IMG/VR virus record: IMGVR_UViG_3300035691_000017
Location: 1-34,679 of that record
Direction: 5' to 3' (one strand)
Source of the DNA: a virus
Length of the DNA: 34,679 nucleotides
The position numbers were made by a program, and so were the translations under genes. Of this stretch, positions 1 through 34,679 are shown in pieces. The notes under the pieces are model-generated. The model was not told the DNA's origin, ran no database searches, and saw only the letters and a list, made by a program, of their open reading frames with translations. Within the stretch, counting starts at the first letter, position 1; each line of letters begins with the position of its first letter.

Positions 1-11
1 GGGCCGTTGTC

Positions 12-785
12 CTAGCTCGAGCCCTTTTGGACGGCGCCCACCCCCCCTAGGCTACCCCGCCACTCCCTCGCCGCGCGCACCATCGCGTCGGCGCGTCCAG
101 CGCGCGCCGGGTCGGCCCTGATGCGCCGAATACACTCGGCGAGCGGCGTCTCGAGCACGACGAGCTCGGCACCGAGGCGCTCGGCCCATAGCTGGCGCTC
201 GCCAGGATCCGGCGCGCTGATGACGAACCATGCTCGGCCAGCCGTGGCGGATTGCAGCGCCCTGAGACAGCGGTTGCGCACCTCGAGCGCCGGGCCGAGC
301 CAGCGGGAGGCAACGACGGCGTGCTCGGGTTCGCCCGATAGGCTGGCGAGGATTAGGTCGAGGTCGATAACGGTGTCACCGGGTGCGGCGTGCTCGCGTA
401 CATACGTCGACTTGCCCGACCCTGGCCGACCGCACACCATCGTTAGGGGTATGGCCGAGGGTCGGATATCCGAGGGAAACCGCCTTTCCTCGAATGGGGA
501 ACGCTTCGCCACCGGCCAGCCGTCAGCGTCCACACCGAGCAGCGGCGTACCAGCCTCGAGCAACTGTTTGTCCCGGTCATGGTGGCGTTTGCAGAGACTT
601 TGAAGCGCGCCGTCCCAGAATTTCACCGGGTCGAAACGGTGCGGCTCGATATGGTCGGCCACCGTGGCGACGGTGAACACCCGTTCGTCGAGGCACATTG
701 CGCAAAAAGGGAAGGCGGCGAGTTGCGCCGCACGGCGCTTGCGCCACCGCCGGCCGTACCAATTCGGGCGCGTTTCGTGCGCCAT
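12..785 (-). CDS. HNH endonuclease fused to a P-loop kinase-like domain
   Basis: About 257 aa with two domains. The N-terminal part (residues about 10-75) has the HNH layout: a CAMC knuckle, then ADHIEPH, then CKRHHDRDK, the pattern of phage HNH endonucleases that work with terminases. The C-terminal part (from about residue 115) has a Walker A motif, GRPGSGKST, followed by a DLD motif and a basic C-terminal region, like small AAA_33-type nucleotide kinases. The start is taken at the ATG at 785; a TTG two codons upstream is possible. If the window is circular, this gene lies directly upstream of the small membrane ORF and TerS at the right end. That is the usual place for a packaging-associated HNH protein, which in other phages helps the terminase cleave DNA. 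The role of the kinase-like domain (end processing or NTP sensing) is not known. Domain calls are confident; function is inferred. Confidence 0.85.
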   Translation of the reverse strand: MAHETRPNWYGRRWRKRRAAQLAAFPFCAMCLDERVFTVATVADHIEPHRFDPVKFWDGALQSLCKRHHDRDKQLLEAGTPLLGVDADGWPVAKRSPFEERRFPSDIRPSAIPLTMVCGRPGSGKSTYVREHAAPGDTVIDLDLILASLSGEPEHAVVASRWLGPALEVRNRCLRALQSATAGRAWFVISAPDPGERQLWAERLGAELVVLETPLAECIRRIRADPARAGRADAMVRAAREWRGSLGGVGAVQKGSS

Positions 786-820
786 AACCAAGATATGCGC
801 CTAGCCCTAGAGGCTGGCAA

Positions 821-1069
821 CTATCTAGGCGCCAGCGGTAGCGTGCCGCCATAGCCGCACGCGCGGATAATCCGCCTTAGCTCGAGCACCAGCCGAGCGG
901 CGCCGGCGCCGGTGCGGATCCGCTCACCCTCGGGTGTGTCGACCATAAGCAATTGCCGCACACCGCCTCGAGTTTCGGCCACGTCCTCGAGCACGTCGTC
1001 GGTCCAGCCGTCCCACGGCGCGACCGCGTCGCGCATCGCCTCGAGGTGAGCGTCGCTAAACAGCGCCAT
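821..1069 (-). CDS. Small hypothetical protein
   Basis: An 82-aa acidic, probably soluble protein, not recognised. It is predicted mostly helical, with an N-terminal stretch FSDAHLEAMRDAVAPWDGW and a C-terminal LVLELRRIIRACGYGG. The start is ATG at 1069; GTG at 1075 is an alternative. The 5' end overlaps the end of the upstream gene (stop at 1056), so translational coupling is likely. It lies in the run of small minus-strand genes leading to the HNH gene. Confidence 0.6.
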   Translation of the reverse strand: MALFSDAHLEAMRDAVAPWDGWTDDVLEDVAETRGGVRQLLMVDTPEGERIRTGAGAARLVLELRRIIRACGYGGTLPLAPR

Positions 1070-1601
1070 AGGCACGCGCCAGATTGCCTAAGGCGGCGAC
1101 GATCATTTGCGACTGGCGAACGGTTTGCGTGACGCCGGTCACACGCCGCACGGTGTCGCGCCAGGGTATCGGCCTATCGTCCTCGACCGCCGAGGCGACG
1201 AGGCTAATCAGCAATTCCCGGTCGACCGGGCCGACCTGACGCAGCACCCTATCGACCCGGTTGCCGGCGACGAGCATTCGGTCGGTGACGATATCGGGCG
1301 CGCGCTTCCACTCGGTGTGCACCTCGAGCGGCGGCGGCCTCCCGTCCAGCCCGCGCCACACCGCCCAATCCGAACAGAGCCGCTCGGCGGCGGCGGCTTG
1401 GCTGGCGCTTATGGTGTCGCTCTCTCTGAGCTTGTGGAAGGCCGAGGCGCGATAGGCCGAGACGATCCGGCGGGCCCGGTCGAGGCTGACGACCGCACCT
1501 TGCCGCCGTAGGCGCCCGATTTCGGCGTCGGTCTCCTGGCGCTCGAGCCGGCGGCGGGCGGCGGCTTGCGGGTCGGTCGGCTTGTGGCGGCTCTTCGGCA
1601 T
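1056..1601 (-). CDS. Conserved phage-type hypothetical protein, possibly DNA-binding
   Basis: 181 aa. The N-terminus (residues 1-40) is rich in Arg and Lys and likely helical. The middle holds a helical stretch ending in RLCSDWAVWRG, and the C-terminal third (RDTVRRVTGVTQTVRQSQM) could be a helix-turn-helix. The layout recalls DUF6456-like regulators of alphaproteobacteria and their phages, but I cannot confirm that. The start ATG at 1601 has a GAGGGCG Shine-Dalgarno immediately upstream. A regulator of late genes is one possibility given its position before the packaging and morphogenesis genes; that is inference only. Confidence 0.7.
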   Translation of the reverse strand: MPKSRHKPTDPQAAARRRLERQETDAEIGRLRRQGAVVSLDRARRIVSAYRASAFHKLRESDTISASQAAAAERLCSDWAVWRGLDGRPPPLEVHTEWKRAPDIVTDRMLVAGNRVDRVLRQVGPVDRELLISLVASAVEDDRPIPWRDTVRRVTGVTQTVRQSQMIVAALGNLARAYGAV

Positions 1602-1749
1602 ACGCCCTCGGAACTGTGCCGGACCCTCGAGCGAGGTTGAGGCTGACCCGAAGGCCCGGCGTGCCGCCCGAGCCCGATGCGACCGCCATGCGCATTCCCG
1701 GTGAGGATTGATCGCGGCGCGCGGCTCGAGCGGCGGGCCGAAAATACCC

Positions 1750-1842
1750 TTACTTTTCGGGAGGGTCGAGCACGAGCAGCGCCAGCGCGATTGCGACGAT
1801 CACGACGACGAACGCGACGTAACCGGCGAGCTCAGTTGGCAC
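1750..1842 (-). CDS. Tiny single-span membrane protein (possible)
   Basis: A 30-aa frame starting with GTG: MPTELAGY, then about 18 hydrophobic residues rich in Val, Ala and Leu, then LDPPEK and TAA. The hydrophobic block fits one transmembrane helix. The GTG overlaps the last codons of the upstream gene, which suggests coupling; a GAGG lies 12 nt upstream, a little far. A 7-bp AT-rich inverted repeat (CCGAAAA/TTTTCGG, 1738-1760) overlaps its 3' end. Supported by the membrane-like composition and fit in the operon, but it is short enough to be chance. Confidence 0.4.
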   Translation of the reverse strand: MPTELAGYVAFVVVIVAIALALLVLDPPEK

Positions 1843-2065
1843 GGTCGACGCCGTCCTCGCCGGCGTCGTATCGGGCAAGCCAGCGACGCAGCACCGGCGC
1901 GAAATCCTCGGGCGGTATCGACGCGGCGAGAATAGCCTCGAAATGGTCGCCCACGTCGGCGACGAGGAACACGACGAACCCGAGGCCAGCCGGCAATTTC
2001 TCGGTTAGGCCGTCCACCATTTCGGCCAGCCGGTCGGCGGCCTCTTGGTCGAGGTCGTCGCTCAT
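1832..2065 (-). CDS. Small acidic hypothetical protein
   Basis: 77 aa from the ATG at 2065, which overlaps the stop of the preceding gene in an ATGA arrangement. The core GLGFVVFLVADVGDHFEA is a hydrophobic strand pair followed by a helix, ASIPPEDFAPVLRRWLARY. Similar small proteins (a strand-rich core plus a C-terminal helix ending in RxWL) occur in many alphaproteobacterial phages as conserved hypotheticals. No function is known to me. Confidence 0.65.
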   Translation of the reverse strand: MSDDLDQEAADRLAEMVDGLTEKLPAGLGFVVFLVADVGDHFEAILAASIPPEDFAPVLRRWLARYDAGEDGVDRAN

Positions 2066-2271
2066 TCTTTCCACCCCTGGCGCACTCTGAGCTCGATAAG
2101 GCCGCGAAGGCTATGCAGCGTCATACCGTCGAGCACCCATGCGACCGCCCGCTCGTCAGGATCCAGGTTCGGATAACGCTCGCGTAGCCGCCCGTCGTCG
2201 CGCGCTTCGCCGAGCGTCTTACCGACAACGTGCACGAGTAGGTCGTGAATGTTCTCGATGAACTCTGGCAT
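2062..2271 (-). CDS. Small hypothetical protein
   Basis: 69 aa, charged and mainly helical, starting MPEFIENIHDLLVHVVGK. No motif is recognised. It is coupled to the next gene by a 4-nt ATGA overlap and lies 9 nt after the stop of the zinc-knuckle protein gene. Its place in an unbroken train of overlapping frames is the main evidence that it is real. Confidence 0.6.
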   Translation of the reverse strand: MPEFIENIHDLLVHVVGKTLGEARDDGRLRERYPNLDPDERAVAWVLDGMTLHSLRGLIELRVRQGWKE

Positions 2272-2280
2272 TCGGCCCCC

Positions 2281-2913
2281 TCACGCCGGCAAGAGCCGCT
2301 CGGCGCGCTCGAGCATAGTCTCGAACAACTCGACCGCTTTAGGGCCGTCGAGCTCGGCCTGTCGCCGCAAGATAGGCTCGCCGGTCTCGAAACTCTCGAG
2401 CACCTCGGCGCGGGTCGCCGGCCGACCCTCGGCGAACCACTCCAGCCGGTGCGGCGAGCCGATGCGGAACAAGAGGCCGCCGTCGATCCGCAATTTGCGA
2501 TAGGCGCGGCAATGCCAAATCAGGGTTACGCCGGGGTTGCGCTGTATCATCAGCCCGGCCGGCGGGTGCATTTGTCCCTCCATTGGCCGGCGCTTCGCCA
2601 TAGGCCGCGAAAGGAACGGGCAAGCGGTCACCGCGAAGCGGACGCACTCGACGTGGCCGGGCGGCTCGGCCGAGAGCCGGTTGATTGCGCACATCGGCCC
2701 GATAGCGAACGCGCGCACCTGACCCGCCATAGGCTCGCCGCATATCCAGCAAAGGCCGCGGTTGTGGGCGCGCTCGATTTTCCGAGGGTCGACCGCTCGA
2801 AACTCGGGCTCGCCGGCAATCCACGACACGAAATAGGGAACCGGGTAGCCCCTGGCGTCGACTTTGAGCGCCTGTATCGCCGCCGGCGCGTCGGGGAAGC
2901 GCGAGGCGGTCAA
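2281..2913 (-). CDS. Conserved phage hypothetical protein with zinc-binding cysteines
   Basis: 210 aa. An N-terminal region with GYPVPYFVSW is followed by a CWICGEP knuckle (about residue 55), then IGPMCAINR, then CVRFAVTACPFL, giving about five Cys residues that could hold zinc. A C-terminal helical part ends in LFETMLERAERLLP. I recall the arrangement (dGYPVP, CW.CG, GPMCA.NR, ACPFL) from conserved hypothetical proteins of Hyphomicrobiales phages, without a known function. ATGA overlap with the downstream end of the neighbour at 2910. A nucleic-acid or partner-binding role is possible but unproven. Confidence 0.75.
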   Translation of the reverse strand: MTASRFPDAPAAIQALKVDARGYPVPYFVSWIAGEPEFRAVDPRKIERAHNRGLCWICGEPMAGQVRAFAIGPMCAINRLSAEPPGHVECVRFAVTACPFLSRPMAKRRPMEGQMHPPAGLMIQRNPGVTLIWHCRAYRKLRIDGGLLFRIGSPHRLEWFAEGRPATRAEVLESFETGEPILRRQAELDGPKAVELFETMLERAERLLPA

Positions 2914-3092
2914 CCGTCATACTCCCGAACGATCCGGCGTGTGGCGATAACGAGCCGCGCCTCGGGGTCGGTGAGGTCGGCCCGCGCCAGAATTTCCGCG
3001 TCGGTGAGGCCAGCCAGCGGCGAGAGCGCGGCGCGCAAGGCGTCGACGAGCTCGCGGCATATGTCCTCGGGTGTGCGGGTTTCGTGTTTCAT
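2910..3092 (-). CDS. Small hypothetical helical protein
   Basis: 60 aa from ATG 3092 (MKHETRTPEDICREL). This start makes an ATGA overlap with the stop of the preceding frame (3089); an upstream in-frame start would add a poorly supported Arg-rich tail. The body is two amphipathic helices (CRELVDALRAAL, PEARLVIATRRIVREY). Not recognised. Confidence 0.55.
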   Translation of the reverse strand: MKHETRTPEDICRELVDALRAALSPLAGLTDAEILARADLTDPEARLVIATRRIVREYDG

Positions 3093-3325
3093 GCGTCGGC
3101 CTCGTCGTCGAGCCACGCGATTTGCGCGTCGGGGTCGTCGCGCTTTAGCAGGTAGGCGAACGCCGCCGCCGCGCCGGGAAACCCGCCGCCGACGAGCACG
3201 CCAATTCCGAGGTAAGCGTCGAGCCGCACCGCCTCGAGGCGTTCGCTATCGTCTAGGTCCAAAAGGTCGCGCGAGCGTTTGCGAAACCGCTCGAAACTGT
3301 CGCGAACGCTAACCGGCTCGGTCAT
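3089..3325 (-). CDS. Small hypothetical protein
   Basis: 78 aa from ATG 3325 (MTEPVSVRDSFERFRKRS). The start is chosen because the longer frame reads back through the neighbouring gene. It has a basic, helical N-terminal half and a glycine/alanine-rich hydrophobic stretch (GIGVLVGGGFPGAAAAFAYLL) that may be a membrane segment or a buried helix, then an acidic tail. It overlaps its upstream neighbour by 17 nt. Not recognised. Confidence 0.55.
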   Translation of the reverse strand: MTEPVSVRDSFERFRKRSRDLLDLDDSERLEAVRLDAYLGIGVLVGGGFPGAAAAFAYLLKRDDPDAQIAWLDDEADA

Positions 3326-3497
3326 CGGCTCTACCCTTGCGGCGCCGCGCATGGCGGCATTCGGGAACAAGCAGCCCGGCCATGACCCACGTCATATGCG
3401 CCTTGCAGTAGGCGGCGCCGGTGTGAATGGGCGGCGCGAGGTTCACGCATTGCGCACACGGAAGGCGGTTTGGCCGGGGTTCTGCATCGTCAGTCAT
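3309..3497 (-). CDS. Small zinc-finger-like protein
   Basis: 62 aa with CAQC near residue 14, a YCKAHM pair near residue 31, and PECRHAR near the end. The spacing of Cys and His residues suggests one zinc site. The C-terminus is basic (HARRRKGR), compatible with nucleic-acid binding. It overlaps both neighbours by several bases, as elsewhere in this operon. The specific role is unknown. Confidence 0.6.
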   Translation of the reverse strand: MTDDAEPRPNRLPCAQCVNLAPPIHTGAAYCKAHMTWVMAGLLVPECRHARRRKGRADDRAG

Positions 3498-3756
3498 CGG
3501 GCCGAGCGGGAGGCGGGTCGGCCGGATCCGGCACCGCCTCGCCGCCGAGCGACAAGCGCACCCGGTTTGCCGCCTCCCGCGCGGCGTCCTCGGCCATGAC
3601 GGCGGCGCCCAATAGCCGGTTGCCGGTTGCCGGTCTCAGGAGGCGGCCGGCGAGTTGATAGGCCGCTTTCAGCCCCTCGGCCTTTGTCGCCAGGGTCAAG
3701 GCTTGCTCGAAACTGGCGAGCGTCGCGGCGGCCTTGCGGTCGCGCGGGCTAATCAC
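3490..3756 (-). CDS. Small hypothetical helical protein, GTG start
   Basis: 88 aa beginning at GTG 3756, which overlaps the stop of the preceding gene as GTGA. Longer frames upstream are shadows of that gene. Reading VISPRDRKAAATLASFEQAL onward, it is an alanine-rich helical protein with a proline-rich C-terminus (PDPADPPPARPDD). No family recognised. Confidence 0.6.
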   Translation of the reverse strand: MISPRDRKAAATLASFEQALTLATKAEGLKAAYQLAGRLLRPATGNRLLGAAVMAEDAAREAANRVRLSLGGEAVPDPADPPPARPDD

Positions 3757-4847
3757 GCGACCGCCTCGCGCTCGTGCGCGACGATATCGACCGGCGGCCA
3801 TTGCTGGCCGGCGAGCCGATAGGTGTCGAGCGTGTTCCTGACGAACTTCCACGGCTGGCCGACGAGGTGTGCGATGTGCGCCGGCGCGACGCCGCGCAAG
3901 CGGAGCTCGCGCACCCGCGCACGGCACGCCTCGTAATCCTCGAGGCTCTCAAAGCCCCACCGCCTCGCCGCGTCGACCTTATTTGACAACCCGCGCGGGT
4001 CGATAGTCGGCGGCGCGGGCTCTGGCTTGGCGAGCTCTGGCTCGGCGGCGGCGGCCTCGAGCATGACCCGAAGGCGGTTGCGACCGACCCGCGCCAGCAG
4101 CCCGTAAACCTCGCTCGGTGTTCTGAGTTTGAGCGCGTGCGAGATAGCGACCGGCGCCTCGCCGCGTTCGGTGCGCGCGATGATATCGAGCCGGCGCGCG
4201 ATGTACTGGCGCAAGGTTAGGCCGTGCTCTTTGGCGGCCTTGGTCATGGTGGCAAACCCGCGAGTGTCGGTCGGCCCGACACCGGAAAGCGACGCCTCGC
4301 GCTCGGCCATGCTCGGCAAGAGCGACGGGTTATCCCAAATCGGCGAGGCCGGATCCTCCCACCAATACGGCGGCTTCGGCGCCGGCGCCGGTGCGAACTT
4401 GGCCGGCTTGCGGCTGGCCGGCGGCTTTTTCTTCGCCTTGGTGGCCGGCTTAGCGTCGTCGCCAGGGAACACTATGCCGCCGACGCGCCGCGCCTTGCGT
4501 AGCACCCGCTCGACGTAGTCGGGCGAGGCTTCGGTGTTCCACACTATTGCGTCGACGCTCTCGCCCCGTAGGGCCCGCTCGACGATTTTCCCCTCGAGGC
4601 TCGTCGCCGACAGCTTTTCGCCGACCGCGCTCGTGAGACGCGGCGGATCCGAGCGCACGACCCGTGCTTGCTGAACCCGCTCGCCGAAAGGGTGCGGCGC
4701 CGTCCATCCCGAGGCGCGCGCCAACACCTGAACGTGCGCGACCGCGCTGTCGCGCACCTCGCCGGGCGGGAGGCTCGCGAACGCCTCGACGAGCTCGGAC
4801 GCGCCGGGCAAGAGCATGAATTGCGCAAGGCGAACCGGGTCGATCAT
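3753..4847 (-). CDS. Multi-HTH DNA-binding protein (putative regulator)
   Basis: 364 aa from ATG 4847, an ATGA overlap with the upstream HTH gene. Several helix-turn-helix-like segments separated by linkers: around residues 90-125 (VERALRGESVDAIVWNTEAS), 210-260 (HGLTLRQYIARRLDIIART then HALKLRTPSEVYGLLARVG) and near the C-terminus (LRLRGVAPAHIAHLVGQPWK). A Lys/Pro/Ala-rich linker (KAKKKPPASRKPAKFAPAP) sits between the first and second. Repeated segments of the type R.RG..P..IA..L..P...V resemble homeodomain-like or sigma-region-4-like HTHs in phage regulatory proteins. It is cotranscribed with a Cro/CI-like protein. A role in transcription control or in chromosome/origin binding is plausible; the exact role is unknown. 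Confidence 0.75.
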   Translation of the reverse strand: MIDPVRLAQFMLLPGASELVEAFASLPPGEVRDSAVAHVQVLARASGWTAPHPFGERVQQARVVRSDPPRLTSAVGEKLSATSLEGKIVERALRGESVDAIVWNTEASPDYVERVLRKARRVGGIVFPGDDAKPATKAKKKPPASRKPAKFAPAPAPKPPYWWEDPASPIWDNPSLLPSMAEREASLSGVGPTDTRGFATMTKAAKEHGLTLRQYIARRLDIIARTERGEAPVAISHALKLRTPSEVYGLLARVGRNRLRVMLEAAAAEPELAKPEPAPPTIDPRGLSNKVDAARRWGFESLEDYEACRARVRELRLRGVAPAHIAHLVGQPWKFVRNTLDTYRLAGQQWPPVDIVAHEREAVA

Positions 4848-5206
4848 CGGCCACCCCCGATCACCCGAAAGGGTCGCCGCTCTTTCGCTCCCGCTTCGCC
4901 CCATGATTTGACGTACCCGAGCGCCATCGCGACGACGGTCAGCGTGTAGTTTTGCGGGCGCCGGGTAGAGCCATAAATCCAATTTAGGATTGTAAAACGG
5001 CTCACCTTGCAATTCAGCCTCGCCGTTTCGTTTTCGATATCCTCGGGAGAAAGGCCGCTCTCGCCGATTAACCCGACTATGAATTCGAGGTCAGGGTCTT
5101 TCTCGGTCCATTGGTAACCGAAGTATTTCGGTGTCGTCGGAATGAAATTAGGCCGCTTCGGCGCGGCCCGATGCTCGCGACCGACATAGCGAGGTGCGTC
5201 CGTCAT
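4844..5206 (-). CDS. HTH-type DNA-binding protein (putative early regulator)
   Basis: 120 aa. Residues about 40-100 form a lambda-repressor-like or Cro-like HTH: FIVGLIGESGLSPEDIENET, then CKVSRFTILNWIYGSTR and a closing TLTVVAMALGY helix, as in XRE domains. It is the first gene of the leftward train and faces the plus-strand gene at 5330. The intergenic gap holds an 18-bp palindrome at 5231-5248, also found at two other divergent promoters. It is therefore one of three candidates for the protein that binds that palindrome. The DNA-binding call is confident; repressor versus activator is undecided. Confidence 0.8.
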   Translation of the reverse strand: MTDAPRYVGREHRAAPKRPNFIPTTPKYFGYQWTEKDPDLEFIVGLIGESGLSPEDIENETARLNCKVSRFTILNWIYGSTRRPQNYTLTVVAMALGYVKSWGEAGAKERRPFRVIGGGR

Positions 5207-5230
5207 GGCGGCCCGCGCTCCCTTTGCTGT

Positions 5231-5248
5231 AGCGCGAACTTTCGCGCT
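5231..5248. promoter_or_regulatory. Palindromic operator candidate, copy 1
   Basis: AGCGCGAACTTTCGCGCT: perfect 8-bp arms AGCGCGAA/TTCGCGCT around CT. It lies between the divergent genes starting at 5206 (minus) and 5330 (plus). Near-identical sites sit at 9246-9263 and 14174-14191, each also in a divergent intergenic region. Confidence 0.7.
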
Positions 5249-5329
5249 CGCCGAGGCAACACCCTTTCGGCCGATCCTGGCAAGAATTTTCCTACACGTC
5301 GGGGTAGCGCCGCCGTATCAATAGCCGGC

Positions 5330-5554
5330 ATGAAACGTCTCGCGCCGGCCGCTGTCAGACCCGAGCCCGCCGCCCTGGCTGGCCTAACGTTCCTCGAGGC
5401 GGCGGGCGGCGGCGGTGTGGTCGGGCGGTGTTTGTGGCCGCTGGCCGGCGCCGGCGCGGAAATGGTCGTGTGTGGCGACGAGCGCGCACCCGGCGACGCC
5501 TATTGCGCCGCGCACCGGCGGCTGGCGCACCCGCCCGGCGCGGCGACACCCTAA
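5330..5554 (+). CDS. GcrA-like C-terminal zinc-motif protein
   Basis: 74 aa. The C-terminal half, GRCLWPL (Cys34), VVCGDE (Cys48), DAYCAAHRRLAH (Cys59, His62), matches the short zinc-like signature at the C-terminus of GcrA, the alphaproteobacterial cell-cycle regulator that binds sigma70 and CcrM-methylated promoters. The N-terminal GcrA helix-turn-helix is absent. This might act on host sigma factor or RNA polymerase without its own DNA-binding domain; that is inference. The start at 5330 has no clear Shine-Dalgarno; longer frames run through the regulatory gap. Its stop overlaps the stop of the convergent gene at 5551. Confidence 0.55.
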   Translation: MKRLAPAAVRPEPAALAGLTFLEAAGGGGVVGRCLWPLAGAGAEMVVCGDERAPGDAYCAAHRRLAHPPGAATP

Positions 5555-6435
5555 ACCCCGCAATGACCCGAGCATTCGTTGACGAACCCGAGCCCGCCCT
5601 CGTCGGGTGCGGTCAAATCGACCTCGTCGAGCGGCACGAGGTCGCGATGCAGATAGGCTTTCGAGCGCATTCCGAAATGCAGCCCGTCCGCGCGCATGGC
5701 GCGGTCGACCTCGACGGCGTCGGCGAACCCGGCCGGGTCATTGTCGCGAAGGTCGCGCCACGCGGCGTTATCGTGCCAGGGACAGAACGTGCACGCCGAT
5801 TTCGCCGGTTTCGGGTAACCGCGCACCTCGAGCCAGCGGAGACAATCGCGCCGCGACATTCGCGCTTCAATCAGCGGGTAGCGGAGATATTGCCAGGGTT
5901 TGCGCGACACGCGGAGCCGCTCGAGCTCGTCGGTAGATATCCCGATCCATTGCTCGACGACGGCCGGCACCGGCTCGCTACGTTTGAGGCCGAGGAAATG
6001 CCGCACCGCCTCGCCGTGCTTGAGGCCGAGTAGGGCCCGCACCTTCGCGTCGATTTGCATGATTTTGTACTTGTCGGTGCACGTCCGCGTCAGCGGCGCG
6101 GCCCGGCCGTCCTCGCCTTCCACGAAAGCAGGAATGCGGAATAGCCGGTTGCGAACACCTTTGGAGGCGTCGAGCACTTCGGCGCGAAGGTCGCCGCGCG
6201 TCACCCGGTGCACCGGGAACGGGAGGCGCGGCTCGAGCCACTCGAGCCAGCGGTAAACGCCGTCAGGTTCGGCTTGCGTGTCGGCAAAGATAGCGGCGTC
6301 GGGCGGGTCGCCGAGCTCGCCCTCGGCGGCCATTAGCGCCAGGGTCGAGGATTGCACGCCAGCCCCAAGGCTTAGGATCCGCAAACGCGGGTTCTCGACC
6401 GGCCGCGAAAGGCCGTCATGCTGTAGCGCAATCAT
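5551..6435 (-). CDS. PP-loop (PAPS-reductase-family) enzyme
   Basis: 294 aa. The N-terminal SLGAGVQSSTLALMAAEG (about residues 22-40) is the PP-loop pyrophosphatase signature of adenosine nucleotide alpha-hydrolases, followed by IFADTQAEP, the usual second motif. Later come RTCTDKYKIMQI, an Arg/Lys-rich stretch, and SACTFCPWHDNAAWRDL, with conserved cysteines. The family includes PAPS reductase and the DndC protein of DNA phosphorothioation, and phage members are common. What this phage enzyme modifies is not known; nucleotide, DNA or tRNA sulfur or amide chemistry are all possible. It starts at ATG 6435, downstream of the 12-mer repeat array that may control it, and ends overlapping the convergent GcrA-like gene. 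Confidence 0.8.
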   Translation of the reverse strand: MIALQHDGLSRPVENPRLRILSLGAGVQSSTLALMAAEGELGDPPDAAIFADTQAEPDGVYRWLEWLEPRLPFPVHRVTRGDLRAEVLDASKGVRNRLFRIPAFVEGEDGRAAPLTRTCTDKYKIMQIDAKVRALLGLKHGEAVRHFLGLKRSEPVPAVVEQWIGISTDELERLRVSRKPWQYLRYPLIEARMSRRDCLRWLEVRGYPKPAKSACTFCPWHDNAAWRDLRDNDPAGFADAVEVDRAMRADGLHFGMRSKAYLHRDLVPLDEVDLTAPDEGGLGFVNECSGHCGV

Positions 6436-6456
6436 GGCCGCACACCCGCGCTTGCG

Positions 6457-6617
6457 AGTTTCTTACGGCGCACCCCTCTATATAGGGTCGTAAGAACCGT
6501 AAGAAACTGAGAACGCACCCAGAACACCGCTCGCTTAATCATTGATTTTGCTCGCTTCTAGTTTCTTACGGCAGTTTCTTACGGCCCCCTCTTCGCCGAC
6601 CGGGCCCGTAAGAAACT
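6457..6617. repeat. Array of five 12-mers AGTTTCTTACGG in both orientations
   Basis: Exact copies on the plus strand at 6457-6468, 6560-6571 and 6573-6584; exact inverted copies (CCGTAAGAAACT) at 6497-6508 and 6606-6617; a shortened copy at 6488-6498. They fill the 191-bp gap between the helicase-primase gene and the PP-loop gene. Copies at 6560 and 6573 are 13 bp apart. On the minus strand a TATATA box lies at 6479-6484, just downstream of the 6488-6508 pair, so some copies would sit at the -35 region of a leftward promoter. It could be an operator array or replication-origin iterons. Confidence 0.75.
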
Positions 6618-6626
6618 TTCGCCCGC

Positions 6627-8459
6627 TCATTCGTCGTCGTCCTCGGGCCGCAGCGGCACGACGTTGCCGCCGTCGACCTCGACCTCGGGCAATCCGTATT
6701 TGCCGCGCCCGGCGCGCACGACCTCGCCGGCCTTGGTCATCGAATAGAGGCGTTGGTCGACGACGTTGCGGCTTAGGCCGGTGTGCGCGGCAATCTCGGC
6801 CGGCGTCAGGAACCACCCGGCGTCTTTCAAGTGATCGAGGATTTTCGCGCGGGTGTCGCTTTGCCGGGTCTCGACCGGGTCGCCGAGCACGCGCCAGCGG
6901 CATTCGTCCTTATCGAACCTGACCGCGAGCTCGAACTCTTCCACGTCGCGCCCACGGCCCTTGAACACCGTCGAGCCGTCACCCTGGCGCTCGAGCACGA
7001 TCACCGCATCAGAGCCGCCGGTTAGGCCATTCGTGCCGCTGATGCTCTCGAGGTAGTCGTCGGCGGCGCTCTTGCGGGTGTGGTGGATTAGGACAATGGC
7101 GACGCTGAACTCGCTCGCCAGCCGTTGCAGCGTCGTCGCCGAGCGATAGTCGTAAGAATACGGATCCTCGTCGCGGGTGCGCTCGGGCCGAATGTAATTC
7201 AGCGTGTCGATTACGATTAGGCGCGGGTCAGGGTGCGACCCGAGCCACTCGCGCAAGGCTTCCTCGCATCCCTGGCCGAGCCTCGGGAGGTCAGACCCGA
7301 ACCACACCGTCAGCCGTGGCGGCGCCCGGCCGGCGGCGTCGCACAAGGTATGCAGCCGGCTTTTCATGCGGCGCGGGCTATCCTCGAGCGCGCAATAGAG
7401 CACGTCGCCCTCGGTGCAATGTTGGTCGCCGAGCGCGTAACCGCCCCATGCGACCGCGCAACAAAGGTCGAGCGCCAGCCAGGACTTGCCGCGCTTCGGC
7501 GCACCGGCGAGCAGGGTCAAACCCTCGGCGATGTAGAGCGGCACCGCATATTTGATTGCCGGGAAAATCATTTGCCAGAGCTCGGCGGCCATGTGGCCGC
7601 GCGGCGGCGGGCCCTCGCGCATGTTCGCAATAGCGGCCGGGTCGCCGCCGGCGGCGAGGTAATCCCACACGTCACCGCCCGGTATGAGGCCGGGCAAATG
7701 AATAACGCGCACCGAGGCCGCGACGCTCTCGAGGTTCGCCCGCACCTTGGCCGCATGGCGCCGCCCTGGCTCGTCGGCGTCGGGCAAAATTGTCACGTCG
7801 GATCCGGTGAACCATTTTTGAAAATGGTCCGGCCACTTGCACGCGCCGCCCGGCGAACACGTCGCGGGTAGTCCAGCCGCGCGCATTCGGTCGGCGGCCT
7901 TCTCACCCTCGACGACGTAAACCCGCTTGCCGAGCGCGATTGCCTCGACGAGCTCGTCGAGGTGGTACGGCACCTTGTGACCCTCGGGTATGCCGCCCCA
8001 TTCCCACCCGCCGTCGTCGGTCGGGTGTTGCTGGAGGAATTTCTTAGCCTTGGTGCGGCTCACCGCCAGGACGGGAGCGCCGTCGAGCCCGGCATACACG
8101 TATCGGGCCGTTATCTCGTCGCGCGGGTGCGCATGGCCGTTGCCCTTGCCGTTCGGTTTGAAATCGGGAAACCCCGCCTCCCGGCGAACGAAATCTCGTA
8201 AGGCTATCGGGTCGGCGTCCCTGGCCGAGAAAGAGTGAACGCTGAACCCGTCCGGCGCGTCGGCGTCCAGCCACACCGCGAGCGAGGCGTCGCCGGCCGA
8301 ATGGTCGGGACCGGGACAACGCACGACCTCGCGACCCTTGTCGTCGTGGCCGACCTTGCCTTTCAGCTTGGCCGCGAGCTCGTAAACGGTGAGCCGAGAG
8401 CGAAAGGCGTCGTCATAGCCGGAACCGTTGCCGCCCTTGCCGCTCCCGACCTGTGACAT
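6627..8459 (-). CDS. TOPRIM primase - RepA-like helicase fusion
   Basis: 610 aa. Residues 47-75 hold a partial zinc-type region (CPGPDH). A TOPRIM domain spans about 178-250, with the catalytic VVEGEKAAD (Glu184) and DADEPGRRHA (Asp227/229). A RecA-fold helicase/ATPase domain (AAA_25, RepA type) begins about residue 310, with Walker A GAPKRGKS (Lys325) and a later LIVIDTLN Walker B, then VLIHHTRKS. Residues about 540-580 (LTPAEIAAHTGLSRNVV) form a winged-helix or HTH. Such proteins prime and unwind DNA at the phage origin. It is transcribed with the RuvC-like resolvase (12-nt gap). The 12-mer array just downstream of its stop may be part of the same replication unit. Confidence 0.92.
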   Translation of the reverse strand: MSQVGSGKGGNGSGYDDAFRSRLTVYELAAKLKGKVGHDDKGREVVRCPGPDHSAGDASLAVWLDADAPDGFSVHSFSARDADPIALRDFVRREAGFPDFKPNGKGNGHAHPRDEITARYVYAGLDGAPVLAVSRTKAKKFLQQHPTDDGGWEWGGIPEGHKVPYHLDELVEAIALGKRVYVVEGEKAADRMRAAGLPATCSPGGACKWPDHFQKWFTGSDVTILPDADEPGRRHAAKVRANLESVAASVRVIHLPGLIPGGDVWDYLAAGGDPAAIANMREGPPPRGHMAAELWQMIFPAIKYAVPLYIAEGLTLLAGAPKRGKSWLALDLCCAVAWGGYALGDQHCTEGDVLYCALEDSPRRMKSRLHTLCDAAGRAPPRLTVWFGSDLPRLGQGCEEALREWLGSHPDPRLIVIDTLNYIRPERTRDEDPYSYDYRSATTLQRLASEFSVAIVLIHHTRKSAADDYLESISGTNGLTGGSDAVIVLERQGDGSTVFKGRGRDVEEFELAVRFDKDECRWRVLGDPVETRQSDTRAKILDHLKDAGWFLTPAEIAAHTGLSRNVVDQRLYSMTKAGEVVRAGRGKYGLPEVEVDGGNVVPLRPEDDDE

Positions 8460-8471
8460 AGCGACGAACCC

Positions 8472-8993
8472 TCACGCGATGTTTTGCACCTTGCCCGCGA
8501 GCAGCCGGTTTGCGCCGTGCAGCGCGATTAGCGCCGCCTCGGCCCGGCCATGCTGCTTTGCGAGCGCCCATTGTTCCGACCACCGGGGAAATATCGACGA
8601 GGCGCGAAACCGGCTGGCCTCCTTGCCGACGCCGGGCGCGACCCGCATTGCGGCCTTCCAGCCGGCCGGCGAGACGGTCTCGAGCCGCACGAAATGGGCG
8701 GCGAACACGCCGCGCACCTCGCCGAGCCCGAGCCAGAACGCGGCGGCGCCGATGCGTCCGTTCTGCGGCCTGACGCCGCCTTGCTCGATTATGACGGCGG
8801 CGAGCGGCTCGTCGGCTGGCTGGCACCGCGCGTCGAGCTCGCGGGCGAGCGCCCATGCGTCGACCTTGGTTCGCCGGCCGTCCTTACACGTCGGGATATC
8901 CACACACTCGAGGCCGACCGGGTAACCGGTGCTGTCGAGGGTTAGAAAGGCCAGCGCGCCGCCCGAGCCAGGATCCACACCGACGACGCGCAC
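8472..8993 (-). CDS. RuvC-like Holliday junction resolvase
   Basis: 173 aa. It begins VVGVDPGSGGALAFL (Asp7 of the RNase H fold), with VIIEQGGVRPQNG near residue 70 (second acidic residue), VSPAGWKAAM around 110, and HGRAEAALIALHG near 153 as the C-terminal acidic motif. This matches the phage RuvC-like resolvases that cut branched DNA before packaging. The residue before GRAEA is His; in relatives I recall it as Asp, so the last metal ligand may be the Glu. It lies four bases after the small HTH gene and just before the helicase-primase gene. Confidence 0.85.
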   Translation of the reverse strand: MRVVGVDPGSGGALAFLTLDSTGYPVGLECVDIPTCKDGRRTKVDAWALARELDARCQPADEPLAAVIIEQGGVRPQNGRIGAAAFWLGLGEVRGVFAAHFVRLETVSPAGWKAAMRVAPGVGKEASRFRASSIFPRWSEQWALAKQHGRAEAALIALHGANRLLAGKVQNIA

Positions 8994-8997
8994 GGCG

Positions 8998-9210
8998 TCA
9001 CGCCGACCGGGCGTGCGCGCGGGAACGCTCGAGGCGCTCGGCCGCCGCGATTAGCTTTTCACAATTCGGAATGCTCTTGAGCGCCCACCCACGGTCCCGA
9101 AACGAGCGCACCGTCGAGAGCGGCAAGCCGGCCTCCCTGGCGAGCTCGGTCACGCCGACGACCTCGGCGATTTCCGCCACCCGCCTTAGGCCCTCGTCGA
9201 TAGTAGGCAT
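8998..9210 (-). CDS. Small HTH protein (Cro-like candidate)
   Basis: 70 aa from ATG 9210. The HTH reads IAEVVGVTELAREAGLPLST then VRSFRDRGWA, typical of XRE/Cro-type or transposase-like HTHs. It is the first gene of the leftward replication unit, and an imperfect palindrome (9211-9228) abuts its start codon, with a second better copy at 9246-9263. That suggests the protein, or another phage regulator, controls this divergent promoter pair. The Shine-Dalgarno is weak (AAGG 14 nt upstream). Its closest functional parallel is a Cro-like protein, but no binding data can be read from sequence. Confidence 0.7.
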   Translation of the reverse strand: MPTIDEGLRRVAEIAEVVGVTELAREAGLPLSTVRSFRDRGWALKSIPNCEKLIAAAERLERSRAHARSA

Positions 9211-9228
9211 GGCGCGAACATTCGCCTT
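9211..9228. promoter_or_regulatory. Palindromic operator candidate, weaker copy
   Basis: GGCGCGAACATTCGCCTT. The inner arms GCGAA/TTCGC and the CA centre resemble the stronger sites; the outer bases diverge. It abuts the start codon of the leftward HTH gene and overlaps TTGACG (9227-9232), a good -35 candidate for rightward transcription. Its centre is 35 bp from that of the stronger site at 9246-9263. Confidence 0.5.
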
Positions 9229-9245
9229 GACGACGGGTGAATACA

Positions 9246-9263
9246 AGAGCGAACTTTCGCGCT
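9246..9263. promoter_or_regulatory. Palindromic operator candidate, copy 2
   Basis: AGAGCGAACTTTCGCGCT, one base from the copy at 5231 (G-A instead of G-C in the left arm). It lies 24 bp upstream of the rightward recombination operon and 18 bp downstream of the weaker copy. Confidence 0.65.
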
Positions 9264-9287
9264 CGGGTAGAGCGAGAGGTTTCAGCC

Positions 9288-9650
9288 ATGCCGCGCCGGG
9301 GTTCACGTCTCGTCGGTCAGGTCGCCGACCTAATCCGAGCGCACGAAATCAGCCATGCCGAGCGCCTCGAGCTATTCGAGGCGCTAATCGGCGACGCGAA
9401 TAGTGGCAAACTAACACACGTTAGCGACCCGTTACTTGTGCGCGACGCCGCACCAAGCCGCACCACGCCGCACCACGCCGCAAAACGGGTTTGCGCGAAT
9501 TGTGGCGAAACGGTCGAGGCCGAGGTGCTGAACATGCGGTGTTACGTCGGGACCGGCGTCGCGGCGTGCAAAGCCTGTATCGACGCCGCGCTCGTCGCTC
9601 GGTACGGCCCGCGCCGCCGCGCCTCATTCCTCGACGGCGCCTATGCGTGA
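9288..9650 (+). CDS. Zinc-ribbon protein carrying an internal decamer repeat
   Basis: 120 aa from ATG 9288, with an AGAGG Shine-Dalgarno 8 nt upstream. The N-terminal half is helical (VADLIRAHEISHAERLELFE). The C-terminal half has CANCGE and VAACKAC, a four-Cys zinc ribbon around residues 68-100. It is the first gene of the recombination operon. Between the two halves the codons for DAAPSRTTPHHAAK are formed by four tandem 10-bp units (9447-9486), the same unit as in the attP-like region, in the opposite orientation. The low-complexity linker is therefore probably set by the DNA repeat rather than by protein function. Molecular role unknown. Confidence 0.75.
   Translation: MPRRGSRLVGQVADLIRAHEISHAERLELFEALIGDANSGKLTHVSDPLLVRDAAPSRTTPHHAAKRVCANCGETVEAEVLNMRCYVGTGVAACKACIDAALVARYGPRRRASFLDGAYA
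9447..9486. repeat. Four tandem decamers inside a gene (GCCGCACCAC type)
   Basis: Units GCCGCACCAA, GCCGCACCAC, GCCGCACCAC, GCCGCAAAAC at exact 10-bp spacing. Their reverse complements (GTGGTGCGGC and variants) match the decamers at 13869-14110. Confidence 0.8.
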
Positions 9651-9939
9651 GGTCGCGCCCGCGCCGGCTGGTGAACTTGTCACGCTCGACACCGAGCCGG
9701 TCGACCCGCGTTTCGCGCGGATCCCGACTGTGAGGCACGCCCTAACCCTCGTCGTGCCGGGCGCCGGCGGCGGCAAGGTTTCGGTGCGGGAGACGACGAA
9801 CGGCGCGCGCGTCACCGTGACCGACGAAAACGGGTTCGCCCGGTCGCTCGACCTGAACGTCGTCGAGCTTCGCACCCTGGCGCAACACGCGAACCGGATT
9901 GCCCGGCGCGTCGCCTTCCGGCCGGACGACACGCCATGA
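9643..9939 (+). CDS. Hypothetical protein in the recombination operon
   Basis: 98 aa, overlapping the previous gene by 8 nt and the next by 4 nt (ATGA). The middle is strand-rich (HALTLVVPGAGGGKVSVRET, GARVTVTDENGFARSLDLN) and ends in a helix rich in Arg/His (LRTLAQHANRIARRVAF). Not recognised. Its position before the ERF gene suggests an accessory role in recombination, by context only. Confidence 0.65.
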   Translation: MREVAPAPAGELVTLDTEPVDPRFARIPTVRHALTLVVPGAGGGKVSVRETTNGARVTVTDENGFARSLDLNVVELRTLAQHANRIARRVAFRPDDTP

Positions 9940-10586
9940 CCGACGCGCTTCTCGAAATGAGCCAGGATATCGGCGAGCTCGCGAAGGCGTTGCCCGGTGC
10001 GCAAGGCGCCATAGCCAAAATCACGCGCGACGCCGCCAATCCGCACTTTAATTCGCGCTACGCCAGCCTCACCGAGATTGCCGACGCGGTGCTCGCCGCG
10101 ATGAACAACGCCGGGTTTACGGTGCTGCAACCCGCCCGGTTCGCCGGCGCGAACGTCGTCGACGTTGAGACGTGGCTCTTGCACGCCTCGGCGCAATGGC
10201 TTCGCGCGACGCACTCGGTCCCGGTGTCGCGGGTCGACGCGCAAGGCGTCGGCTCGGCGCTCACCTATGCCCGCCGGCAAGCCCTGCAATCGTTTTTCGT
10301 CGTCGCGCCGCAAGGCGAAGATGACGACGGCGAGGGTGCGGTCGGTCGCGGGCCCGGCCGCCCGCCGTTGCCGCCCGAGGAACCGAAACGGCCGAGCCGC
10401 GAGGTTCGGGTCGAGCGGCTCGAGACGACGCTCGGTCAGGTTAAGACGATCCGCGACCTCGACCGCGCATGGGCGCTCGGCGGCGACCTACGCAGCGAAT
10501 GCGCCACCGAGGCGCCCGAGCTCGCCGCGCGGCTGGACGACCTGTATCAGCGCCGCCGCGTCGAAATGGTGGGAGACGCCGGGTAA
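9936..10586 (+). CDS. ERF-family single-strand annealing protein
   Basis: 216 aa. The core ALPGAQGAIAKITRDAANPHFNSRYASLTEI (about residues 17-47) and GVGSALTYARRQALQSFFVVAPQ.EDDDG (about 107-135) are signatures of the ERF superfamily of phage ssDNA-annealing recombinases, functional analogues of Red-beta and RecT. The C-terminal region (from about 140) is a charged linker and helix. It would pair with the YqaJ exonuclease three genes downstream to form a recombination system for concatemer formation or double-strand break repair. A TAATG overlap couples it to the next gene. Confidence 0.93.
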   Translation: MTDALLEMSQDIGELAKALPGAQGAIAKITRDAANPHFNSRYASLTEIADAVLAAMNNAGFTVLQPARFAGANVVDVETWLLHASAQWLRATHSVPVSRVDAQGVGSALTYARRQALQSFFVVAPQGEDDDGEGAVGRGPGRPPLPPEEPKRPSREVRVERLETTLGQVKTIRDLDRAWALGGDLRSECATEAPELAARLDDLYQRRRVEMVGDAG

Positions 10587-10852
10587 TGGACGACCGGCCG
10601 CGTCAGGTTTGCGAGGGATGCGGGAACGTCACCCGACTAGGCCGGCTCTGTGACGTGTGCCTTTCCGGCCCCTGGCCGCGACCGCCGCCCGGCGCGTTTT
10701 TCCGGTGCGAGGCGTGCGACGGCGCCGGCGAACATATCACCTATGACGACCGGGCCGAGCGGTGCGAGGCGTGCGACGGATCCGGCCAGCAATGGCGCGA
10801 CGACGCTAGGCCGCTCGAGCTCGACGACCTCGACGACGAGGCCGCGCCATGA
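10586..10852 (+). CDS. DnaJ-type zinc-finger-like small protein
   Basis: 88 aa from ATG 10586, overlapping the ERF stop as TAATG. It has three CxxC pairs: CEGC and CDVC near residues 9-26, then two CEACDGxG motifs at about 41 and 60, like the CxxCxGxG repeats of DnaJ. The C-terminus is acidic. Small DnaJ-zinc-finger-like proteins are common in phages and may act in protein or nucleic-acid binding. ATGA overlap to the next gene. Confidence 0.75.
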   Translation: MDDRPRQVCEGCGNVTRLGRLCDVCLSGPWPRPPPGAFFRCEACDGAGEHITYDDRAERCEACDGSGQQWRDDARPLELDDLDDEAAP

Positions 10853-11043
10853 TCCGTCATTGCCCGTTCTGTGGCGGCGCCGACGTGATTACGCCGGTGC
10901 GCCGGCCGACCTCGAGCATGTGCGACCGATGCGGCGCCACTGGCCCGGTCGCCGAGCGCCCGAGCGCCGCCCTGGCCGCATGGTCCCGGCGCGTCGAGCC
11001 GCCGCCGGTGACGTATTACGAGCTTGCCGAGGGTGGGGAATGA
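10849..11043 (+). CDS. Lar-family-like zinc-ribbon protein (putative restriction alleviation)
   Basis: 64 aa. HCPFCGGADVI at the start, MCDRCGATGP in the middle, and SAALAAWSRR at the end match the compact Lar family layout (CPFCGG, then C..CG..GP, then A...WNrR). Rac-prophage Lar relieves type I restriction. Many phage members of the family are just four-cysteine zinc ribbons with no tested function, so restriction alleviation is a family-based suggestion. It sits between the DnaJ-like protein and the exonuclease in one coupled operon. Confidence 0.75.
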   Translation: MIRHCPFCGGADVITPVRRPTSSMCDRCGATGPVAERPSAALAAWSRRVEPPPVTYYELAEGGE

Positions 11044-11666
11044 TCGAGCAACGGTCGCCCGAGTGGTATGCGCAACGGCTCGGCAAGGCGACCGCGAGCC
11101 GGATTGCCGATATCGTCGCCAGGACGAAAACCGGGCCGTCCGCGATGCGCGCCAACTACCGCGCCGAGCTCATAGCCGAGCGGCTCACCGGCCAGCCGGC
11201 GCCGAACTACGTCAACGGCCCGATGCAATGGGGAATAGACCACGAGGCCGAGGCGCTCGACGCCTACACGCGGCACACCGGCCTCGCCACCGAGCCCGCC
11301 GAATTCGTCGACCATCCAGAAATCCGCTGGAGTGGCGCCAGCCCCGACGCGCTCGTCGGCGTCGAGGGTCTCGTCGAGGTGAAATGCCCGAACACCGCGA
11401 CGCATATCGACACCCTGCTAGGCGCGAAAATCTCAGGGTCTCACCTGATACAAATGCAATGGCAAATGGCGTGCACTGGCCGGGTTTGGTGCGATTACGT
11501 TTCGTTCGATCCGCGTTTGCCGGATCCGATGCGGGTGCACGTTCGCCGGGTCGAGCGCGACGTGTCGCACGTTCTCGACCTCGAGGCCGAGGTGTCGGCG
11601 TTCCTGGCCGAGATTGCCGAGGCCGTCGAGCGGCTTACCGGCCAGTACGGACGCGAGGCCGCATGA
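11040..11666 (+). CDS. YqaJ-family viral exonuclease
   Basis: 208 aa from ATG 11040 (ATGA overlap). Motifs of the YqaJ/lambda-exonuclease fold: QRSPEWYAQRLGKATAS at the N-terminus, GIDHEAEALDAY (about residue 62), GASPDALVG (Asp about 105) followed by LVEVKCPNTATH (Glu-x-Lys about 116). These are the metal and catalytic residues of PD-(D/E)xK nucleases that resect double-stranded DNA 5' to 3'. Operon partner of the ERF annealing protein, giving a two-component homologous recombination module. Confidence 0.93.
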   Translation: MIEQRSPEWYAQRLGKATASRIADIVARTKTGPSAMRANYRAELIAERLTGQPAPNYVNGPMQWGIDHEAEALDAYTRHTGLATEPAEFVDHPEIRWSGASPDALVGVEGLVEVKCPNTATHIDTLLGAKISGSHLIQMQWQMACTGRVWCDYVSFDPRLPDPMRVHVRRVERDVSHVLDLEAEVSAFLAEIAEAVERLTGQYGREAA

Positions 11667-11669
11667 CGT

Positions 11670-12056
11670 ATGGCGCAGGCGACGATACGGCTCGTAAACG
11701 ACGCGGCGCGGCGCACCGCGCAAAGTTGGGTTTGGGGCGCCGAGGTCGGGACCGGCGTCACGTTCGCCAGCCCGCGCAAGCGAACGCTGGCTCAGAACGC
11801 GGCCATGTGGGCGGCGCTCACCGACATTGCCGAGCAAGTGTCGTGGCACGGTCAACGGCTGGCGCCGGACGACTGGAAATTGCTTTTCCTGGCCGATATG
11901 CAGCGCGGCGCGCGCATGTTGCCGGCGCTCGACGGTCGAGGGTTTGTGAACCTGAACACGTCCTCGAGCGCGCTATCGGTAAGCGAATTCGCCGAGGTGC
12001 TCGACGCGATTTACAAGTTTGCCGCCGCGAACGGCGTTACGTTCCGTGCGGCCTAG
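11670..12056 (+). CDS. ninB: NinB/Orf-family recombination protein
   Basis: 128 aa. SPRKRTLAQNAAMWAALTDIAEQV (residues about 34-57) and APDDWKLLFLA, then FVNLNTSSSALSVSEFAEVLD match the NinB (lambda Orf) family, a recombination mediator that can load on SSB-coated DNA and replace RecFOR. It completes the annealing protein, exonuclease and mediator set of this operon. A GC-rich hairpin follows at 12118-12151. Confidence 0.88.
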   Translation: MAQATIRLVNDAARRTAQSWVWGAEVGTGVTFASPRKRTLAQNAAMWAALTDIAEQVSWHGQRLAPDDWKLLFLADMQRGARMLPALDGRGFVNLNTSSSALSVSEFAEVLDAIYKFAAANGVTFRAA

Positions 12057-12117
12057 CCGTCCCTTGCGGGTTCGCGACCCGCCGGCCCCCGCTAAGCCGG
12101 GCGGCCCGCAAAGGAAA

Positions 12118-12151
12118 GGCGCGACCGGGTTTCACCCCGCCCGGTCGCGCC
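12118..12151 (+). terminator. GC-rich hairpin after ninB
   Basis: Perfect 12-bp stem GGCGCGACCGGG (12118-12129) / CCCGGTCGCGCC (12140-12151), loop of 10. It is followed by GCCCTTCTG rather than a T run, so it is a weak terminator or an RNA-stabilising end. It separates the recombination operon from the excisionase-like gene. Confidence 0.5.
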
Positions 12152-12174
12152 GCCCTTCTGTAAAGGCTCTTGCC

Positions 12175-12396
12175 ATGCCAGCCGCCACAACCCTGCTACC
12201 GCCCGAAAAACCGCTCTACACGATACGGGAGGCGCACGAGACGCTCGGGATTTCCGAGCGCAAGTTGCTTTACCTCTTTCGCGCCGGCGAGTTGCGCCGG
12301 GTGAAACTCGGCCGCCTTACGCTCGTGCGCCGCGACGACCTCGAGGCGCTTATCGCTAAGCTGCCCGACGCGCCTCGCCGGCCGGGAAAGCGGTGA
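12175..12396 (+). CDS. Excisionase-like HTH protein (MerR-type winged helix)
   Basis: 73 aa from ATG 12175. PLYTIREAHETLGISERKLL, LFRAGELRRVKLGRLTLVRRDDLEALI is the compact HTH_17/MerR-type winged helix of phage excisionases and related regulators. It is convergent with the integrase and overlaps it by 41 bp at the 3' ends, an arrangement fitting an int/xis pair read from opposite strands. The family also includes general regulators, so excisionase is inferred from context. Confidence 0.8.
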   Translation: MPAATTLLPPEKPLYTIREAHETLGISERKLLYLFRAGELRRVKLGRLTLVRRDDLEALIAKLPDAPRRPGKR

Positions 12397-13810
12397 CGTT
12401 TGACACCGGCTCAGGCTTGGCCGGCGGCGTGACCCGCGAGCCCGGCCAGCGCGGCGGCGCGTTCGGGTTCAGGTAGGCGCTCCATTCGCGCATGACGAGC
12501 TTGCGCTCGGGCAAGAATACGTCGCCGAACTGGCCGTTGCGCGCGTAGCGCCCGAGCGCCTGAGACAGCCGCGCCTCGTTTTCCTCGGCGGCGGTTTTCG
12601 CGCCGATCATGTGGCCGATTGCCCGGTCCATAACCGCGAGCGGGAAGGGAGGCCGGGCCCGGTGCGGAATGGACTTGCCCCACGCGACAAACGACGACCG
12701 AAAGCCATGCGTGCAAATGTCGGGGTTGAGCGCCTTGACCACATACCAAAGCGCCTGATTGCTCAGTTGCCGCCGGACGATCCCGGCCTCCCGCGCGCCA
12801 GCCCGCGACCGGGCGCGGCCATACGAGGGAAAGATGAAATCGTTCGGGCCGAGGTCGAGACCCTCGCGGTGTTTGCGCACGCGCTGCAATAGCCGGCACA
12901 TCGCATAGGAGAGCGGCACCACGAACGGGGCGCCGTCCTCGCCCTTGCGGCGCTCTGATTTCAGCCGGGAGGCCGGTATCGTCCACGTCCGTTTGCCGGT
13001 GAGGTCGAGCTCGCACCACCGCGCGCCGGTCGCCTCTTTCGCCCGGCACCCGGTCAAGATCACCCATTCGAGGCACCGCGCCGGCATTCCCTCGAGCTCG
13101 CGCAAGCCAGCCACGAACGCCGGCACGAGCTCGAACGGCAAGGCCGGGCGCGGTTTGTGGAAATGCTCGCCCTCGCCGAGAATGAAACACATCGCCTCGA
13201 AATCGGCCGGGTTTTGCCAGTACGGCGCATTGCGACGCTGCGTCGTGTGCCGGTGCTTCAACACCTTCGCCAGTTGGTCGGCGATCCGGCGCGCGGTCGG
13301 GCGCGGGATACCGTTTTTCCAATACTTGCCGAGCACCGCCTCGACGTGCTCGGCGCGTATGGCGTCGATTTTCATGCGCGCGAGGGTGCCGGTGTACTTG
13401 GTCAAATCGCACATCCACCGCGACCGCTCGACGCCGTAATCGACCTTGTCGGCGAACGGCGCGAGGCGCTCGTAATTGGCGCGGCAATACTCGGCCAGGG
13501 TCGGGTTAGCGGTCGCGCCGGTGTCACGCGCGGCGCGCGGGTCGACGCCGTCCTCGAGCAGTAGGTTATTCGCCTCGCACCAATCCAAGGCGCTTGTGAT
13601 CGTCACATCGTCCGGGTAGCACCCGTCGAGCCACATCGTCGGGTATCCCCCGGCCCACGGAAACCGATGCACGAACCTCGCTTTGCCGCTGTCGAGCACC
13701 ACGCAAGAGAGCCCCTTGCGAATGGGGAACGTCGCCTCGGATCCGGCCGCAAGCGCGCGGTCAACGGCCTTTTTCAATTCAAAATCGTTCCGGTAAAATT
13801 TCTTCGCCAC
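12356..13810 (-). CDS. int: Tyrosine-type integrase (P4-like)
   Basis: 484 aa, start GTG 13810 with an AAGG 8 nt upstream. The N-terminal arm-binding domain (residues 1-100, GLSCVVLDSGKARFVHRF) is of the P4/DUF4102 type. A core-binding domain follows (about 105-200), then the catalytic domain: Arg in TGCRAKEATGARW (about 252), CTHGFRSSFVAW (His/Arg about 365) and AIGHMIG (about 390). The likely nucleophile is Tyr in LGRYARN (about 415). Such enzymes integrate phage DNA, usually into tRNA genes. The repeat-rich gap upstream (13811-14213) is a good candidate for its attP. It overlaps the excisionase-like gene by 41 bp. Confidence 0.94.
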   Translation of the reverse strand: MAKKFYRNDFELKKAVDRALAAGSEATFPIRKGLSCVVLDSGKARFVHRFPWAGGYPTMWLDGCYPDDVTITSALDWCEANNLLLEDGVDPRAARDTGATANPTLAEYCRANYERLAPFADKVDYGVERSRWMCDLTKYTGTLARMKIDAIRAEHVEAVLGKYWKNGIPRPTARRIADQLAKVLKHRHTTQRRNAPYWQNPADFEAMCFILGEGEHFHKPRPALPFELVPAFVAGLRELEGMPARCLEWVILTGCRAKEATGARWCELDLTGKRTWTIPASRLKSERRKGEDGAPFVVPLSYAMCRLLQRVRKHREGLDLGPNDFIFPSYGRARSRAGAREAGIVRRQLSNQALWYVVKALNPDICTHGFRSSFVAWGKSIPHRARPPFPLAVMDRAIGHMIGAKTAAEENEARLSQALGRYARNGQFGDVFLPERKLVMREWSAYLNPNAPPRWPGSRVTPPAKPEPVSNVTAFPAGEARRAA

Positions 13811-13823
13811 GTCCTCGGCCTTT

Positions 13824-13849
13824 CACTCACAATTTTGCACTCACAAACG
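13824..13849. repeat. Paired CACTCACA repeat, left copy
   Basis: Two CACTCACA units separated by six bases (ATTTTG), the second followed by AACG. The right copy lies 213 bp away at 14037-14061 in the same orientation, with a 5-base spacer (TTTTT) and the same AACG end. Possible integrase arm or core-flanking sites. Confidence 0.6.
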
Positions 13850-13868
13850 AGCGCATTGCATGTGCGCC

Positions 13869-14110
13869 TTGGTGCGGTGTCGTGCGGCTCGCCGTCAACC
13901 CGGCCCTTGAAAACGCAACGGTTTTTGCGGCTTGGTGCGGCTTGGTGCGCAAACACCATTTGGTGAAAACCAAAGAAAACGAGATACTCGTTATCTGATT
14001 GTTTTCGTTCGGGAATTATGCGGCCGGAAACCCCATCACTCACATTTTTCACTCACAAACGGTTTGCGGCGCGGTGCGGCGCGGTGCGGTTTCGTGCGGT
14101 TTGGTGCGGC
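13869..14110. repeat. Ten decamers with core GGTGCGG in three clusters
   Basis: Cluster 1: TTGGTGCGGT, GTCGTGCGGC (13869-13888). Cluster 2: TTTTTGCGGC, TTGGTGCGGC, TTGGTGCGCA (13922-13951). Cluster 3: GGTTTGCGGC, GCGGTGCGGC, GCGGTGCGGT, TTCGTGCGGT, TTGGTGCGGC (14061-14110). Units are contiguous at 10 bp, about one helical turn, so a bound protein would face one side of the DNA. Confidence 0.8.
14037..14061. repeat. Paired CACTCACA repeat, right copy
   Basis: Two CACTCACA units separated by TTTTT; the second runs through AACG into the first decamer of cluster 3. Matches the left copy at 13824-13849. Confidence 0.6.
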
Positions 14111-14173
14111 AACCCGCCGCACCTGAGGGACCGGCCAGCGCCCGCAAAACAGCACTTGCAGCCCGCCAGCGAC

Positions 14174-14191
14174 GGCGCGAACTTTCGCGCG
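14174..14191. promoter_or_regulatory. Palindromic operator candidate, copy 3
   Basis: GGCGCGAACTTTCGCGCG, perfect 7-bp arms GCGCGAA/TTCGCGC around CT. It lies 22 bp upstream of the ATG at 14214, and TTGCAG (14156-14161) could serve as a -35 so that the site would cover the -10 of a rightward promoter. Confidence 0.65.
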
Positions 14192-14213
14192 GGGAGCTCG
14201 ACGAGGTCTCGCA

Positions 14214-14378
14214 ATGAACGCCGTCCACGACATTCCCGATATCCGCGACATTCCCGAATTCGCGCTCTCGGTGCCGCGCTACCTGCTTTTGATTTTCGCC
14301 GCCTCGCTCGTCGTCAACGCCAGCGCGACCTTGCTGCTAGCCGCCGCGCTCGTGTTGCACATCGGCGGGCGGCTATGA
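14214..14378 (+). CDS. Small membrane protein
   Basis: 54 aa from ATG 14214, with GAGG 7 nt upstream. An N-terminal soluble part with repeated DIPDIRDIPE is followed by a long hydrophobic stretch (YLLLIFAASLVVNASATLLL continuing to ALVLHIGG), long enough for one or two membrane spans. It overlaps the next gene as ATGA. A holin-like function is possible for such a protein in a phage, but there is no partner endolysin, so this stays open. Confidence 0.65.
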   Translation: MNAVHDIPDIRDIPEFALSVPRYLLLIFAASLVVNASATLLLAAALVLHIGGRL

Positions 14379-14902
14379 GCGGCGACACCCTGGCCGACGA
14401 GCTCGAGGCGCTTGCCGACGAGCTCGTGCTCGAGCACGCCGCTTTCTTCGCGGTCAACCCGCACGCCGGCGTCGTGCCTCGGTGCCTCATATTCGTGCCG
14501 GGCGGCGATATGGTCGCGGTCGATTGCGGCTGGAACACCGCCGACGAGCGGCGCACCACGTTGCGGGCCCTGCGTCTCTTCCTGGCGAGCGTCGGCGCGA
14601 CCCGATACGCGATATGGTCCGAGATATGGGCGGTCGTGGCGCCGACGCCGCCGGGCAAGAGCCGCGAAGAGGTCGAGCGCGCGTTCGGCGAGAATTACGA
14701 GCACGGCGACCTCGCGGCGGATCCCGAGCGAATGGAATGCGTGTTTACGCTCGTCGTCGACGCCTCGGGTTTGACCGCGAACCGTCTGCAAAAGATCGTG
14801 CGCGGCAAAGGCGGCAAGGTCGTCGCGCTCTACCCTATGCCGATACAAGCCGGCCTCGGCGGCGCGCTCGCCAGCCTCTTACCGGCCCGGCACTTGCACT
14901 AG
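14375..14902 (+). CDS. Conserved hypothetical phage protein
   Basis: 175 aa from ATG 14375. It starts with an acidic helix (DTLADELEALADELVLEHAA). A strand-rich core follows, with VPRCLIFVPGGDMVAVDCGW, then helix LRALRLFLASVGATRYAIWS, then APTPPGKSREEVERAFGE and VFTLVVDASG. No catalytic motif is recognised. Coupled to the small membrane protein and located beside the integrase region, so it may be an accessory or lysogeny-expressed gene. Its stop overlaps that of the convergent membrane gene. Confidence 0.65.
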   Translation: MSGDTLADELEALADELVLEHAAFFAVNPHAGVVPRCLIFVPGGDMVAVDCGWNTADERRTTLRALRLFLASVGATRYAIWSEIWAVVAPTPPGKSREEVERAFGENYEHGDLAADPERMECVFTLVVDASGLTANRLQKIVRGKGGKVVALYPMPIQAGLGGALASLLPARHLH

Positions 14903-15075
14903 GCGGCCACGCCGCCGAGCCGCTGAACGATCACCACCAGCGCGATAACGAGCGCCACGGCCGGCACCGCCCACCGCGCCCACGCGAGGCCGGGAGGCCA
15001 GGGAATTTGGTAGGCGATAGCGCACACGATCCCGACGACGAGCAGCACGACGAGCGCGAATAGCAGCGTTTCCAT
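14899..15075 (-). CDS. Thivi_2564-like two-span membrane protein
   Basis: 58 aa. Start ATG 15075 is chosen because GGGAG lies 8 nt upstream; a GTG three codons earlier would place the Shine-Dalgarno against the start. Two hydrophobic segments (LLFALVVLLVVGIVCAIAYQ and AVPAVALVIALVVIVQRLG) flank a short Pro/Trp turn, as in the small Thivi_2564-type membrane proteins found in phages and proteobacteria. Single gene on the opposite strand within a plus-strand cluster. Function unknown; a holin or superinfection-exclusion role is conceivable. Confidence 0.7.
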   Translation of the reverse strand: METLLFALVVLLVVGIVCAIAYQIPWPPGLAWARWAVPAVALVIALVVIVQRLGGVAA

Positions 15076-15102
15076 AATCGGCACTCCCTATTCCGGTTGC
15101 GC

Positions 15103-15131
15103 TTGTACCCGGACATTATGCCCGGTATATT
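15103..15131 (+). promoter_or_regulatory. Sigma70-like promoter
   Basis: TTGTAC (15103-15108) and TATATT (15126-15131) with a 17-bp spacer, in an intergenic gap ahead of the gene starting at 15178. The spacer is bracketed by an imperfect palindrome, TACCCGG and CCCGGTA, which may be an operator. The box also rules out an upstream start at 15121, which would lie before the predicted transcript start. Confidence 0.55.
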
Positions 15132-15177
15132 TGCTCAATCGGAAGGGCAATCAAGCCCGCCGACCGGAGCGTCTCTC

Positions 15178-15600
15178 GTGTTCACTAAGGGTCAAAAAGT
15201 TACGTTGTTCACCAATTGGAGCAACGCCGGCACGGTGCGGATCCTCGACCTCGAGGTGTACTCGTGCGGCAAAAAGCAAATGGTGCTCGTCGACGAGGCC
15301 GGCGTGAAATACGCCGGGTCGAACTTCCTGCCGACGTGCGAGCAATACAATTTCCATTACGTCATGCCGCGCATGACTGAGGCCGAGGCCGAGACGTTCG
15401 CCTTGGTGCTCGGGCGCTACATCATCCACGCCAATTTGCAGCGCCGCCGCGACACGCTCGCGGCATGGGCGGCGGCTGGCCGGGAAAGCCCTGGCTACCG
15501 CGCCTCAATGGAGGCCGGCATTGCCACGCTCGAGGCCGCCGTGCCTCGGTGTCACCGCGCGGTGCACCGCTACGGTCACCCTACGGTCGCCACCGTCTGA
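15178..15600 (+). CDS. Hypothetical accessory protein
   Basis: 140 aa from GTG 15178, with GGAG 8 nt upstream and downstream of the promoter. The N-terminal part is strand-rich and SH3-like in feel (TKGQKVTLFTNWSNAGTVRI, YSCGKKQMVLVDEAG); the rest is helical with two His/Cys-bearing segments near the C-terminus (RCHRAVHRYGH). No family is recognised. Its own promoter and position beside the att region suggest expression from the prophage (moron-like). Confidence 0.6.
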   Translation: MFTKGQKVTLFTNWSNAGTVRILDLEVYSCGKKQMVLVDEAGVKYAGSNFLPTCEQYNFHYVMPRMTEAEAETFALVLGRYIIHANLQRRRDTLAAWAAAGRESPGYRASMEAGIATLEAAVPRCHRAVHRYGHPTVATV

Positions 15601-15629
15601 ACCCGCAAACCAACCGAGGAATTTCCCGC

Positions 15630-15923
15630 ATGACTGTGCACTACGAATGGGTGATCGAAACCCTTGAAGGCCCCGACGACGACGAGGTCGAAATCGTCGA
15701 CGTTGACCACGCCGACACCTACGCCGAGGCCGCCGACCGGGCGGCCCGGTGCGCCTTCGCCCGCATCGCGCTCGTGCGCGACGCCGAGGCAGCCGGCGGC
15801 TTTGACCGCGCATGGGCGTATGTCGAGCAAGGCCGCCTCCCTGAGTGGCTCGAGGATGCGTTCGGCCGCCGCGCCGCAAAGGTGCCGAGCCGCTACCGCG
15901 CCCAATTCGAGCGCGCCCTATGA
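15630..15923 (+). CDS. Small acidic hypothetical protein
   Basis: 97 aa with GAGGA about 10 nt before the ATG. It begins VHYEWVIETLEGPDDDEVEI, strongly acidic, followed by Ala-rich helices and a basic end (AKVPSRYRAQFERAL). Possibly a DNA-mimic-like or protein-binding small protein, but that is speculation. Overlaps the HTH gene as ATGA. Confidence 0.6.
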   Translation: MTVHYEWVIETLEGPDDDEVEIVDVDHADTYAEAADRAARCAFARIALVRDAEAAGGFDRAWAYVEQGRLPEWLEDAFGRRAAKVPSRYRAQFERAL

Positions 15924-16138
15924 GCGCCGAGGCTCTTCGCGCCGAGCTCGCCCGTCTGAGATTATCTCAGGCGGGTTTTGCTCGTTTCCTCGAGGTCGAC
16001 GAGCGCACCGTGCGCCGTTGGTCCGCCGGCGCGGCGCCGATACCCCGCGCGGTCGAGCTCTTGCTCCCGCGCCTTTCGCCGGCCGAGGTCGACCCGGCAC
16101 GAGCAGAGAAGGCCAGGGAAGGCCCGCAAGCCTCCTGA
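15920..16138 (+). CDS. XRE-like HTH protein
   Basis: 72 aa. ELARLRLSQAGFARFLEVDERTVRRWSAGAA is a clear XRE/Cro-type HTH (helices at about 8-45), with IPRAVELLLPRL as the following helix, a typical short antitoxin-like or repressor-like protein. It closes the accessory cluster and converges on the tailspike gene. It could form a two-gene unit with the acidic protein at 15630. Regulator or antitoxin role is undecided. Confidence 0.75.
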   Translation: MSAEALRAELARLRLSQAGFARFLEVDERTVRRWSAGAAPIPRAVELLLPRLSPAEVDPARAEKAREGPQAS

Positions 16139-16172
16139 GGCACTCACCTAGCCGGCGGGTCGCCAGCGGGCG

Positions 16173-17420
16173 CTAGGCGAGCGCCTGACGCGGTCGCGGC
16201 ACCGGCCGGGCAAGAGACGCGGTCAGGTTCTCGGCCGCCTCGTTAATCAGCGTCAGCGCGTCGGCCACGAGGTCGGCGTCGGCGTGCGCCTCGCCAGCCA
16301 GGAGGCGCACAATCCGCCGCGCGTGCTCGAGCAGCCCGGTAAGCGCCCCGACCTTGAGCTCGCACTCGGAAAGGTGCTCGGCCATTTCGTCGTAACGGCG
16401 CTTGAGCTCTTTCAAGAGTAGCAGCCGGCGGTCGTCGATATTTTTGACGACGAGCCAGAGCTCGAGGTCAGAGGTGTCGCCGATTTCCACGGTCGGCGGC
16501 GTGACGTTGTTCTCGACGACGAGGTCGGTCGTCGGGTTAAGCAGCGTGATACCGGAGACGTTGTTCTCGACGGTCACGTCGGCGCCGCCGTCGACGACAA
16601 TCGCCGAGCCGCAATCGACATAGGGTTGAACGAAATTGCCGGCGGCGTAGGCGCTCTCGCAAATGCCGAGCGCAATGCCGTTCCACATGCAGCCCGATAG
16701 CGAGTTGCCGGTGATAACGACCCGCTGGAACGGCACGCCGTTTTCGTTGCCGAGAAAGATACCTTGCACCACCCCGCCGACGCCGCGAACGATCAGGTTG
16801 TCGGTGATCGTGATATCGGTTTGCGGGTCGGGCTCGCCATGCGTGAAAAACTGAATGGCGTCAGGGTGATCGCCCTCGGCGGTAATGAAATCGGCGAGGT
16901 CGTTGCGGTGAATGAGGATTTCCGACGAGCCGCTCGATTGAATGCCGTCGCCTGAGACGCGGCGGAATTTGTTACCGATAATCCGCACCTTGCGCGCGTC
17001 ATTGATGCGAACCGCCGTGCCGATATCCGAGAAATCGAAACCGCTACACTCAACGTCGGTGCTGTCGCGGAACAGCACGCCGGCGCCGCCGACGAGCCCC
17101 TCGGGGTTTTGGAATTTGCCGCCCCGGAAATAGACCCGGTCGCCGCCGTACACCTGACACGCATTGAGGGTGCGCGGGTTCACATGCCAATCGAACCCGA
17201 GGAACGTCATGCCGTGGCAATCGGCGAGCTCGGCGCCGGCCAGGGTCGGCGGGTTCTCAGGATCCGCCGGGCCGATAGTGACGCCGGGCGCGGCGAACTG
17301 GAGGTTTTGCCCGCCGAAGGCCGCATATGCGCCAGCCGCGAGCAAGAGCTCGTCGCCGGGCGCGGCGTCGGCAAGCGCGCTCATAAGCGCCTCGAGCGAG
17401 GTGTATGTCGCGGTCGTCAT
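16173..17420 (-). CDS. Right-handed beta-helix tailspike with C-terminal coiled coil
   Basis: 415 aa. Residues about 30-315 contain repeated short strands with Asn/Gly/Val turns (VRIIGNKFRRVSGDGIQSSG, ITITDNLIVRGVGG, VVITGNSLSGCMWNGIALG, VTVENNVSG), the signature of parallel beta-helix (pectate-lyase-like) folds of phage tailspikes. From about residue 325 a heptad-rich segment (LLLLKELKRRYDEMAEHLSE) forms a coiled coil suited to trimerisation, and the C-terminus is basic. Such proteins bind and often cleave host polysaccharide. No catalytic residues can be assigned. It is the last gene of the late operon and overlaps the fibre gene (ATGA). Confidence 0.85.
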   Translation of the reverse strand: MTTATYTSLEALMSALADAAPGDELLLAAGAYAAFGGQNLQFAAPGVTIGPADPENPPTLAGAELADCHGMTFLGFDWHVNPRTLNACQVYGGDRVYFRGGKFQNPEGLVGGAGVLFRDSTDVECSGFDFSDIGTAVRINDARKVRIIGNKFRRVSGDGIQSSGSSEILIHRNDLADFITAEGDHPDAIQFFTHGEPDPQTDITITDNLIVRGVGGVVQGIFLGNENGVPFQRVVITGNSLSGCMWNGIALGICESAYAAGNFVQPYVDCGSAIVVDGGADVTVENNVSGITLLNPTTDLVVENNVTPPTVEIGDTSDLELWLVVKNIDDRRLLLLKELKRRYDEMAEHLSECELKVGALTGLLEHARRIVRLLAGEAHADADLVADALTLINEAAENLTASLARPVPRPRQALA

Positions 17421-18004
17421 AGCGGGGTTTCCTCGGGTGAGAGCTCGGGCAAGGCCGCTCGGCCGGGCGCGTCAGGGTCGGGCAAAGGCACGCCGAGCGC
17501 CTCGAACATGGCCGGCGTCCCGTTCGGGACAATCGCGCCCTTCGCAATGACGTTGCCGGCTTGGTCGACGCTGAACACCGGCACGTTGGCGACGTAGTAA
17601 ACGAGCATCTTGCTCGCGTAGGCGTAGCGGATCCGGGCGAGGTTATCGGCGTCGAATGTCACGTCGGCATAGGTGCCGCCGTCGCCGCCGAGTTGATAGC
17701 GAGCGGTCGGGGTCGGATACACGCCGGTTTGAAACGTGCCGTACCCTGGCGAGTAAACTTGCGAGTTGCCGACGAGCGCCGGCGCGACGACGTTGCCGCC
17801 GAACGTGTCGCCGGCTTTGTTGGCCGGCGTGTAGCCGAGCGCGGCGATAACGTCGGCGGCGTCGGCGATACCCGGCGTGCCGGGCGGGCCCGGCATACCT
17901 TGCACCGCGAACACCTCGACGAGCACGACCTGCTGTATCGTGCTCGAGCCGACGATTACGTCGACCGGCGCCGGGACCGGGCCGATTGCTTGCGCTTCGC
18001 TCAT
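17417..18004 (-). CDS. Tail fibre-like protein
   Basis: 195 aa. A short N-terminal region is followed by a collagen-like stretch GMPGPPGTPG (about residue 36) and then VIAALGYTPANKAGDTFGG, the phage tail-fibre repeat motif (ALGYTPxNKAG). The remainder is strand-rich. The gene sits directly before the tailspike and after two small tail genes. Probable adsorption-structure component connecting the tip to the spike. Confidence 0.8.
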   Translation of the reverse strand: MSEAQAIGPVPAPVDVIVGSSTIQQVVLVEVFAVQGMPGPPGTPGIADAADVIAALGYTPANKAGDTFGGNVVAPALVGNSQVYSPGYGTFQTGVYPTPTARYQLGGDGGTYADVTFDADNLARIRYAYASKMLVYYVANVPVFSVDQAGNVIAKGAIVPNGTPAMFEALGVPLPDPDAPGRAALPELSPEETPL

Positions 18005-18405
18005 TAGGGTGCCGCCTCTGTCAGATAACCCGCCTCCCGGCGCACCTCGAGCGGCGCCCCGTCGTCGGGGTCGCTATCGGTAATATCGCCGGTCACCTTG
18101 ACCGCGCCGGCGAGCACGGTCGAGGTCCAGCCGCTAGCGTCGATTAGCTGCAAATCCCACCGGCCCGAGGCCGGGAACTGGCGCGAAAAAACCCCGCTAA
18201 AGGACATATCGACAAAGTTAGGCAGCGTGATTTGCGTCGCGAGCTCGAACACCGCCGGCCCGCCCGGCCGGTCGCGGATTTCCGCTTTCACCGTCACGCC
18301 GGTTAGGTCGACCGGCGTCGTTTTGCCGGCGTCGGCCCAAAGCACGAATTGCCACGCATGGTCGTCGCCCCGGTAAATGGTGAGCGGGTAGTTTCCTGGC
18401 GTCAT
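18004..18405 (-). CDS. Ig-like tail-tip associated protein
   Basis: 133 aa, all-beta in appearance: LTIYRGDDHAWQFVLW, VDLTGVTVKAEIRDRPGGP, WDLQLIDASGWTSTVLAG, VKVTGDITD. The layout is that of the BppU/Ig-like N-terminal domains that sit in phage baseplates. It lies between the 76-aa gene and the fibre gene (TAATG junction). A structural role at the tail tip is likely but the exact family is not certain. Confidence 0.6.
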   Translation of the reverse strand: MTPGNYPLTIYRGDDHAWQFVLWADAGKTTPVDLTGVTVKAEIRDRPGGPAVFELATQITLPNFVDMSFSGVFSRQFPASGRWDLQLIDASGWTSTVLAGAVKVTGDITDSDPDDGAPLEVRREAGYLTEAAP

Positions 18406-18632
18406 GGCGGCGGATCCTCGGACAGCGGGTCAACGGCTTTGGTCATCGGCGGCCATTGCCGCGCGTCGAGCGGCTCAATGATCGAATACGACCCGCCAGC
18501 CGGCACGTTGCCCGCAAGGTCGATCAAGGGACCGCCGAAGTAGGCGACGACGGCGCCGGCGCTATCTCTGATTTCGGCGCGCACGGTCTCGACGACGGTC
18601 GAGGTGTCATAGGGAGGCGGCGGCTCGCTCAT
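18402..18632 (-). CDS. Small tail-associated hypothetical protein
   Basis: 76 aa from ATG 18632, overlapping the stop of the gpJ-like gene (ATGA). A Pro-rich N-terminus (SEPPPPYDTST) then strands VVETVRAEIRDSAGAVVAYF and a Pro/Asp-rich tail. It resembles the downstream Ig-like protein in having AEIRD(S/R). Possibly the same structural class. Confidence 0.55.
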   Translation of the reverse strand: MSEPPPPYDTSTVVETVRAEIRDSAGAVVAYFGGPLIDLAGNVPAGGSYSIIEPLDARQWPPMTKAVDPLSEDPPP

Positions 18633-21328
18633 AGCGATTGCGTCCGTTGCTCGGTCGCCAGGATATAGGCCGAGGTGCACGTCATCGCGCCGCCGCTCCC
18701 GTTGATCGCTTCAAGAATGTAGTGAACCCATATGGCCGGCGGCGTCCAACGGCCGAGCCAAGTGCACGAAATGAAAGGCCAGAGCGCCGCGCGAGTGCCA
18801 GAGTTGGCGACGATTGAGGGAGCCGCGAAGAGCAGGTTATTCGCCGCGTCATAGGCGGTCAGGTAGTAGGCGACGCCGCTTTGCTCTGAGAAATTGGTCG
18901 AGGCGAAAAACGAGATATCGACCGGGCGCCCGTTGTGCGTCACCCCGAACTCGGTAACGCGGGTGCGCCCCGAGCTCACGAGCGGCACCGAAAGCGAGGG
19001 TTGCGACCACACCGTCGCAATCGCAATCGAGTTGCTGACGATTTTGTCGACGGTGATCGTGTTCGCCCGAATGTCGTCGGCTTGAAAGTTGGTGGCAATG
19101 ACCCGCCCGCCCGTCACCGCCAGCGGGTAAACGCCGGGGTCGGCGCCGTTGGTGAACCCGATTTCGTCGGCCAGGAAAGCGATACTCGACACCGCGCCTT
19201 CGCCGGCTGGCGAGGCAATCCGCATCCCGGCGACCTCGGGAGGCGTGCCGACCGCCAGGACGTATTGCGTCGCGAAATAGTCCGTCGCGGTCGTCACGTC
19301 GTTAAGTTGGTCGACGAGCTGGCCGGGTGTGAGCCCGCCGATATCGGTCACGCCGCCGGAAACCAACGCGCCGGCTTGCACAATCCCGAGGTCGCGGGCG
19401 AGCTCGGCCTCGACGCCGCGCACCGAGCGATAGCGCACCACCACATTGTAAAACCCGCTCGGCGTGACGGCCCGTAGCTCAATCCGGCGCACCGAGCGCG
19501 GGTGCGAGGTTTTCACCCATTCGCCGAACACACCCGGCGATAGCTGCAACCGGTACTCGACGAGCACCTCGAGCACGTTCGGGTCGTCGACGTGGCCGGT
19601 GACAATGATCGCCGGCACCCTCGAGCCGTCCGCGCCAGCCAGGACGCCGCCGACCGCCGCCCATACGCCGACCGCCGGTTGCGAGACGAATGTCGGGTCG
19701 GTCGGCGAGAGGCCGGGTATCGGCGGCGGGTTCGGCGTCCGCCCGAGCGCGTAGGCGTGTTTCCCTGGCGTCTCGCTTCGGCACGTCAGCGTCACCCGCC
19801 CGCTCGCGAGGTCGAGGTCGCGGGTTTGAATTATGACCTGTTGCGCTATCAGCCCGAATTCCGGCTCGTCGACGGTGAGGCAATCGCCGGCCTTGTAGCC
19901 GAGGAATTGCGGCCCGAGCGGCAACACCACCGGCTCGAATTCGCGAGCGTCGAGGATATCGTAAGCGGCGAGCTCGGCGGCGTGCTTCGCATCTTGCACG
20001 AGCGTATAGGTGCCTTCCCGCGAGCGCACGCCGCCGTCCGCCGTGACATAGGCGTCGACGGTGACCGCGCCAGCCGGCACGACCTCGTATCGGTGCTCTG
20101 GCGACCGGTAGTTTGGAATTATTTGATTGAAGCGGTCGCGCCGGCTCTTGGTGCCGGTGATCGAGACCGCGCCCACCGCGTCGGATCCGGTGAGGGTCGC
20201 CAGCGCGACCCGAGGCGTGCGGATATGGCAAGAGAGCTTGCCGGCCAGTTTGAGCGGCTCGCCGCCGCCGGCCTGTAGAATGGTTTTCAGCACGTCCCAT
20301 TTGCGGTCGTGCGAGAGCACCTCGCCGCCGACCTTCCAAGCGTTCGCCTCGGCGACGTTCGCGCCCTCGACGAACGCCGGCACGTCGATTGCGTCAATCG
20401 GGGCGCCGACGCCGAACGTCAGCACGCCATTGTCCCGGCGGCCTATCGCCCACGTCAGCCCTTGCAGATACGGGTTGTCGTTGCCGGCGAAACTCCAGGA
20501 CGTTTCATCGTCCCACCGTTGCGGGCCCGAGCCGCCGGGATAGGTGCTATCGGCGCGCGGGTCGTAAACCGGCGGCCCTTGAATGACGAATAGCGGCCTC
20601 GGCGTACCGGTCGGGAACGCCTCGGGATTGTAAACGAGGTGCCACCAGCAACACGCCACACCCGAGAGCCGGTGCGCGTCGGTCCACTCAGGGATTAAGG
20701 CCGGGTCGAGCGCCGGCGGGTAATAGGCTTGCGCGTCAGGCTTCGCCCCCGGCGTGATGCGCACGAGCATCGCGTTTTCGGCGAACTGCGGCGGCGCGGT
20801 CACCGTCTCGCCGGCGAACGTTATCGGCCACTCATTCGCGGTCATGCTGACGAACTGGCCGAGCGGCCCGGCGGTCAGCGCCAGGAGGTAAAAGAGCGAG
20901 GTGTTTTTGTCGTTCGGCCCGCTCGTGTTGGCGTGAATGATTTTGCCGGCGGTGCCGCTCGTGCCGAGCATCAGCGGAATTGCGGCCAGCGGGTCGGCCT
21001 GAAAATCGACCTGAGTGCCGGCCGCGCCTCGGCCGACGCCGCTCGGCCGTAGCGCGGTCGAGGCGAGCAGCGCCACCGTCGACCACGCCTTAACCGCGCC
21101 GACGATACTCGACGCGCCGAACAGCGCCGCGACGCCGGTCCCGACCGCGAACACCGCGTTTCCCACCGCCACGCCAGCCGCGAACGCCGCGCCGGCCGAC
21201 GCGCCAGCCGCCGCCGCTGTCGCCGCTGTCGCCGAGGCGGTCGCAAACGAGGCCGAGGCGGTCGCCGCCGTAATGCTCGCGCCGATGTAGCTAATGGCCG
21301 CGCCGACCGCCGCTAAGACTTGCGGCAT
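18629..21328 (-). CDS. Tail tip / central fibre protein (gpJ-like)
   Basis: 899 aa from ATG 21328, overlapping the NlpC/P60-like gene by 16 nt. The N-terminus (residues 1-95) is Ala/Gly-rich and hydrophobic (AASATAATAAAAGASAGAAF), followed by a phage-tail hub-type region (PLMLGTSGTAGKIIHANTSG, VFAVGTG) and long strand-rich repeats with fibronectin-like and immunoglobulin-like segments (from about 560). This is the layout of host-specificity protein J and the GTA gp15 type. It is preceded by the three other GTA-like tail-tip genes in the usual order. The C-terminus (about residues 790-899) is the likely receptor-contacting end. Confidence 0.85.
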   Translation of the reverse strand: MPQVLAAVGAAISYIGASITAATASASFATASATAATAAAAGASAGAAFAAGVAVGNAVFAVGTGVAALFGASSIVGAVKAWSTVALLASTALRPSGVGRGAAGTQVDFQADPLAAIPLMLGTSGTAGKIIHANTSGPNDKNTSLFYLLALTAGPLGQFVSMTANEWPITFAGETVTAPPQFAENAMLVRITPGAKPDAQAYYPPALDPALIPEWTDAHRLSGVACCWWHLVYNPEAFPTGTPRPLFVIQGPPVYDPRADSTYPGGSGPQRWDDETSWSFAGNDNPYLQGLTWAIGRRDNGVLTFGVGAPIDAIDVPAFVEGANVAEANAWKVGGEVLSHDRKWDVLKTILQAGGGEPLKLAGKLSCHIRTPRVALATLTGSDAVGAVSITGTKSRRDRFNQIIPNYRSPEHRYEVVPAGAVTVDAYVTADGGVRSREGTYTLVQDAKHAAELAAYDILDAREFEPVVLPLGPQFLGYKAGDCLTVDEPEFGLIAQQVIIQTRDLDLASGRVTLTCRSETPGKHAYALGRTPNPPPIPGLSPTDPTFVSQPAVGVWAAVGGVLAGADGSRVPAIIVTGHVDDPNVLEVLVEYRLQLSPGVFGEWVKTSHPRSVRRIELRAVTPSGFYNVVVRYRSVRGVEAELARDLGIVQAGALVSGGVTDIGGLTPGQLVDQLNDVTTATDYFATQYVLAVGTPPEVAGMRIASPAGEGAVSSIAFLADEIGFTNGADPGVYPLAVTGGRVIATNFQADDIRANTITVDKIVSNSIAIATVWSQPSLSVPLVSSGRTRVTEFGVTHNGRPVDISFFASTNFSEQSGVAYYLTAYDAANNLLFAAPSIVANSGTRAALWPFISCTWLGRWTPPAIWVHYILEAINGSGGAMTCTSAYILATEQRTQSL

Positions 21329-21786
21329 GGCGCAACACTCCAAGCGGCGACGGCGAGCTCGAGGTGCGCGTCGAGGATTTCGCACCCGCCGAGCTCGGCG
21401 GCCTCGGTGAACGCCAGCACCCGGCCATTGCCGAGCACCACCGCGAGCCCCTCCCACCCGCCGACGCCAGGGAAGGCGATGAGGTCGCCGGGTAGCGTCG
21501 CGGCCGGCGTAATCCGCACCAGCCCGGCCACGCTATCAATCCAGCCGACGACCGATTTCAGCCCGCGCCTTTTCAGCGCGCGGCGTGCCGCGAGGTCCGA
21601 GCGATAGTCGCCGAATTGCGCGAGGTTCGGCGAGTAGCCGGCGGCGCGTATGACAAAGGCGGCCAGCCGCGCGCAATCGTTCGCGCCCCATTGGAACGGG
21701 AGGCCGCGAAAGTTGTCGACGGCGGCTTGCGCTATGGCGACCCGCGCGACGAGCGGCGACCTAAGGTCGGTTGTAGAGTGCGTCAT
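21313..21786 (-). CDS. NlpC/P60-like tail-tip peptidase (DUF6950 type)
   Basis: 157 aa. FQWGANDCARLAAFVIRAAG (Cys about 38) is the catalytic cysteine segment of NlpC/P60-like phage proteins. The later PGDLIAFPGVGGWEGLAVVL with GRVLAFTE fits the rest of the fold. It lies between a tail-tip gene and gpJ, like gp14 of gene transfer agents, where such enzymes cut peptidoglycan during DNA entry. The usual His is not plainly visible, so peptidase activity is uncertain. No other candidate lysis or peptidoglycan-cutting enzyme was found in the window. Confidence 0.75.
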   Translation of the reverse strand: MTHSTTDLRSPLVARVAIAQAAVDNFRGLPFQWGANDCARLAAFVIRAAGYSPNLAQFGDYRSDLAARRALKRRGLKSVVGWIDSVAGLVRITPAATLPGDLIAFPGVGGWEGLAVVLGNGRVLAFTEAAELGGCEILDAHLELAVAAWSVAPCRKS

Positions 21787-22378
21787 TGACCACCATCGGC
21801 CGGGGTAGCTCAGAGCCCCACGGCAATTGCCTTTGAACGTCGGTCACGAACTCGAACCCGAGCTCACCCGGCCACGCGCTTTGGTGAAAGGCGTTCGTCA
21901 GGCGCACGCCCTGGCTATCCTCGAACAGCCGCTCCCACACCGAAACGACCTCGAGGCTAAGCGAGCGGGAGCCGAGCCCGACATTCAAAATCCCTTGGTC
22001 AACCTCGCCGGCGAACACGAGCAGCGGATCCGGAATAACGACGCCGGTAATGGTGTTGAGCGCGCCCACCCACACCAGCACCGTTTGCCCTTGCATATCC
22101 TGGCCCGCCAGGATCGCGGCGGCGTCGGCGGTCGGCGGGTTGAGGGTCAGCCGAATACCTGGCGCCTCGTCGCCCATGCCGTCTGCAATCGGCTCGAGGC
22201 TGGCGAGCACGCCGAATTGCGGGTCGAGGCCGGCGAACGTCCGGCCGGCGAACGTGACCGAGCCCGAGCCGTCGAGCAGCCGGATTGCGCCGCCGTCCGG
22301 CAACGCGACCTCGACGGTCGCGAACATCAGCACAAACGACCGGTCGAATAAGGCGCGCACGCCGGCGTCGTCGGGCAT
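21761..22378 (-). CDS. Tail-tip protein (GTA gp13 / DUF2163-like position)
   Basis: 205 aa, rich in beta structure: FATVEVALPDGGAIRLLDGS, VTFAGRTFAGLDPQFG, IRLTLNPPTADA, SLSLEVVSVWERLFED. The order (this gene, then the peptidase, then gpJ) is that of gene transfer agent and lambda-like tail tips, where the gp13-type protein is a DUF2163 hub component. The family name is inferred from position and composition, not from a decisive motif. Confidence 0.65.
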   Translation of the reverse strand: MPDDAGVRALFDRSFVLMFATVEVALPDGGAIRLLDGSGSVTFAGRTFAGLDPQFGVLASLEPIADGMGDEAPGIRLTLNPPTADAAAILAGQDMQGQTVLVWVGALNTITGVVIPDPLLVFAGEVDQGILNVGLGSRSLSLEVVSVWERLFEDSQGVRLTNAFHQSAWPGELGFEFVTDVQRQLPWGSELPRPMVVNDALYNRP

Positions 22379-22379
22379 T

Positions 22380-22940
22380 TCAGGCGCTCTCGGTCAGGGT
22401 GAACGTGTGGCCGACGAACCGGACGAACTCGAGCGACCACGAGGTGTCGTCGCAATAGCCCTCGAGTTTCGGGTGCGCGAACTCGAGCAGCGTCGCCGCC
22501 GGCATGGCCGCGCGGAGCCTCGGCGATATCGCCAGGGTATCGGCGGCGGTTTGCGCGGTGACGAGGTGGAGGTAATTCCGGCCGTTGGCAAAAAAGCTAA
22601 ACCACGTTCCGGGTAGAACGGCGGCGCCGGCATAGGTGATTTCGCTCGCGCCCACCGCGCCGGTCCCGGTGCCGCCCGTCAGCCCGGCGACAGGGTTCAT
22701 TTGCGGCAAGGTCAGGGTGACGGTTTCGCCGCGCGCCTCGGCCTGTAGCACCGCACCGAGCCAGCGGCCGGCGCACTCGGCGTCGAGCGTCGGCAATTGC
22801 ACCTCGACCAAATACCGCGACCCGAGGCGGGCTATGCGCTGCGTCGGCCCGCCGAGCACCGACACGAGGTCGCCGCCATAGCGCACCAGCCGCGCGCCAA
22901 GCGTCGTGCCGCGCGGGAGGATAGGAAAGGCGACGCTCAC
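22380..22940 (-). CDS. Distal tail protein (GTA gp12-like position)
   Basis: 186 aa starting SVAFPILPRGTTLGARLVRY. Strand-rich with SRYLVEVQLPTLDAE, TLPQMNPVAGLTGGTGTG and a later ISPRLRAAMPAATLLEFAH. The C-terminal SWSLEFVRFVGHTFTLTESA looks like the closing strands of a tail-hub barrel. Placed between the tape measure protein and the gp13-like gene, the position of distal tail proteins. ATGA overlap with the tape measure gene. Confidence 0.65.
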   Translation of the reverse strand: MSVAFPILPRGTTLGARLVRYGGDLVSVLGGPTQRIARLGSRYLVEVQLPTLDAECAGRWLGAVLQAEARGETVTLTLPQMNPVAGLTGGTGTGAVGASEITYAGAAVLPGTWFSFFANGRNYLHLVTAQTAADTLAISPRLRAAMPAATLLEFAHPKLEGYCDDTSWSLEFVRFVGHTFTLTESA

Positions 22941-24754
22941 CGGCCGAGCCTCCTAGAACCCGAGCGGGCGAGGTCGTCGGGTGTCGCGCGCCGTGCGCTT
23001 TGCACCGCCGCGCCGCCGGCGCTCACCGCCGCCCGGTCGGCGTAAGCCATCATTTGCCGGGCGGCTTGCTCCCAAATGACCGCCCCGCGATTGTCGAAAA
23101 TGAGGGTTTGCGTCACGCCTCGCCCCCCGCCCATGCCGACATTGTTCAGCGCCGAATTCGGGATTACCCGCGAGCCGCCGGGCAATTTCACGAGCTCGGG
23201 CCCGCGCTCGCCGACGAGCGCGATACCCGCCCTGGCCGACATTGTGCCGCCCGCATAGCTACGGCCGAACAGCGCCGAGGCGACCGCCGTCAGCAAGCCG
23301 CCGGCGCCGCTGCTTTGATTGCGTAGCACTACGTCGGTTAGACCCTCGGCCACGCTGTCGAGCACCGAGCGGGTGAGCGCGTCCTGTAGGTAACGCAGCA
23401 CACCCGGCAACCCGTCGCGAAACCCCGCCTCGAGCCCGCCCCGGATCCCGTCGTAAAGCGACGCCTCGGTTTCGATTTGCATATCGACGAGCGCGTCAAG
23501 GTACGGCTTGAAAATCTCCTCGGGTGTTCTCAGCCCGGCCGCCGAGAGCGGGTCGCGTAGCTGCTTCGTCGGCTCGAAAATGTCGCGCTTGCGTTGCTCG
23601 GCGTCGAACTTGGCCCATGCTTCGTCGAGGTCGAGCACCTCAATGGGAATGAGCTCGAGCTTTTTCGCCTTATCCGCCGCCGCCTTCGGTATCGCGGTCA
23701 ACACCGTGCGCGGATCAACCCAATTCGGGTCGAGCACCGTCGCCGGCCCTGGCGCGTGCGACCGCGCCGGCCCGCGCACCGGCGGCAAGCCAGCCGCCCG
23801 CCGCGCCAAGTTGCCGGTCATGCGACCGAGGTCGGCCGGGTCGTGCTCGTCGAGCCACTTCCAGACCGCCTCGTGTTTCTTTTGGAGCTCATTCCACCAC
23901 TTAATGAGCTCGGTTATCTGTTGCGCGACCTTGCCCATTTCCACGGCGAGCCCGGCGAAAATCGGTATCAGGTTCGTTTTGATAACCTGCGTCGCCACGT
24001 CCATTTGCCGTTGCGCCGTCGCCAGCTTTTGCACGAGCGCGTCGTCGAGCACGAGGCCGAGAGCGCGCGCCTCGGCGGCCATCGCCTCGAGCCCGGCCGA
24101 GCCGTCCTTAAGCATCGGCAAGAGCGCCTCAATGCCGAGCTTTTTCGTAATCTGAACTTGCTCGGCATAGGTGCCGACCCGTTGCAGGCGGTCGGCGATA
24201 ACCGGCAAGAGGTCGGCCGCCGTGCGCATCCCTTTGAGGTCGGCGTCGGTGATGCGGAGAAAGGCGAAAGCCTCTTTCACTCGCTTGTCGCCGACGCCGG
24301 ATTTCATCGCGCCTAGGGTGCCGTTGAGCGCCTTAAGCGAGGTGTGCAAGGCGTCGACCGGCACGTCGGCCTCGCCAGCCGCGAACTCGAGCTCTTGCAA
24401 CGCCTCGGTGCCGATCCCGAGCGCCTTCGCGGTCGCCGCGAGGTCCGCGCCGAATTCCATCGCCTTTGACGCGCCGACGAACGCGACCGCGAGCGCACCG
24501 ACGCTCGCGGCGGCGACGAGGCTCGTTTGCCCGAGCCGGCCGAGCGCGCCGCCGACCACCGGGATTTTGCTCGCGGTCGAGGTGAGCGCGTCCGCGAGCT
24601 CGCCAAACTCGCCGCTCAACGTGCCGCCGCTCCAAGCGTCCTCGACCTTTTTCGCCGCCGACTGATTAGAGCGAATGACCTTGTCGAGCTTTTCCTCCAT
24701 TCGCTTTGCGTTGGCGTCGTAAACGACAATCAGCCGGTCGATTTCGGTAGCCAT
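22937..24754 (-). CDS. Tape measure protein
   Basis: 605 aa, short for the class. Heptad-like N-terminus (DRLIVVYDANAKRMEEKLDK), a central hydrophobic Gly/Ala stretch (VVGGALGRLGQTSLVAAASV), long helices, and a C-terminal domain with GRSYAGGTMSARAGIALVGE, then GPELVKLPGGSRVIPN, a motif common at tape-measure C-termini. At roughly 0.15 nm per residue the tail would be about 90 nm (inference). It follows the two tail-chaperone frames, as expected. Confidence 0.9.
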   Translation of the reverse strand: MATEIDRLIVVYDANAKRMEEKLDKVIRSNQSAAKKVEDAWSGGTLSGEFGELADALTSTASKIPVVGGALGRLGQTSLVAAASVGALAVAFVGASKAMEFGADLAATAKALGIGTEALQELEFAAGEADVPVDALHTSLKALNGTLGAMKSGVGDKRVKEAFAFLRITDADLKGMRTAADLLPVIADRLQRVGTYAEQVQITKKLGIEALLPMLKDGSAGLEAMAAEARALGLVLDDALVQKLATAQRQMDVATQVIKTNLIPIFAGLAVEMGKVAQQITELIKWWNELQKKHEAVWKWLDEHDPADLGRMTGNLARRAAGLPPVRGPARSHAPGPATVLDPNWVDPRTVLTAIPKAAADKAKKLELIPIEVLDLDEAWAKFDAEQRKRDIFEPTKQLRDPLSAAGLRTPEEIFKPYLDALVDMQIETEASLYDGIRGGLEAGFRDGLPGVLRYLQDALTRSVLDSVAEGLTDVVLRNQSSGAGGLLTAVASALFGRSYAGGTMSARAGIALVGERGPELVKLPGGSRVIPNSALNNVGMGGGRGVTQTLIFDNRGAVIWEQAARQMMAYADRAAVSAGGAAVQSARRATPDDLARSGSRRLGR

Positions 24755-24757
24755 GCG

Positions 24758-24907
24758 CTAGCCCCATTTCTCGACCATCGCGTCGTGTTCCTCGGCGGTC
24801 GGCGCGGGCCCGTCCTCGGGTGCGGCGTTCGCGGCTAGCCAACCCTGGCGCGCGGCCAGGAATTCCCAAAACGAGCAAGCGTCGACCTCGGCCGGCGTCC
24901 AGCCCAT
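24758..24907 (-). CDS. Second tail assembly chaperone frame (TAC-like), possibly frameshift-expressed
   Basis: 49 aa from ATG 24907: MGWTPAEVDACSFWEFLAAR, then WLAANAAPEDGPAPTAEEHD. The MGW.P.EVD...WEF..A..GW pattern is that of the short tail-chaperone frame just before tape measure genes. The open frame continues upstream of the ATG into the end of the GTA-gp10-like gene in the -1 frame, and no Shine-Dalgarno precedes the ATG. It may be made alone from this ATG or as a C-terminal extension after a -1 shift at 24943-24949. Confidence 0.65.
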   Translation of the reverse strand: MGWTPAEVDACSFWEFLAARQGWLAANAAPEDGPAPTAEEHDAMVEKWG

Positions 24908-24939
24908 GACCGCGCCGGCGCCGTAGTAATTCGCGAACC

Positions 24940-25383
24940 TCAGTTTTCCGCGCGGGAGGTCGTCGGTGCGCTCGCCGCCTCCCGCTCGTTCTCCCCCGGC
25001 GGTTCCTCCTCGGCGCCCACCAGGGACGCCAGGACCACCGCGAGCGCGAGGTCGATATTTTCCATAAGCGGTCGCTCGTCGTGGAGGTCGCGCAAGAGCC
25101 GCCCGGCCGAGGTCGGCTCGAGGCCGCCGCCGATAAGGCCGCGATAGAGCACCTCCCGCACGTCGTCGACGCGCCACGCGCCCACACCGCCGCCGGCGAG
25201 CACCTGTAGAAACGACGCTTGCGGGTTCGCTTGCCGCACCGCCGCCCATGCCGAGAGCCGGGCGGCGATTTCACCGGGACCGGCGTCGCACGTCTCTTGC
25301 ACCTTGCGCCATTCGGCTATGCCGAGCCGAAACCGCCGCTCGGCGTCGCCCCACTGGCGCAAGAGCTCACCGCCCCGGCTCAC
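24940..25383 (-). CDS. Tail assembly chaperone (GTA-gp10-like)
   Basis: 147 aa. It begins SRGGELLRQWGDAERRFRLG, then CDAGPGEIAARLSAW and a helical C-terminal half including DVREVLYRGLIGGG, the pattern of the gene transfer agent gp10 / tail-chaperone family that lies between the tail tube gene and the tape measure gene. The last codons GAA AAC TGA follow a G, giving G GAA AAC, a -1 slippery candidate (see finding). Overlaps the tail tube gene stop as ATGA. Confidence 0.8.
   Translation of the reverse strand: MSRGGELLRQWGDAERRFRLGIAEWRKVQETCDAGPGEIAARLSAWAAVRQANPQASFLQVLAGGGVGAWRVDDVREVLYRGLIGGGLEPTSAGRLLRDLHDERPLMENIDLALAVVLASLVGAEEEPPGENEREAASAPTTSRAEN
24943..24949 (-). promoter_or_regulatory. 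Candidate -1 ribosomal frameshift site
   Basis: Minus-strand heptamer G GAA AAC directly before the UGA stop of the gp10-like gene. Slipping back one base reads GGA AAA and continues in frame into the small chaperone gene. The pattern parallels known GGAUUUU-type sites; no stem-loop was checked downstream. Confidence 0.4.
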
Positions 25384-25892
25384 GCGGGTTCAACCGCCCG
25401 GCGCCGGCTGGCTGGCGCGGCCTCGGCCTCGTCGGCGGCCAGCACCGCGACCGCCGTCACGGTGACTTCGCCGTCGCTCACGAGCGAAATCGAGGCTTCC
25501 ATTTTCGAGCCCCGGTCGCCGGTGATTTCAAAGGTCGTGAGGTGGAAGGCCCCGGCGAACACGACGCCGCCGTCAGCCGCCAACACGTCGACGATAATCT
25601 CGCAATTGCGCGGCAGCGGGTCGGCCAACCACTCGGCGAAAATCTCGGTGTCGGGTGTGTTCAGGATCCCGGCGCCGCTGACCGAGTAAGAGAGCGACAC
25701 CTTTTCCCGAGCGAGCCAGCCCATAGCGTCGGGGTCGTCGCAATCGGGAATGTTGAAATCGTTCGTCGCGGCCTCACCGGAAATCGAGCGCGCGGCATTG
25801 ATCGTGCAATAGGCGACGAACACCTCAGGCACGGCGCCGTCGCCGACCTTCAAGAGCAGCTTGACGCCGCGAGCGTGTTTGACAGCGGCCAT
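25380..25892 (-). CDS. Major tail tube protein
   Basis: 170 aa: an N-terminal AAVKHARGVKLLLKVGDG, then CTINAARSISGEAATNDFNI, DCDDPDAMGWLAREKVSLSY, GAFHLTTFEITGDRGSKMEA and TAVAVLA. The CTINAARSISGE...C motif and the late GDRGS.MEASISL are typical of the TP901-1-like tail tube family of alphaproteobacterial siphophages. Position between tail terminator and tail chaperones agrees. Confidence 0.88.
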   Translation of the reverse strand: MAAVKHARGVKLLLKVGDGAVPEVFVAYCTINAARSISGEAATNDFNIPDCDDPDAMGWLAREKVSLSYSVSGAGILNTPDTEIFAEWLADPLPRNCEIIVDVLAADGGVVFAGAFHLTTFEITGDRGSKMEASISLVSDGEVTVTAVAVLAADEAEAAPASRRRAVEPA

Positions 25893-25893
25893 T

Positions 25894-26316
25894 TTAAGGC
25901 ACCTCCAAGGTTGCGGTCGCGAGGTAGCGGAACCCGAGCACGGCGTGCGACGAGCCGTCAGGGTCGGTTAGGTGTCGGGTGTCGACGAACTCGCCGAGCA
26001 CGAGGTCGAACCCGGCGAGCACGAGGTCGACGAGCGTCGCGCGCACGACGCCGGCAATGCGCCGGCCGAGCAGCACGTCGGGCGGATCCGGCGAGGTCCA
26101 AACGTGCACGGCGGCGAAAATCTCAGAGCCGGAAAGGCACTCGTCGCTATCCTCGAGCACTTGGTCGTCGCCGATGCGGATAAACGGCAAAGGCGCGTTC
26201 TGCGGCACCACCGAGTAAATCCGCACCACGCCGCCAGGGAACAGCGCGGCGAGCTCGGCCGAGCCTCTTAGCGCCGCATCTTGCGCGGTGTGGAAAGCGA
26301 CGGCCGGGTCAGCCAT
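25894..26316 (-). CDS. Tail terminator / completion protein (DUF3168)
   Basis: 140 aa from ATG 26316. AVFHTAQDAALRG-like start, GVVRIYSVVPQNAPLPFIRI, IFAAVHVWTSPDPP, and a closing ATATLEVP strand match DUF3168 (lambda gpU-like), which ends tail polymerisation and joins the tail to the head. Overlaps the gp10-like connector gene by 8 nt; stops two bases before the tube gene. Confidence 0.8.
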   Translation of the reverse strand: MADPAVAFHTAQDAALRGSAELAALFPGGVVRIYSVVPQNAPLPFIRIGDDQVLEDSDECLSGSEIFAAVHVWTSPDPPDVLLGRRIAGVVRATLVDLVLAGFDLVLGEFVDTRHLTDPDGSSHAVLGFRYLATATLEVP

Positions 26317-26749
26317 TCGAGCCACTCCCGCGCGCCGCGACCGCCTTCATGGCCGCTCGCTCGGCCCGCAAAATCCGGTTGTGGGCGCGCTTGCTGACGA
26401 TCCGCTTTGACGGAAACCAAAACGGTTTGCCGGGAACGTGCACGCCGTCCGCGTTCCGGTGACCAAACTCGAGGTGCGCCGGGTAGTCGTGCGCGCCGCC
26501 GGCCTCGTCGCCGATAGACACCTCAAAGGCGGTCGGCGAGATTTGCCGGGTCTCGAGCGTGTCGACGAGGTGACCGCCTTCGTCGTCGCCGCGCGGCGCC
26601 GCCGCCCGCACGAGCCGCTCGAACTCGGCGGCGTTGGTGCGGTTCGCCGCCGCGAGCAACGCAACGTGTTTCGGCCCGACGAGCGCGAGCACCCGCTCTT
26701 TCAGCCGCTCGATATTCTCGACGTGCGCGGCGGTCCTAGCTTTCGCCAC
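26309..26749 (-). CDS. HK97 gp10-like head-tail protein
   Basis: 146 aa: helical N-terminus ENIERLKERVLALVG, RLVRAAAPRGDDEGGHLVDT, then YPAHLEFGHRN and PGKPFWFPS followed by a basic helix. AP..GHL.D....EFGT-type and F-to-P-rich motifs identify the HK97 gp10 family, a tail-side connector. It overlaps the head closure gene by 14 nt. Confidence 0.85.
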   Translation of the reverse strand: MAKARTAAHVENIERLKERVLALVGPKHVALLAAANRTNAAEFERLVRAAAPRGDDEGGHLVDTLETRQISPTAFEVSIGDEAGGAHDYPAHLEFGHRNADGVHVPGKPFWFPSKRIVSKRAHNRILRAERAAMKAVAARGSGSNG

Positions 26750-27083
26750 GGGACCGCACCGCGAGCAGCACCACCAGCGCCGCGAGCTCGTCGACGGCGA
26801 CGGTCGTTATCCCGAAATTCCAGCCGAGCCACACGAGACGCCAATCGGTGTCGACCGCCGCCGACAACCGGTCGAGGCGTAGCGTCACCTCGACGGGTTG
26901 CACGCCGGCAATCCGTTGCGCGAGCACCGCCTCGCCGCTTGTCCGCGCCAGCACCCGCGCCGGCGCCGCGAACTCGTCGGCCCATGCGCCGAGCCGGTCG
27001 CCGTTCGCGTCGAGCGTCCGCCGTTGCAGCGTGACGCTTTCGCGCAAGAGCCCGGCTAAGGCCGGCTGGCGCTTTTGCAGCAT
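26736..27083 (-). CDS. Head closure protein
   Basis: 115 aa: LRESVTLQRRTLDANGDRLG, GAWADEFAAPARVLARTSGE, VTLRLDRLSAAV, WRLVWLGWNFGITTVA. The LRE.VTLQR....D..G...W pattern is characteristic of phage head closure (SPP1 gp16-like) proteins that seal the connector after packaging. Sits between the small gp7-like protein and the gp10-like protein. Confidence 0.82.
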   Translation of the reverse strand: MLQKRQPALAGLLRESVTLQRRTLDANGDRLGAWADEFAAPARVLARTSGEAVLAQRIAGVQPVEVTLRLDRLSAAVDTDWRLVWLGWNFGITTVAVDELAALVVLLAVRSRGES

Positions 27084-27086
27084 CGG

Positions 27087-27266
27087 CTAGCCCTTTCGGT
27101 CGGGTCGCGGCGGCGGCTCGAGCTCGAGCGCGTCGCCAGCCGCGACGAGCGCCGCGCCCCATGCGCGTTTCACGGTGAGCTCGAGGCCGGCGGTGTAGTG
27201 CACGCTAACCCGGCCTCGGTATTCGGGCGGCGCGAAACGGCGGTCGCGTAGGATCCGCACGCGCAC
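27087..27266 (-). CDS. Small connector-region protein (GTG start)
   Basis: 59 aa read from GTG 27266: MRVRILRDRRFAPPEYRGRV, then SVHYTAGLELTVKRAWGAAL, an acidic stretch and PPPRPDRKG. It fills the gap between the head-tail adaptor gene (stop 27271) and the head closure gene (start 27083), with four bases on one side and three on the other. I recall similar small proteins, with a basic N-terminal strand and Y.AG.E..V.R..A, in this slot of siphophage connector modules. No function is established. A GTG two codons on (27260) is an alternative start. Confidence 0.7.
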   Translation of the reverse strand: MRVRILRDRRFAPPEYRGRVSVHYTAGLELTVKRAWGAALVAAGDALELEPPPRPDRKG

Positions 27267-27270
27267 CGGC

Positions 27271-27618
27271 TTAGGCGAGCGCCGGGTCGCGGTAGCGATG
27301 CAGAATGGCGGTGATCGCCGGCGACAAGAGCTCGTCGGCTGGCGAGCGCCCGTCGTAAAGCGCGGTGAGCACGATCAAGATTGCCGCCTTGACGAGCGTC
27401 GGCGTGTTCGCGTCGGTCCAGGGTGCGGCCAGCACCGGCGGGTATATGCGCGGGTCGACCCTCGGGCCGTCGTCGAATGGCAATTTCAGATAGTCGACGA
27501 CAATCGCCGAGGCTTGGTCCGCCTTAAACATGAGGTCGGCGAGCGCCTCGGCCGAGAGCCCGGCCGCCGACACCCGCAATTGCTGGAGCGCCTCGGCCTG
27601 AGTGACAAGCGCGACCAT
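27271..27618 (-). CDS. Head-tail adaptor (HK97 gp6-like)
   Basis: 115 aa, helical: LVTQAEALQQLRVSAAGLSA, DLMFKADQASAIVVDYLKL, TPTLVKAAILIVLTALYDG, SPAITAILHRYRDPALA. The pattern of alternating helices with A..AI..YL and LV..A.L.L...LYDGR fits phage gp6-like connector proteins that add a ring to the portal. The stop of the preceding gene overlaps its ATG by one base. Confidence 0.85.
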   Translation of the reverse strand: MVALVTQAEALQQLRVSAAGLSAEALADLMFKADQASAIVVDYLKLPFDDGPRVDPRIYPPVLAAPWTDANTPTLVKAAILIVLTALYDGRSPADELLSPAITAILHRYRDPALA

Positions 27619-28175
27619 CAGACCGCAACCTTAAGAGCCGGCCCGGCGAGGCTCTTGCCGTCGCGCCCGCGTTTGACCGCGAGTTGCCACTCGTCCCCCT
27701 CGCCGGGCCGTGTCGACGTGAGGCAATGGCAGACCCACGCCGACCCGCCGAACGTAACGCAATCGCCGGGCCGATACACCCGCTCGACGGCATACACGCC
27801 GCGATAAACCAACACCGGGAGCTCGAGCTCGAACACCTCGGCCAGCGCACCGCGCTCGAACTTCAGCACCAGGGTTCGGCCGTCCTCGTCGAGCGACACG
27901 TCTAAATCCTCGAACCCGAGGCCAGCCGGGCCCGGCGTGCCGTCCTGGCCGTCGACGCCGTCTTTCCCGTCCTGGCCGACCACGCGCCCGAGCGTCCGCG
28001 TCGAGCCGTCGCCGAACGTCAGCACGAGCCCGCCGTCGCGGTCGATAACCGCACCCTTGACGGCGGCGGCCTCGAGCTTAGCGACGAGCCGCGCCTCGGC
28101 GGCGGCCAGCGAGCGCGCGACGAGCGCGGCGAGTTTGTCGGCCAGATCACCGGCCAGCGCGTCGAGGCTAGGCAT
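27618..28175 (-). CDS. Collagen-like / carbohydrate-binding structural protein
   Basis: 185 aa from ATG 28175. Helical N-terminus (ALAGDLADKLAALVARSLAA), a collagen-like run GQDGKDGVDGQDGTPGPAG (about residues 92-110), then a beta-rich C-terminus with YRGVYAVERVYRPGDCVTFG and WVCHCLTSTRP, ending LAVKRGRDGKS. The Y..G..V...G..W.C....T...PG form recalls chitin-binding-type (CBM5/12-like) modules. It sits between portal and connector genes, unusual for a fibre-like protein, so it may decorate the head or bind near the vertex. Starts inside the last codons of the portal gene. Confidence 0.75.
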   Translation of the reverse strand: MPSLDALAGDLADKLAALVARSLAAAEARLVAKLEAAAVKGAVIDRDGGLVLTFGDGSTRTLGRVVGQDGKDGVDGQDGTPGPAGLGFEDLDVSLDEDGRTLVLKFERGALAEVFELELPVLVYRGVYAVERVYRPGDCVTFGGSAWVCHCLTSTRPGEGDEWQLAVKRGRDGKSLAGPALKVAV

Positions 28176-29535
28176 TTTCGAGAGCCTCCATAAACCGCGC
28201 GACGACGAGCTCGCCGAGCCGCTTCGCCGCGTCGGGCTCGAGGTCGTCGTCATCCTCGGCCGGCGGATCCTCGGCCGGCGGCGCGAGCATCGCCCCCGGC
28301 GCCGGCGGCGCACCGCGTTTCGAGAGCGCCTCGAGCGAGTAGTATTGTTGTTGCGCCATCGGGCTATCGCCGCCCGGCACCGGCGGGAGGTCGAGCTTTC
28401 GCCGCGCCTCATTCGGCGCATACACCGAAGCGCCGATACCCTCTTTCAGCACGCCCATTTGCGAGGCGCTATCCATACGCAAGAGGTTGTCGATATCGAA
28501 CTCGGTGCCGGTGCCGAGCGGGTGCTCGAGCCCCTCGTCGAGACAGAGCTCGGCGGCCTCGATAAGCGATTGAAGGCACTGGCTGTAATACTCGACGTTG
28601 AGCGCCTGAACGTTGTTGTACGTCGGCATGGTGCCGAGGCCGATTTTGTACGGCGGCACATGAAACACCGAGCACACCACGTCGGCGGTCCATTTCAGTT
28701 GCTCGATTAGCTGGCTCTCTTCGGCGGTCATCGCGAGGCGCTCATATTTGAGGCCGTCGCCGAGCACCGCCACGCGGCCGGCGTTCTCGCCGGTAAAGTT
28801 GGTCTCCCACGCCTCTTTAAGCCGCGTCGCCGTGCCGTCCGAGATAGCGCCGGGCGCCGTCAGAATGCCGCCCGGCTGGCTGGCGTTTTTGAAAAACTTC
28901 GCCGAGCCGCGCTGTATCGCTATGCCCTGGCCGGCGCCGGCCGCCGCCGCCCAAATCGCCGAGGTGCCGACGAGCGGGTGATAGAGGCAATTCATGCGGT
29001 CGTGGATTATCTCCCGCGCCGGTATCAGCACCTCGGGCCCGGCGACGCCGGCCAGTTTGTCGGCGTTGACCCGGTAGAACACCGCGCCATCGGTCGCCAC
29101 CATCGGCACCGTGCGGTCGGGGTCGAGGATATAGAGCGCCACGACGACGCCGCGCGCATCGCGCTCTTTCAGAACGTAAACATTCCCGCGCGTGAGCTTT
29201 GAAAGAAAATAGCTTTCCCAGAATTGAATGCGGTTCTGATAGCGGTTCGGCTTACGCAGCACCGGCGCGAATGGGCTAGCCGCCTCGACCTCGGTCCATA
29301 TCCCGTCGCCGTCCTGGCGCACGAGCTTGACCCGTAGCTTTGCAATGTCCGAGGCAATCAGCGTCAGGCACGCATAAACGGCGAAGTAGGTAAGGACGCT
29401 GTCGCGGTCGAGCACGACGTTTTGTTGCCACGCGCCGGTATAGCTCTCGAAAATCCGTTGCCAGCCGCCGCCGCCCACCGGCACCGGCTCAACGTCCGCG
29501 CGGCGGGCGCGCGTGAACAGCGCGGGGAGGCGCAT
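28168..29535 (-). CDS. Portal protein (HK97 type)
   Basis: 455 aa. Motifs of the phage portal family: YFAVYACLTLIASDIAKLRV, FAPVLRKPNRYQNRIQFWES, GNVYVLKERDARG, RREIIHDRMNC-like segment with NCLYHPLVG, then FKNASQPGGILTAPG and ADVVCSVFHVPPYKIGLG. Forms the dodecameric DNA channel. Its ATG overlaps the stop of the preceding small gene (TAATG). In the usual HK97 order the portal gene precedes the protease and capsid; here it follows the capsid. Confidence 0.93.
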   Translation of the reverse strand: MRLPALFTRARRADVEPVPVGGGGWQRIFESYTGAWQQNVVLDRDSVLTYFAVYACLTLIASDIAKLRVKLVRQDGDGIWTEVEAASPFAPVLRKPNRYQNRIQFWESYFLSKLTRGNVYVLKERDARGVVVALYILDPDRTVPMVATDGAVFYRVNADKLAGVAGPEVLIPAREIIHDRMNCLYHPLVGTSAIWAAAAGAGQGIAIQRGSAKFFKNASQPGGILTAPGAISDGTATRLKEAWETNFTGENAGRVAVLGDGLKYERLAMTAEESQLIEQLKWTADVVCSVFHVPPYKIGLGTMPTYNNVQALNVEYYSQCLQSLIEAAELCLDEGLEHPLGTGTEFDIDNLLRMDSASQMGVLKEGIGASVYAPNEARRKLDLPPVPGGDSPMAQQQYYSLEALSKRGAPPAPGAMLAPPAEDPPAEDDDDLEPDAAKRLGELVVARFMEALENA

Positions 29536-29765
29536 TAGCGTTCGCTAGGCTTCGCCGGCTTAGCCGGCGGCTCGTGCGCGACCTCGAGCACCGTCTCGGG
29601 TTCGTCGGCCTTCGCCTTGGGCGGGCGGCCGGGCCCGCGCTTCGGCGGTGCGGCTGGAGCGCCGGTCAGGCGCTCGACGAGCGCGTCGTAACGCGGATAG
29701 CGCGCCAGCCGGTCGACGAGCTCGCGCTCGCGGGCCGTTAGCACGCGGGTTCGATAATGCGGCAT
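29535..29765 (-). CDS. Small basic protein with AT-hook-like motif
   Basis: 76 aa. LTARERELVDRLARYPRYDA, then GPGRPPKAKADE, an AT-hook-like GRP-P core with Lys/Arg, and a Pro/Lys-rich tail. Located between capsid and portal; may be a head assembly or DNA-binding accessory. Separated from the capsid gene by a strong hairpin (29791-29836). Confidence 0.65.
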   Translation of the reverse strand: MPHYRTRVLTARERELVDRLARYPRYDALVERLTGAPAAPPKRGPGRPPKAKADEPETVLEVAHEPPAKPAKPSER

Positions 29766-29790
29766 GGCGCACGCTCCAAAAGGGAAGGGT

Positions 29791-29836
29791 GCGCCCGGCG
29801 GGTTCGGGCTCTGGGAGAGAGTTACCCGCCGGGCGC
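29791..29836 (-). terminator. Strong hairpin downstream of capsid gene
   Basis: Perfect 13-bp stem GCGCCCGGCGGGT / ACCCGCCGGGCGC with a 20-nt loop. On the minus strand it is followed by ACCCTTCCCTTTT, a weak pyrimidine/T run. It lies 18 bases after the capsid stop and 25 before the next start. Likely partial terminator or mRNA-stabilising element that raises capsid output. Confidence 0.65.
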
Positions 29837-29854
29837 TCGGTCGCGTCCGCGCCT

Positions 29855-31882
29855 CTACACGCGGTCTCGGCCGGATCCGCCGCTTACGCGGTTAGAGGCG
29901 CCCTCGGTGCCAGTCAGCGAACCGGCTGGCGCGTCGCCCCAATTGACGCCGCTCAGCATGACGACCGCCTCGGGCCGACGCTTGAGCCAGTTAATCGTGC
30001 GCTCGGCCCGAATGGCGACCATGTTGTTTTGGAACATGCTCACAAGCGAGCCGGTCGCGTCGGCCGGCGGTGCGCCGGCGGCGGTCGGCGCGCTATCCAT
30101 TTCGAGCGTCGCCTCCCGGCTCATATCCACCGCGAACCCGCCCTCGTCGCCGAGATAGATTTCGGGCGCGTTGGCGAGAATGACGGTGTCGGCCGGCACA
30201 TAGTCGCTCGGGATAACCGGGAAGCCACCGAGCGTGCCACCCATGCGGTCGACGCTCCCGAACTCGGGTTGACCGAGTAGGTTCGTCATCATGCCGAGCG
30301 AGGCCGCAAGGTTGCTCGGCGCAATCCACACGCCGCCGGCGAGCGCATTGTTATTCGCCGTATAGGCCGAGAACGCCGCTTTGATATCGGCGCGCACGGC
30401 GTCGGCGTCGTTGCCGGTCGAGGGAATGGGAACAACGCCGTTGGTGATCGAGGCCGGCGAGATACCGGCGACCGCCGCCTTGGCCGGATCCACGAAATCG
30501 AGGTCGAGGCGCTCGCGAAGCGCGGCGACGAGCGCGTCACGAATGAGCGGCTCGACGGCCGGGTTCGCCGACCGAATGACCTCGTCGGTCAGCGCGGCGA
30601 TGTTGGCGACCTTGAGCGGGGTCAGGGTCTTACGCTCAAAATCGAACTTGGTGAGCGGCTTAGCCTTGCCCTCACCAACCCAGTAACCCGCGCCGCCCGA
30701 CGTTTGGCCGATCAAGGCCGTATAGAAGGGAACGTGCGTCAGGCTCGGAATGCCGCCCTGGCCGAAGCGACCGATGATCGTTTGAGGCCGCAAAAACTCG
30801 ATGAAATCGGCGACGATAGCGCCGGCCTCACCGACGAGCGCGCCGGCCCACGTCGCGTTTGTGGTCGAGGCCGCCGGCACCGCCGCGCGCACCACGTCCA
30901 CGATAGCCGGATCGTTCGGGTAGTAGTCCCGCGCGAGCTCGGCCGGGCTCTGCATCGAAAGCCGCGAGAGAATGATAACCCGCGCGGCGCGCGCCATGCG
31001 CACCCCTGGCGCATACCGCTCGGCGGCCTTGACGACCGGCTCGGCCCGCACCGGTTCCACCCGGCCGGGTTCGGCCGTGCGCGCGACAATCGGCGTCGCC
31101 GAGGTCGCTTGCACCCGCTCGGCGAAGGCCAGCCGCTCGAGTTGCGTGTCGATGCTATCGAGCTCGTCGCGAAGGGTCTCGAATTCCTCGGCCTCGGCGG
31201 CGTCCAGGGTTTCGCCCTTCTCGCCGGTTTTGGTCATTAGCTCGCCAATGCGAGCGACCTTGGCCGCTTTCGTTTTGGTGAAATCCTCGATTTGTTCGGA
31301 AATGGTGCGAGGCATAGCCGTCGCCTTTCGTTCTCGGGTTTGAGGGATTTCCCGAGACGCCGGGCGGGTGCTGTCGACGCCGGGCCGTTCGCCGGTCGCG
31401 GCGAGCCCGAGGTCGAAAGAGCGGATATTCGTAATCGTCGCTTGCGCGTTGGCCGGAACGGTCACGGCCGAGAGCTCGACGATTTCGATAGCGGTAAACT
31501 TGAGGCCGTCCGCGAGCGCCTCGACGCCGCCTTTAAGGACGGTGAAACCAATCGAGACGGCGCGCACGAGGCCGGCTTTGATTTCGCCCCACGCGGTGTC
31601 GACCCGGTCCTTTAGCGGGCCCGGCTCGGTAATTTTCGGCATACGCGCGACGAACTCGATACCGTCAGCGGTCGCCTTTTTCAGTGTGACGACGCCGATA
31701 GGCCGGTCGGCGTCGTGCTGATGCAGCAACGGCAACGGGTTTTTGAACTTGGCGCCGAGCGGGTCGACCACGTCGCCGAGCCGGTCGGTTGCCGGCGTCG
31801 TCGCCCACCCCTCGAAAACCCGTTCGTCGCCGACCTCGGACGCCGAGCGAACCTCGAGCATCGCATACGCGCGATTGAGCAT
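29855..31882 (-). CDS. Prohead protease - major capsid protein fusion (HK97 type)
   Basis: 675 aa in one frame. Residues 1-150 are an S78 prohead protease: VFEGWATTPATDRLGDVVDP, LPLLHQHD (His54), VRAVSIGF (Ser110) and EIVELSAVTVPANAQA (Glu region). Residues about 190-675 are an HK97-fold major capsid protein with a delta-like coiled coil (SEQIEDFTKTKAAKVARIGE), then the capsid body (GEGKAKPLTKFDFERKTLTP, VANIAALTDEVIRS). The start at 31882 has AGGG 8 nt upstream. A second in-frame ATG at 31315 also has AAAGG 8 nt upstream and would yield the 486-aa capsid protein alone. No terminator or stop separates the two domains. Confidence 0.9.
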   Translation of the reverse strand: MLNRAYAMLEVRSASEVGDERVFEGWATTPATDRLGDVVDPLGAKFKNPLPLLHQHDADRPIGVVTLKKATADGIEFVARMPKITEPGPLKDRVDTAWGEIKAGLVRAVSIGFTVLKGGVEALADGLKFTAIEIVELSAVTVPANAQATITNIRSFDLGLAATGERPGVDSTRPASREIPQTRERKATAMPRTISEQIEDFTKTKAAKVARIGELMTKTGEKGETLDAAEAEEFETLRDELDSIDTQLERLAFAERVQATSATPIVARTAEPGRVEPVRAEPVVKAAERYAPGVRMARAARVIILSRLSMQSPAELARDYYPNDPAIVDVVRAAVPAASTTNATWAGALVGEAGAIVADFIEFLRPQTIIGRFGQGGIPSLTHVPFYTALIGQTSGGAGYWVGEGKAKPLTKFDFERKTLTPLKVANIAALTDEVIRSANPAVEPLIRDALVAALRERLDLDFVDPAKAAVAGISPASITNGVVPIPSTGNDADAVRADIKAAFSAYTANNNALAGGVWIAPSNLAASLGMMTNLLGQPEFGSVDRMGGTLGGFPVIPSDYVPADTVILANAPEIYLGDEGGFAVDMSREATLEMDSAPTAAGAPPADATGSLVSMFQNNMVAIRAERTINWLKRRPEAVVMLSGVNWGDAPAGSLTGTEGASNRVSGGSGRDRV
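31313..31327 (-). promoter_or_regulatory. Internal ribosome-binding site and start for the capsid domain
   Basis: On the minus strand AAAGG lies 8 nt before ATG 31315, inside the protease-capsid frame. The same GAAAGG context precedes the protease start at 31882. The capsid would begin MPRTISEQIEDF, a natural N-terminus for the delta domain. Confidence 0.6.
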
Positions 31883-31917
31883 GGCGCGGCCCTTTCGTTC
31901 AAAGGTCGGGAGGCTGG

Positions 31918-32466
31918 CTAGCGCGGCGCTAGGCGGAGCTCGGGAAAGAGCGCGGGTAGCTCGGCGAGCTCGTGGAGGTCGCGCTGCGGCACCGCGAAAA
32001 CGTCCTCGCGGCCCCAGTTGGTGCGGTATCGCTTGACCATCGCCTCGCGGCCAAAGGTCCAGCCGTGCACGACGCACGTCGGCGCAAACTCGGCGGTCAC
32101 CAGCACAAACGGGTCGTCGGGACAGTCCGAGCCGTCAGTGTAGAGGTATAGCTCGTGCCACTGGAGCGAGCGGGTGCGCACCTGTAGCGGCCCTACGTCG
32201 AACCGGGCGCGCACGGTCGGGTCGACGTTCCAATCGAGCCCGAACACCTCGCACACCGCGTACTCGCCATAGGCGCCGAGGATATGGTCGGCCTCGGTTT
32301 TCGCCCGCGATTGCCCGGCGCGAGGTTTCCAGCCCTGGCCGTTGCTGTAGGCGTTGCGCGCCTTACCGAGCGCCGCGACGAGCCGCGCCTCTTTGCGCGG
32401 AATGGTGACGACGCGCGACCCGCGCACGACCGGCCGCGCCCAAGGCGGCGCGCACAACGTCGCCAT
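31918..32466 (-). CDS. Conserved protein with VRTR motif, nuclease-like
   Basis: 182 aa. Basic N-terminus, then ADHILGAYGEYAVCEVFGLD, FDVGPLQVRTRSLQWHELYL, DPFVLVTAEFAPTCVVHGWT. The E...AV...FGL, D.....VRTRS, FVLVT and GW positions match a conserved phage protein that resembles PD-(D/E)xK nucleases, with VRTR in place of the catalytic ExK, so catalysis is doubtful. It sits between TerL and the protease. Possibly an accessory packaging or DNA-end protein. Confidence 0.6.
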   Translation of the reverse strand: MATLCAPPWARPVVRGSRVVTIPRKEARLVAALGKARNAYSNGQGWKPRAGQSRAKTEADHILGAYGEYAVCEVFGLDWNVDPTVRARFDVGPLQVRTRSLQWHELYLYTDGSDCPDDPFVLVTAEFAPTCVVHGWTFGREAMVKRYRTNWGREDVFAVPQRDLHELAELPALFPELRLAPR

Positions 32467-32478
32467 GCGTTCGCCTCC

Positions 32479-33966
32479 CTAGACGAACAAGAGCCGGTAT
32501 TCGGGTTCCTCGGGTTTGCGCTCGCGGTCCTTAAGGCCGAGCGCCATCGCCAGCGCGACCGCGCCGTCAATCCGAAACCTCGCCTTGCTCTTGTCGATTT
32601 TCCGGCCGCCGGCCGGATCCGTGACGGCAATCGCGTTGCCGATATTCCACGTCAGAACCGGGTTGCCGTCGTGCACGAGCTCGGCGTGCAACACCGCCGT
32701 TTCGAGCGCGTCGATTGCCGGCGACATATCTTTGAAGCCCTGGCCCCACGGCACCAGCGGCACGCCGTCGCCGGGTTCGCCGAACGGGTGCGCCTCGAGC
32801 CCGACCTCGTCGAACTCGCGCATCAGGTTCGCCATTCCCCACCGGTCATAGGCCAGCCCGACGACCTCGAATTGCGACGAGAGCTCGGCGATTTTCAGCG
32901 CCACGGCGCGCGGGTGTATCGACCGCCCGGCCACCGCCTCGAGCCGGCCTTGCTCGTGCCAGAGCCGGTAAGGCACCCGGTCGCGGCGCTCGTGTTCCTC
33001 GAGCAAATCGCCGGGTTTCCAGAACCACGCGGCGACCCGGCTCCCGTCCTCGGCCGACACGCCCACCAGCGCGCAAAGGTCGACTTTCGCCGAGAGGTCG
33101 AGGCCGAGGTAAACCGGCTCGCCAGGACGCCACGCCGCATCGCCTTTGCACCCGAGCCAATCGGCCCGCGAGATAAGCGTCGAGGTCGGCGCGACCCGTT
33201 GGTTTAGGTAGAGGTTCCGCACCTTTGGCTCTTCGGCCGGGAGGCGCTTTGCCTTCGCCATAAGCACCGCGAGCTCTTCGTGCGACCGGAAATCGCCGAG
33301 CGCCGGGTTTGCCGCGCGCCAGCCGGCCTCGTCGAGTAGGTCGCATTCCTCGGGTGCGGCGTAGAGGTGACAAACGGTCGTCGGATCCTCGCCGCTCAAC
33401 CCGTCGTCGATCAGTTTCGAGAGAATGTGTTCGGGGTCGTTGCTCTGCGTCGATATCGCCAGAAACAGCGGCTCGGCCCGCGCGCCCATTGACGTATCCA
33501 ACACGTCGTAAAGGTCGCGGCTCTTCGCTTGCGCGAGCTCGTCGAAAATGACGAACGTCGGGTTTAGGCCGTGCTTCGTGCCGACCTCGGCCGAGAGCGC
33601 CCGGTAAAACGAGCCGTTGCCGTAGCAAGCGATAGATTTTGTCGACGGCACCACGTTGAGCAGCGCGGCGAGCTCGGGCTCGGCGTCGACCATTTGTTTC
33701 GCGGTTTTGAAAACCTGCCCGGCTTGCTCCCGGTCATTCGCCGCCGAGTAAATCTCGCCGTTGCGCTCGGCCTCGGGCCCGACGAGGTGCACCAGCACCA
33801 ACGCGGCGGCCAGGAGGGTCTTACCGTTTTTCCGCCCTATCGAGAGCACCGCCCGGCGCACCATACGCGCGCCGTCCCGGTACTGTGGCGCGTACACGTC
33901 GCGGATAAACCGCCGTTGCCACGGCCGAAGGCGGATTAGCTCGCCAGCGCCGGCGCCGCTCGGCAC
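32479..33966 (-). CDS. terL: Terminase large subunit
   Basis: 495 aa from GTG 33966 (GAGG 8 nt upstream). LRPWQRRFIRDVYAP, then Walker A SIGRKNGKTLLAAALVL (Lys49), Walker B PTFVIFDELAQ (Asp142, Glu143), coupling motif FLAISTQSNDPEH, and nuclease acids in YLGLDLSAKVDLCALVG and IDGAVALAMALG. This is the ATPase-nuclease that packages DNA. The homologous N-terminal residues RVIAFIEAL lie just upstream of this GTG, but no ATG, GTG or TTG exists in that frame until 34257, deep inside TerS, so the true start is uncertain (see finding). Confidence 0.93.
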   Translation of the reverse strand: MPSGAGAGELIRLRPWQRRFIRDVYAPQYRDGARMVRRAVLSIGRKNGKTLLAAALVLVHLVGPEAERNGEIYSAANDREQAGQVFKTAKQMVDAEPELAALLNVVPSTKSIACYGNGSFYRALSAEVGTKHGLNPTFVIFDELAQAKSRDLYDVLDTSMGARAEPLFLAISTQSNDPEHILSKLIDDGLSGEDPTTVCHLYAAPEECDLLDEAGWRAANPALGDFRSHEELAVLMAKAKRLPAEEPKVRNLYLNQRVAPTSTLISRADWLGCKGDAAWRPGEPVYLGLDLSAKVDLCALVGVSAEDGSRVAAWFWKPGDLLEEHERRDRVPYRLWHEQGRLEAVAGRSIHPRAVALKIAELSSQFEVVGLAYDRWGMANLMREFDEVGLEAHPFGEPGDGVPLVPWGQGFKDMSPAIDALETAVLHAELVHDGNPVLTWNIGNAIAVTDPAGGRKIDKSKARFRIDGAVALAMALGLKDRERKPEEPEYRLLFV

Positions 33967-33989
33967 CGTCAGCGCCTCGATAAACGCGA

Positions 33990-34478
33990 TTACGCGGCGC
34001 GCTCGCTCGAGGTTACGACCTTGAGCGGCTTTCCGCCGAGCAGCCCCTCGAACTTGCCGGCGTCCTTTTTGGCCGGCGTCGCCAGCCGCACCCGCGCGAC
34101 CGGCGACATTCCGAGCCGGTCGCTTGCCTTCAAAATGAGCTCGGCCTGTTTCGCCTGTATCGACGCCGCCGGGTGCGCAATCGCTTGCCCTTGCGCGCCG
34201 ACCGCCGTCAGCCCCTCGCGCTCGAGCGTTTTGCTCGAGGCCATGAATTGCACCCATGCTCGGCAATAGACCGCGAGGCCGGGAGCATCGGCGGCGGTGT
34301 AGAAACCCGGCGGCATTGCCGCCACGGCCCTATCCCATTCGCGCGCTGCATCGCCGGTTAAGCCTCGCGGCATTTCCAGCGGCCCGACCGGTTGCGGTTC
34401 CTCCTTAATGGCACGCTTGCCGGGATTGCCGTTGAGGCGCTTCAACGCCGCCGGCTTTGGCATACGACCTCGGGTCAT
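33990..34478 (-). CDS. terS: Terminase small subunit (P27 family)
   Basis: 162 aa (start ATG 34478 with GAGG 8 nt upstream; ATG 34463 is also possible). PKPAALKRLNGNPGKRAI, then LTGDAAREWDRAVAAMPPGF, DAPGLAVYCRAWVQFMASSK, ending in a basic region. LNGNPGKR at the N-terminus is the hallmark of the P27 terminase small subunit family, which recognises the packaging site. A direct-repeat cluster lies just upstream (34531-34567). Confidence 0.92.
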   Translation of the reverse strand: MTRGRMPKPAALKRLNGNPGKRAIKEEPQPVGPLEMPRGLTGDAAREWDRAVAAMPPGFYTAADAPGLAVYCRAWVQFMASSKTLEREGLTAVGAQGQAIAHPAASIQAKQAELILKASDRLGMSPVARVRLATPAKKDAGKFEGLLGGKPLKVVTSSERAA

Positions 34479-34530
34479 CGCTCGGCCCTCGCGGTGTTGA
34501 CCTCGAGCTCACCCCTGGCGCACCGCCCGG

Positions 34531-34661
34531 TAATCGAATTTGGAGGCCAGTAATCGAATTAGGAGGCGTGCCGGGTGAGCCAAACAATCGCCAGGACGGC
34601 GGCCAGGACGGCGACGGAAACGGCAAGCGCGACGCTAGTGCGCATTGACACTCCAAATTCG
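34531..34661. repeat. Repeat cluster upstream of terS, candidate packaging site
   Basis: Direct repeats TAATCGAATTTGGAGGC (34531-34547) and TAATCGAATTAGGAGGC (34551-34567), 20 bp apart, one mismatch. An 11-bp inverted copy, CTCCAAATTCG, lies at 34651-34661. These AT-containing repeats stand out in the GC-rich context. They sit at the position where cos/pac sites and TerS-binding repeats occur. Confidence 0.6.
34559..34645 (-). CDS. Tiny single-span membrane protein upstream of terS
   Basis: 28 aa from ATG 34645 with GGAG 5 nt upstream: MRTSVALAVSVAVLAAVLAI, VWLTRHAS. One hydrophobic helix of about 20 residues. It overlaps the second direct repeat at its end, and its ribosome-binding site lies in the inverted copy of that repeat. 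If the window is circular it is the first gene after HNH. Real or not is uncertain, but the Shine-Dalgarno and composition support it. Confidence 0.45.
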   Translation of the reverse strand: MRTSVALAVSVAVLAAVLAIVWLTRHAS

Positions 34662-34679
34662 CGGCGTCTCGTGTGGCGC

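Follow-up and report, generated by a model that had tools for sequence, protein, structure and literature searches.

What reads a family of tandem 10-bp repeats that occurs both upstream of a phage integrase gene and, at a distant locus, within the coding sequence of an early gene? The question was raised by a 34.7-kb virus record (IMG/VR IMGVR_UViG_3300035691_000017; all 34,679 nucleotides were analysed and are called the window here), which, judged by its terminase, capsid, portal and integrase genes, its ERF/YqaJ/NinB operon and an excisionase-like gene, is a temperate tailed phage. Two gene groups diverge from about positions 9210 to 9288: a leftward group encoding a small HTH-like protein (8998-9210), a Holliday-junction resolvase and a primase-helicase, and a rightward operon encoding g1, g2, ERF, small genes, YqaJ, NinB and the excisionase-like protein. 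With a probability of about 0.7, we propose that the decamers are operator arrays of the phage excisionase encoded at 12175-12396, which would use them at attP and in the early leader for excision and for feedback on the operon.

Tandem decamers are confined to two loci

On the int strand the decamer unit reads GCCGCACCAA, and the same reading is found on the coding strand of g1. The early-leader array (9447-9486) lies on the + strand and the att blocks upstream of int on the opposite strand (Table 1), which confirms the inverted orientation given in a preliminary description of this DNA. That description had counted 2, 3 and 5 units upstream of int and 4 within g1; all of these are present, but the first block has 3 units rather than 2, the third of them (GGCGCACATG) being degenerate. 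All three long arrays have a GCCGCAAA unit as their last. At the outer end of block 3 the window also contains an inverted repeat, GGTGCGG-CAACCCG-CCGCACC (14103-14123).

A matrix was trained on the int-upstream units only, and the whole window was scanned with a score for three tandem units. Outside the training arrays the best place was 9447, with 38.6 bits, whereas the next non-array site reached 12.1 bits and dinucleotide shuffling of the remaining window sequence (200 trials) never gave more than 21.7 bits. The scan found no further tandem decamer place in the window, in line with the earlier claim that tandem units are restricted to these loci. Single copies of GGTGCGG were commoner than shuffles predicted (41 versus 12), but they were scattered and, as had been stated, not tandem. 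When g1 was recoded synonymously with neighbouring codon usage, 0 of 5000 trials reached 38.6 bits; the best recoding came close (37.2 bits), which makes this control, taken by itself, less telling than the comparison between phages.

Arrays of the form GTGCGG-N4 were not enriched in IMG/VR (87 stretches versus 95 for a reversed control pattern), and such arrays in other viruses are therefore mostly unrelated. Three GTGCGG-N4 loci (L008, L022 and L041) lie near integrases or YqaJ genes in phages that are not close relatives. Arrays of GGCNN pentamers (GGCAAGGCTTGGC...) occur in many phage contigs, for example at the reversed-control loci L100, L161 and L171, and form a separate repeat family.

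Table 1. Decamer arrays and neighbouring features in the window
Feature	Positions	Strand	Remarks
Early-leader array	9447..9486	+	4 tandem decamers GCCGCACCAA/GCCGCACCAC/GCCGCACCAC/GCCGCAAAAC; within g1, codes linker preceding zinc ribbon
att array block 1	13859..13888	-	3 units, third degenerate; int-proximal
att array block 2	13922..13951	-	3 units; sequence almost identical to early-leader array
att array block 3	14061..14110	-	5 units; beyond distal arm pair
Tyrosine integrase (int)	12356..13810	-	PF00589; PF13356 (arm-binding domain) weak, below cut-off; PHROG 1
int-proximal TGTGAGTG pair, probable integrase arm-type sites	13824..13845	-	14 bp apart
Distal TGTGAGTG pair, probable integrase arm-type sites	14037..14057	-	13 bp apart
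Gap between block 2 and distal arm pair	13952..14036	.	Presumed attP core location, inferred from layout
g1, first gene of rightward early operon	9288..9650	+	C-terminal zinc-ribbon-like CxxC...CxxC; array in linker
Recombination genes, same rightward operon	9936..12056	+	ERF-like annealing protein, YqaJ exonuclease, NinB
Putative small HTH regulator	8998..9210	-	Divergent from g1; 48-69% identity in clade; no family match
Two palindromes round TTGAC box	9212..9262	.	GCGAATGTTCGCGC-like 9212-9225, GCGAACTTTCGCGC 9249-9262; candidate regulator operators and early promoter
Excisionase/RDF-like winged-helix protein, 73 aa, proposed array reader	12175..12396	+	Last gene of rightward early operon; Pfam HTH_17 2.7e-10

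Leader arrays recur across related phages with changed units

Relatives were identified by an integrase-alignment scan (L282) and by YqaJ-pair and primase-helicase scans (L362 to L368 and L380), L367 and L282 being one contig. All relatives in the clade are metagenomic contigs, several of them fragmentary. In L282 the gene order of the window is conserved, the integrase is 50% identical and the excisionase-like protein is 52% identical over 60 residues. Its unit, GGCGTCCAG, is present as 3 and 2 units upstream of int and as 4 units inside the g1 homologue, where the leader array stands directly before the first zinc-ribbon cysteine, as in the window.

A 10-bp leader array was present in eight of the nine phages (window included; 7 of the 8 relatives), usually with a different unit: TGTCCCTTCC in L362, GTCCCA in L363, GTGTCCA in L364, GCGTCCAT in L366, GGCGTCCAG in L367, GTGTGTCTC in L368 and GTCGCATGCT in L380, those of L363, L364, L368 and L380 being on the other strand. 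The array is positioned +214 to +255 from the start of the divergent gene, with L368 (+119) as the exception. Lag 10 was the sole peak among lags 6 to 15 (sum 157 versus 95 to 111), and 0 of 500 shuffles were as good as the leader array in seven phages and 5 of 500 in L364. L364 keeps its leader array beside an integrase only 26% identical to that of the window, and its att pair shares a GTCCA core. No integrase was detectable in the L380 and L377 records. In L365 no leader array was found, though an att pair is present. This contig (9922-10200, 11772-12348, 13535-13810) has two excisionase-like genes with G+C-rich 10-bp arrays between them.

Linker peptides translated from the arrays show no relationship from one phage to the next, while the zinc-ribbon cysteines persist, and L368 has the leader array with no g1 gene at all. 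Because the peptides are unrelated, 10 bp is no multiple of the codon length and the L368 array exists without g1, selection acts on the DNA; the array is independent of the encoded protein (L368) and of the integrase type (L364). The preliminary description had taken a kept protein linker with lost DNA units as the pattern that would speak against it, and we found the opposite, a 10-bp array kept at the same place with an unrelated linker peptide. A direct search in viruses returned no relatives of g1.

Several products are well conserved in the clade, namely the primase-helicase (53-72% identity), the HTH regulator (Table 1), the resolvase, ERF, YqaJ and NinB. The candidate palindromes of the regulator have for the most part been retained as well. 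By comparison, the excisionase-like protein has diverged further (33-52% by tblastn), as would be expected for the reader of diverging sites. Its recognition-helix segment in the window, SERKLLY, differs from the RS-[TSL] type seen elsewhere in the clade, and the window's units alone, L380 aside, are without a GTC[CT] core. That the recognition helix and the unit depart in parallel is suggestive only, and L362, whose segment SDRTVK also differs, contradicts a simple rule.

Leader and att units tend to match within phages

Six phages have arrays at both loci, and the leader matrix of every one was matched against the att regions of all six. Leader and att units matched better within a phage than across phages, a result that 3 of 720 permutations equalled with tandem pairs and 4 of 720 with triples, although these figures are optimistic to an unquantified extent because the leader units had been picked out visually ahead of the scoring, and both loci had already been viewed when the six phages were chosen. 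The diagonal was the clear maximum for the window, L363, L367 and L368; L366 was an exception, in that its leader units fit the L364 att region better than its own. Across phages the units of the two loci change jointly. The earlier proposal that one protein oligomerises on one face of the DNA at both loci is well supported.

L362 carries a leader array whose unit is absent from its att region, so the two loci are not always read by one protein. The integrase of L362 is of the L364 type, another type than that of the window (26% identical). Two excisionase-like genes were seen in L362, at 11151-11339 and about 11330-11600, the second of which resembles the L364 protein and lies beside the L364-type integrase. 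This arrangement suggests a swapped integration module next to a retained older excisionase-like gene.

Layout of the region upstream of int

The TGTGAGTG motif (plus strand CACTCACA) has only 4 copies in the window, where 0.22 are expected, and these form two pairs that both lie upstream of int. Upstream of int at 78 related integrase loci, repeats are enriched relative to control segments: exact 12-bp repeats number 48 versus 11.3, and 10-bp repeats 19 versus 3.75. Visual reading of three of these loci (L207, L275 and L277) gave the order tRNA, 10-bp repeats, 12-bp repeats and int; the int-proximal half of the window region has the decamers and a TGTGAGTG pair in the same order, and the int-proximal TGTGAGTG position matches that of the 12-bp repeats upstream of related integrases. 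By eye, this 12-bp class resembles the arm consensus of IntS of ICEMlSymR7A, TGKTGGTATC (PMC11963761). Taken on this sequence evidence, TGTGAGTG probably marks the integrase arm sites, and the decamers are probably sites of another protein.

Two TGTGAGTG pairs with a putative core between them would constitute a lambda-type attP layout; the attP core and the host attB were not found. Direct search with the arm-site DNA pattern gave no match in viruses. A single-protein search of bacterial genomes gave no relatives of the integrase, and an alignment-based search returned only integrases of about 25-31% identity. The 3' end of int lies inside the excisionase-like gene, the two genes overlapping convergently.

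The excisionase-like protein as candidate reader

The protein encoded at 12175-12396 falls into PHROG 66 (excisionase and transcriptional regulator). Pukovnik Xis (PDB 4J2N) was the sole PDB sequence match of its family (4.2e-05) and also the top match of its predicted fold (mean pLDDT 76), followed by BldC and RdfS. Like an RDF, it is small, has a winged helix and is encoded close to a tyrosine integrase gene, with tandem direct repeats one helical turn apart, putative binding sites, at att; like Apl and Cox, it has similar repeats at an early control region (9447-9486, with matching units in relatives). Against this assignment, no association of nearby HTH_17 genes with 10-bp arrays was found among 131 distant integrase loci (26 and 40 loci, both in 8, about as expected). 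From the repeats shared by the two loci we infer that a single DNA-binding protein, most likely the excisionase, probably ties excision to early-gene control. Sites of an integrase accessory protein, an option that the preliminary description had named, are well supported.

Excisionases bind cooperatively to tandem repeats one turn apart and bend the DNA (PMC7498355). In the window, excisionase monomers would line up head to tail along the attP blocks adjoining the integrase arm sites, with one monomer to each helical turn, and by analogy the bound protein would bend attP DNA and steer integrase towards excision. A second target of the excisionase would be the array of four units that follows the early operator at a distance of about 185 bp, in the first gene of the excisionase's own operon; bound there, the protein would most likely repress the operon, by an elongation block or by spreading towards the promoter, limiting excisionase and recombination functions once excision has been served. 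As the protein is encoded last in an operon whose first gene carries the sites, negative feedback is the simplest and most likely reading of the leader array. Whether excisionase filament arrays in free-to-vary linker codons of the first early gene act clade-wide as a feedback brake, co-varying with the att arrays, is a broader proposition to which we would give even odds.

Alternative explanations

The leader array might instead be a decoy or threshold device, soaking up excisionase without an effect on transcription or looping to att. Its location within a gene, away from the promoter, and the cooperative binding of RDFs (PMC7498355) would suit this reading, but where RDF sites outside att have been described, the protein acts on promoters, and we consider the decoy reading unlikely. 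We think it quite unlikely that the decamers are themselves arm-type sites of the integrase and the leader array a distant integrase operator. The decamers do stand upstream of int, and repression of nearby promoters is known for integrases too, as for IntS (PMC11963761); however, the arm role is already fitted by the separate TGTGAGTG pairs unique to the region, 12-bp repeats are the commoner class next to related integrases, L364 retains its leader array despite its divergent integrase, and phages with integrases 38-50% identical carry very different decamers. A chance or protein-level repeat, for which the high G+C content of the window and its many GGTGCGG singles might be cited, can practically be dismissed in view of the 10-bp period, the unrelated linkers, the synonymous recodings and the L368 array.

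Origin iterons were a further option of the preliminary description, and the primase-helicase or some other replication protein might be their reader. The leader adjoins the replication operon, a winged-helix-like match was found at the C-terminus of the primase-helicase, and iterons inside a gene are known from lambda O. Yet identity of the primase-helicase reaches 65-72% among five phages and its C-terminal helix region is similar, while the units differ and so do not follow it as they would an initiator, and the leader units recur upstream of int; the iteron option is unsupported and very improbable. The partition site also named there found no support, no partition function being identified among those window genes examined. 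It would be similarly surprising if the small HTH regulator divergent from g1 (8998-9210) read the decamers. The leader does lie next to its gene, but a conserved regulator is a better match for the GCGAANNTTCGC-like palindromes that flank the divergent promoter and recur in most of the clade than for the decamers, which vary.

A similar layout of palindromes and promoter is found at the early promoter of most relatives, and the GCGAACTTTCGCGC palindromes are likely operators of the HTH regulator. Perfect copies stand at 5234-5247, 9249-9262 and 14177-14190 and a two-mismatch copy at 9212-9225, all presumed control regions. We had considered this 14-bp palindrome (near 5234, 9249 and 14177) as part of the decamer system, but it fits a separate regulator operator better.

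Relation to known systems

The direct repeats bound by Apl of phage 186 are spaced 10-11 bp apart and lie at attP and between the early promoters, both of which Apl represses (PMC7498355). The window resembles this system in its helical-turn direct repeats at attP and at an early control region and in an RDF with a regulatory role, here a proposed one. It differs in that the Apl gene is first in the early operon, with sites between face-to-face promoters, whereas here the gene is last and the array lies inside g1, about 185 bp beyond the early operator and in coding sequence; the protein, moreover, is of the HTH_17, Pukovnik-Xis-like kind. Cox of P2-like phages is likewise an RDF active at att and at the early switch, but its sites are at the lytic/lysogenic promoters, and no array inside a downstream gene is described (PMC7498355). 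RdfS of ICEMlSymR7A, a wHTH excisionase, binds attP and its own promoter, which it represses, next to an integrase with separate arm motifs; in contrast to the window, it is without a consensus motif, its promoter site overlaps the -35/-10 region, and no tandem decamer array is described (PMC11963761). By sequence and fold, Pukovnik Xis (4J2N) is the closest solved structure to the candidate. Excisionase operators at att and in the early region are therefore already known, and placement inside the first early gene would be a variant, of which we found no description among the open-literature titles and abstracts surveyed.

The leader array is probably regulatory DNA hidden in coding sequence, and its meaning emerges only when two distant loci are compared across phages. 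If the excisionase is the reader, the decision to excise would be tied directly to the early recombination genes, and the L282 protein should favour GGCGTCCAG arrays and the window protein GCCGCACC arrays. Related phages with differing but mostly internally matching units would then make the recognition rules of small excisionases testable and, with leader and att arrays changing together, would offer a natural data set on the evolution of RDF specificity.

A window-like layout was also seen in Caulobacter phage DMCA (L201), in which a scan of 50 kb found no second tandem array: upstream of int (27240-27460) this phage carries CTTAGGAC at 12 bp, in 2 and 3 copies, and two pairs of GTCGCA at 10 bp.
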